From Bacteroidaceae bacterium (GTDB taxonomy: Bacteria; Bacteroidota; Bacteroidia; Bacteroidales; Bacteroidaceae): a DNA stretch of 43,205 nt. Both the position numbers and the translations under genes were made by a program. The DNA lies in NCBI GenBank assembly GCA_017554605.1, contig JAFZIA010000094.1:1-43205 (forward strand), in the 5' to 3' direction. Each line of letters begins with the position of its first letter. Within the stretch, counting starts at the first letter, position 1. The notes beneath the pieces are model-generated. The model was not told the origin of the DNA. It ran no database searches and was given only the letters and a program-made list of their open reading frames with translations. Positions 1-43,205 of the stretch are shown in pieces.

Positions 1-1407
1 ATCTTCGGGGCAGAATATATTGCGGTTCTTTATATGTTCATAACCATATATTGCACCCATAATATTACCGCATACTGAGCCAGTCGAATCGCTATCGCCA
101 TCGTGGTTAACCGATGCGATAATGGCATCTTCGACACTATCGATATGACGACTTACGCAATAGATTGCTATGGCAAGGGCTTCGTCTCCGACCCATCCTT
201 CACCCAATTGTGAAATTGCTTCAAGGTCGGAAATCTCTTCTTTAGCCAATTCTAAGGCTTTAAACATCATTGCTTGAAGTGGATATATAAACTCTTGCAT
301 GGAATTGAAGTATGCAATCATATAATGGCATGCGGTGCTGACTATATGTTCAAATTCCATTTTATCTATCCGTTTTGTTTGGGAACGGACCACAATCTCA
401 TAAATTATATGTGCTAGCAATCCTGCAGACAACCACCCTGCTGGATGCTCATGAGTAATCTTTGCGCACTCTGCTCCGAGTTTGATGACATATCCATCCC
501 TCCACTGTGGATTGTGGAATACAAATTGTCCCGCAGCAAGCAGTCCAACGGGTGCAACACGCATAACACCACCGCAACCTTTGCTATTATTGGAAGGTTC
601 CCTTCCTCGGGCAATCGCATCAAGTGCTGACATACACGTATTGCCTGGTGCTCGCCTTGAATACAATTCATCAATATCTCTTAACCAACAACTTTTACTT
701 TTGGTTTTATATACCCCAATCTGTGTATAATACCAATCTACATAAGCTCGAGCGACCGCAAATTGTGGCTGTACACTCAAGTAGTGAGCATTCAGCAAAC
801 CATTAGCTGTAAAGAGTGTCATCTGTGTATCGTCGCTGATGAGTGCCTTACCGTTATTGTCAAGAGCAAACTTGGTTATTCCATTCTCTCCAAAGCGAGA
901 GAAAATAGAGCGACGACTCATAAACTCAACCTCATATCCGAGTGCATCACCCACAGCACCCGCCATCAGACAACCACGAATTTTATCTCGCAAAATAGAT
1001 TCACCCGTTATATCAAATATAATACTCACGAAACTCTCGGGAAGAATAACATTTTCAGCATCAATAGCGGCTGCAAACAGCGGTGCAATATCCCCATCTC
1101 TAAAACCTGCGATACCACAACCAATCTTTGTCACCAAGAAAATAAACTCAGGGTGTAACTTTGCGAACGAAATGAACTCATCAACATAAGGTTTGATAGC
1201 ATCCACACCTCCGTGCATAGTTGGGATTGCATAGCACTGTCCCTGTAGTCCGACACCTTGACCCCAAACGGCTCCAAAACGATTATGAGCCAACCGAGCA
1301 GCTCCGCCACCGTGCGAACCAGCGAGGTTACTTCCAAACACAAAGATTTCGTTATTCTCTAAATGTGTAATTTTTTCGGGTGTAAATCTTCTATTATACA
1401 TATTCAT
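1..1407 (-). CDS. ADP-ribosylglycohydrolase fused to an N-terminal A1S_2505-like domain (3' end outside window)
   Basis: An open frame of 469 codons runs from the ATG at 1407 to base 1 without a stop, so the gene is cut by the window edge; a second ATG lies at 1401. Residues ~15-130 start with a glycine-rich IFVFGSNLAGSHGGGAA motif and continue with GQGVGLQGQCYAIPT, which I recall from small proteins named A1S_2505 phage non-structural protein; a macro-like nucleotide-binding role is inference. Residues ~140-469 are a DraG-type ADP-ribosylglycohydrolase: RGCLMAGAVGDALGYEVEF, the metal site SDDTQMT (D192/D193) and the second metal motif HDGDSDSTG (D436, D438, D440). Such enzymes hydrolyse ADP-ribose from proteins or small molecules. 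It lies 7 bases after the Nudix regulator gene, so it is the third gene of that operon. The DraG assignment is firm; the substrate is unknown. Confidence 0.85.
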   Translation of the reverse strand, partial: MNMYNRRFTPEKITHLENNEIFVFGSNLAGSHGGGAARLAHNRFGAVWGQGVGLQGQCYAIPTMHGGVDAIKPYVDEFISFAKLHPEFIFLVTKIGCGIAGFRDGDIAPLFAAAIDAENVILPESFVSIIFDITGESILRDKIRGCLMAGAVGDALGYEVEFMSRRSIFSRFGENGITKFALDNNGKALISDDTQMTLFTANGLLNAHYLSVQPQFAVARAYVDWYYTQIGVYKTKSKSCWLRDIDELYSRRAPGNTCMSALDAIARGREPSNNSKGCGGVMRVAPVGLLAAGQFVFHNPQWRDGYVIKLGAECAKITHEHPAGWLSAGLLAHIIYEIVVRSQTKRIDKMEFEHIVSTACHYMIAYFNSMQEFIYPLQAMMFKALELAKEEISDLEAISQLGEGWVGDEALAIAIYCVSRHIDSVEDAIIASVNHDGDSDSTGSVCGNIMGAIYGYEHIKNRNIFCPED

Positions 1408-1414
1408 AATGATA

Positions 1415-2107
1415 TTAAAATTCCAATCTAAATCCTTTTTGTTTCAGTTCGGCATACTTCTCGGCATTGAAGCGATACTTCGTTGGTGTGCGACGTGAGG
1501 CATTTGCGGGACGAGGCTCAGCCTCGATAAGAATACCGAGTTTGAGCATCTTGTTATAAAAGTTACGACGGTCAAACTTTACCTCCAGGATTGCTTCATA
1601 GAGGTTCTGCAGCTCGGTCATCGTAAAGAGCTCTGGCAGTAGCTCAAAGCCAATCGGCTCGAAGCAGATGCGCTCTTTTAGACGAGATAGAGCCATACGC
1701 AATATGCGGTCGTGGTCAAAGGCAAGGCTTGGGACAGTTTCCAAGTCGAACCATTTAGCAGATGCGGCATCATCACCACCTTTAACCTCCGATAGCTTTA
1801 CAAGAGCATAGTGAGCAACGGTTATTACTCGCTCACGAGGGTCGCGATTTACATCCGAGAAAGTATAGAACTGTTCAACCGAGGCATTCTTTAAGCCAGT
1901 TTCCTCTTCCAACTCTCGCTTCGCACACTCTTCGGCAGTCTCGTTCATCTTCATAAATCCTCCGGGGAATGCCCACTTTCCTTTGAATGGTTCAATTCCT
2001 CGCTGGATTAGAAGTACTTTAATTGCAACACCGTCAAAGCCGAAAATCACACAGTCGGCAGTAACCGAAGGGTGCGGATATTTATAACAAAATTGCTGTT
2101 CACTCAT
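1415..2107 (-). CDS. NrtR-type Nudix hydrolase/transcriptional regulator
   Basis: 230 aa. Residues ~10-140 form a Nudix domain with an intact box (GFMKMNETAEECAKRELEEE, followed by TGL), matching GX5EX7REUXEEXGU with every catalytic glutamate present. Residues ~150-230 look like the winged-helix DNA-binding half found in NrtR-family regulators (RRNFYNKMLKLGILIEAE, then a basic stretch and PTKYRFN). NrtR proteins are known repressors that sense ADP-ribose or related compounds through the Nudix fold. Because the box is intact, this one may also hydrolyse its ligand, which is inference. The ATG is 3 bases after the phosphatase-like gene's stop. Its neighbours (ADP-ribosylglycohydrolase, phosphatase-like) fit an ADP-ribose theme, and the palindrome at 2702-2718 is its probable operator. 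A sugar-type Nudix regulator is the alternative. Confidence 0.85.
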   Translation of the reverse strand: MSEQQFCYKYPHPSVTADCVIFGFDGVAIKVLLIQRGIEPFKGKWAFPGGFMKMNETAEECAKRELEEETGLKNASVEQFYTFSDVNRDPRERVITVAHYALVKLSEVKGGDDAASAKWFDLETVPSLAFDHDRILRMALSRLKERICFEPIGFELLPELFTMTELQNLYEAILEVKFDRRNFYNKMLKLGILIEAEPRPANASRRTPTKYRFNAEKYAELKQKGFRLEF

Positions 2108-2110
2108 AGT

Positions 2111-2695
2111 CTATATACTTGCTTTTGTTTTTGAATATTCAATCAACTCTTTTCTACGTAAGGCGAAGGTTGCCTTATCTGGAATGTCAATCAGTCTATT
2201 TTCAGTCAGATATTCATACAGGCTATTAAGCCTACGGAATATCTTGGCAGGATCGACACCTTTCCGTCCTGAATCAGGCATAGGGAAATGTCCTTTCAAA
2301 TATGGAGGTTGAAGGTTCCGGTCTGCTCCGTGAAACATCCAATAGATAGACAACGCCATATCTGTACGATGCAGTCCCATTGCACAAGCAATGTAGAAAT
2401 CCCCGCTGTCTATAATTTCAAATAGTTGCTGCAACTTGGGTGCAATCACTTCGTTGGGAACAGTATGACTATCCAGAGGAAAGGCAAAGTATTGAATACT
2501 GTTTTGCTTGCACAAACTGCAGAGCCTATCCGAATGGTCTCCATCACGCAACTCGACAACCGTCTTAACACCACTTTGAACTACGGTCTGCCAATGACGC
2601 AAGTTGTGACGAGATGAGAGTGTTGTACCTCTTACCCCGCCATAAACTGTATCTATATTCTCGATACACGTATTCAAAAGTAATCTTGCATCCAT
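2111..2695 (-). CDS. Tyrosine/dual-specificity phosphatase-like protein
   Basis: 194 aa from the ATG at 2695. A TTG eight codons upstream is also in frame but sits inside the operator palindrome and over the -7 box, so it was rejected. Residues ~15-125 resemble a small cysteine phosphatase: an early TVYGGVRGTTLSSR segment, a strand VKTVVELRDGDHSD, then the P-loop ACAMGLHRTD, which fits CX5R with Cys as nucleophile and Arg as phosphate binder. The C-terminal ~70 residues are helical. These enzymes remove phosphate from tyrosine or from small molecules such as nucleotides and ADP-ribose 1''-phosphate. First in the operon with the Nudix regulator and the ADP-ribosylglycohydrolase, so a small-molecule role in ADP-ribose metabolism is a reasonable inference. 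Family placement rests on the P-loop and overall layout. Confidence 0.65.
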   Translation of the reverse strand: MDARLLLNTCIENIDTVYGGVRGTTLSSRHNLRHWQTVVQSGVKTVVELRDGDHSDRLCSLCKQNSIQYFAFPLDSHTVPNEVIAPKLQQLFEIIDSGDFYIACAMGLHRTDMALSIYWMFHGADRNLQPPYLKGHFPMPDSGRKGVDPAKIFRRLNSLYEYLTENRLIDIPDKATFALRRKELIEYSKTKASI

Positions 2696-2701
2696 ACTTC
2701 G

Positions 2702-2718
2702 TGCGTAAATTATACGCA
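2702..2718. promoter_or_regulatory. Perfect palindrome, probable Nudix-regulator operator
   Basis: TGCGTA-AATTA-TACGCA is a perfect 6-5-6 inverted repeat, seven bases upstream of the phosphatase ATG. It overlaps the -7 box and the likely transcription start of the minus-strand promoter. A further half-site, TACGCAC (2765-2771), lies upstream of the -33 box and is the reverse complement of GTGCGTA at 2701-2707. The placement is ideal for repression by the Nudix regulator encoded in the same operon. The symmetry is seen directly; the identity of the bound protein is inferred. Confidence 0.65.
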
Positions 2719-2747
2719 AATATATTAACTATTTTTCAGACAACAAA
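2717..2747 (-). promoter_or_regulatory. Bacteroidetes-type promoter of the ADP-ribose operon
   Basis: On the minus strand TTTG (2747-2744), a 19-base spacer and TATATTTG (2724-2717) match the TTTG-N19-21-TAnnTTTG consensus of the primary Bacteroidetes sigma factor. Transcription would start near 2710, about 15 bases before the ATG at 2695. Confidence 0.65.
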
Positions 2748-2980
2748 ATTTCGTGTGTTATTTTTACGCACAAATATCATTATATATTAAATTCTATACA
2801 CTTCTAAGTTAAACATACCAAATCTTTGCCATAGTTATAACACTTAAAACATTTACATTATAGAGTCAGCAGAGATGCAATATCTATCAACAAAAAAGGA
2901 GAAAGTGCGTCCACCTTCTCCATTCTCCATCTTCTAACCACAGCGCTGAAGTCTTGCCTTTTCTCGGCAAGGCAGCCAAC

Positions 2981-3118
2981 TTACGCTCTATTTTTCTTTG
3001 GCAAAAAGCAGGGAGCACCCTGTTCCCATTCCCACACAGGATATTCTCCTGCCCGGACATTTTCATCTACGCGGTAGGAATATCCAGTAGGTTTGTATTT
3101 CATATCGTCATTTGTCAT
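2981..3118 (-). CDS. Small unknown reading frame or gene remnant
   Basis: 45 aa from the ATG at 3118. The frame stays open upstream of that ATG for ~16 more codons back to a TAA, without an obvious earlier ATG, so this may be the tail of a decayed gene. The protein is rich in Tyr, Trp and Glu (YKPTGYSYRVDENVRAGEYP, then VWEWEQGAPCFLPKK). I do not recognise it. It follows the zinc-ribbon remnant at 3172-3306 on the same strand. It could equally be a chance frame in a decaying intergenic stretch. Confidence 0.3.
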   Translation of the reverse strand: MTNDDMKYKPTGYSYRVDENVRAGEYPVWEWEQGAPCFLPKKNRA

Positions 3119-3171
3119 CTCGAATAATATAGTTAGACCATTAAAAGTCCAACATTGAGCGAATTCTACTT

Positions 3172-3306
3172 AAATGTGATATTGGCATTGTCAATACCTT
3201 CACCGAAAAACTGCAACTGCATAAGTTCCATTAAATCCTGTGAAATCTCAAAGCCACAGGCATCACATATTACTGAGTCAAAACCGCAATGAGGGCATAG
3301 TTTCTA
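3172..3306 (-). pseudogene. Zinc-ribbon protein remnant (CPHCG...CDACG)
   Basis: The minus strand reads KLCPHCGFDSVICDACGFEI and then a helix-like tail ending NITFK and a TAG. Two CxxC pairs suggest a zinc ribbon, and the CPxCGxDSVI pattern resembles the C-terminus of small cytoplasmic proteins seen in many bacteria. A TAG stands immediately upstream of the first Lys in the same frame, and there is no start codon before the cysteines, so the gene looks truncated. A neighbouring frame upstream (NAMLYSGSVETMPSL) may be the displaced earlier part, which would imply a frameshift. Evidence is only the motif and the broken frame. Confidence 0.4.
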
Positions 3307-3411
3307 CTGAACCAGAATATAGCATAGCATTGTTGTCTTTTTTAATATTGCAAGCCTTATAATTGCATATTTTTATCGGCAGTCGTTAAAATAGAGGCTT
3401 GGAATAAAAAA

Positions 3412-3452
3412 ATAGTGCTCGACCGCTGTTATACAACTGCCGAGCATACTAT
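3412..3452 (-). terminator. Terminator of the exopolysaccharide operon (possibly bidirectional)
   Basis: ATAGTGCTCG (3412-3421) pairs with CGAGCATACTAT (3441-3452) with a two-base bulge. On the minus strand the stem is followed by a run of seven T at 3405-3411, and on the plus strand by TTTTT. It sits ~75 bases after the last gene of the exopolysaccharide operon. Confidence 0.65.
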
Positions 3453-3491
3453 TTTTAGCTTAACCGATTTTATCGGACACCGTTATAAGAA

Positions 3492-3524
3492 AACATTTTT
3501 TAAAAACTTAAACAGCTTATAAAC
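3492..3524 (+). repeat. Dispersed intergenic repeat, copy 1
   Basis: AACATTTTTTAAAAACTTAA followed by ACAGCTTATAAAC. It matches copy 2 (43064-43096, opposite strand) at most positions. It overlaps the 3' end of the exopolysaccharide operon. Confidence 0.5.
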
Positions 3525-4312
3525 TATTCGACCTTCTTATAATGGAGTCTCTTGAGAAAGTTCAGTCCAAATAGTTTTATTATTATGCGCTTCACTGCAT
3601 CGAACGACCAGAAATAGTAGTAGCAGAATTTTGCAAGGAGCTTGCCTCCGCCGTTGTTGAGCACAATATGCTCAAGGTCGTAGCGCTTTTGGGGGATTGT
3701 GGCAACAGACACTCCACCCAGACGGAACTCGGCCACGTCAACAGGCATATATTTGAAGCGCGCACCGCCTTGATAGCATCGTGCAAGAAAATCGTGGTCC
3801 ATCATATAACGGAACCTAACGTCGTAGTAGCCCCATTTGCGGTGGGCATCGGCCGAGACAAATGTCCCTTGATGGTCGACGTTGACAAAGAAGGGCATAA
3901 GGGGGAATTTCATCGAGGGAATGTCGCGTCCCGAAAATCCCGTCTCCTTGTTGCGGATAATGACGTTACCGCGGTAAATGTCGATACCCTCCTCATAATA
4001 CTCGGCAACCTTCTCCAATGCTCCAGGCAGTAGAATATCGTCGCTGTTTATCATACACACAATATCGCCCTTGGCATTGCGCACACCTTTGTTGAACGCA
4101 TCGCTGATACCTTTATCGGGCTCGGAGCAGAAATACCCCAAGCGGCTCTCGTATTTTCTTATAATATCGACAGTGCCATCGGTGGAACCTCCGTCAATCA
4201 TCACATAATCGAGCAGAGGATAATTTTGCCCGAGCACACTCTTTATGGTTTCTTCTACTGTTGCTGCACTATTGAAACATATAGTCACAATTGATATTAC
4301 TGGTTTCTTCAT
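3524..4312 (-). CDS. Glycosyltransferase family 2
   Basis: 262 aa. The N-terminal half is a GT-A fold: VISIVTICFNSAATVEETIK, the nucleotide-sugar signature YVMIDGGSTDGT, and the metal-binding motif MINSDDILLPGAL. The remainder resembles WcaA/WcaE-like transferases of exopolysaccharide loci (DHQGTFVSADAHRKWGYYD). It would add one sugar to the undecaprenyl-linked repeat unit at the inner face of the membrane. Last gene of the exopolysaccharide operon, 15 bases after the preceding transferase gene. The sugar donor cannot be read from the sequence. Confidence 0.9.
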   Translation of the reverse strand: MKKPVISIVTICFNSAATVEETIKSVLGQNYPLLDYVMIDGGSTDGTVDIIRKYESRLGYFCSEPDKGISDAFNKGVRNAKGDIVCMINSDDILLPGALEKVAEYYEEGIDIYRGNVIIRNKETGFSGRDIPSMKFPLMPFFVNVDHQGTFVSADAHRKWGYYDVRFRYMMDHDFLARCYQGGARFKYMPVDVAEFRLGGVSVATIPQKRYDLEHIVLNNGGGKLLAKFCYYYFWSFDAVKRIIIKLFGLNFLKRLHYKKVE

Positions 4313-4327
4313 AGTCCAAGGGGGTAT

Positions 4328-5224
4328 TCAAAAAATTCCTAACAAAATAGATATTCTTCCCGATACATTTATAGACAGCGGCGCACAGCGCAACGCAGGG
4401 GCGAAGAGCAGACGAAGCCACGCTCCCACCCCACTGCGGTAATTCGCTGCAAGCTCGGTGAGTGTCCTGTTCTCGGGCGACATCTTGGTGGAGTAGCCTT
4501 TCAAAAGCTCGGCTGCGAGACGCGAACGGATATGCTCGTTCTTCTTTATTCGTTTCCAACGGTTCTTCCACACAAAAGAGGCCGAGTTTACTTGACCCAC
4601 CACATTGGCACTGTGCTGACGATAACTCATATGCGGTACTCTGTCGAAATGCACCGACGCTCCAATAGCCTGCGCCACATTGTATATCCATATATCGTGC
4701 ATACGTATGAATGCAGGCTTATAGCACAGCAGTTCCTCGCGCATTGCCCTGTTTATGACCATTGTACAGCCTGTAACAAAATGATACATAAGGGACTCGC
4801 CGTATGTGAGCAACGGGGAAATTGTAACACTCTCAATCTCCTTGAGGTTCTCGTCGACAAGGCGTGTCTGACAGAAATATACAGCAGGACGGTCACCGTC
4901 GCCGCGCATAGCCTCGGCTGCAACAGCAAGCTTGTCGCTGTCCCAACAGTCGTCCTGGTCGCAAAAGGCATAATAGTCGCTGTCACCGGCACTCTCAAGC
5001 AGGTTCCAGAAGCTGTACGCCGGACCGAGATTCTCGCCCGTATACCACTGCAGACGCCCTGCACGCTGCTCATCGTCGAGAAGCGCCTGCGTAGCATCGG
5101 TTGAACCGTCGTCGCGCACAAGCAGACTCACCTTAACCCCTTTTTGCCTATATATCGATTGCAACTGCTCGCCAATATAGCGTGTACCGTTGTATGTCGA
5201 CATTAAAACCTGAACACTCTTCAT
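4328..5224 (-). CDS. Glycosyltransferase family 2 (rhamnosyltransferase-like)
   Basis: 298 aa from the ATG at 5224; a possible start eleven codons earlier lacks support because the protein aligned from MKSVQVLMSTYNGTRYIGEQ begins as this family usually does. The nucleotide-binding motif LLVRDDGSTDATQALL and the metal-binding YYAFCDQDDCW are clear. The C-terminal part (GCTMVINRAMREELLCYKPA, then HDIWIY) resembles rhamnosyl- or alpha-1,3-type transferases. It probably adds the second or third sugar of the exopolysaccharide repeat. Follows the EpsG-like gene by 55 bases. Confidence 0.88.
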   Translation of the reverse strand: MKSVQVLMSTYNGTRYIGEQLQSIYRQKGVKVSLLVRDDGSTDATQALLDDEQRAGRLQWYTGENLGPAYSFWNLLESAGDSDYYAFCDQDDCWDSDKLAVAAEAMRGDGDRPAVYFCQTRLVDENLKEIESVTISPLLTYGESLMYHFVTGCTMVINRAMREELLCYKPAFIRMHDIWIYNVAQAIGASVHFDRVPHMSYRQHSANVVGQVNSASFVWKNRWKRIKKNEHIRSRLAAELLKGYSTKMSPENRTLTELAANYRSGVGAWLRLLFAPALRCAPLSINVSGRISILLGIF

Positions 5225-5279
5225 ATCAAATATATCATTTTCCTGTAGAATATGCAAAAATACTGAAAAAAGCGGACTT

Positions 5280-6323
5280 TTACATCTTCAAATAATCGTA
5301 CAAATACAAATCGGCTATAAAAATTCCCACCGCATATATTATAACCGCCAATCGTCCCAACCAATGGGGGCGCACCACAAATGCCAGCAGGGGAATGGCA
5401 ATGAAGTCTATCACGCCCACCAGTTCCTGTGCCCTCACCGAGAAAACCGGAAGGAAGGAGAGACCGGCGTACAGGCATATCGAGTAGCAGAAAATCTTTA
5501 GTATCAATGGTAAATACCTATAATGGTCTATTATGTAGGAATATTTCCAAATGAGCATATAATATGTGAACAGACGGCAGAGCGCCATCACATTGTATAT
5601 GTTAATCTCGGTGAACATATCGCTGTACTTCTGCATCTCCTGATACACAAGAATCTTTTCCTGTATGAACGGAATGGGAATAACCGCCAACAAGTCGGCC
5701 GTTATTACAGGGCAAACATAGAAAATGAACGGCAGAAGCAACAGTATCACAATCCATCTTCTTGTAAGGGGCTTGTTGCCCACAAAAGCTATCGGCAGCA
5801 GGAAGAGGGCCGAATAGTGGAAAAGAATGGCAACCGTCACCAATATCAGATAGAGTTTCTTTCTCCCGTCGGCAAGGAAGGGAATGGCAAAAAGGTATAT
5901 GGCCGATGCGACAGCCACCCTTATCTGTGTCAGGTCCTGTACAATGTAGAGGTGCGTGAACCACACAAGGAAGGACAAATAGCAGAACGGCGAGAGTTTG
6001 GCGATGGAATAGGCCTTCAAGGGTATTGCCAGGAACGCATATATCACAAACATCAACAACGGCGCGCCAAACAGTCGGGCTATATAGCTTATCAGCTTGA
6101 AGGTGGGCTCGGTGAGCAATGCCATTCCCGTTGTAGGGTCGTTGTAATAGTCGAGGTATGAAAGATAATCCTTATCCACGCCCTCGGGACGGAATGCCGA
6201 ACAGAGGGTTACCACAAGGACAAACAACGCCATCATCAGCTTCTGATTATGAATCTCCTCATCTTCGAAAAAAGATACCACAACCAGAAACAGAAGCACT
6301 ATATACAGGAGTCCTATGAACAT
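5280..6323 (-). CDS. EpsG/Wzy-like polysaccharide polymerase
   Basis: 347 aa, with about ten hydrophobic segments and few charged loops. The N-terminal part has the EpsG-family features: a first membrane helix, a short acidic loop, then FRPEGVDKDYLSYLDYYN. In exopolysaccharide loci such proteins join lipid-linked repeat units at the periplasmic face. The gene lies between the Wzz-like and GT2 genes, where the polymerase is expected, and it is the only polymerase candidate of the locus. Confidence 0.8.
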   Translation of the reverse strand: MFIGLLYIVLLFLVVVSFFEDEEIHNQKLMMALFVLVVTLCSAFRPEGVDKDYLSYLDYYNDPTTGMALLTEPTFKLISYIARLFGAPLLMFVIYAFLAIPLKAYSIAKLSPFCYLSFLVWFTHLYIVQDLTQIRVAVASAIYLFAIPFLADGRKKLYLILVTVAILFHYSALFLLPIAFVGNKPLTRRWIVILLLLPFIFYVCPVITADLLAVIPIPFIQEKILVYQEMQKYSDMFTEINIYNVMALCRLFTYYMLIWKYSYIIDHYRYLPLILKIFCYSICLYAGLSFLPVFSVRAQELVGVIDFIAIPLLAFVVRPHWLGRLAVIIYAVGIFIADLYLYDYLKM

Positions 6324-6363
6324 CGGGAGCTATAATGACATCAGGCGGGCCCAGAAGAACCTT

Positions 6364-7425
6364 TCAGGCCTTGCCGTTGTTTTTAATATTGTCTGTTGCA
6401 ACCAAATAGAAAGTATATGCCACCACCGAGAATATCGAGCACAGAAGCACTGTTATCATACGCTTGGGACCTGTGGGCTTCAATGGGATACTCGCATTCT
6501 GCAATGCAGTGAAAGCGGGTGTACGCTCCTGCAGCTTTGCTGTTGCCAACAGCTTCTGCTGGCTCAGTGAATTGTACATATTATATGCAAGCTGCATCTC
6601 GGCCTCGAGCCTCTGCTCCTCTATCACAAATGCCTGGCGCGAGAGTCCCTGATGCTTGTCTACATAATCGGCATAGGCCGACTGCGCTGCAATATAATCG
6701 GCATACGCCTTGTCGCACAGTTCCGAAGCATATTTCAAGTCTATCTTTGTCTTTTCGGTCCTGTACCTTATAATGAAGTCCTGCAGAAGTTCTTTCACTC
6801 CGTCGGCAAGCATTGCAGCTACCTTGGGGTCCTGCGCCGTTGCATAAATGGAGATTATGTCTGTTTTTGAGTCTACAACACAGTTGAGCGAGCCCGAAAT
6901 GTTCTTTATTACATCGAACTCGGTCTTTGTCAAGGAGAATGGGTTCACCTTGTATCCAGGGTCGGTACAGAGAGGCTCGGGAGCACCCTTGAAAAGCATC
7001 TTTATCCTGGATACCAGCACGGTCCACCAAGGATACTCGAGTTCCTTTACTATGTATTGGGAGTATGCGCCCTTGAACTCGCCGTCGTTGGACTCAACCT
7101 GAATATCCATCACCGAGGTCAAGAAGTCGGTCGATGCTATCAGCTCGGGGTAGAACTGCGGGACAATTGCATCGGAAGCGGACAATCCGCCCACGTTGAT
7201 GCCAAGGAAAGAGGCTGCGTCGCCCAACGCGCCCAGTCCTCCCGCTGTGTTTCCATACTCGGGAGCCAACAGTACCCTCACTGTATAATAGCGCGGAACA
7301 CATATTATTATCAACGAGGACAACAGCGCAGCTATGAATCCGACTGCGATATACTTTTTCCAATTAGACTTTATGATTCGGTACACTACGTCGATACGTA
7401 TCTCATTCTTCAAAATGGGTTCCAT
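6364..7425 (-). CDS. Wzz-type chain-length determinant protein
   Basis: 353 aa. Membrane helices lie near residues 27-47 (IAVGFIAALLSSLIIICVPR) and near the C-terminus (MITVLLCSIFSVVAYTFYLV), with a periplasmic domain between them that includes a coiled-coil segment rich in Ala, Tyr and Gln. The PTGPKR motif stands before the last helix, as in Wzz proteins. There is no tyrosine kinase domain, and no separate Wzc-type kinase was found in the locus. It sets the length of the polymer made by the EpsG-like protein. The gene starts 6 bases after the acyltransferase stop. Confidence 0.88.
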   Translation of the reverse strand: MEPILKNEIRIDVVYRIIKSNWKKYIAVGFIAALLSSLIIICVPRYYTVRVLLAPEYGNTAGGLGALGDAASFLGINVGGLSASDAIVPQFYPELIASTDFLTSVMDIQVESNDGEFKGAYSQYIVKELEYPWWTVLVSRIKMLFKGAPEPLCTDPGYKVNPFSLTKTEFDVIKNISGSLNCVVDSKTDIISIYATAQDPKVAAMLADGVKELLQDFIIRYRTEKTKIDLKYASELCDKAYADYIAAQSAYADYVDKHQGLSRQAFVIEEQRLEAEMQLAYNMYNSLSQQKLLATAKLQERTPAFTALQNASIPLKPTGPKRMITVLLCSIFSVVAYTFYLVATDNIKNNGKA

Positions 7426-7431
7426 AATATT

Positions 7432-8082
7432 TCAATTATTATTGTCGGAGAAACACTTTATTACTTTTGCGGGGTTGCCTGCTGCAACACAATATGGGGG
7501 TATATCCTTTGTGACGACCGCATTTGCACCAATGACGGCATTGTGGCCTATGGTAACGCCGGGCATAATGGCGCATCCCTCGCCCAACGTAGCGTAGTCG
7601 CCTATCACAACCGGCCCTCTTGAATGGAGTTTCCTGTGCCTAGGGGGCAATTTCAGGTCCTCGGCGGTAGAGGTGCCGTGAGTATGGTCCATAATCAGTG
7701 TCCTTGCTGCAATTGTCACATAGTTGCCTATCTGTATCCTGTTTATGCAACCTATATGGCATTGCATATTTATTGCCACATTGTTTCCGATTGTTATCCT
7801 GGGCTCGAAGGACTGTGCCGATTTCTCGTAATATGTTACCGCGTCCATTCGGACGTGCTTTGCTATTATCACATTCTCGCCAAGCTCTATGTGACGGGCA
7901 CCGGTGATATACAGCGGGCGGCGGAGCAATGTACTTTTGGGGGCTTTGCCGAAGCTTCGTCTCACTATAAAAGTATATATCTTGTCTGCGAGCAAAGAAC
8001 ATTTGCCCGATATTGAAGCATTGTACAGCAGTGCCAGCGGAAAAGTCAATATGTCCAATAGCAGCAAAAATACTTTCTTCAT
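7432..8082 (-). CDS. Hexapeptide-repeat acyltransferase
   Basis: 216 aa. A left-handed beta-helix of hexapeptide repeats covers residues ~65-210 (VVIGDYATLGEGCAIMPGVT, then IGHNAVIGANAVVTKDIP), with the catalytic-type histidine in IMDHTHGT and the closing motif AAGNPAKVIK, as in WcaF/WbbJ-like O-acetyltransferases. It likely adds acetyl groups to the exopolysaccharide. The N-terminus is hydrophobic and may associate with the membrane. Its ATG overlaps the flippase stop (ATGA), so the two are translationally coupled. Confidence 0.85.
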   Translation of the reverse strand: MKKVFLLLLDILTFPLALLYNASISGKCSLLADKIYTFIVRRSFGKAPKSTLLRRPLYITGARHIELGENVIIAKHVRMDAVTYYEKSAQSFEPRITIGNNVAINMQCHIGCINRIQIGNYVTIAARTLIMDHTHGTSTAEDLKLPPRHRKLHSRGPVVIGDYATLGEGCAIMPGVTIGHNAVIGANAVVTKDIPPYCVAAGNPAKVIKCFSDNNN

Positions 8083-9593
8083 TTTTTAAGATGCAATTTA
8101 TTCAACACAAAATTACGCTCATTTTTCGCAAGTCCCAAGAAAAAGACGACAACAGCAATCCAAATTTCCATCAACAAGCAACTGAGCAGCGTTGCAGCAC
8201 CTGTGCTGCCCGCATTGAAACAGCATTTGACTGCAAAGAGCGGCACAAAACACAGCAGGGACACCTTCATTATGGGCAACAGCACGCCGCGCACAAAATC
8301 CTTGGCCGAAAAGCCGAACAGCCCCCTGCAAAGTCTCATCCGGGCAACCTGTGCCAGGAGCGTTGTGAAAAGCAGCGCCACAAAGACCATCGTGGGCGAT
8401 GCACCCGCCTTGACTGCAATATATGCCAAGGGCAATGTACACAGCATACAGCCGCCTATCACCAACTGGTATTTCTTTATCGTGCCTGTGGCTGCCGCAC
8501 CGACCATCATAGGATTGGCAACTGTATCTATCATAGATACACACAGCAGCATTCGGGTAAACTGCACGGTGTAATGCGGTACTTCGGCCTTTTGCCACAG
8601 GTCGAGCAGCCCTTCGGTCTCAATTATCAGCGGTGTCACAAAAAACATCATAAGCATAAAGGAGATACGCGAGGAGCGCAGAACCAACGAGTTCATATCG
8701 CACAGCTCGCCCTGGGCGTATGATTTTATAATCTGCGGGTTCACCGCCGTCTGGAAGCTCGATATAAAGGAGGTTGTTGCCGCCTGCACCTGCACTGCTA
8801 TTCCACGGGCGGTGTTCAGCACCGGTCCGCCCACTGTATTCAACAGCAGGTTGAGTCCTTGTGTGTTGCACACTATCGCAAAATTGCCTATTGTATTCCA
8901 ACCGATGAAATTGAACATCTCACGGAGCTTGCTCCTGTCGAATTTCCATACGACATACAGTTCCTTGAGTGCATAGTGGCAATATATTCCGTAGACGCCC
9001 CGTACCACAAACGCCACTATTACCAGGAAGAACGAATAGAGACGCAGTCGGCCCTCGTCGAAGAGGGCGAGCAGCAACACGGCAGCAAGCTTCAGCAGTA
9101 CATCGAGGATTGTTATGAGCGCAAAGGCGTCCATCTTCTCGTATGCTATTATAGCGGCATTGTAAGGCACGCTTATAATGAGTATGAAGGCCGATGCCAA
9201 CGAGGCATAAAGGACAAACAGGGCGTCGGGGATTGACTCCACGGGTACCACAAGATAGTTGCGTATGTACCAACTGCCCAATATACCGCCAACTACAAGC
9301 ACGCACACGCCAAGGACAAAATGTATGAACACGCTATGCGAGAAGTTGCTCCGCAACTGGCTGTTGTCATTTGCTCCAAGAGCGTAGGAGAGGAAGCGCT
9401 GCGTGCAGGTGAGCATCGAGTTGTTGAGGAACATAAGCGCAATGACAATGCTTCCTACTACATCGTATATACCGTAATCCACTACACCCAAGCACGATAC
9501 TATCAGGCTCGATGTATAAAGATATACGGCCATCTGAAATATCATTCTGAAATACAGAATGACAGTATTCCTCATTATGCGCTTATTGTTCAT
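8079..9593 (-). CDS. Wzx-like polysaccharide flippase
   Basis: 504 aa, with 12-14 predicted membrane helices over the whole length and a short basic N-terminus (MNNKRIMRNT). The first helix pair (TVILYFRMIFQMAVYLYTSS) and the alternation of helices follow the MATE/MOP flippase fold. It would carry the lipid-linked repeat unit across the inner membrane. It lies 25 bases after the export protein gene and overlaps the acyltransferase start by 4 bases. Confidence 0.85.
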   Translation of the reverse strand: MNNKRIMRNTVILYFRMIFQMAVYLYTSSLIVSCLGVVDYGIYDVVGSIVIALMFLNNSMLTCTQRFLSYALGANDNSQLRSNFSHSVFIHFVLGVCVLVVGGILGSWYIRNYLVVPVESIPDALFVLYASLASAFILIISVPYNAAIIAYEKMDAFALITILDVLLKLAAVLLLALFDEGRLRLYSFFLVIVAFVVRGVYGIYCHYALKELYVVWKFDRSKLREMFNFIGWNTIGNFAIVCNTQGLNLLLNTVGGPVLNTARGIAVQVQAATTSFISSFQTAVNPQIIKSYAQGELCDMNSLVLRSSRISFMLMMFFVTPLIIETEGLLDLWQKAEVPHYTVQFTRMLLCVSMIDTVANPMMVGAAATGTIKKYQLVIGGCMLCTLPLAYIAVKAGASPTMVFVALLFTTLLAQVARMRLCRGLFGFSAKDFVRGVLLPIMKVSLLCFVPLFAVKCCFNAGSTGAATLLSCLLMEIWIAVVVFFLGLAKNERNFVLNKLHLKK

Positions 9594-9618
9594 CTGCTAC
9601 TGAGTATTACCCGCCCTT

Positions 9619-12147
9619 TTACTTGAGTACGTTAATGAGGGTTACAATCATTGTGGCAATGGATATGGTAGATGTTCCCAGAGTCATAATCTCGGCTGTA
9701 GACAACCGGCGGTCGCTCTTGCGCGGAACAACAATCTCGCAGCCCGGCTGTATGGCCTTCTTGGAGCTCTTGGAAATTTTCTCTACGCTGCCGTTCATAT
9801 AAATGACATACACTCCGTTCTTCTTGGCCGAGTCGCTGTATCCTCCTGCGTGGTCGATATAATGGCTCAGTTTCTTGCCCTCCTGCCAATTTACCGATAT
9901 AGGGTGACGCACCTCGCCGCTTATCTTGACGGTGGTGGTGTACTGCGGTACGGTGAGAATGTCGCCGTCCCTGAGCACCATATCATCTTCGCAGCCAGGG
10001 TTCTCCACCGCAGCTTCGAGGTTAATTGCAACAGGATAATAATCGGCCATATTCAATTTGGCCCTATAGAGCGAGTCGAGGATTGCAAGGTCTACGTTCT
10101 TGTCCAATCTCAGCACCTCTTCGTAGAGCTGTATCTGCGATGAATTGAGAAGTACATCGCGCTGCGAGAGTTCCTCCTCGGTCATTTTACGGTAAAGATA
10201 TGCTCCTTGGCCGTATGCAGTGTGTGCAAGTCCACCTGCTGCCTTCAAAAGGTCGCTCAGTTTATATTCCTTGTTGGTAATGGCATATTCGCCCTCGAAG
10301 TTAACAGCACCCTTTATTTTTACTGTCTGGGTCTCGGCAAATGCGGGACTGCGGCGCACATACACCCCGTCGAAGGGTTCAAGAATGAAATTGTCGTTTC
10401 CGTCTACAGTGAACCCGTCCTTAAGTTCAAAGGAGAATGTCTCTGTCGTGATGTTGCTTCCCTCTTTTGCCGACGGGTTATATATCTGACGGAACACATC
10501 AATCTTTGCTGTAGACGCAGCGCGTGTGAGTCCTCCTGCCTGCAGAATGACATCTTCTATCGTTGTATTCGCGGCATACTTGTATATTCCGGGGAAGTTC
10601 ACCTCGCCGCCTACGGTTATCGTGAGCTCGCCCTGCATCTGTGAGCTGCTTGGAATGTAGAGCGCGTCGTTGTTCTTCAACTGCACATCGGGCGCTGTTC
10701 CGTCCAATATACCCTTTACGTTTATCGCCTGCGCCTCTATTGTATTGTCGTAGTTGCGGTGATGCAGCACTGCCCTGTTGAGGAACGCGTCCTCGCGCAC
10801 GCCGCCCGCTGCCTCTATGAGCTGATAGACAGTGTTGATTGTACCTCCGAACTGATACTGTCCAGGGTAGAATACAGCTCCGCTCACCTCTACCATATTG
10901 GAATAGCGCGGAATTACCGAGTCGATGTACACCGAGTCGCCGTCGCACATTGCAAATGACTGGAACTCGCTGCGCTTTACTGTGTGGAGCGAATATTCGC
11001 GTCCGCTCTTGCGCACCACCCTTACCTGTTCCTTATAGGCATCGCCTGCAAAGCCGCCTGTATAATTGAGCACCTGCGACAGGCGTTCACCCTCCTTGGC
11101 CTCGTAGAACATAGGACGCTTTACCTTACCTCTTACATTCACAAGCGCCGCGTATGCACCAACGCTTATCACGTCGTTGTCCTGCAGACGGACATCGGAG
11201 TCGGTGTTTCCGTTGAGGATATAATCGTATATGTCAATGGTAGATATGAGCTTGCCCACCCTGTAGACATTTATCGTACGCAGTGTACCGAGCTCGTTTA
11301 TGCCGCCCGCTGCATATAGTGCGTTGAACGCTGTGGAGAGCGCACTCAAAGTATATGTTCCGGGCATCACAACCTCGCCCACTACCTGCACCTGAATGGA
11401 GCGTACAGTACCAACGGTGAGGCTCACCTGCGACTCGGCATAAACTGTAGAGAGGGCGCTCCTTACATAGTCATTGGCCTGAGCTACGGTACGCCCCGCA
11501 AGATGCAGGGGACCTGCACCCTCAACAACAATATATCCATCGGGCGATATTACACCCTCGATGAGTTTCTGCGATGCTCCCCACACATCAATAAGCACCT
11601 GGTCGCCCGCACCGAGCGTGTATCCGGCAGGAGTGGGGATATTGAGCGAAGGCTCAAAAGTAAGCAGCTCGTTATTGAATATGTTGCGGCCAAAGACCGA
11701 ATTTTCGGTCTCAAGGATATTCCTGTAATACAGGAGCGAATCGATGTCGAAGAAGCCAATCTCCTGCTGCAGCATTCTGCGTTTTTCGGTTGCGCTGTAG
11801 CCCATCTGGCTCTCGCGTGCCGATACTACCATATTGTTGCTCTGCCTGCGCTTGTCGTCCTCGTTCTGCGCCTTTTTGTTGCGGGAGCGCGAGTTGACAG
11901 TCGACTTTCCGGTGAGGTCTACTGCACCTGGCTGTTCCTGTTCGGCATCATATTTTTTCTTGATGCGGCGCATACGCTCTACCGTAACGCCCTTGCGCAA
12001 CAATTTAGATGCTATAACCTGCTCACTCGAGCCTCTTTCCTGCTCGGTAAGGACAAAATTGACAATCTGCTCATCGGTCATACTCTGGGACATAGCCACC
12101 TGTACACTGACAAGCAGGAAGAATGATAAAAGGAATATTCTTTTCAT
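9619..12147 (-). CDS. Wza-like SLBB-domain polysaccharide export protein
   Basis: 842 aa, with a signal peptide at residues 1-20 (FLLSFFLLVSVQVAMSQS). A charged linker is followed by the Poly_export domain (~160-260: PAGYTLGAGDQVLIDVWGAS) and about six SLBB domains, seen as recurring patterns of VxGEVxxPGxY followed by LLxxAGGL. The C-terminus ends in a hydrophobic segment (TLGTSTISIATMIVTLINVL) that could span the outer membrane. This multi-SLBB form is common in Bacteroidales and larger than enterobacterial Wza (~380 aa). It would form the export channel. Second gene of the exopolysaccharide operon. Confidence 0.92.
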   Translation of the reverse strand: MKRIFLLSFFLLVSVQVAMSQSMTDEQIVNFVLTEQERGSSEQVIASKLLRKGVTVERMRRIKKKYDAEQEQPGAVDLTGKSTVNSRSRNKKAQNEDDKRRQSNNMVVSARESQMGYSATEKRRMLQQEIGFFDIDSLLYYRNILETENSVFGRNIFNNELLTFEPSLNIPTPAGYTLGAGDQVLIDVWGASQKLIEGVISPDGYIVVEGAGPLHLAGRTVAQANDYVRSALSTVYAESQVSLTVGTVRSIQVQVVGEVVMPGTYTLSALSTAFNALYAAGGINELGTLRTINVYRVGKLISTIDIYDYILNGNTDSDVRLQDNDVISVGAYAALVNVRGKVKRPMFYEAKEGERLSQVLNYTGGFAGDAYKEQVRVVRKSGREYSLHTVKRSEFQSFAMCDGDSVYIDSVIPRYSNMVEVSGAVFYPGQYQFGGTINTVYQLIEAAGGVREDAFLNRAVLHHRNYDNTIEAQAINVKGILDGTAPDVQLKNNDALYIPSSSQMQGELTITVGGEVNFPGIYKYAANTTIEDVILQAGGLTRAASTAKIDVFRQIYNPSAKEGSNITTETFSFELKDGFTVDGNDNFILEPFDGVYVRRSPAFAETQTVKIKGAVNFEGEYAITNKEYKLSDLLKAAGGLAHTAYGQGAYLYRKMTEEELSQRDVLLNSSQIQLYEEVLRLDKNVDLAILDSLYRAKLNMADYYPVAINLEAAVENPGCEDDMVLRDGDILTVPQYTTTVKISGEVRHPISVNWQEGKKLSHYIDHAGGYSDSAKKNGVYVIYMNGSVEKISKSSKKAIQPGCEIVVPRKSDRRLSTAEIMTLGTSTISIATMIVTLINVLK

Positions 12148-12165
12148 CGCTATATTTTCTGTTTC

Positions 12166-12795
12166 TTAGAATTTCTTTCCGTAGACAATCATCAGGGCCG
12201 TCTTTACGATAATCTTGCAGTCGAGCCACAAGGAACGGTTCTGTAGATAATCGAGGTCCATCTGCAAGCGCACCAGCATCTTTTCCATTGTATCGGTGTA
12301 TCCGTTGTACATTGTTGCGTGCGATGTCAATCCAGGACGCATAAGATAGATATAATCGTAATTGGGATTATGCTCCTTTATCCTGTCTATAAAGAACTGA
12401 CGCTCGGGACGGGGACCCACAAACGACATTTCGCCCTTGAAGACGTTCCACAACTGTGGAAGCTCGTCGAGATGGTGCTCCCTGAGGAATTTCCCGACAG
12501 GTGTAAGGCGGTCGTCACCCTTCTTTGCAAGCACGGGTGTACCGTTCTCCGAGTCCATCTTCATTGTACGGAACTTGAGTATAAAGAATGGCTTTCCCTT
12601 ATATCCTATCCTCTCTTGTCTGAAAATCACAGGACCGTCGCCCTGCTTCTTGAGCATAATATAAACCGCAAGAAAAGCTGGTGAGAGAAGCACCAGTCCT
12701 ATCAAAGAAAAAATTATATCGAATAACCGTTTGACGGCACGGGAAAGAACCCCCATTCCGTCACGTATCACCAATTCAACCGCAGGCTGTTTCAT
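12166..12795 (-). CDS. Undecaprenyl-phosphate sugar phosphotransferase (initiating transferase)
   Basis: 209 aa from the ATG at 12795; the TTG two codons earlier was rejected. This is the short, PglC-like form: one re-entrant hydrophobic segment (FDIIFSLIGLVLLSPAFLAV) followed by the catalytic core IFRQERIGYKGKPF, KFRTMKMDSENG, LREHHLDELPQLWNVFKGEM and SFVGPRPE. The E of QERIG and the DELPQLWNV motif are typical. It transfers sugar-1-phosphate to undecaprenyl phosphate and so starts each repeat unit. First gene of the exopolysaccharide operon; the leader with an intrinsic terminator lies directly upstream. Confidence 0.92.
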   Translation of the reverse strand: MKQPAVELVIRDGMGVLSRAVKRLFDIIFSLIGLVLLSPAFLAVYIMLKKQGDGPVIFRQERIGYKGKPFFILKFRTMKMDSENGTPVLAKKGDDRLTPVGKFLREHHLDELPQLWNVFKGEMSFVGPRPERQFFIDRIKEHNPNYDYIYLMRPGLTSHATMYNGYTDTMEKMLVRLQMDLDYLQNRSLWLDCKIIVKTALMIVYGKKF

Positions 12796-12856
12796 TATCA
12801 AAATGTATTGTTTTTATAGTATAACTATAATATTTACCTTTTATTGTACAAAAATC

Positions 12857-12886
12857 AAAAAATTACCCGCTTGCCCGCCGGGCAAT
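12857..12886 (-). terminator. Intrinsic terminator inside the exopolysaccharide leader (attenuator candidate)
   Basis: On the minus strand ATTGCCCG (12886-12879) pairs with CGGGTAAT (12869-12862) with one G-U pair, followed directly by a run of T (12862-12857). A competing smaller hairpin, TTGCCC/GGGCAA, shares the same bases. It sits ~60 bases upstream of the first gene and downstream of the promoter, so it could stop transcription unless it is antiterminated. Confidence 0.6.
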
Positions 12887-13006
12887 ATAAACGGTTGCTT
12901 GAATTTGAGAAAATCCCCTTTACTGACAAGCATAAAATATCATCAAATAAAATTGGAGAGCCTTGGTACAAGGCAGCACATTTTCCCCAATTTCGAATTA
13001 AAGTCG

Positions 13007-13014
13007 CAAAGATA
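13007..13014 (-). promoter_or_regulatory. -7 box of the exopolysaccharide operon promoter
   Basis: The minus strand has TATCTTTG, a perfect Bacteroidetes -7 box. The -33 element is poor: TTTA 22 bases upstream. It implies a leader of about 200 bases, which contains the terminator at 12857-12886. Confidence 0.45.
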
Positions 13015-13156
13015 GCATTTTTCTGCAAAACACACATAAATCAAAGACAAAATACTTTTCATTTTTGATTTATGCGCTATTTTGGGGTTAATCAAACAGC
13101 CCTAAAAGGAAATACCCACAGATTTTTACTACCTGCAAGACAATCGGCAAACGATA

Positions 13157-13187
13157 TTGCAATTCCGGCAGCCTGCCGGAATTGCAA
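13157..13187. repeat. Perfect 14-bp inverted repeat with a 3-base loop
   Basis: TTGCAATTCCGGCA (13157-13170) and TGCCGGAATTGCAA (13174-13187) are exact reverse complements around GCC. It is about 50 bases downstream of the SpoIID gene stop (minus strand). It has no T-run, so it may be a processing or mRNA-stabilising hairpin, or an attenuator, rather than a classical terminator. Confidence 0.6.
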
Positions 13188-13235
13188 ACGATAAAAGCGT
13201 GCTTATACACAACGTCGAGGCGGTGACCTTACGAC

Positions 13236-14543
13236 TTATCCACCTGCAACAGTTTCAATATCCACCAGGCTGGCACCGGGATAATAATGCTCCAATATCT
13301 GCTTGTAGCTATAGCCCCTCTCGCCCATCATAGCAGCACCAATCTGACAGAGCCCCACTCCGTGCCCCCAGCCTGCACCCTTTATAACGAATTTCACACT
13401 GCCGTCCTCCTCCTCGACCTTATCGGCTATAAATGCCGAGCTATAAAGATGCGACGTTGAGAGCCAACGGCGTATCTCGAGTTCCTTGCCCACGACCATC
13501 GTGCGCTTTGAACCCACGATGCGCAGACGCGCCAAGCGGCCCGAAGCGGCACGCTCAACCGGTTCAAGAGCCTCTATAGTGCCAAAATCCACTCCCGAAC
13601 GACGCGCCACAAGCTGCGAAAGCTCCTCCTGACCATACTCCAATTGCCAACGGTAGAAATCGCTTGTCTCGCAATCGTAGCTGTTGAGCACCTGCGCAAG
13701 CACCGCACTGTCGGCAGTGTTGCAGAATGCATCGGGCGCAGACTCTATCCACTCGCGGGCGGCAGCCTCATCGGTAAGGTCGACAAAGCCCTGTTTGCCA
13801 TCATTGTCGCGGAAGGCATCGAGGTAGGAATAGTCCTCGTCCTCCCAGCAGGCCGAAAAGCGTTCGGTCATTCCTCCGCAACATTTGCTGAAACGGGCAT
13901 CACACACCTTTCCGTCGCTTGCAAGCACTATGCCCGACGTTGCGCGCACGGCCTCATCGGCGCGGCTGTTCCCCACAGACGGGACACCCTGATAGCGTTG
14001 GCAATGGTCGTCGGCACAGAGGTCGAATGCAACGTGGTCCTCACGCGCGTACCAACGTATAACCTCATCGCCGGTGCTGTATCCGAGCACCGGCTGCGAC
14101 GATGCCCCGCTGCGCATTATCTGCGCATAGAGCCAACTGCGCGAAATTACCGTATGGGCCTTGAGGAACTCCAACGACGCAGTGGGCGACATCTCGGAGG
14201 AGATTACGCTCTTGAGGTAACTCTCCACCGGAAGATTGTTCACGGCACGCACCTTGCCCTCCTCTATGAAAAAGTGCAGCTCGCCCTCGAAAGTCTGCTT
14301 TTGGGCGCGCTCCCAATGGAAATTTATCCCAATGATGACATTGTGCAGCGTGAAGCGGCAGCCAGCGTGCGTGGGCGAGAAGACAAGCCTCTCCACACTA
14401 CATCCTGCGAAGCGCACTCCACCGTCAGCAGCCGCTACAAGGTATTCGCCATCGCCGACGGGCACACCGTTGCACAGATAGCCTCCCGCAAGCCAAAAGG
14501 TTATTTGCGGGGCGACCATTATTCCTATATTTATATTTCTCAT
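13236..14543 (-). CDS. SpoIID/LytB domain protein
   Basis: 435 aa from the ATG at 14543; the frame extends eleven codons further but that part overlaps the upstream gene. The SpoIID/LytB core is clear: [70 protein letters not shown], and the closing [20 protein letters not shown], with [15 protein letters not shown]. SpoIID proteins are lytic transglycosylases that cut denuded peptidoglycan in Firmicutes; in Bacteroidales the role is not settled. No signal peptide is evident, which is odd for a cell-wall enzyme. The start overlaps the stop of the GT2-DUF4922 gene (ATGA), so the two proteins probably work together. Confidence 0.88.
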
Positions 14544-16951
14544 TCTGCTGCTATTTTTTTGCACACCTCGCGGCACGATTCCCCGTCGAGCGCCACCTCG
14601 CGCAAGAGAGCCTCAACCTCGCCGTCTGTCAACGCATCAAAATCCTCCCTGCGGACGGTCACAACCACTCCTGCAACGTCGAGAAGACCGGGGCTCACAA
14701 GGCGGCAGGCCTCGCCTTCGGCACTGTAGCAGGCGGGACGGTGCTTGGCACGCGGGAACACGATAACCGTCCACCCCTCGCCCTGCGAATAGACTGCAAC
14801 CACATTAACCATAGGCTCTTCGCCACTATTTTCCACAGGCAACGAACCCAACAATCGGCCCATCATATCCACGGCTGCAAGAGCATCGGTGGCCTTTATC
14901 AAAAACAGGGGTACTACGTAGGACGGACAGTAGCAAAGCTCGGCACCGCAGCAAGAGGCAACCGTTTCGCTTCCACACTGCAATTTACTGTACAGCGCAC
15001 CGCCAAGAAGAGGAATATCCTCCCTGAGTACCGACTGCAGATGGGCGTGGTCGGGTGCCGACGCACCGCATCTTGCACCGTTGTAGAAGAGAGCACGCTT
15101 CTGCCACTCCTTGGCAAGCGCCAGCATATCGTGGAACATATATTCCAAGCGTTGCGGGGTGTGTCCCTTCAACGGCAGGGTCAGGTGTCTTTTGAGTATG
15201 GGGAAGGGGTTGACAAGCACCTCTACATCGAGCAGTGCCTGTAATTCGCCCTGCACAGCCGGACGGTTGCCCTTGCACAGGAAACAGGGACGCCCGGCAA
15301 CTGCCTTCTTGTCGACATTTGCAGCGGTAGATACTATCCGCGCGGGATTATACTGGAGCATAATGCCGCTATCCAGCTTGCGCACCAGCACATTGTCGAG
15401 TGCCTTGTGGCGCTCACGGGCATCGTCCCACACGGCAAGCTGAGTGTCGAAAAATCCCTCAACCTCGGCTGCAGAAGGAACTGTAGCCGCACCCATCATT
15501 GCTACACGTGCCTCAAGCTCGGCGGTGCGCAAAGAGTCCTTATAGGTGTTGTGCGCGTTTATCTTTGCGTGCGACAATGCAGCATCGCTGTTTCCGCCCC
15601 AACGGCGACAGAGGTAAAGGACGTCGTATATGCGTCCTATGCGGTAGTTGCGCGAAATTTGCAGACCCACCGCATAATCCTCGCCGTAGCTCACATTGGG
15701 AAATCCCACACTGCGCACAACAGGGGTAAAGAAAGCACGCGGAGCACCCAATCCATTTATACGCAAAGCGTTGTTGCGGCCGTTCTCCTCGGTCCACTCG
15801 CGGTGGTCAATAACACCGGGAGGAAGTGTCTCGAGCTCAAAATTGCATATACGGTAAGAGCCTATGAGCATTGCACAGCGCTGCGCATAGAACTCGTCGA
15901 CAATGCGCTGTAGAGTATTCTCGTCGCTGTAAAGGTCGTCACTGTCGAGCTGCACGGCAAAGCGTCCGCACAGCGGGCTGCTGACAGCATAATTCCAGCA
16001 GCCGCCAATGCCAAGGTCATTCCTCTCGGGCACAAGGTGACACACCCGCCCGTCGTTGAAAGAATCGACAATGCTGCCCGTAGCATCGGTAGAATGGTTA
16101 TCGACCACCAATATATTGAACTCGAAATCCGTCTTTTGGTTGAGTACCGAACGTACCGCGTCGGCAATTGTGGAAGCGCGGTTGAGGACAGGAATAACAA
16201 CCGAGGCCTCAACGGGAAACTCCCCTGCAGTGAGGTCGATGCTGCTGTATTTATGCGGCGGCAACAATCCCCCTATGTACGCGAGGTGATGGGTACACAC
16301 CTTTTCCATCTCAATCTGCACGTTGCGCTGTGCGGGATTCACATAATCGAACTGCTTCTCGCCGCTTTTTCTAAGGTCGGTCTCCTGCTCGGTGTACAGG
16401 AACTCGGCAAGATGCTGTATGCGTCCCAAACGGCTCATCGCAAGGCGCAGTTGATAAAAGCCAGCGTAACCGACGGCCTCCAACGGCATTGCGGCATACT
16501 CCTTGAGCGCCGCGGTGCGCAGCACCACCAATGAGCCGAAGTCAAAATCGTTCCTGAGGCTACCCGACTGATATTCAATTGTGGGAGCCTCGACACGCTC
16601 GCCGTCCACCACTTTGTAATAGTCGCTGTAGAGCATAGACGCATCGGGCTGCATTGCATCACACATTGCAAGTAGCGCATCGGCACCGGGCAACAGCGGA
16701 AGTTCCTTGAGCAGGCATATTGTATAACCGGCACCTGCTGAGCGGGCCATACTCACGAAATTGGCACTCGACAGAATGGAAGCTGTCTCCACGCACTCAA
16801 CCTTATCGGGCAGCGCCACAGGCGCCACAAATCCCTCAGGCACCCACAAGTGTATCGCCGCCACCCTATCGCACGAAGCTATGTTCCCTATCCCTTCGGT
16901 ATCTATGCACCCTAAAGATGCTGGCAGAAAAATTTCTATACTATTTTTCAT
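14540..16951 (-). CDS. Fusion of glycosyltransferase family 2 and DUF4922 (HIT-like phosphorylase) domain
   Basis: 803 aa. Residues ~1-240 are a first transferase-like half without a recognisable active site. Residues ~248-480 are a GT2 domain ([35 protein letters not shown] and the metal motif [14 protein letters not shown]). Residues ~500-800 match DUF4922, with [12 protein letters not shown] and the HIT-superfamily active-site pattern PDHAHLQS, related to galactose-1-phosphate uridylyltransferase and GDP-galactose phosphorylases. One plausible reading is that the C-terminal domain handles a sugar phosphate or nucleotide sugar used by the GT2 domain; this is inference. First gene of a two-gene unit with SpoIID. 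The GT2 and HIT assignments are good; the biochemical role is unknown. Confidence 0.85.
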
Positions 16952-17077
16952 AATTTTTACATTTTGGTTGCGAAAATAAGAAATTATCTGCGTCTAAACA
17001 ATATATCGTGAAAGACAAAATTTCCTCGCGCACGTTATAAATAGATAAAACAGGTGTATATATTCGCATTTTTGCAC

Positions 17078-17085
17078 TATCTTTG
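17078..17085 (+). promoter_or_regulatory. -7 box upstream of rlmN
   Basis: TATCTTTG matches the Bacteroidetes -7 consensus. No good TTTG stands 19-21 bases upstream. Transcription would start near 17092, giving a leader of ~95 bases before the rlmN ATG at 17189. Confidence 0.45.
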
Positions 17086-17188
17086 CATCTTGGCAGAACA
17101 ATATCCTGCACCCGCCACACTGCGCGGACGGAAGGATAACTGCAAAGTATTTACATTTCGAGTGCCGAATGCACACGCATCAACATTT

Positions 17189-18232
17189 ATGGAACAGACA
17201 AAGAAGAGACTATTAGGAATGACACTGTCGCAGATAAAAGAGGCTGTGACAGGGATTGGAATGCCCGCATTTACAGCCAAGCAGATTGCCGACTGGATAT
17301 ACTGCAAACGCGTATCCGACATTTCTGAAATGACAAACATATCGCTCAAGAACCGCGAGACGCTCGCGCAGCATTTCGAGACAGGCTTTGCGCCTCCCGT
17401 GGAGGCAATGCGCTCGGTCGACGGTACAATAAAATACCTTTACAGGGTAAACGGGGACAAATTCGTGGAGGCGGTCTATATTCCCGACGGCGACCGTGCC
17501 ACACTGTGCGTATCGTCGCAGGTGGGCTGCAAGATGGGCTGTCTCTTTTGTATGACAGGCAAGCAGCGCTACACAGCCAACCTCACGGCAAACGAGATAC
17601 TGAACCAGATATTTGCCCTGCCCGAGTTTGAGCGCCTCACAAACATCGTGTTTATGGGAATGGGCGAGCCTTGCGACAATCTGACCAACCTGTTGCAGAC
17701 GATTGAGGTACTCACGGCACCGTACGCGACAGCGTGGAGCCCCCACCGCCTGACAGTATCCACCGTGGGCATACGCAGAGGACTCAAGCAACTGCTCGAC
17801 GGAGGCGACTACCATATTGCAGTGAGCCTGCACCACCCCGACCCCTCACGCCGCAGCGAGCTGATGCCTGCCGAGCGCGGATACTCAATTACCGAGGTTG
17901 TTGAGCTCCTGAAGAGATACGACTTCAGCCACCAGCGCCGCCTCACATTCGAGTATATAGTATTCAAGGGGGTGAACGACAGCAACACCGATGCACGCAA
18001 GCTGCTCAAGCTGCTGGAGGAACTCGACTGCCGCATAAACCTCATACGCTACCACGCGATACCCAATGTGCCGCTCGACGGAGTGGACGGTGAGGCGATG
18101 ACACGTCTGCGCGACTACCTCACAGCAAACGGCATATTCACCACCATACGTTCATCGCGCGGCGAGGATATATTTGCGGCCTGCGGAATGCTATCAACCG
18201 TAAAACAGAACCAACAAGAGGACAAACAATAA
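17189..18232 (+). CDS. rlmN: 23S rRNA (adenine2503-C2)-methyltransferase RlmN
   Basis: 347 aa from the ATG at 17189. The open frame reaches back to 17054, but the extra 45 residues are not part of RlmN and cover the promoter. It is a radical-SAM enzyme: the CxxxCxxC cluster is GCKMGCLFCMTGKQRY, preceded by DGDRATLCVSSQVG, and GMGEPCDN and STVGIRRGLKQL are family motifs. The C-terminal catalytic cysteine is in DIFAACGML. RlmN methylates A2503 of 23S rRNA and A37 of some tRNAs. It leads a long plus-strand run, 14 bases before the DUF4837 gene. Confidence 0.95.
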   Translation: MEQTKKRLLGMTLSQIKEAVTGIGMPAFTAKQIADWIYCKRVSDISEMTNISLKNRETLAQHFETGFAPPVEAMRSVDGTIKYLYRVNGDKFVEAVYIPDGDRATLCVSSQVGCKMGCLFCMTGKQRYTANLTANEILNQIFALPEFERLTNIVFMGMGEPCDNLTNLLQTIEVLTAPYATAWSPHRLTVSTVGIRRGLKQLLDGGDYHIAVSLHHPDPSRRSELMPAERGYSITEVVELLKRYDFSHQRRLTFEYIVFKGVNDSNTDARKLLKLLEELDCRINLIRYHAIPNVPLDGVDGEAMTRLRDYLTANGIFTTIRSSRGEDIFAACGMLSTVKQNQQEDKQ

Positions 18233-18246
18233 AAAACAGCATAATT

Positions 18247-19308
18247 ATGAAGAAATTATTAATCCTTGTGACAACTGTGCTGCTCGCAGCCTGCAGCAGC
18301 GACAGCCCCACACTGTTCAAGCCCGCATCGGTGGGACTCCCATACGAAGTGCTTGTAATCTGCGAAAAGGATTTTTGGGAAGCACCTGCCGGAAGAGCGC
18401 TCTTCGACGTGCTCGACACCGACGTTCCCGCCCTGCCGCAGTCGGAGCGTTCGTTCCGAATATCTCAATCGGCACCCGCAGGCTTTACCCGTCTGCTCAA
18501 GAATTTCCGCAACGTGATTGTGGTGGATATTGACAAGAGCCTTTACACACAGACAAAATTCAAGTTCACACGCGACGAGTATGCCACCCCGCAGGTGATT
18601 ATGAAAATACAGTCGCCAAGTGCAAATGATTTCCAGGATTATGTGACCGAGCACGCACAGACAATCATTGACTTCTTCAACTCCACCGAAGCAAACACCG
18701 AGCTCAAGAGAGTGCGCAAGGAGTACAACAGGGAATTCCTCGACAGTATGAAAAGCAAGTTCCAGTGCGAGCTCCTTATCCCTATGGGAATAACAGGCAT
18801 AAAGAGCGGGAAGGACTTCCTGTGGGCGTCGGACATCTCGAACAACAACAGCAGCATAATGAACTTTGTCGTCTACAGCTACCCCTATAAGGGTGCGCAG
18901 GACTTTACGCTCGACAACTTCCTGCACGTGCGCGACTCTGTTATGAAGAAGAATATCCCCGGCGGACGCGAAGGACAATATATGAGCACCGAGCACGAGT
19001 TCGTATCGATGAAAGAGACCGAGTTCCGCGAGCGCTATATGCAGGAGGTACGCGGATTGTGGTCGATGAAGAACGATATGATGGGAGGCCCGTTCGTGTC
19101 GCACAGCGTGGTGGACGAGGTCAACAACCGCGTAATTGTGGTCGAAGCTTTCATATTTGCACCCAGCCGCAAGAAGGGCGACCTTATGCGCAAGCTCGAG
19201 GCATCGCTGTTCTCGTTGCGCCTGCCTGCCGACAGGGCAATCGCCAACAGCGTCCACATTCCCGAGCTCATAGTAGAAGATACAGATACAACAGCAACAA
19301 AAAAGTAA
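18247..19308 (+). CDS. DUF4837 family lipoprotein
   Basis: 353 aa. A lipobox is evident in LLAACSSD, with Cys at residue 16, so the protein is probably a lipoprotein. The body (LPYEVLVICEKDFWEAPAGR, FRISQSAPAGFTRLL, YATPQVIMKIQSPS) matches the Bacteroidetes DUF4837 family, whose function is not known. It lies between rlmN and pdxA with gaps of 14 and 9 bases. Confidence 0.85.
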   Translation: MKKLLILVTTVLLAACSSDSPTLFKPASVGLPYEVLVICEKDFWEAPAGRALFDVLDTDVPALPQSERSFRISQSAPAGFTRLLKNFRNVIVVDIDKSLYTQTKFKFTRDEYATPQVIMKIQSPSANDFQDYVTEHAQTIIDFFNSTEANTELKRVRKEYNREFLDSMKSKFQCELLIPMGITGIKSGKDFLWASDISNNNSSIMNFVVYSYPYKGAQDFTLDNFLHVRDSVMKKNIPGGREGQYMSTEHEFVSMKETEFRERYMQEVRGLWSMKNDMMGGPFVSHSVVDEVNNRVIVVEAFIFAPSRKKGDLMRKLEASLFSLRLPADRAIANSVHIPELIVEDTDTTATKK

Positions 19309-19317
19309 CACGACAAT

Positions 19318-20415
19318 ATGAACGAGATAAAGAAAATACGTGTAGGAATAACACAAGGCGATATAAACGGAATAGGATACGAAGTAATCTTCAAGACCTT
19401 TTCGAACCCCGAGATGTTCGAGATATGTACCCCGGTAGTGTACGGCTCGCCCAAGCTTGCAGCCTATCACCGCAAGGCACTCGACATTGAGATAACCTAC
19501 AATGCAGTGGAGACAGCCGAGGAGATTTGCGACGGCAAGCTCAACATAATAAACTGCAACAGCGACGAGGTGCTCATTGAGCTGGGCACAGCGACAAAGG
19601 ACAGCGGCACAGCAGCCTACCAGGCATTGGAGCGTGCAGTAAAGGACTACCAGGAGGGAGTGTTCGACATTCTTGTAACCTGCCCCATCAACAAAAACAG
19701 CATACAGAACGAGGAGTTCAATTTCCCCGGCCACACAGAGTACCTGCAGGAGCGTCTGGGCAACGGCGACAAGTCGCTTATGATACTGTGCAGCGGCAGC
19801 CTGCGCTTTGCCATTGCAACCTCGCACCTTGCACTGCGCGACGTGCCCGAGGCCATAACCCCCGAGCTTCTGGAGGAGAAACTGAGGATTTTCAACCGCA
19901 GCCTCAAGGAAGACTTCAATATCGACGCGCCCAAGATTGCAGTATTCTCGCTCAACCCCCACGCCGGCGACAACGGCCTGCTGGGCAAGGAGGAGATTGA
20001 GGTTATAAAGCCAACAATAGATAAGATGAGCCGCGAGGGCATATTGTGCTACGGCCCGTTTGGAGCAGACGGCTTTATGGGCAGCGGCAAATACTCGTCG
20101 TTCGACGGAATACTGGCAATGTACCACGACCAGGGACTCACCCCAATGAAGCTCCTTGCAATGAGCGACGGAGTGAACTTTACCGCTGGACTCGAGGCCG
20201 TACGCACCTCGCCCGCACACGGCGTGGCATACGACATTGCCGGAAAGGGATGCGCCGACGAGAACTCCTTCCGTCAGGCGATATATGCAGCGATAGACAT
20301 ATTCCGCAACCGCAGCCGCTACAACTACGCGCGCCGTCACCCGCTGCGCAAGCTCTATTTCGAGAAGCGCGACGACAGCAACCGTCTGAACCTGCAACAG
20401 GAGGACAAGGACTGA
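19318..20415 (+). CDS. pdxA: 4-hydroxythreonine-4-phosphate dehydrogenase PdxA
   Basis: 365 aa. Family motifs: RVGITQGDINGIGYEVIFK, VTCPINKNSIQ, the metal-binding FPGHTEYL, and the C-terminal YHDQGLTPMKLLAM and RTSPAHGVAYDIAGKG. PdxA oxidises 4-phosphohydroxy-L-threonine in the DXP-independent pyridoxal-phosphate route; the product then reacts with deoxyxylulose phosphate through PdxJ. The catalytic His and Asp residues of the metal site are present. No other vitamin B6 gene is nearby, so its place in this operon is not explained by the pathway. Confidence 0.95.
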   Translation: MNEIKKIRVGITQGDINGIGYEVIFKTFSNPEMFEICTPVVYGSPKLAAYHRKALDIEITYNAVETAEEICDGKLNIINCNSDEVLIELGTATKDSGTAAYQALERAVKDYQEGVFDILVTCPINKNSIQNEEFNFPGHTEYLQERLGNGDKSLMILCSGSLRFAIATSHLALRDVPEAITPELLEEKLRIFNRSLKEDFNIDAPKIAVFSLNPHAGDNGLLGKEEIEVIKPTIDKMSREGILCYGPFGADGFMGSGKYSSFDGILAMYHDQGLTPMKLLAMSDGVNFTAGLEAVRTSPAHGVAYDIAGKGCADENSFRQAIYAAIDIFRNRSRYNYARRHPLRKLYFEKRDDSNRLNLQQEDKD

Positions 20416-20439
20416 CAAACACCCCTGCACGGACGCACA

Positions 20440-21138
20440 ATGAAATACGCAATAATCGCAGCAGGCGAAGGCTCACGTCTGGCACAGGAGGGCATCGAAT
20501 ATCCCAAGCCTCTTGTGCCGCTCTTCGGTACACCGCTCATCGAGAGGCTCATAGGCATATTTGCCCGCCACAATGCCCACAGCATAAGCATAGTGATAAA
20601 CGAGAAACAGCCGCAGACGCTCGCGCTACTTGAAAAGCTCGCACAGCACTATCCGCTTAACATCGTGGTAAAGAACACACAAAGCTCAATGCACAGTATG
20701 CACGCTCTTGCACCTTATCTGCGCGGAGGGAAATTCTGCCTCACCACGGTAGACACCATATTCCGCGAGGAGCAGTTTGCCGCATATATCGGAGCATTCG
20801 AGAAGAGCAGTAACGACGGACTGATGGCAGTAACGGAATTCATAGACGACGAAAAGCCGCTATACGTATCGGCCGATGCAGATATGCGCATAACAGGCTT
20901 CCACGATACTGCACCCGATGATGCAAGATACATCTCGGGCGGAATATATGCACTCAACGACGCATCGCTCGACACCCTTGAGCGCTGCATAGTGAGCGGA
21001 CAGTCGCGTATGCGCAATTTCCAGCGCAGCCTGATAAGCGACGGGCTGGTACTCGAGGCCTACCCTCTTGGAAAAATCATAGACATTGACCACGCAGCGG
21101 ACATAAGGACTGCCGAGGAGTTCCTCGGGAGCAAATGA
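20440..21138 (+). CDS. Nucleotidyltransferase (CDP-alcohol/sugar-forming type)
   Basis: 232 aa, single NTP_transferase domain. The N-terminus has the nucleotidyltransferase signature AAGEGSRLAQEGIEYPKPLV, with the PKPLVPLFGTPLIERL motif, followed by TTVDTIFREE, which contains a likely metal-binding Asp. It resembles cytidylyl- and sugar-1-phosphate nucleotidyltransferases that make CDP- or NDP-activated head groups. The next genes, an ATP-grasp protein and a CDP-alcohol phosphatidyltransferase, suggest it makes a CDP-linked polyol or sugar; the substrate is inferred, not seen. The stop overlaps the next ATG by 4 bases. Confidence 0.82.
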   Translation: MKYAIIAAGEGSRLAQEGIEYPKPLVPLFGTPLIERLIGIFARHNAHSISIVINEKQPQTLALLEKLAQHYPLNIVVKNTQSSMHSMHALAPYLRGGKFCLTTVDTIFREEQFAAYIGAFEKSSNDGLMAVTEFIDDEKPLYVSADADMRITGFHDTAPDDARYISGGIYALNDASLDTLERCIVSGQSRMRNFQRSLISDGLVLEAYPLGKIIDIDHAADIRTAEEFLGSK

Positions 21139-21974
21139 GCATTATGAAGACAGCAGCAATAGCACGTAACCCCAGGAATTCGCCCGGAATGTACGGGAAA
21201 GACCGCGCGATACTATGCTCCGTGGCAGATATTTTGAGCAGTAACGGACACAGCGTGCAACTGCTCACCGAAGAGGAATATGCCAAGGAGCACAGCCGTT
21301 TCGACATTATAATAAATATGTCGCGTACCCCCTCGACACTCGAAAAGCTTTGCCTGGCGCAGGCCGGCGGTACTATTGTGGCAAACACCCCGCAGGCTGT
21401 GCGCAACTGCTCGCGGAGAATATTCACGGTGTGCCTGCAAAAGGAGAATATCCCCCAACCGCAACACACCATACTCAACGTGGACGAAGCCCCACCTTGC
21501 GAAGGTTACCCGCTGTGGATAAAAAAGGGCGACGGCTGGTCGGAGCACCCCTCGGACGTATGCTACACAAGCAACCGCGAGGAAGCGGCAGCGGCATTGG
21601 CAAACTTCAAGCGCCGTGGTATAAACGAGGTTCTCATCTGCCGTCACATCGAGGGTGACATTATAAAATTCTACGGCATCGGACAGAAATTCTTCCGTGT
21701 ATGCCGCCCCAACCCCGATGACACGAAGTTCGGGCTAGAAAAGATAAACGGCACACCGCACCACTACCCCATAGACAGCGGGAAGCTGCACGCGGCAGCC
21801 CTTGCGGCAGCACGCTGCACAGGAGTGGAGATATTTGGCGGCGACGCAATAATAACCCCCGAAGGCAATATATACATAATAGACCTGAACGACTTTCCCA
21901 GCTTCTCGGCAGTGCGTGACGAGGCTGCACAAGCAATATATGAACTTATAGTATCAAAGACAAAAGAACAATGA
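21135..21974 (+). CDS. ATP-grasp family protein
   Basis: 279 aa from the ATG at 21135 (a second ATG is at 21144). The centre and C-terminus fit an ATP-grasp fold: YPLWIKKGDGWSEH, EVLICRHIEGDIIKFYGIG, and the metal-binding end GGDAIITPEGNIYIIDLNDF. ATP-grasp enzymes join a carboxylate to an amine, thiol or hydroxyl with ATP. In this cassette it might modify the head group. The substrate is unknown. Overlaps the flanking genes by 4 bases on each side, so the four genes are likely translated together. Confidence 0.75.
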   Translation: MSIMKTAAIARNPRNSPGMYGKDRAILCSVADILSSNGHSVQLLTEEEYAKEHSRFDIIINMSRTPSTLEKLCLAQAGGTIVANTPQAVRNCSRRIFTVCLQKENIPQPQHTILNVDEAPPCEGYPLWIKKGDGWSEHPSDVCYTSNREEAAAALANFKRRGINEVLICRHIEGDIIKFYGIGQKFFRVCRPNPDDTKFGLEKINGTPHHYPIDSGKLHAAALAAARCTGVEIFGGDAIITPEGNIYIIDLNDFPSFSAVRDEAAQAIYELIVSKTKEQ

Positions 21975-22924
21975 ACGCCGAAGAGAAAAAGATGTATCAG
22001 GCATCAATAAAATCGATAGACACCGAAGAATTCATAGACCTGTGGTTCTACCGTCCGCTGGGATTCCGCTGCGCCCTTTTCTTCCGCAAGTACGGCATAC
22101 ACCCCAACGTGATAACCATACTCTCGATATTCCTGGGAGCTGCGGCAGGTATATGCTTCGCGCAGGAAAGCCTGCGCTGGAACATATTGGGAGTACTCCT
22201 GCTTATGTGGGCCAACCTCTACGACAGCACCGACGGACAGCTTGCACGAATAACAGGACAAAAGACCCGCTGGGGACGCATTCTCGACGGCTTTGCCGGC
22301 GATGTATGGTTCTTCTTCATCTATGCGGCAATTGCCGTACGCACCACCTTTGAGCCCATTCCTTTTGCCCCGGGATACAATTGGGGTGTGTTTATATGGA
22401 TACTCTGCTCCTTTGCAGGCTTTTGGGTACACGGCTCGCAATGCCAGCTTGCCGACTACTACCGCAACGTGCACCTATATTTTATGAACGAGCGCAACGG
22501 ACACGAGTTCGACACCTCGGTGGCACAGCAGAAGATTTTTGACACTACACCGTGGCGCGGCAACTTTGCCTGGAAAATCTTCCTGCATTTCTATGTTGCC
22601 TACACAGCCAACCAGGAGCGTATGTCGCCCAAGTTCCAGCAACTGATGACAATTATAAGACAACGCTACGGCAGCAATCCTCCGCAGGAGCTAAGGGAAG
22701 AGTTCCGCAAAGGAAGCCTCCCGCTGATGAAATACACCAACATACTCACCTTCAATTCGCGCTTCATAATGCTGTGGTTCACGATGCTCATAGGAGAAAT
22801 GTGGTTCTACCTGTTCTTTGAGCTTGTAATACTTATGGCAATATTCGCATATATGCGCTACCGCCACGAGTCACTCTCGGCACGTATAACAAAAAAACTG
22901 CAACAGGGCTATGAATACCGTTAA
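21971..22924 (+). CDS. CDP-alcohol phosphatidyltransferase family membrane protein
   Basis: 317 aa. The CDP-alcohol motif is at residues ~78-104: DSTDGQLAR, then eight residues, G-RIL-D-GFAG-D. The family pattern is DxxDGxxARx8GxxxDxxxD; here the last spacer is four residues rather than three. Several membrane helices follow (LGVLLLMWANL, WFFFIYAAIAV, WGVFIWILCSFAGFW, LWFTMLIGEMWFYLFFELVI). Enzymes of this family move a phosphoalcohol from a CDP donor to another alcohol. Here the donor could be the product of the upstream nucleotidyltransferase. Overlaps the HAD gene by 14 bases. Confidence 0.85.
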   Translation: MNAEEKKMYQASIKSIDTEEFIDLWFYRPLGFRCALFFRKYGIHPNVITILSIFLGAAAGICFAQESLRWNILGVLLLMWANLYDSTDGQLARITGQKTRWGRILDGFAGDVWFFFIYAAIAVRTTFEPIPFAPGYNWGVFIWILCSFAGFWVHGSQCQLADYYRNVHLYFMNERNGHEFDTSVAQQKIFDTTPWRGNFAWKIFLHFYVAYTANQERMSPKFQQLMTIIRQRYGSNPPQELREEFRKGSLPLMKYTNILTFNSRFIMLWFTMLIGEMWFYLFFELVILMAIFAYMRYRHESLSARITKKLQQGYEYR

Positions 22925-23603
22925 AGGCATAATATTCGACTACGGAGGCACAATAGACACCAACGGCACACACTGGGCCGAGGTCATTTGGGAGCAGTAT
23001 CAAAGAGCGGGAGTAGAGGTAGACAAAGAGCTTTTCAGGGAAGCATACGTATATGGCGAGAGGACGCTTGCAAAGAAGCGCATCATAGAGCCTTGCGACA
23101 CTTTCCACACGCTGCTGCAAAAGAAAATTGCACTGCACGCCGAGTTTCTTGCAGGCAAAATCTCGCCCGAGAAGCACCAGGCCATTGTCGAAGGCTGCTA
23201 CCAGAAGGTACTCGACACACTGCGCACCACCTGCGGTGTTGTACAGAGGCTGTCGCAGCGCTACCCCCTTGTGCTTGTCACCAATTTCTACGGCAATATG
23301 CCCGTGGTGCTCAGGGAGTTCAATCTGAGCAGCTATTTTCCCAAAATTGTGGAGTCATCGGTTGTGGGTATAAGAAAGCCCGATCCCGCACTATTTGCTC
23401 TTGGAATAGAGGCGCTCGGCCTTCCCGCACAGGAGATTCTTGTGGTGGGCGACTCATACAAGAAGGACATACAGCCCTCGCTGTCGTTGGGCTGCCGCAC
23501 CGCGTGGATAAAAGGCCTATGCTGGGAAGAGGAGACTCCACAGCCCGATGCCCTTCCGCACAGGATAATCTCCTCGATAGAGGAGCTTCTGGATATTCTC
23601 TAA
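22911..23603 (+). CDS. HAD-superfamily hydrolase
   Basis: 230 aa. HAD motifs: I is FDYGGTID, II is VTNFYG, III is the Lys in IRKPDPALF, and IV is VVGDSYKKD. Motif I has Gly where the general acid/base Asp normally stands (DxD becomes DxG), so turnover may be slowed or the protein may act through another residue. A phosphatase at the end of a head-group cassette could remove the phosphate left after the CDP-alcohol transfer, as is known in other polyol-phosphate lipid pathways. Last gene of the four-gene overlapping set. Confidence 0.82.
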   Translation: MNTVKGIIFDYGGTIDTNGTHWAEVIWEQYQRAGVEVDKELFREAYVYGERTLAKKRIIEPCDTFHTLLQKKIALHAEFLAGKISPEKHQAIVEGCYQKVLDTLRTTCGVVQRLSQRYPLVLVTNFYGNMPVVLREFNLSSYFPKIVESSVVGIRKPDPALFALGIEALGLPAQEILVVGDSYKKDIQPSLSLGCRTAWIKGLCWEEETPQPDALPHRIISSIEELLDIL

Positions 23604-23694
23604 AAATAGATCAAAAAAACATCGTCACTCCTGTAACAAAAGGGGCTTTCCTACGTCATATAGGTGGACAGAGTAAAAAACAACACAGGCAAAA

Positions 23695-24180
23695 GTGACA
23701 CACGAAGAATTCAAGAAACAGTTCCTACCGCTTCAGCAACAGCTTTATCGGGATGCGTACCGTATGCTATGCGATAGCTTCGAGGCCGAAGATGCGCTGC
23801 AGAACCTCTATCTGAAGCTATGGGAGCAGAAAGAGAGCCTCGACACTCTTGCCAACCCCCTTTCATACTGCCGCACACTGCTGCGCAACATCTGCATAGA
23901 CCGCTGGCGGGCAATAAGAGCAAAAGGAAGCGACCCGCTGACAGACATTGAACAGATACAATTGCCCTCTCCACCCGGCATAGAAGCCAAAGAGACAAAA
24001 GAATTCATCGCACACTTCCTCAGCAGCCTTCCGCAACAGCACAGGAGGATTATGCAAATGACGATGGACGGAACGAGCATCGAAGAGATTGGGAAGATAA
24101 CCGGACTAACACAAGGCAATATACGTGTAATAGTATCGCGGGTGCGCAAGAAATTCAGGGAATATTACAATAATATATAA
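23695..24180 (+). CDS. ECF-type RNA polymerase sigma factor
   Basis: 161 aa, beginning with a GTG codon. Region 2 is YRDAYRMLCDSFEAEDALQN (residues ~18-37) and continues through LYLKLWEQ and ICIDRWR; region 4 (~105-155) is LPQQHRRIMQMTMDGTSIEE, followed by a helix-turn-helix TQGNIRVIVSRVRKKFREYY. There is no region 3, typical of the extracytoplasmic-function class. It is followed at 15 bases by an anti-sigma-like membrane protein and then by secreted protein genes, which it may regulate. The 91-base gap before it may hold its own promoter, but no clear box was found. Confidence 0.9.
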   Translation: MTHEEFKKQFLPLQQQLYRDAYRMLCDSFEAEDALQNLYLKLWEQKESLDTLANPLSYCRTLLRNICIDRWRAIRAKGSDPLTDIEQIQLPSPPGIEAKETKEFIAHFLSSLPQQHRRIMQMTMDGTSIEEIGKITGLTQGNIRVIVSRVRKKFREYYNNI

Positions 24181-24195
24181 TAAGGAGTTTGAACA

Positions 24196-24738
24196 ATGGA
24201 AGAAAAAGAGTTAACAAGAATGATTGAGGGCTTTTTCGAAGCTACACTCACTCCCGAGGAAGAGCATCGGCTGTGCAGCTATCTGCGCAACAACGATGTA
24301 CCGGTTTCGCTCCTAAAAGACAAAGAGCTTGTGCTGAGCCTTTGCAACGAGCCACAAGAGTGCCCCGCAATGCCTGCCGGTGCAGCCGAAAGACTGGAGG
24401 CGATGCTCGACGGCGCACAATCGCAGGCCGGCAAGAAGAAAGCCACGAAAAGGAAGAAAGCACCCTCGATACTATGGTACGCTGCAACAATGGCAGCAGC
24501 CTGCATTACTGCGATGGTACTCTTTTACAATGGCAGTGACTCTAAGCAAGGCAACGGGACTGTACTATATGAAGCATACGAGAGAGACACTTACAGCACC
24601 CCACAGGAGGCTATGCAATGTATGCAGGCTGTACTTGGCGACCTCAAGCTATCGGCAAACAACACACAAAGGAATATAAAAGCCGTGTCGGCAGGCCTTA
24701 AACAGTCGACATTCATACACTGCTATTTCAACAGATAA
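24196..24738 (+). CDS. Anti-sigma-factor-like membrane protein
   Basis: 180 aa. The N-terminal ~85 residues are acidic and helical (MEEKELTRMIEGFFEATLTP), as expected of a cytoplasmic sigma-binding part. A lysine-rich stretch is followed by one membrane helix near residues 96-114 (ILWYAATMAAACITAMVLFY) and a ~65-residue periplasmic tail. The position directly after an ECF sigma gene supports an anti-sigma role; no conserved sequence motif confirms it. Confidence 0.6.
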   Translation: MEEKELTRMIEGFFEATLTPEEEHRLCSYLRNNDVPVSLLKDKELVLSLCNEPQECPAMPAGAAERLEAMLDGAQSQAGKKKATKRKKAPSILWYAATMAAACITAMVLFYNGSDSKQGNGTVLYEAYERDTYSTPQEAMQCMQAVLGDLKLSANNTQRNIKAVSAGLKQSTFIHCYFNR

Positions 24739-24750
24739 AAAACATACACT

Positions 24751-25278
24751 ATGAGACAAAATATTTTTGTAACCGCACTGCTACTGTTTGTGCTATGCAT
24801 TGCCGCTCCGTCGACAGCGCAGGAGACTGCAGGAAACGGTAAGAGCGAAGCCGAGAAGACAATACAACAGGCCGCACGCATACGCTCAAACGAAATAAAC
24901 TATGCATACATCTCGCTCAATATGCTCAAGCAGATGCTACCCATTGCCAACATTGCAGACAACGAGGCAAAACAGATATTCGGCAAGATGAAGAGCATAC
25001 GCCGCTTCTGCACCACCGGCGGACAGGGCTACAGGCAGCTCTACCAGGCTATGCAGCCATTCCTGCAGGAGGAGGACAACGTGATGGGACTCGAACTTAT
25101 GGCTCTGACACGAGAGGACGGAATGCTCTCCGTGGTGTACAGCAACGACAATAACCTGCTCGTGATAAACGACTGCGGCAACAACACACTCACAGTGGTG
25201 TTCATCGTGGGACTGCCCTACAGCGCATTCAAGATACTAAACGAAGGGGAGTTCAGCCTCGACTTTGATTTATTCTAA
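24751..25278 (+). CDS. Secreted DUF4252-like protein
   Basis: 175 aa with a signal peptide at 1-24 (ITALLLFVLCIAAPSTAQE-like hydrophobic core, cut after TAQ). The body (ISLNMLKQMLPI, NEAKQIFGKMKSIRRFC, EEDNVMGLELMALTREDGML, and a Val-rich end) resembles DUF4252 proteins that often follow ECF sigma genes in Bacteroidetes. Function unknown. Lies 12 bases after the anti-sigma-like gene. Confidence 0.6.
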   Translation: MRQNIFVTALLLFVLCIAAPSTAQETAGNGKSEAEKTIQQAARIRSNEINYAYISLNMLKQMLPIANIADNEAKQIFGKMKSIRRFCTTGGQGYRQLYQAMQPFLQEEDNVMGLELMALTREDGMLSVVYSNDNNLLVINDCGNNTLTVVFIVGLPYSAFKILNEGEFSLDFDLF

Positions 25279-25299
25279 CCCTAAGAGACAAACTACAAT

Positions 25300-26028
25300 A
25301 TGAAAAAGATATTTGCAATGGCAGTGCTTGCGGCACTTACACTATGCACTGCAACAGCCCAGGAAAACAGCATAAGGATATTGCTCGACGAACTTGCACA
25401 GCTCAACGGCGAGGACGTAGAATACGAACTTGTGAGCGACTCTATGATAAACGGCTTTATAGACCAGATTGAGGCAATGACGGCCACAGACAGCGGACAC
25501 AAGCTGTTCATCACCGAATATGCGACAATAAGTTCCACCACGTCACAAGGATACTCACAAATATGCAACATACTCGACAAATACGATGTTAGCGCTACCG
25601 AAGAACTCTTTGGGATACCGCTGATAAACAACGTGCGTGCCGAAGGAGAGCAGCAGATAATATTTGCAGACAGCGAGCACTCGCTCATCATAACCGAAGA
25701 CTTTGACCAACAGCACGTGTTCATCGCATACACCAACGGAAACATTATCAATTTTTCGCAAACCGCATTGCTAATGATGCTGAATGCCATTGGCGGAAAT
25801 TTAATAGACAATTTTATTCTAACAGAAGACGTAAGAGCCGAGACCGTAGAATTTTCTTCACGACCTGCAAAACAAGCAAAGCCAAGCAATCAATCGTCAC
25901 AAACAAACAGTGCAATACGCATTAACAGGAACACTCAACAGAAGAGTGGCGAAGTGCGTCCAAAGACACCGGCCGTAGACAAGGAAAAGAGCCGGCAGGT
26001 TATGCCCAAGAGTTCACCCAAAAAGTAA
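25300..26028 (+). CDS. Secreted protein of unknown function, basic C-terminal tail
   Basis: 242 aa, signal peptide at ~1-20 (MKKIFAMAVLAALTLCTATAQ). The middle (residues 30-180) has the same general length and Met/Ile/Thr-rich style as the DUF4252-like neighbour and may be a divergent relative; this is only a resemblance. The last ~60 residues are Lys, Gln, Pro and Ser rich (RPAKQAKPSNQSSQTNSAIR), probably disordered. Not recognised as a known family. Confidence 0.55.
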   Translation: MKKIFAMAVLAALTLCTATAQENSIRILLDELAQLNGEDVEYELVSDSMINGFIDQIEAMTATDSGHKLFITEYATISSTTSQGYSQICNILDKYDVSATEELFGIPLINNVRAEGEQQIIFADSEHSLIITEDFDQQHVFIAYTNGNIINFSQTALLMMLNAIGGNLIDNFILTEDVRAETVEFSSRPAKQAKPSNQSSQTNSAIRINRNTQQKSGEVRPKTPAVDKEKSRQVMPKSSPKK

Positions 26029-26074
26029 CAGCATAAAATCAGAAAGATAACAATAACTGAAAAACAATACAACT

Positions 26075-27040
26075 ATGAAACAGAGAATGATTCTTGCCTT
26101 TGCCCTTATTGTGGCCGGGCTACTTCCGCTACTTGCACAGACAACCGCGCTGGTATCGTACGAAGGAGGCTACTTTGTAAAGAACGACAACGACTGGGTG
26201 GAATACCGTCCCGCCGACCGTGCAGGAAAATGGGCAAGCTACGAACAGTACAAGGAGACCGACGAGTTCTTTTATCTGAAGAACAAGAAGTGCCGCATTG
26301 CTATTCCCAAACTTAAAAAGAACAAAATCTTTGTCGACCGTGAGAAAAACGGCAAATGGGAGATTGTATATAACACACTCGACATATACTGGCACTGCCC
26401 CGAGCCCGACGGCCTGTTCTACTGCTACCGCGACGGCAGCGGCGTCGAGTATGACGGGTATTTTGTACGCGACAATGACAGATGGCTCGAGTACCGTCCC
26501 GGAATGAAACGCGGCGTGTGGGCAGAGTTCAACCAGGTAAACGAGGAGGAGGATTTCTTTATACTGCAAAGTACCAATGATAAAATTTCAATACCCAAAG
26601 ACCCCAAGAACAATATCTACATTGTGCGCGGCAGTAATTGGAGTCCGTGTTACCGTACCACTGCAATCTACGACAGGTCGGCAAAGTACGACTATAACTT
26701 TTATATGAAAAAGTCGCACCTGATAAAAGGGAACGGAAAAACCCGCGAGGAGGGAAAATCGGCACGCATCAGCTTCGACCGCAAAGGAAACATTCAGCTC
26801 GCATACAATAAAAAGCACCACGACCTCACATACGACAATATACAGGTTACTACATACGACGGAGTGAAAGCCGTTGAGATAACCATTGGCAAAAAGGACA
26901 AAGTGTGGCTGCTCTCATCGAACAAGTGCATAATAATGTGCAAGTCTATCTTGCCCAAGATGTATGTGATTGACGGCATCGACAGCAAAAAGCTGAAGGA
27001 GATTATTTCTCTCATCGAAAATGAAGATTTCTACAACTAA
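26075..27040 (+). CDS. Secreted protein with two tandem WG-like repeats, unknown
   Basis: 321 aa with a signal peptide at 1-21 (LIVAGLLPLLAQ). Residues ~28-108 and ~122-200 are a clear internal duplication: each has EGGYFVKNDNDWVEYRP or YDGYFVRDNDRWLEYRP, then GxWAxYxQ, a DEFFYL/EDFFIL strand, IPK..KN.I.V, and a closing TxxIY. Residues 205-321 form a basic domain ending in a helical segment. I recognise no family. The context is the ECF sigma cluster, so a cell-envelope stress or surface role is inference. Confidence 0.65.
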   Translation: MKQRMILAFALIVAGLLPLLAQTTALVSYEGGYFVKNDNDWVEYRPADRAGKWASYEQYKETDEFFYLKNKKCRIAIPKLKKNKIFVDREKNGKWEIVYNTLDIYWHCPEPDGLFYCYRDGSGVEYDGYFVRDNDRWLEYRPGMKRGVWAEFNQVNEEEDFFILQSTNDKISIPKDPKNNIYIVRGSNWSPCYRTTAIYDRSAKYDYNFYMKKSHLIKGNGKTREEGKSARISFDRKGNIQLAYNKKHHDLTYDNIQVTTYDGVKAVEITIGKKDKVWLLSSNKCIIMCKSILPKMYVIDGIDSKKLKEIISLIENEDFYN

Positions 27041-27055
27041 CGGACAAACGCCAGT

Positions 27056-27496
27056 ATGAAGAATATGATAAGGATACTACTATGCCTGATGCTCGCTGCG
27101 GGAGCGTCACAGGCAGCAGCTACGGAGGTTGCGGACGCCAAAAACCCGTCGCACAAGAAAGATACGCAACACCACGACAAGAGGGGCCCTGCACCGCAGC
27201 ATAAGATAATCTCGGACGACGATTTTAAGCTACTATGCAGCCTTATCGGTGAAGGCGACTTCGACAGTGACAAGATAACAATCATAAGGGCGGGCAGCAT
27301 CGGCAACTTTTTCAGTTGCAGGCAGGCGGCCAAACTTTTGTCGTTCCTCTCTTTCGACAGCAGCAAACTGGAGGCACTTGAATATATTGCCGCGCGTATT
27401 GTAGGCAAAAAAAACATTGACATACTGATTGAGGAGTTCACTTTCTCATCGAGCAAGGACAAAGCACTGAAAATCCTTTCGCAAAGGGAGGAGTGA
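27056..27496 (+). CDS. Secreted DUF4476-like protein
   Basis: 146 aa, signal peptide at 1-21 (MIRILLCLMLAAGASQAAA). Residues ~50-143 fit the DUF4476 pattern: ISDDDFKLLCSLIGEGDFDS, then DKITIIRAG, SCRQAAKLLSFLSFDSSKLE, and a closing EEFTFSSSKDKALKIL. This domain occurs in Bacteroidetes secreted proteins; the function is unknown. Last gene of the ECF sigma run, directly before the terminator at 27507. Confidence 0.7.
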   Translation: MKNMIRILLCLMLAAGASQAAATEVADAKNPSHKKDTQHHDKRGPAPQHKIISDDDFKLLCSLIGEGDFDSDKITIIRAGSIGNFFSCRQAAKLLSFLSFDSSKLEALEYIAARIVGKKNIDILIEEFTFSSSKDKALKILSQREE

Positions 27497-27506
27497 TGTT
27501 TCAAAA

Positions 27507-27539
27507 AACTGTGCAGGCTGACGCTTGCACAGTTTTTTT
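27507..27539 (+). terminator. Rho-independent terminator of the ECF sigma operon
   Basis: AACTGTGCA (27507-27515) pairs exactly with TGCACAGTT (27526-27534) and is followed by a T-run to 27539. It closes the plus-strand run that begins at rlmN or at the sigma gene. Confidence 0.85.
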
Positions 27540-27631
27540 ATGCGCACACAGTCTGTTAATTATAATACAACGGCAAACAATAGGGCAAGGAACAATGTTG
27601 CTATCTTGACATTAACAAAAAACAGAGCCTT

Positions 27632-28936
27632 ATGAAAAAATTCATCACAACAATCTTTGCCGTTGTACTTATGTGCAGCACCGTGCAAGCACAAGGTTTT
27701 TCTCCCGAGAGCTACAACCTGAGCCACAGCGACAGTTGCTGGTACGTTACACTCAACTACCGCATAAACAAAATGCCAAAGAACGACGAGCTTATACTTG
27801 TGAGTCAGATATGTTGCCCCGACACCTGCGTGAATGACACCACGCGCCGTTTCCAGGGCAGACGCTATGCAAAGAGATACGCCAAGGAGTATGGCTACAC
27901 GCCCGGGCTCGGCAGCGAGGGAGTAAACAGCTACACACTGGCAATTCCCGAAGAGATGGTTACCGACACGCTCATTGGAGTGGTCTACAGCGAATACATC
28001 AGCCCCGACGGAATATCGGGTTCGCTCGACACGGTGGAGATAATATTGCCGATGCCCGCCGCACTTAGCTGCCACCCCGTGAAGCGGCAAGCCACCATTG
28101 CCGACCAGCTTGCATACGAGAACCCCTACGTAAGCAATATGTCGGGCTACACCCCGCTCGTTGAGGAGGCAGACATATATGCGACGGCAAGCCCTGCAAA
28201 CCTCGTACATTTTCCAATGAACAGCCAGAAGCTCAACCTCTCATATTGGAACAATGCCCACACGATAGACAGCATAGTACAACTGCTGACCTCGCTTGCC
28301 AACGGCAGTGGAGCAGACATAGAGTCGGTGCAGATTGTAGGCTTCACGTCACCCGACCTAAGCGACAACATAACCCCCAAACTGGGCTACAAGCGCGCTG
28401 CCGCACTTTGCAACCACCTGAAGCAGCGCACCAGCCTGCCCGACAGCGTATTTGAGGTTGCAGACGGCGGCAAGCACTGGCACCTCATATATACCGACCT
28501 TGCGCACAACACCCCCGAGAGCGACACGCTCATCAACCGTCTGCAGGCGATGAAGAGCAACAAGGAGCGCATAGCCTACCTGCAGAAGTACAACGGCGGC
28601 AAGCACTACGCGGCACTGTGCAACGACAGCGCCTCGGCAAATTACAGGAGCGCCTGCTGCACACGCGTCTACTACCACAATTTGAGCGACAGCAGCTCGC
28701 ACGAGCTGAACAGCATTGTGGCCGAGCTTGCCAATAACCCGCACCCCGACTACGAGGCACTGCGCAAGAAACTCTCGGCATACAGCAACGACCCGCGTGC
28801 GCTGAACATAAAAGGGGTGATTGACCACCGCCAGCACCGCCGTGCAGCCGCTGCCGAGGCGTTCCGCCGCGCCGCAGCAATGGGCGACGAGCAGGCAATG
28901 CGCAATATGGACATTCTGGGACTCAGTATGGATTGA
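27632..28936 (+). CDS. Secreted OmpA-like/DUF3868-like protein with helical C-terminal repeats
   Basis: 434 aa, signal peptide at 1-20 (MKKFITTIFAVVLMCSTVQA). The first ~150 residues are beta-rich with several cysteines (ICCPDTC). Residues ~195-300 resemble an OmpA-like domain: VHFPMNSQKLN, then VQIVGFTSPD...KLGYKRAAALCNHL. The last ~60 residues look like a Sel1/TPR unit (DPRALNIKGVIDHRQHRRAA, then AEAFRRAAAMGDEQAMRNMD). The layout recalls the DUF3868/OmpA proteins found beside fimbria genes in Bacteroidales, but no fimbrillin gene is near. The terminator before it and a weak TATCTTG box at 27602 suggest it is transcribed alone. Confidence 0.65.
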   Translation: MKKFITTIFAVVLMCSTVQAQGFSPESYNLSHSDSCWYVTLNYRINKMPKNDELILVSQICCPDTCVNDTTRRFQGRRYAKRYAKEYGYTPGLGSEGVNSYTLAIPEEMVTDTLIGVVYSEYISPDGISGSLDTVEIILPMPAALSCHPVKRQATIADQLAYENPYVSNMSGYTPLVEEADIYATASPANLVHFPMNSQKLNLSYWNNAHTIDSIVQLLTSLANGSGADIESVQIVGFTSPDLSDNITPKLGYKRAAALCNHLKQRTSLPDSVFEVADGGKHWHLIYTDLAHNTPESDTLINRLQAMKSNKERIAYLQKYNGGKHYAALCNDSASANYRSACCTRVYYHNLSDSSSHELNSIVAELANNPHPDYEALRKKLSAYSNDPRALNIKGVIDHRQHRRAAAAEAFRRAAAMGDEQAMRNMDILGLSMD

Positions 28937-28960
28937 GCATAAGCCAATTGCAATATAAAG

Positions 28961-28996
28961 ACGCAGGCTACCGGAGCACTTCCTGGCAGCCTGCGT
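28961..28996 (+). terminator. Hairpin after the OmpA-like gene, probable terminator
   Basis: ACGCAGGCT (28961-28969) pairs exactly with AGCCTGCGT (28988-28996). The following sequence is TATCTCTT, not a full T-run, so termination may be weak. Located 25 bases after the OmpA-like gene stop. Confidence 0.5.
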
Positions 28997-29132
28997 TATC
29001 TCTTAAGAAACACTCCCGTTCCTCTATATCCCCACGACCGGCAACAATATTTTAAAAAGATTTTTGAACTGTTACAAAATATTCGCAAAAAGGTTGTATA
29101 TTCGCGCAATTAATCCCTAAAACTTATACAAG

Positions 29133-30335
29133 ATGCTTACACTGGATAAAATATACCACGCATCGTATGTGCTCAAGGACGTAATACGTCGCACAGACCT
29201 TATTGCAGCACCCAGTATCAACCCCGAGGCGAACATCTACCTCAAGCCCGAGAATCTACAGTTCACAGGCTCGTTCAAGGTTCGCGGTTCTTACTACAAG
29301 ATTTCACAGCTCTCGCCCGAAGAGAAAGCCAAAGGCGTTATTGCCTGCTCGGCAGGTAACCACGCACAGGGCGTGGCAATGGCAGCCACAAAGAACGGCA
29401 TTCACTCTATCATCTGTCTCCCCGACTGCGCCCCTATCTCAAAGGTTGAAGCAACAAGAGGCTTTGGAGCGGAAATTTGCCTTGTAGAGGGTGTTTACGA
29501 CGATGCCTATCAGCGTGCACTGCAGTTGCGCGACGAGCAAGGATACACATTCATTCACCCCTTCGACGACATTGACGTAATCGCTGGTCAGGGCACAATC
29601 GGCCTTGAGCTTCTCGACCAGATGAAAGATGTTGACGCTATTATTGTTCCCGTAGGTGGCGGCGGACTTATTTCGGGTGTTGCATTTGCTGTAAAATCAC
29701 TCAACCCCAACATCAAGGTTTACGGCGTACAGGCTGCCGGAGCACCCAGTATGGTAAATTCACTGCACAACAAGAAGATTGAGCGTCTGAGCAGCGTTTC
29801 GACCATTGCCGACGGTATTGCAGTGAAAGAGCCCGGACAGAATACATTCGAGTTCTGCAGCAAATACATCGACGACATTGTAACAGTTACCGACGACGAG
29901 GTGGCAGCAGCAATCCTCTCGATGATAGAGAAGCAGAAGCTCGTTGCCGAGGGTGCAGGAGCAGTATCTGTTGCAGCAGCAATGTTCAACAAGGTGCCCA
30001 TCAAGGGCAAGAATGTAATCTGCGTAGTATCGGGCGGTAACATCGACGTCAACTTCCTCGACCGTGTTGTAAAGCGTGGTCTTGCAAGATCGGGACGTTC
30101 TTGTATGCTCACCGTAGAGCTCATCGACAAGCCCGGACAGTTGCTCAACATCTCGAGCATCATTGCAGAGCACGGCGGCAACGTGATTGGCGTACACCAC
30201 GAGCGTGCAAACGCGGCAATGAACATCAACGGCTGCTTCTTGCGTGTATATATGGAGACACGTAACTTTGAGCAGATTGAGGAGATTAAGAAAGCCATCA
30301 AGGACGCCGGATACAACATCTGCGACCTTATGTAA
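29133..30335 (+). CDS. ilvA: Threonine ammonia-lyase (threonine dehydratase) with ACT domain
   Basis: 400 aa. The PLP-binding lysine lies in QFTGSFKVRGSYYKIS, and the phosphate-binding loop is VPVGGGGLISG. Residues ~325-400 are an ACT domain (MLTVELIDKPGQLLNISSII), giving the TdcB-like short form with a single ACT region. It deaminates threonine to 2-oxobutanoate for isoleucine synthesis. The next gene, ridA, removes the reactive enamine released by this enzyme, so the pairing is meaningful. ATG at 29133; a weak TATATTCG box is at 29097. Confidence 0.93.
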   Translation: MLTLDKIYHASYVLKDVIRRTDLIAAPSINPEANIYLKPENLQFTGSFKVRGSYYKISQLSPEEKAKGVIACSAGNHAQGVAMAATKNGIHSIICLPDCAPISKVEATRGFGAEICLVEGVYDDAYQRALQLRDEQGYTFIHPFDDIDVIAGQGTIGLELLDQMKDVDAIIVPVGGGGLISGVAFAVKSLNPNIKVYGVQAAGAPSMVNSLHNKKIERLSSVSTIADGIAVKEPGQNTFEFCSKYIDDIVTVTDDEVAAAILSMIEKQKLVAEGAGAVSVAAAMFNKVPIKGKNVICVVSGGNIDVNFLDRVVKRGLARSGRSCMLTVELIDKPGQLLNISSIIAEHGGNVIGVHHERANAAMNINGCFLRVYMETRNFEQIEEIKKAIKDAGYNICDLM

Positions 30336-30368
30336 AAAACAGAATAACATTATAAAAAACATACAACT

Positions 30369-30743
30369 ATGATCAAGAAAGTTTATACAAGCGCTGCCCC
30401 CGAGGCAATCGGTCCCTACTCACAGGCTATCATCTGTGGCAATATGCTCTTCACATCGGGTCAGATACCCATCAACCCCGCAACAGGCAATGTTGAGGCC
30501 GAGGATATCACAGCTCAGGCTACACAGGTAATGAAGAACCTTTCGGCTGTTCTTGCCGAGGCAGGCACATCATTCGAGAAGGTAGTGAAGACAACCTGCT
30601 TCCTTAGCGATATGGGCGATTTTGCAGCATTCAACGCTGTTTATGCCGAGTATTTCACAAGCAAGCCCGCACGTTCTTGCGTTGCTGTGAAGACTCTTCC
30701 CAAGAATGTCCTCGTTGAGGTTGAGGTAATTGCCGAAATTTAA
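30369..30743 (+). CDS. ridA: RidA family 2-iminobutanoate/2-iminopropanoate deaminase
   Basis: 124 aa, the normal length for the family. Family motifs: [31 protein letters not shown], and the C-terminal catalytic [20 protein letters not shown] with the conserved Arg. RidA hydrolyses imines and enamines from PLP enzymes such as IlvA, which is directly upstream by 33 bases. Both probably form one transcription unit. Confidence 0.95.
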
Positions 30744-30820
30744 GGAAAAGGGTTAAATATTTTAGGCTAATATCTAAATTTACCCAAGAATACTTTGCTA
30801 ATTCAAAAAAAAAGTCTAAT

Positions 30821-30850
30821 TTTGCAGGCTGAAAGCGCAAAGTACTTTTG
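30821..30850 (+). promoter_or_regulatory. Promoter of rpmH
   Basis: TTTG (30821-30824), an 18-base spacer and TACTTTTG (30843-30850) fit the Bacteroidetes TTTG-N19-21-TAnnTTTG pattern closely. Transcription would start near 30857, with a leader of ~20 bases before the rpmH ATG. Confidence 0.65.
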
Positions 30851-30876
30851 GGTAAACAATTAAATAGATATAAACG

Positions 30877-31041
30877 ATGAAAAGAACATTTCAGCCCTCT
30901 AACAGAAAGAGAAAGAACAAGCACGGTTTCCGTGAGAGAATGGCCACAAAGAACGGTCGTCGCGTATTATCATCTCGTCGCGCAAAAGGTCGCAAGAAAC
31001 TCACAGTTTCTGACGAGTATGTAGGCAAGAAAAGAAAGTAA
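30877..31041 (+). CDS. rpmH: 50S ribosomal protein L34
   Basis: 54 aa, too short for ordinary ORF listings. It starts [20 protein letters not shown] and continues [20 protein letters not shown], the highly conserved L34 core, with a Bacteroidetes-type extension [14 protein letters not shown]. The protein is very basic and structural in the large ribosomal subunit. In many bacteria rpmH lies beside rnpA and dnaA; here it lies after ridA, as in other Bacteroidales-like orders of genes, but I did not check that. Confidence 0.97.
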
Positions 31042-31052
31042 TTAATTTTCGG

Positions 31053-31106
31053 GCAATACAACCAAGCGGCAGCAATTCATTTTGCTGCCGCTTGGTTGTA
31101 TATTGC
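31053..31106 (+). terminator. Very long hairpin after rpmH
   Basis: GCAATACAACCAAGCGGCAG (from 31053) continues CAA and pairs over about 22 bases with TTGCTGCCGCTTGGTTGTAT (31082-31101) and ATTGC to 31106, leaving a small TTCATTT loop. There is no T-run. The stem is unusually stable and lies 11 bases after the L34 stop. It probably terminates or protects the rpmH transcript. Confidence 0.7.
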
Positions 31107-31316
31107 CGGAAGCAGTTGGAATACAACCACAAGCCAAAGTACAACGCACTTACAGCGGCATAAAGGAGGAGTTCATAACCTGCACGTAAGCTCAATATAA
31201 TTTTAAAAGATAGAAAGCTGGGGTCATTTATAAATTCCACATCAATGTCGAGCAGTTACTAAAACACACATTGAAAAATAATGAAAAAAATTTCATATTA
31301 TTTCGCTCATTTGTAG
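31107..31316. other. Intergenic stretch between rpmH and the RNA candidate
   Basis: About 210 bases of increasingly AT-rich DNA. No gene or clear repeat was seen here. The drop in GC marks the beginning of the AT-rich island that continues into the BspA-like gene. Confidence 0.4.
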
Positions 31317-31324
31317 TACATTTG
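31317..31324 (+). promoter_or_regulatory. -7 box of the structured RNA candidate
   Basis: TACATTTG matches TAnnTTTG exactly. A TTTC at 31291 lies 22 bases upstream as a poor -33 element. Transcription would start near 31331, just before the hairpin series at 31373. Confidence 0.4.
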
Positions 31325-31330
31325 CAGGAG

Positions 31331-31586
31331 TTCTTGGCTACAGCGGTGGCAAAAGAATTATTTTTTTATTAAGGTGTTATTGAAATTATCTTCTTAGATT
31401 AAACTTCGCAACTTTAATTTTGGAATGAAGATAGTAAGCAGTAGCACCACATCATTGGTATGTACAGCCATCATTGGCTCTTTACATAACCTTTGGTGTG
31501 GGCTATTGTTTTTATCCATTCCAAAGGCAATGCGAAGGCCTTATCTAAGGATAAAAACAGTAAGTTCCCACACCTTATTTTTTTTA
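31331..31586 (+). ncRNA. Structured RNA candidate with three hairpins and a terminator
   Basis: Three successive hairpins are visible: (1) GGTGTTATTG...TATCTTC (31373-31393) against GAAGATAGTAAGCAGTAGCA and CC (31427-31448); (2) GGTATGTA (31457-31464) against TACATAACC (31483-31491), with AGCCA/TGGCT inside; (3) GGTGTGGGCTATTGTTTTTA and TCC (31495-31517) against GGATAAAAACAGTAAGTTCC and CACACC (31549-31574), followed by eight T (31578-31585). An alternative long-range stem, TAAGGTGT (31370-31377) with ACACCTTA (31570-31577), would close the whole ~208-base segment as in 6S-like RNAs. No convincing ORF lies in it. It may be a 6S relative, another Bacteroidales RNA family, or an RNA leader of the next genes. 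Confidence 0.55.
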
Positions 31587-31631
31587 ACCGCTTTCATTAG
31601 GGAATTGTGAGGGCAGAGAAAAATATGTAAT

Positions 31632-31892
31632 ATGACAATTGAAGATTATTGCCTTTTAACAGGCAAGTCACGAGGAAAAAAATGCACAGTTTATGATTCG
31701 CTTGGAAACATATATTCAGGCATATACATAGGCGAGACACACAATGTTAGTCACAACGAATTAGCATTATCTCTGAGAATTGACAGTAAGACAGAAGATA
31801 AGCTCAAATATTCTGGTATAGAAAAGAATAAAAACGGAGTCTTTGAAATCACAATACTTATTTCTTGTATTACAAAACTTATTTTTGAATAA
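31632..31892 (+). CDS. Small unknown protein
   Basis: 86 aa, ATG at 31632, AT-rich. The sequence (MTIEDYCLLTGKSRGKKCTV, then YDSLGNIYSGIYIGE) looks like a beta-rich small domain with a short Lys-rich loop and a hydrophobic end. I do not recognise it. The next frame starts two bases after its stop, so the two were probably a pair before the fusion with the BspA-like gene. Confidence 0.45.
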   Translation: MTIEDYCLLTGKSRGKKCTVYDSLGNIYSGIYIGETHNVSHNELALSLRIDSKTEDKLKYSGIEKNKNGVFEITILISCITKLIFE

Positions 31893-31894
31893 AT

Positions 31895-32143
31895 ATGAGT
31901 GTAATTATAAACGTAGACGATAAAGTTGAATATGTATTATCTCAACTTGAAGGTTCATATTCTGAAGATGAGTTCCTTACAAAATTTAAAGAAACCTACC
32001 CTAATGATTATCAAAAATGCTGGAAAAGGTTTCTTTCAGAGGAAAAGAAAACAAAAAGCGGAAAACCACACCCAATGCAACATCCTGACAAACATATTAA
32101 AAACGCATTAAAGTCATACCTTAGCAGAAAAACCAAAAAAACT
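31895..32143 (+). pseudogene. Small unknown reading frame that has lost its stop and runs into the BspA-like gene
   Basis: 83 codons. It is rich in Lys and acidic residues and looks like a soluble small protein (MSVIINVDDKVEYVLSQLEG, ending HIKNALKSYLSRKTKKT). There is no stop, so the frame continues through an A-rich joint (AAAAACCAAAAAAACT) directly into the Met and signal peptide of the BspA-like protein. A cytoplasmic-style domain before a signal peptide makes no sense for a secreted protein, so this is read as a recombination joint and not as one true 1008-aa protein. Alternatively translation starts at 31895 and gives a rare chimeric product. Confidence 0.5.
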
Positions 32144-34921
32144 ATGAACACAATTAAACAATTGCTGATTACAATAGCAGTGCTATTGTACAGCGCAACA
32201 GCAAACGCCCAAAGTTTTAAAGTTGACGGCATATATTACAACATATTATCCGATGAAGATATGACTGTTGAGGTTAGTAACGGCAAGTCTTATAGTGGCG
32301 ATATAAACATACTAAAAAATTTCACTTTACCTACACATTATTATAAATCCTGGGAATCTACAAACCATAGCAACAGTACAACATCAGAAACTAGCTATAT
32401 TTTAGACGTTGAAGCAGGTGATATCTTAACTTTTGATTGGTCTGTTTCTAGCGACGATTACGATTACCTTATCATCACACTGGACGGCACTAAAATCATA
32501 AAAAAGAGTGGTGCTTTAAGCGGTAATTATAACAAAACTTTCAATTCTGCCGGCACGCACACTCTCGTTATTAAATACACCAAAGACTATTCATATACTT
32601 GGGGTAATGATATTGGTAAAATTTACAATGTTCAACTTAAAAGTTCAAGCAATAAATTCTGTTACACTACTACAAGCATTGGAAAAGACGCGTTCTACAA
32701 TTGCACTGGGCTTACAAGCATAACAATACCTAACAGCGTAACAACTATTGGAGTAGAAGCATTCTATGGCTGCAGCAGCCTTACAAGCATAGAAATACCA
32801 AACAGCGTAACAACGATTGGAAAATACGCGTTCTACGGTTGTTCCGGACTTACAAGTATAACAATCCCCAACAGCGTAACAACGATTGAAAGGCAGGCGT
32901 TCAGCAAATGCACCAGCCTTACAAGCATAGAAATACCTAACAGCGTAACAACGATTGGACCAAGCGCGTTTGAGGGTTGTTCTGGACTTAAAAAACTAAC
33001 AATTGGTAAAAATGTAGAAATAATTGGTAATAATGCTTTTAACGAGTGTACTAAATTAAAAGATTTACGCATAGAAGACGGTGAAAAAATATTAAATTTA
33101 GGATATTGTACTTCTAAAGATAAAGGTTTATTCTATTCCTGTCCATTAAGAAGATTATATTTAGGTAGAAATCTCTCATTTGAGTATAATTTTTCACCTT
33201 TTTATGATAAAAAGCTCTTAGCATCCGTAACAATCAGTAATAGTGTTACAACCATTTGCGAATATGAATTATACGGTTGCACTGGCCTTACAAGTATAGA
33301 AATTCCTAACAGCGTAACAACTATTGGAGATTACGCGTTCTACGGTTGTTCCGGACTTACAAGTATAACAATCCCCAACAGCGTTACAACTATTGGAGAT
33401 TACGCGTTCTACTGGTGCCCTGGCCTTACAAGCATAGAAATACCTAACAGCGCAACAACAATTGGAGATTACGCGTTCAGCTATTGCACCATTACAAGCA
33501 TAGAAATACCTAACAGCGTAACAAGGATTGGAGAAAGAGCGTTCTTAGAATGCACTGGCCTTACAAGCATTGTAGTGGCAGAGGATAACACTATCTATGA
33601 TAGTCGCGAGGATTGCAATGCTATTATTGAGACTGCAACAAATACACTTATTTCAGGTTGCAAAAACACCATAATCCCTAACAGCGTAACAACTATTGGA
33701 AATAGCGCGTTCATGGCTTGCAGTAGCCTTACAAGTGTAAAAATAGGAAACAGCGTAACAACAATTGGAGATTACGCGTTCAGTAATTGCAAAGGCCTTA
33801 CAAGCATAGAAATACCTAACTGCGTAACAACAATTGGAGATTACGCGTTCAATAATTGCGATGGTCTTACAAGTGTAAGAATAGGAAACAGCGTAACAAC
33901 TATTGGAAATAGCGCGTTCAGCGGTTGCACTAGCCTTACAAGCATAGAAATACCTAACAGCGTAACAACAATTGGAGATTACACGTTCTACCATTGCGAA
34001 GGACTTACAAGCATAGAAATACCCAACAGCGTAACAACAATTGGAGAATGGGCGTTCAGCTATTGCGACGGCCTTACAAGCATAACAATCCCTAACAGCG
34101 TAACAACGATTGGAGAAAGAGCGTTCTATCTATGCAACAGGCTTACAAGTGTAACATCACTTATCAGCGCCAATGAATTATTTTCAATAGGAAATAATGT
34201 ATTCAAAGAGGTCGATAAAAACGCTTGTACCCTTTATGTACCCTACGGAGCAAAAGAGACATACGAAGGAACCGACGGCTGGAACAAATTTACAAATATT
34301 GTTGAGATGAAAGGCTACGACCTTACCGTATCGGCAGCAGGGTACGCTACACTATATTTGGATTTTAATGCAGAAATCCCCGAGGGCGTTGAGGTGTACA
34401 CCGCAAGCAACGTGGACGGCAACCGCCTTATGATGCAGCAGGTGACAGGTGTTTTGCCCGCAAACACAGGCGTAATTGTAAGAGCCGAGCAAGGCACATA
34501 CACATTTGAGCAGAGCTTTGAGGAGACCGAAGCAATTGAGAACAACCTGCTCCGTGGTTCAGTAGAGGACGAATACATCACACCCGAGAAAGGCGCAAGA
34601 TACTATGTTCTTGCAATGAAAGACGGCGTTGTGGGAATGTACAAGGATGCACTCAGCGGTGGCACATTCAAGAACAATGCTAACAAGGCATATCTGCAAC
34701 TCAAACCCCAGCTTGGCATCTACGATGAAGAGGTAGACACCGAGAACCCTGGAATGCAGCTCAGCAACAGATACTACTTCGACTTTAGCGGTACAACAGC
34801 AATAGAGCCCGTTATAAACAAGGTTGAAGACAATATCTACTACGACCTCAGCGGCCGTCGCGTGGAGAATCCCACACGTGGAATTTATATCCTTAACGGT
34901 AAGAAGATACTTGTTAAATAA
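32144..34921 (+). CDS. BspA-like leucine-rich-repeat surface protein
   Basis: 925 aa from the ATG at 32144, chosen because the next residues form a signal peptide (MNTIKQLLITIAVLLYSATA, then NAQ). A short SFKVDGIYYNIL segment is followed by a ~110-residue jelly-roll-like insertion (LDVEAGDILTFDWSVSSDDY), then about 18 LRR_5 units of ~23 residues with the consensus TTIGDYAFYGCSGLTSIEIP. Two longer insertions interrupt them after units 6 and 11. The last ~200 residues form a beta-rich region and a C-terminal sorting-type end (YYDLSGRRVENPTRGIYILN), as in type IX secreted or surface-anchored proteins of Bacteroidales. BspA-like proteins bind host matrix or other bacteria. The LRR part is AT-rich, the C-terminal part is not. 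Confidence 0.88.
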   Translation: MNTIKQLLITIAVLLYSATANAQSFKVDGIYYNILSDEDMTVEVSNGKSYSGDINILKNFTLPTHYYKSWESTNHSNSTTSETSYILDVEAGDILTFDWSVSSDDYDYLIITLDGTKIIKKSGALSGNYNKTFNSAGTHTLVIKYTKDYSYTWGNDIGKIYNVQLKSSSNKFCYTTTSIGKDAFYNCTGLTSITIPNSVTTIGVEAFYGCSSLTSIEIPNSVTTIGKYAFYGCSGLTSITIPNSVTTIERQAFSKCTSLTSIEIPNSVTTIGPSAFEGCSGLKKLTIGKNVEIIGNNAFNECTKLKDLRIEDGEKILNLGYCTSKDKGLFYSCPLRRLYLGRNLSFEYNFSPFYDKKLLASVTISNSVTTICEYELYGCTGLTSIEIPNSVTTIGDYAFYGCSGLTSITIPNSVTTIGDYAFYWCPGLTSIEIPNSATTIGDYAFSYCTITSIEIPNSVTRIGERAFLECTGLTSIVVAEDNTIYDSREDCNAIIETATNTLISGCKNTIIPNSVTTIGNSAFMACSSLTSVKIGNSVTTIGDYAFSNCKGLTSIEIPNCVTTIGDYAFNNCDGLTSVRIGNSVTTIGNSAFSGCTSLTSIEIPNSVTTIGDYTFYHCEGLTSIEIPNSVTTIGEWAFSYCDGLTSITIPNSVTTIGERAFYLCNRLTSVTSLISANELFSIGNNVFKEVDKNACTLYVPYGAKETYEGTDGWNKFTNIVEMKGYDLTVSAAGYATLYLDFNAEIPEGVEVYTASNVDGNRLMMQQVTGVLPANTGVIVRAEQGTYTFEQSFEETEAIENNLLRGSVEDEYITPEKGARYYVLAMKDGVVGMYKDALSGGTFKNNANKAYLQLKPQLGIYDEEVDTENPGMQLSNRYYFDFSGTTAIEPVINKVEDNIYYDLSGRRVENPTRGIYILNGKKILVK
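32690..34150 (+). repeat. Tandem 69-base DNA repeats encoding the leucine-rich repeats
   Basis: The LRR units are almost identical as DNA, with recurring ACCTAACAGCGTAACAAC and ATTGGAGATTACGCGTTC blocks at a 69-base step. Such runs are prone to unequal recombination, so the number of units can vary among cells or strains, and assembly errors are possible here. Confidence 0.75.
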
Positions 34922-34947
34922 GGCATATTACTTATAGTACAATTTAT

Positions 34948-34986
34948 CCGCAAGCCTTTTCTTCACTGAAAGGCTTGCGGATTTTT
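34948..34986 (+). terminator. Rho-independent terminator of the BspA-like gene
   Basis: CCGCAAGCCTTT (34948-34959) pairs exactly with AAAGGCTTGCGG (34969-34980) and is followed by ATTTTTT. It stands 27 bases after the stop, facing the convergent amidase-like gene. Confidence 0.85.
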
Positions 34987-35104
34987 TAGAACTTTTTACT
35001 CAGGTCTTTTACTCAATTTTTTAGAGATACTTCACTGCGTTCCCTTAGACAAAGTTGTTGTTTCCGAAATACTTCTCTGCCACCACCATTAGTCGCCTAC
35101 TGCA

Positions 35105-38038
35105 TCAATTGAGCAAGAAACGCATAATAGAACCCATAAGCTGCACGCGCTGCTCCTCGCTGCATATTGTCTCGAACGGAAAACTTGCCGACAACACACG
35201 ATAAGCGCCAGCGTATGCAACACCCGCACTCTCCTTGCTGTCATCGAAGATAAATGAGATGAAAGCATTATCCACAGGGGCAAGAATATCGGGACGAGGT
35301 ACAGCATAGCACTCCTCATTCACAGTTCGTCCTATCTGCATACGCATATTAGAACCAAATACAACATTTTCGTTCACATCGCTGACTGTACCGCCAAAAT
35401 CCACCTTAAGGACATTGCGTATAAAACTGCGGTCATCGTCGTTCTTTATCATATCACTTGCAATGTGTGCACCGCTCACAAAGAGACGTCCACCCCTGCT
35501 GCAATAATCGGCAACGGCAGCCTGCAGTTCCTTAGGGAAACTCTTATAGGCTCTACCGTAGCCCAGGAGACCGCCTTTACCTCCCTGCTTCTCGACACCC
35601 AGAATGAGGTCGACAGCCGAATAGCCATCGAGCGACAGACAACCGTCCATAAGCGCCTCGCTGCTGCACGACACGAACGAATATCCGTTGGCAGCCAATG
35701 CCTTGCCGTGAAGATAAGGATAATCGAAACTATTGCCAGCAATGAGCATTCCCTCGAAATCGTTACCACTCATTCCCAACCCATCTTCGTAACCTATGTT
35801 CATACGCTCAAAATCGAGCTGACGGCCACAATACTCGGGAGTAGCAAGATACGGGACACCAGGGTCGGCATCAATGTCGAACCCAGCCTTTGAATGGGTA
35901 TTCACAACCTCAGGAGCACTCAAACGGTGAAATCCGTTCACAATCATCACCCTGCCCCTCTCGGCCGACGAGAGATAGGCTGTAAGCACCTCGGAAGGGA
36001 AACCCTCGCCACCCTCGTTGAGCGCAGCCACCTTGAAGCTGTACTGTACATCTTTCATCAAAGGCACCTCGACCGAACACCCCTCGACAATGCGTCCATT
36101 GTCGAAGCCACCGTTGCCCACCCTTGTATAAAGCAGATACCTCTTTGCAACAGCCGTAGGCTCAAGCGGGTCGTCCACCGGTTGCCAGCTAAGCAGCACA
36201 CTGCCCTCGCCCTCGAACTGTACCGAGAAATCCTTTACGGGCAAAGGCTGTACCACACACTCCTCGCCATTTACGAACGACAGATGCCTGAGCAGAGCCT
36301 TATACACGGCACGTGCAATGACAAACTTGAATTCAGGGTCGTGTCCGTAAACCATATCCATAAAATTCTGATGCGAGAGGGACTCCAAAATCATAGACGG
36401 CACAACCGGCAGACGCGACTCACTGTAACTCCTGTCCCACAATCCACGACAGGACCAATCGACATTATAAAGAGACTCAATATCGTCACGAATACTCTCA
36501 ACCACAGCACCAGCCATATCACGTGAAATATAACGTGAGAGACCGCTTGCCAATGTATCGCCGCTGAACTCGGTTGTAACAATTCCCAATGTACCTATTA
36601 TTTCGTCCTTATCGGAGTATCCCGCATCGGAGTGAAAGCCGAATGACATTTCAATAGGCACAGCCAACCCCGTCGTATCGGGATTATAGACCGAACCGCC
36701 AGAAAGATGATTGAGCGCGTGCGAACGGGAATTTATATCATCGGTATAATCCCTCACTCCCTCGCTTGGAGAATAGACCTCATAGGGAAATCCGCCCCAC
36801 TGGAGCGCGTAACGCGCACCCTCCATATACCGCGGCAGCCCGCTTGTGACAAGGATACTGTCGCCACGGGCAACCGTTCCCATTCCGCCACCGAAGCGCA
36901 CCGCATCGGCACTCACCACTCCACTGTGTGCGCTCGCATTGTCGAGCAGCACGCCTTGATTTTCCATTGCCCCCGCCTTAAAATCGAATGTTCCAAGATA
37001 GACCCACGTGCCGCCGCCCATCTGCTGATTGACGCGGTACTCGGTCACTCCACCTGCGTGCAGGACACTGTAATGTGCATCGGGGACAGAATTTTCGCCG
37101 CTCTTGTACGACACATACACTGCGTATCGCCCCGACGCGGGAATCTCGGGCACCCATTTCGCAACAGCCGTTGCCTTGTCGCAGCTTCCGCTCGTAACCG
37201 CCTCACGCGCTGTGCCGTCGGCAAAAGGATTCTCGCGGTCGACAAAATGGCCGCTACGTTGCATATAACCGCCCTGAACGACACTCCAGGCGCCCTTGTT
37301 GGCCGGTCCTTCGAGATATTGCGATGCATCGAGGATAAGGTCATTGTCGACAATGACACTCCTGGGCTGCCAGTCCCTCTCGCGCGGAGTATATACTATG
37401 GCACCCGAATTTTCGAGCATAGGCATAAGGAAGGGAACAACGATGGACTGCGTGAAGAGGTCCTCGGTTGTACAATAGAGTGCCGGGCGCTGCCACTGCC
37501 ACGCCTGCTTGTCATTGGCAAACACACGGCCGTGACTCTGCCACAGCGCCAGATGCCGCCCCGAAAGGCCTTTGGCGGGAACATACGGACGGGAGACATT
37601 CCGCACCCAGGGTTCTCCAGCGTATTTCACATTGCCCGACATTCGTGACGCATCATACTTCTTGCGCGCCCTCATAGTATTGGGCACAAGCCACTCGATA
37701 GGTTTCCTGTGGGCGATAATCTCTATCTTATATTTACGGTACTCCTTGGGCAGGACATCTTTTACATCGGAGTAAATCTTGTCGACAAGCTCGGGAGTAA
37801 AGACCTGTATTGCAAAATTGCGGTTGGCGTATATTGTAATTCTCTTATGTTTCCTGTTGATTACTATATTATTGCGTTTTTTCTCAAGCCCGCAGTTTTT
37901 CATAGTAAAGCCGTCGTGGACATACTCCGCGAAATATTTCTCCACCGCTCGTTTAACAACTTTGTCGGCACTCTGTGCCGACAAAGTTGAAGAACATAGC
38001 ATAATGGCAACCAATGCCAATATCTGTCTTATGCGCAT
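35105..38038 (-). CDS. Secreted amidase-like protein with an inserted golvesin-type domain (xanthan-lyase-like)
   Basis: 977 aa, signal peptide 1-21 (LALVAIMLCSSTLSA). Residues ~155-225 and ~390-600 together resemble an N-acetylmuramoyl-L-alanine amidase fold (QSHGRVF; SFGFHSDAG; a family-like ESLSHQNFMDM end), but are interrupted at ~230-385 by a golvesin C-terminal-like module (GRYAVYVSYKSGENSVPDAH, TWVYLGTFDF). A fibronectin type III domain (~605-690) and a C-terminal glutamine-amidotransferase-like domain (~700-977, with DYCSRGGRLFVSGAHIASDM) follow. Databases often call this architecture xanthan lyase, a name I would not trust for function. Its substrate may be peptidoglycan or a polysaccharide. 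The preceding gene, a small conserved protein, is 13 bases upstream. Confidence 0.7.
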   Translation of the reverse strand: MRIRQILALVAIMLCSSTLSAQSADKVVKRAVEKYFAEYVHDGFTMKNCGLEKKRNNIVINRKHKRITIYANRNFAIQVFTPELVDKIYSDVKDVLPKEYRKYKIEIIAHRKPIEWLVPNTMRARKKYDASRMSGNVKYAGEPWVRNVSRPYVPAKGLSGRHLALWQSHGRVFANDKQAWQWQRPALYCTTEDLFTQSIVVPFLMPMLENSGAIVYTPRERDWQPRSVIVDNDLILDASQYLEGPANKGAWSVVQGGYMQRSGHFVDRENPFADGTAREAVTSGSCDKATAVAKWVPEIPASGRYAVYVSYKSGENSVPDAHYSVLHAGGVTEYRVNQQMGGGTWVYLGTFDFKAGAMENQGVLLDNASAHSGVVSADAVRFGGGMGTVARGDSILVTSGLPRYMEGARYALQWGGFPYEVYSPSEGVRDYTDDINSRSHALNHLSGGSVYNPDTTGLAVPIEMSFGFHSDAGYSDKDEIIGTLGIVTTEFSGDTLASGLSRYISRDMAGAVVESIRDDIESLYNVDWSCRGLWDRSYSESRLPVVPSMILESLSHQNFMDMVYGHDPEFKFVIARAVYKALLRHLSFVNGEECVVQPLPVKDFSVQFEGEGSVLLSWQPVDDPLEPTAVAKRYLLYTRVGNGGFDNGRIVEGCSVEVPLMKDVQYSFKVAALNEGGEGFPSEVLTAYLSSAERGRVMIVNGFHRLSAPEVVNTHSKAGFDIDADPGVPYLATPEYCGRQLDFERMNIGYEDGLGMSGNDFEGMLIAGNSFDYPYLHGKALAANGYSFVSCSSEALMDGCLSLDGYSAVDLILGVEKQGGKGGLLGYGRAYKSFPKELQAAVADYCSRGGRLFVSGAHIASDMIKNDDDRSFIRNVLKVDFGGTVSDVNENVVFGSNMRMQIGRTVNEECYAVPRPDILAPVDNAFISFIFDDSKESAGVAYAGAYRVLSASFPFETICSEEQRVQLMGSIMRFLLN

Positions 38039-38051
38039 AGTTTTTTCACTG

Positions 38052-38330
38052 TTACTTTACATCTGCCAGTCTGTTGATACTGTCGAGTATAACCTTAGCC
38101 TCTTCGTTGAACGACATACACAGTGTGTCGTAATATTTTCTTGCGGGAAGGCCCGGCTCGGGGTGGCTCACACGTTCAACATACTCCTTATTGAGAGCGA
38201 ATATACTATTGAATACATCAACCCACTCGGCTGCGTCCGCTTTTGACTCATACGATGCAAAGAAAGCCTGTGTTGCCAACTGGTCGGCCACGTAAGTTAT
38301 CACTTTCTTGAGATTTTTTCTGCTTGCCAT
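38052..38330 (-). CDS. Small conserved protein of unknown function
   Basis: 92 aa, all-helical in appearance and without a signal peptide (MASRKNLKKVITYVADQLAT). It is just upstream of the amidase-like gene on the same strand. I know no family for it. The first residues are basic and the rest acidic; it could be a small cytoplasmic adaptor. Confidence 0.6.
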   Translation of the reverse strand: MASRKNLKKVITYVADQLATQAFFASYESKADAAEWVDVFNSIFALNKEYVERVSHPEPGLPARKYYDTLCMSFNEEAKVILDSINRLADVK

Positions 38331-38533
38331 AAGATTTATATTTTTAGGATTAAAGACAACGTAAAGATATACCTAAATTCAGAATTATGCAAGACATACA
38401 CCCCCTCATCAATAAATTTTAGATATTTTTCCACAAAAGAGATAAAAAAACCGTTTATGCTTTTAATTCTCACAAAAAAAAGCGAAATTTGCAGTTAAGA
38501 AATGACATTTTCAACCAAATTAATATTAATATT
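38331..38533. other. Divergent promoter region between the small protein gene and pfp
   Basis: About 200 bases. A minus-strand TATCTTTA (one mismatch to the -7 consensus) is near 38360, and a weak plus-strand GAAATTTG lies near 38485 before pfp. No other structure was seen. Confidence 0.35.
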
Positions 38534-40180
38534 ATGAAAATTAGCGCATTGCAAAAGGCAAGGGCAGCTTACGAGCCCAAGTTACCTCAGGCACTCAAAG
38601 AGGTAGTAAAAGTATGCGAGGGAGCAGCAACTGAGTCGGTAGCCGACCAGGAGGCCATCAAATCAATGTTCCCCAACACCTACGGACTTCCCATCATCAC
38701 ATTCGAAAAGGGCGGCGAGGTTAAGGAGTACCCCGCAATCAACGTGGGAGTTATCCTCTCGGGCGGTCAGGCTCCCGGCGGCCACAACGTCATCGCAGGT
38801 CTTTTTGACGGAGTAAAGAAGCTCAATCCCCAGAGCCGTCTCTACGGTTTCCTTATGGGCCCCGGCGGTCTTGTTGACCACAAATATATGGAGATTACAG
38901 CCGAGATTATGGACGCTTACCGCAACACAGGTGGTTTCGACATCATCGGCTCGGGCCGTACAAAGCTCGAGAAGACAGAGCAGTTCGACAAGGGTCTCGA
39001 GATCATCAAGGAGCTCGACATCAAGGCTCTTGTAATCATCGGCGGTGACGACTCCAACACCAACGCTTGTGTGCTCGCCGAGTACTACGCAGCAAAGAAC
39101 ACAGGTGTTCAGGTAATCGGCTGTCCCAAGACTATCGACGGCGACCTCAAGAACGCTTACATCGAGACATCATTCGGTTTCGACACAGCTTGTAAGGTAT
39201 ATTCTGAGGTTATCGGCAACATACAGCGCGACTGTAACTCGGCTCAGAAATACTGGCACTTCATCAAGCTTATGGGCCGTTCGGCATCGCACATCGCTCT
39301 TGAGTGCGCACTCCAGACACAGCCCAACTACTGTATCATCTCTGAGGAGGTTGAGAAGAAGGCCCTCTCACTCGATGACATCGTAACAGCTATCGCTCAG
39401 GCAGTGGCTAACCGCGCTGCTGCAGGCAACAACTTCGGTACAGTACTTATCCCCGAGGGTCTCATCGAGTTCGTACCCGCAATGAAGGCGCTCATCGCCG
39501 AGCTCAACGACCTTCTTGCACACAAGGGCGAGGAGTATGCAGCAGTTGCACCCGAGGAGCAGCGTCAGTACATCATCGACCAGCTCTCACAGGAGAATGC
39601 AGCCGTTTACGCAAGCCTTCCCGCAGGCGTGGCACGTCAGCTCACAATGGACCGCGACCCCCACGGCAACGTACAGGTATCACTCATCGAGACCGAAAAA
39701 CTCCTCTCTGAGATGGTAGCAGGCAAGCTCGCAGCTTGGAAGGCCGAGGGCAAGTATGTCGGCAAGTTCAATCCCCAGCACCACTTCTTCGGTTATGAGG
39801 GCCGTTGCGCAGCTCCCTCCAACTACGATGCAGACTACTGCTATGCACTCGGTTACAATGCTTCGCAGCTCATCGCAGCAGGCAAGACCGGCTATATGTC
39901 ATCTATCCGCAACACAACAGCTCCCGCAGCCGAATGGGTAGCAGGCGGTATCCCCATCACTATGATGATGAATATGGAGCGCCGTCACGGCGAGATGAAG
40001 CCCGTTATCCAGAAGGCACTCGTCGACCTTGAGGGTGCACCCTTCAAGACATTCGCTGCCAACAGAGAGCAGTGGGCTAACGAGACCTGCTATGTTTACC
40101 CCGGTCCTATCCAGTACTTTGGCCCCAGCGAGGTTTGCGACCAGACAACTGTAACTCTCGCTCTTGAGCAGGGTAAATAA
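38534..40180 (+). CDS. pfp: Diphosphate--fructose-6-phosphate 1-phosphotransferase
   Basis: 548 aa from the ATG at 38534; the frame is open 15 codons further upstream but that part lacks family sequence. The long (beta-type) PPi-dependent enzyme: [20 protein letters not shown], the PPi signature [12 protein letters not shown], and [11 protein letters not shown] with the catalytic Asp. PPi-PFK makes the glycolytic step reversible with pyrophosphate. Codon choice (many CTC, ATC and GAG) differs from the neighbours and suggests high expression. The lysozyme gene follows at 10 bases. Confidence 0.95.
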
Positions 40181-40190
40181 GAATTAGAGA

Positions 40191-41051
40191 ATGGCTAATG
40201 CCAAGACTCATAAAAAATCAACCGGCGGACAGAAGCAAAAGGCTTCTGCCCGCCGGTCATCATCTCCGGCACAGACAAAAAAAAGGAAAAAAGGGACTCC
40301 GTCGTGGATATATATAATAGCAGGTGCACTGTGCTCTACCCTGTTCATAGCTGTAGCCTATTACATTTCCCTGCGCCCGTTCCTTTATCTGCTGCGCCCC
40401 TGCCACAGCCAGGAGCTCTACGGCATCTGTATGCCCGCAGGCCACTCGATATACGGGATAGACGTATCGCGCCACCAGGGCAACATCGACTGGGAGCAGC
40501 TCAAAAGAGGCAACGAAAAGAATCCGCCGGTAGAATTCGCCTACATAAAGGCTACAGAGGGCAGCGATTTTCTCGACCTTAAATTTGCCGACAACTTTGT
40601 CAAGGCCAAGGAACAGGGGATTATACGCGGCGCATACCACTACTTCAGCAAGCACTCCGACGGGCTTGCACAGGCCGAGATGTTCATCAGGAACGTAAAA
40701 TTAGAGAAAGGCGACCTTCCGCCCGTGGTAGACGTGGAGGAGAAACCCGAGGACAAGAAGAAATTCCTGCAGGAACTTAAAATATTCATCTCGAAAATAG
40801 AAGAACACTACGGCATAAAGCCCATCATATACTCCTACAAGAAGTACAGGGAAAAATATCTGAGCGAGCAATTCTTTGACAAATATCCTTTGTGGATAGC
40901 CCACTACTACGTGCCCAGACTCGACGATGGCACAGAGTGGCTTATGTGGCAATGCAGCGACCGCGGAGAAGTGGACGGCATAGTAGAAAAGGTAGACATC
41001 AACATCTTCAACGGCAGCAGGGAGCAGTTCGGCAGCCTGCTCATAAAATAA
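40191..41051 (+). CDS. Membrane-anchored GH25 lysozyme
   Basis: 286 aa. Residues 1-35 are Lys/Arg/Ser rich, followed by one membrane helix near 38-60 (IYIIAGALCSTLFIAVAYYI). The GH25 domain (~85-285) has GIDVSRHQGNIDW, YIKATEGSDFLD and the catalytic-pair motif PPVVDVEEKPED, plus a Trp-rich end (WLMWQCSDRGEVDG). GH25 enzymes cut the peptidoglycan glycan backbone. The N-terminal anchor would place it in the inner membrane facing the periplasm. Confidence 0.9.
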   Translation: MANAKTHKKSTGGQKQKASARRSSSPAQTKKRKKGTPSWIYIIAGALCSTLFIAVAYYISLRPFLYLLRPCHSQELYGICMPAGHSIYGIDVSRHQGNIDWEQLKRGNEKNPPVEFAYIKATEGSDFLDLKFADNFVKAKEQGIIRGAYHYFSKHSDGLAQAEMFIRNVKLEKGDLPPVVDVEEKPEDKKKFLQELKIFISKIEEHYGIKPIIYSYKKYREKYLSEQFFDKYPLWIAHYYVPRLDDGTEWLMWQCSDRGEVDGIVEKVDINIFNGSREQFGSLLIK

Positions 41052-41054
41052 CCG

Positions 41055-42137
41055 TTATCCTTTATACGAGGCACTTGCAGCCGAATAGTTGCGCCAAGCA
41101 TCGAGCAGTGCGCAGAAATCCTCGGGCAGTTCCGAATCAAAATGCATCATCTCCTTTGTTACGGGGTGCACAAAGCCGAGCGTCTTTGCGTGCAGCGCCT
41201 GACGCGGACAGAGCTTGAAGCAGTTCCTCACGAACTGGCTGTACTTGTTGAACTGTGTACCGCGAAGAATCTCGTCGCCACCGTAGACATCGTCGTTGAA
41301 GAGTATGTGGCCAATGTGCTTCATATGCACGCGAATCTGATGTGTGCGTCCCGTCTCAAGATTGCACTCAATGAGCGAGACGTAGCTCAACCGTTCGAGC
41401 ACACGATAATGCGTGACTGCGTGCTTGCCTACAGCCTCATCAACGGACACCGCCATCTGCAACCTGTTACGGGGATTGCGCGTGATATTGCCGACAACCG
41501 TTCCCGCATCGTCCTTGAGCGCGCCCCACACTACCGCATTATAGGTACGCCGGGTTGTCTTGTTGAAGAACTGCTGACCGAGGAAGGCCTTTGCGTATGC
41601 AGTCTTTGCCACAACCAAAAGACCCGATGTATTCTTGTCGATGCGGTGCACGAGCCCCACCTGCGGGTCGTTAGGGTCGAAGCTGGGATTATCCTTGAGG
41701 TGCCACGCAACGGCATTTATCAGTGTGCCGTGACTGTTTCCGCAACCGGGGTGCACCACAAGCCCTGCCGGCTTGTTCACCACCATAAGCTCGTCGTCCT
41801 CGTAGACTACATTCAACGGTATATCCTCGGGTAGAATCGTACTGTCATACTCGGGACGGTTCATTGTAATCACAATCTCGTCAAGAGGCTTTACCTTATA
41901 GTTGCTCTTTACAGCCTTACCGTTGACGGCTATTGAGCCTGCGTCGGCAGCCTGCTGTATCTTGTTGCGGGAGGTATTGGCCAAATGGTCGATAAGGAAC
42001 TTGTCTATGCGCACGGGCGACTGTCCCTTGTCGGCTACAATTGTGATGCGTCGCATCTGTGCCTCCGCGGCATCTACAAGCTCGTCAATATCCACAAGTT
42101 CATCTTCAAACTCAAGCAACTGTTCCTCGTCTGTCAT
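41055..42137 (-). CDS. RluD-family 23S rRNA pseudouridine synthase
   Basis: 360 aa. Residues ~20-110 hold an S4 domain (RIDKFLIDHLANTSRNKIQQ). The catalytic motif is HRIDKNTSGLLVVAKT with the nucleophilic Asp. The C-terminal part (TGRTHQIRVHMKHIGH, LHAKTLGFVHP) matches RluA/RluD enzymes. RluD is known to modify U1911, U1915 and U1917 of 23S rRNA; which sites this one modifies is not determined. The N-terminal ~35 residues are acidic and longer than usual. Confidence 0.92.
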   Translation of the reverse strand: MTDEEQLLEFEDELVDIDELVDAAEAQMRRITIVADKGQSPVRIDKFLIDHLANTSRNKIQQAADAGSIAVNGKAVKSNYKVKPLDEIVITMNRPEYDSTILPEDIPLNVVYEDDELMVVNKPAGLVVHPGCGNSHGTLINAVAWHLKDNPSFDPNDPQVGLVHRIDKNTSGLLVVAKTAYAKAFLGQQFFNKTTRRTYNAVVWGALKDDAGTVVGNITRNPRNRLQMAVSVDEAVGKHAVTHYRVLERLSYVSLIECNLETGRTHQIRVHMKHIGHILFNDDVYGGDEILRGTQFNKYSQFVRNCFKLCPRQALHAKTLGFVHPVTKEMMHFDSELPEDFCALLDAWRNYSAASASYKG

Positions 42138-42201
42138 ATTGGGGGATTACTTTTATGTTATGCCACTATACTCAAAAAAAACAAAAAGAGACACCTGTCT
42201 T

Positions 42202-42960
42202 TTACTCGAACCAGGGCTCGTCAATCTCAACCTGCGACGCTGCGTCTTTTTCGTCGCCGCTGCCAATCACAAGCACCACTGTCGAACCAACAGGAATCTG
42301 CATTCCGTTGCGCAGGGTATCCTTACCGCGCAAAAGCGAATATACCCAATCCTTCTCGCCCGGTACAAGCACATTCTCGCCCAGTTTGAAGCCCGACGCA
42401 CGCAAACGTGCCTGAGCCTCGCGCAAGGAGCTGTTGTCAACTACGGGAGGAATTATCTGCATAGGTTCGTGGGCCGAGCTCATCGTGAGTTCTATCTTGC
42501 GCCCCTCCTTCACTCTTGCCGCAGGGGCGGGACGCTGCTCGAGCACCTCATTCTCCTTGGCGCCCTTTACATATTTGTGGTCGACAATCTCAAAGTCGAG
42601 TTTTTCGCTGCGCAGAATGGATACTGCCTCGCTCAACTGCTTGCCCGAAACATCGGGCACCTCTATAGTCTTGCCGTGGAGAGTGTATGAATCGAGCCAG
42701 GAGAGCACAATGAAAAGTACAGCAACAAGCACCATCAGCATTGCCAAGAGATTGATGGTTATTACTTTTATATTCTTTTTCCTCCGAGCCTTATTTACCT
42801 TTTTCGCGGCAGCATTGCTTTTCTTTTCTTTTTTTTGCGCAGGTGCTTTATCGGCTTTTTTCTCGGGAGCTTCTTCCTCCTTTTGCCCCATAGCTCTTTC
42901 CACCAGTCCTGTTATTTCTTTCTTATTGTCGTTCTTTGGTCCTTTGCTTGTCTCTTCCAT
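42202..42960 (-). CDS. Membrane protein with two PASTA domains
   Basis: 252 aa. Residues 1-70 are a highly charged, Lys/Glu-rich cytoplasmic tail; one membrane helix follows (~74-96, VITINLLAMLMVLVAVLFIV); then two PASTA domains: IEVPDVSGKQLSEAVSILRS with EVLEQRPAPAARVKEG, and PPVVDNSSLREAQARLRASG. PASTA domains bind peptidoglycan or beta-lactams in Ser/Thr kinases and penicillin-binding proteins; here there is no kinase domain. It faces the RluD gene on the same strand, with 64 bases between them. Confidence 0.9.
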   Translation of the reverse strand: MEETSKGPKNDNKKEITGLVERAMGQKEEEAPEKKADKAPAQKKEKKSNAAAKKVNKARRKKNIKVITINLLAMLMVLVAVLFIVLSWLDSYTLHGKTIEVPDVSGKQLSEAVSILRSEKLDFEIVDHKYVKGAKENEVLEQRPAPAARVKEGRKIELTMSSAHEPMQIIPPVVDNSSLREAQARLRASGFKLGENVLVPGEKDWVYSLLRGKDTLRNGMQIPVGSTVVLVIGSGDEKDAASQVEIDEPWFE

Positions 42961-43020
42961 AATAAAATCCGGATATTCTGTTGTTCACAAGGGGCACATT
43001 GTGCCCTCCCAATCAATGTG

Positions 43021-43052
43021 CGAAGATACAAAAAAAAGGAAGCCGATGCAAC
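43021..43052 (-). promoter_or_regulatory. Promoter of the PASTA protein gene
   Basis: Minus-strand GTTG (43052-43049), a 20-base spacer and TATCTTCG (43028-43021) fit the Bacteroidetes consensus with one mismatch in each box. Transcription would begin near 43014, ~55 bases before the ATG at 42960. Confidence 0.55.
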
Positions 43053-43063
43053 CTTACTCTGCA

Positions 43064-43096
43064 TTTTAGAAGCTGTTTAAATTTCTAAAAAAAGTT
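43064..43096 (-). repeat. Dispersed intergenic repeat, copy 2
   Basis: On the minus strand it reads AACTTTTTTTAGAAATTTAA and ACAGCTTCTAAAA, similar to copy 1 at 3492-3524. The two share a core of AAACAGCTT. It lies upstream of the PASTA gene promoter. Confidence 0.5.
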
Positions 43097-43205
43097 ATTA
43101 TTATATTGGAAGCCGTTATTTCGTTGTTTTTTATGTTCAAAACTGCCCGTTTTCTTCTTTCTCTCGGTTACGTAGCCCGCTACGCGCCCTCGAAAAATAA
43201 TAAAA
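43097..43205. other. Right-edge intergenic element with a palindrome
   Basis: No complete gene. CGTAG (43171-43175) and CTACG (43180-43184) form a short inverted repeat around CCCG. A plus-strand frame of 24 codons from the ATG at 43133 (MFKTARFLLSLGYVARYAPS) is open to the window end, but the edge prevents a decision. The sequence may be a repeated intergenic element. Confidence 0.35.

What the first reader, a model, noticed from the sequence alone, without database searches (positions are those of the whole stretch)
1..2771. Self-regulated ADP-ribose operon: phosphatase-like, Nudix regulator and fused glycohydrolase
Three tightly packed genes share an ADP-ribose theme: a CX5R phosphatase-like protein, an NrtR-type Nudix regulator with an intact catalytic box, and a DraG-type glycohydrolase fused to an A1S_2505-like domain. 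NrtR regulators and DraG enzymes are established families. The joint system, with a phosphatase in first place, suggests removal of phosphate from an ADP-ribose compound followed by hydrolysis, controlled by its own ligand.
Basis: partly seen in the sequence, partly recalled or inferred. Interest (0 to 1): 0.72.

Follow-up and report, generated by a model that had tools for sequence, protein, structure and literature searches.

The report
ADP-ribose removal genes with self-regulating repressor
Some gut bacteria related to Bacteroides carry small gene sets that look built to clean up ADP-ribose, switched by a repressor that probably senses ADP-ribose and may also destroy it; this kind of gene set was predicted in 2022, and what is added here is the DNA switch.

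Summary
The three genes are real, on the minus strand: a CX5R phosphatase-like gene (2695-2111), an NrtR-type Nudix regulator (2107-1415), and an A1S_2505 domain fused to an ADP-ribosylglycohydrolase (ARG; 1407-1), cut by the contig end. In 31 relatives of the regulator, 18 share a same-strand gene run with ARG, phosphatase, A1S_2505, NADAR or VWA genes; none lies near arabinose genes, whereas all 20 paralogue loci checked do. NrtR plus ARG plus phosphatase occurs in 4 of 31, three times with phosphatase and ARG fused. Main new result: two 17-bp palindromes (TGYGTAAAWTTTACRCA) about 52-55 bp apart flank a Bacteroidota promoter in fixed register. A scan of 107 loci found 33 such arrangements (reversed control 0), 30 directly before a gene of this set, some unlinked to the regulator. 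The Nudix catalytic box is intact in 26 of 31 clade regulators and 0 of 19 paralogues, so the repressor may destroy its inducer. The gene combination was predicted in 2022 (Iyer et al., 'ARG-centric' systems), so this is a Bacteroidota variant of a predicted, untested kind.

The parts
2754..2770 (-). Upstream operator box, read on the minus strand TGCGTAAAAATAACACA
   Evidence: 10 of 12 arm positions match TGCGTA-N5-TACGCA; one of only two zero-mismatch sites for TGYGTWAWTTWTACGCA in the whole own genome
2744..2747 (-). Putative -33 element TTTG
   Evidence: Between the two operators, 19 bp from the -7 element; consensus from passages of PMC7366714
2717..2724 (-). Putative -7 element TATATTTG; its last two bases are the first two of the downstream operator
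   Evidence: Full match to TAnnTTTG; same register in 24 of 25 twin-box loci at 9/10 or better
2702..2718 (-). Downstream operator box TGCGTATAATTTACGCA, 52 bp from the first
   Evidence: 12 of 12 arm positions; second zero-mismatch site of the own genome
2111..2695 (-). P0003, CX5R phosphatase-like protein of the rhodanese-phosphatase/DSP type, 194 aa
1415..2107 (-). P0002, NrtR-family regulator: Nudix domain with intact catalytic box plus NrtR winged helix, 230 aa
1003..1407 (-). A1S_2505 N-terminal domain of P0001 (fold and function unknown)
   Evidence: NF049995, 143.5 bits against a cut-off of 45; no Pfam family at E up to 1
1..1002 (-). ADP-ribosylglycohydrolase domain of P0001, cut by the contig end
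   Evidence: PF03747, E 8.6e-65, nearly the whole profile; GDALG, DDTQM and GDSDSTG motifs at residues 153, 192 and 437

Best explanation
This is a self-repressed ADP-ribose removal operon, a Bacteroidota form of the 'ARG-centric' systems predicted by Iyer et al. 2022. Two dimers of the NrtR-type repressor bind the twin operators that bracket the promoter and keep the operon off. When ADP-ribose (or a close NAD-derived relative) builds up, it binds the Nudix domain and releases the DNA. The ARG domain then frees ADP-ribose from modified targets or from O-acyl-ADP-ribose; the phosphatase-like protein trims a phosphate from an ADP-ribose derivative or its breakdown product; and the repressor's own intact Nudix site may split ADP-ribose and so reset the switch. 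Shown by sequence: the genes, families, operator and promoter architecture, the recurrence of the regulator with these families in cis and in trans, and the split from arabinose regulators. Inferred from families: repression, ADP-ribose as ligand, ARG activity. Only conjecture: the phosphatase substrate and the self-resetting step.
For: Family assignments. Same-strand runs of 31 clade loci: ARG 11, A1S_2505 8, phosphatase 6, NADAR 1, VWA 2, any of the set 18; arabinose genes 0 of 31 against 20 of 20 paralogue loci, and no paralogue run holds a gene of the set. Box of at least 10/12 in 22 of 31 clade upstream regions, 0 of 19 paralogues, 0.65% of shuffles. Twin boxes plus promoter: 33 in 1.42 Mb, reversed control 0; promoter at 9/10 or better in 24 of 25 twin-box loci, against 0.5% of shuffles and 0.66% of 914 real upstream windows. 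Unlinked target genes with boxes in genomes whose regulator stands alone: L048 and L054 (ARG), L179 and L180 (VWA-A1S_2505), L184 (NMNAT-NADAR, single box). Cultured isolate: Prevotella sp. E2-28 plasmid with sigma factor, ARG, regulator and DUF1810 genes behind twin boxes. Intact Nudix box 26 of 31 against 0 of 19. Phosphatase fused to a Tpt1/KptA domain in L062. MsNrtR binds ADP-ribose (PMC6800001 passages).
Against: No biochemistry. 13 of 31 clade regulators have no gene of the set in their same-strand run, and 6 of 31 have no box of 9/12 or better. Two of 22 genomes (G303, G333) have no genome-wide match to the motif pattern. In the own genome no second target was found; of the further pattern places only C8, C29 and C47 were fetched, and none shows a gene of the set. 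The equivalog model for ADP-ribose-responsive NrtR is far below its cut-off (148 against 400 bits). The closest solved relative is the arabinose regulator AraR. Sirtuin genes lie near ARG or phosphatase in L002 and L057, which fits OAADPr chemistry but not the 'no coupled enzyme' template of Iyer et al.
Confidence: 0.62

Rival explanations
1. The operon belongs to general NAD homeostasis: the NrtR-type repressor reads ADP-ribose as a sign of NAD turnover, and its targets recycle NAD breakdown products rather than reverse ADP-ribosylation.
For: Known NrtR repressors control NAD metabolism (PMC4666351 and PMC6800001, passages). A regulon member fuses a cytidylyltransferase-like (NMNAT-type) domain to NADAR (L102; L184). 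A 49%-identical regulator in Leptospira interrogans is followed by nadE.
Against: NMNAT-type genes occur in 1 of 31 clade runs, ARG in 11 of 31 and A1S_2505 in 8 of 31. The nadE neighbour is one record outside the clade.
Confidence: 0.2
2. The regulator is an arabinose or xylose regulator of the AraR/XylR type and the enzymes are bystanders.
For: AraR is the best solved-structure hit (5bs6, E 1.7e-47), and B. thetaiotaomicron NrtR-family proteins AraR and XylR control pentose use (PMC3878776 passages).
Against: Separate clade (100/98); arabinose genes near 0 of 31 clade loci and 20 of 20 paralogue loci; different operator (0 of 19 paralogues with a box of 10/12); Nudix box intact in 26 of 31 against 0 of 19.
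Confidence: 0.03
3. The phosphatase-like protein works on RNA ends or proteins, and its place beside ARG reflects a broader damage-repair island rather than a shared metabolite pathway.
For: Related phosphatases lie in long islands with Tpt1/KptA, PP2C, RelA-like, AAA and LMW-phosphatase genes (L003, L004, L061, L063-L065). The Tpt1/KptA fusion (L062) and solved relatives such as a polynucleotide 5'-phosphatase (1yn9) fit RNA repair.
Against: Three NrtR-linked genes fuse phosphatase and ARG in one protein (L046, L047, L049), which favours a common substrate chain.
Confidence: 0.3

Closest known systems
ARG-centric systems of Iyer et al. 2022 (PMC9503650, section 3.8 read in full)
   Same: ADP-ribosylglycohydrolase core, Nudix-HTH (NrtR-like) repressor, rhodanese-phosphatase beside or fused to ARG, vWA and YbjN-type proteins, NADAR; ADP-ribose-triggered derepression was proposed there
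   Different: Lineages named there are actinobacteria, planctomycetes and proteobacteria ('bacteroid' has 0 occurrences in the main text). Here: Bacteroidales, A1S_2505 partner, a defined twin operator around the promoter, unlinked regulon members and an intact Nudix box, none of which the section describes. Prediction only, there and here.
NrtR repressors of NAD metabolism (MsNrtR; PMC6800001 passages)
   Same: Nudix plus winged helix; ADP-ribose as ligand (expected here)
   Different: MsNrtR has a mutated Nudix motif and no detectable ADPR hydrolysis; here the motif is intact in 26 of 31, and the targets are ADP-ribose-processing genes
AraR of Bacteroides (PMC4666351 passages)
   Same: Same family and phylum; tandem operators are reported there too (separated by 3 bp or 42 nt)
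   Different: 21-bp motif, arabinose ligand, impaired Nudix motif, ara operon

Membership tests
NrtR family (Nudix + NrtR winged helix) | Nudix domain and NrtR winged-helix domain in one protein | tested here: met
   PF00293 80.2 bits (cut-off 21.1) and PF21906 71.5 bits (cut-off 27)
NrtR, ADP-ribose-responsive equivalog (NF050029) | Score above the curated cut-off of 400 bits | tested here: not met
   148.2 bits
NrtR, ADP-ribose-responsive | ADP-ribose releases the protein from its operator | not testable with these tools
   Needs binding assays
AraR/XylR pentose regulators | Lies in a pentose operon and in the AraR branch | tested here: not met
   0 of 31 clade loci against 20 of 20 paralogue loci with ara-type genes; separate branch 100/98
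ARG-centric system (Iyer et al. 2022) | ARG domain with catalytic motifs | tested here: met
   PF03747, motifs
ARG-centric system (Iyer et al. 2022) | Nudix or WYL repressor tightly linked | tested here: met
   P0002 adjacent; 11 of 31 clade loci with ARG in the run
ARG-centric system (Iyer et al. 2022) | Rhodanese-phosphatase beside or fused to ARG | tested here: met
   Window, L046, L047 and L049; P0003 itself is sub-threshold in Pfam
ARG-centric system (Iyer et al. 2022) | No coupled ADP-ribosyltransferase or sirtuin | tested here: inconclusive
   Operon cut by the contig end; no ART search was made; SIR2 genes lie near the set in L002 and L057
ARG-centric system (Iyer et al. 2022) | Protects against viral ADP-ribosylation | not testable with these tools
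   A prediction in that paper; needs phage challenge
DraG equivalog (TIGR02662) | Score above the curated cut-off of 337 bits | tested here: not met
   65.2 bits
Cysteine phosphatase (DSP/rhodanese-phosphatase) | CX5R loop | tested here: met
   C104, R110 and T111 invariant in 18 aligned sequences
Cysteine phosphatase (DSP/rhodanese-phosphatase) | Predicted fold | not tested

The most novel reading that the evidence does not exclude
The repressor is also an ADP-ribose pyrophosphatase: it senses the product of the enzymes it controls and destroys it, giving a self-terminating pulse of ADP-ribose clean-up. This would be a regulator class with one site serving as both sensor and sink, spread over a Bacteroidales regulon that swaps its enzymes (ARG, ARG-phosphatase fusions, NADAR, A1S_2505) while keeping the same twin operator around the promoter.
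Probability: 0.35. Interest if true: 0.7.

Novelty: new variant of a known kind. Interest (0 to 1): 0.5.

Why it matters
If right, it gives a predicted but untested class of ADP-ribose-reversal systems a concrete, testable switch in Bacteroidales: a defined operator that marks every member gene, also where genes are unlinked, so the regulon can be read from sequence and its inducer found by a simple reporter. It would also offer a repressor that keeps the catalytic motif that other NrtR proteins have lost, and a genetic handle on what A1S_2505 and DUF1810 domains do.

Tried and rejected
Sugar-regulator reading: rejected on operator, neighbours and tree. Phosphatase-first as a conserved order: rejected. 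Phage origin of the trio: P0003 has no match among 50,697 phage records; P0001 matches 323 records but none over 80% of its length, with matches to one half or the other among the 20 listed. A1S_2505 as a Macro relative: a profile comparison with three Macro domains gave probability 0.2%; the Macro alignment was thin, so the idea is neither shown nor excluded. The only solved-structure hit for A1S_2505 was a spurious 0.0034 match.

Limits of the counts. The 31 clade loci are regulators with 57-100% identity to P0002 over nearly the full length; lower or partial hits (L125-L131, L156-L164 and others) were left out of those counts, as was L058, where only a 103-aa fragment remains. 20 paralogue loci were fetched; L145, which holds two copies, was left out (hence 19) but is. 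In one search the upstream region of the first operon gene was used for the window and L102. The weight matrix was trained on sites from the clade loci, and L179-L184 were fetched because of motif matches, so these are not independent; L048, L054, L125-L127 and L189 were fetched for other reasons. The spacing was limited to 50-57; it was free (20 loci with two boxes of 9/12 or better, 50-56 bp). For L123 and L124 the strict Nudix pattern fails because of an insertion.

Papers: PMC9503650 section 3.8 read in full and passages; passages only of PMC4666351, PMC3878776, PMC7366714 and PMC6800001; all others seen only as listings. Searches for prior description of the operator or of a Bacteroidota ADP-ribose regulon; nothing found in that library, which lacks most subscription papers (Rodionov 2008 is not held).
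Full report
What is there. The window is a complete contig of a 2.48-Mb metagenome assembly of a Bacteroidales organism (the related loci are titled Bacteroidaceae, Lentimicrobiaceae and Bacteroidales). At its left end three minus-strand genes follow each other with gaps of 3 and 7 bp: P0003 (phosphatase-like), P0002 (NrtR-type) and P0001 (A1S_2505 + ARG). P0001 runs off the contig. Pfam and NCBIfam support Nudix, NrtR winged helix, ADP_ribosyl_GH and A1S_2505 above cut-offs; the phosphatase is below cut-off in Pfam but has the CX5R loop, and a profile of it and 17 relatives hits solved dual-specificity phosphatases. The ARG motifs GDALG, DDTQM and GDSDSTG are present.

How common the genes are. 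P0003 matched 3 of 295 genomes of the order (two of them weakly) and 8 of 151 of the family; P0001 matched 80 of 151, mostly through the A1S_2505 half; P0002 matched 99 of 151 at E 1e-30 or better, many of them arabinose-type paralogues. In that family draw 2 of 9 same-genus genomes (the own one and G407) have the regulator, so the set is patchy.

The regulator clade and its neighbours. 31 loci hold a regulator with 57-100% identity over nearly its whole length. In their same-strand runs (gaps under 250 bp) ARG occurs in 11, A1S_2505 in 8, phosphatase in 6, DUF1810 in 5, gp30.3/NADAR-like in 3, VWA in 2, NADAR with NMNAT in 1, any of them in 18; regulator, ARG and phosphatase together in 4 (window, L046, L047, L049). 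13 have none, though in L108 and L117 such a gene follows after a longer gap. Ara-type genes: 0 of 31, against 20 of 20 paralogue loci, where 19 have araA. The tree puts the 31 and the paralogues on two sides of a 100/98 branch. The closest regulators have different partners: L101 (89%) ARG alone, L102 (84%, same genus) NADAR and NMNAT-NADAR. Regulator and operator stay while the enzymes change.

The switch. Upstream of P0003 two copies of a 17-bp palindrome lie 52 bp apart. A box of at least 10/12 occurs in 22 of 31 clade upstream regions, 0 of 19 paralogues and 0.65% of shuffles; at 9/12 the figures are 25 of 31, 1 of 19 and 7.8%. Twenty loci have two such boxes, spaced 50-56 bp with no limit set. 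Between the boxes lies a promoter of the Bacteroidota type (TTTG, 19-20 bp, TAnnTTTG; consensus from PMC7366714 passages) whose -7 element abuts or overlaps the downstream box: at 9/10 or better in 24 of 25 twin-box loci, at 10/10 in 19 of 25, against 0.5% and 0.06% of shuffles and 0.66% and 0.11% of 914 real upstream windows. A scan for the whole arrangement over 107 loci (1.42 Mb) gave 33, with 0 in reversed sequence: 23 before a regulator (one a 103-aa fragment), 3 before ARG, 2 before VWA-A1S_2505, 1 before NMNAT-NADAR, 1 before the phosphatase (window), 1 before a sigma-factor gene followed by ARG and regulator (Prevotella sp. E2-28), and 2 before genes of unknown kind (L181, L182). In the own genome only the two operon sites match the strict pattern without mismatch; at two mismatches the genome total (6) is near the control (5).

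Action at a distance. In genomes G420, G335, G309 and G374 the regulator has no gene of the set in its run, but unlinked ARG, A1S_2505-VWA or NADAR genes carry boxes: L048, L054, L180 and L184 (single box), L179. This ties these families to one regulon independently of gene order. Two of 22 genomes searched had no match to the genome-wide pattern (G303, G333).

Intact Nudix box. The motif GX5EX7REUXEEXGU is intact in 26 of 31 clade regulators and 0 of 19 paralogues. Passages of PMC4666351 state that it is impaired in NrtR regulators of NAD metabolism and in AraR, and PMC6800001 reports no detectable ADPR hydrolysis by MsNrtR. Selection seems to have kept catalysis here; whether the protein hydrolyses ADP-ribose is untested.

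The phosphatase. The phosphatase-first layout was seen only in the window.

What is known. Iyer et al. 2022 (section 3.8) describe ARG-centred systems with Nudix or WYL repressors, rhodanese-phosphatases, vWA and YbjN-type chaperones and NADAR, and propose ADP-ribose-triggered derepression against viral ADP-ribosylation. The present operon fits that template in its core. The additions here are the Bacteroidales form, the A1S_2505 partner, the twin operator around the promoter, the unlinked regulon and the conserved catalytic box. Five literature searches found no earlier description of these in the held library. An antiviral role was not tested.

Verdict. A real, coherent operon of a predicted kind, with a newly defined switch; mechanism likely in outline, enzymology open.

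Noticed in passing
L003, L004, L051, L061, L063, L064, L065: Long same-strand islands combine A1S_2505, gp30.3/NADAR-like, phosphatase, LMW-phosphatase, PP2C, AAA, YbjN-like, VWA and WG-repeat genes, some with Tpt1/KptA or RelA-like genes; they look like a larger ADP-ribose or stress toolkit.
   Followed up: partly
L063:8604-9152 and relatives (cluster C4): A conserved family of about 180 aa recurs in these islands with no Pfam hit; GHG and WC motifs recall caspase-like proteases by eye only.
   Followed up: no
L062:3777-5030: A relative of P0003 fused to a Tpt1/KptA RNA 2'-phosphotransferase domain.
   Followed up: partly
L179:4875-6173, L180:4317-5597: VWA-A1S_2505 fusion genes behind twin operators, unlinked to the regulator.
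   Followed up: yes
L189:6302-10489 (Prevotella sp. E2-28 plasmid): A cultured isolate's plasmid carries twin boxes before sigma factor, ARG, regulator, DUF6717 and two DUF1810 genes.
   Followed up: yes
L191 (Leptospira interrogans plasmid p1): A 49%-identical regulator is followed by nadE; a TIR-domain gene lies nearby.
   Followed up: no
L131, L156, L160: Nudix relatives lacking a matching C-terminal domain are followed by a protein with a HAD-like FDMDGVLFDS motif (motif by eye).
   Followed up: no
G000 and 18 same-genus genomes: No Macro domain (PF01661) match in 19 of 19 same-genus genomes, some incomplete; 3 of 12 other genomes of the order have one.
   Followed up: no
window 3524-5257: The neighbouring genes look by eye like glycosyltransferases of a surface-polysaccharide cluster, apparently unrelated to the operon (not searched).
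   Followed up: no
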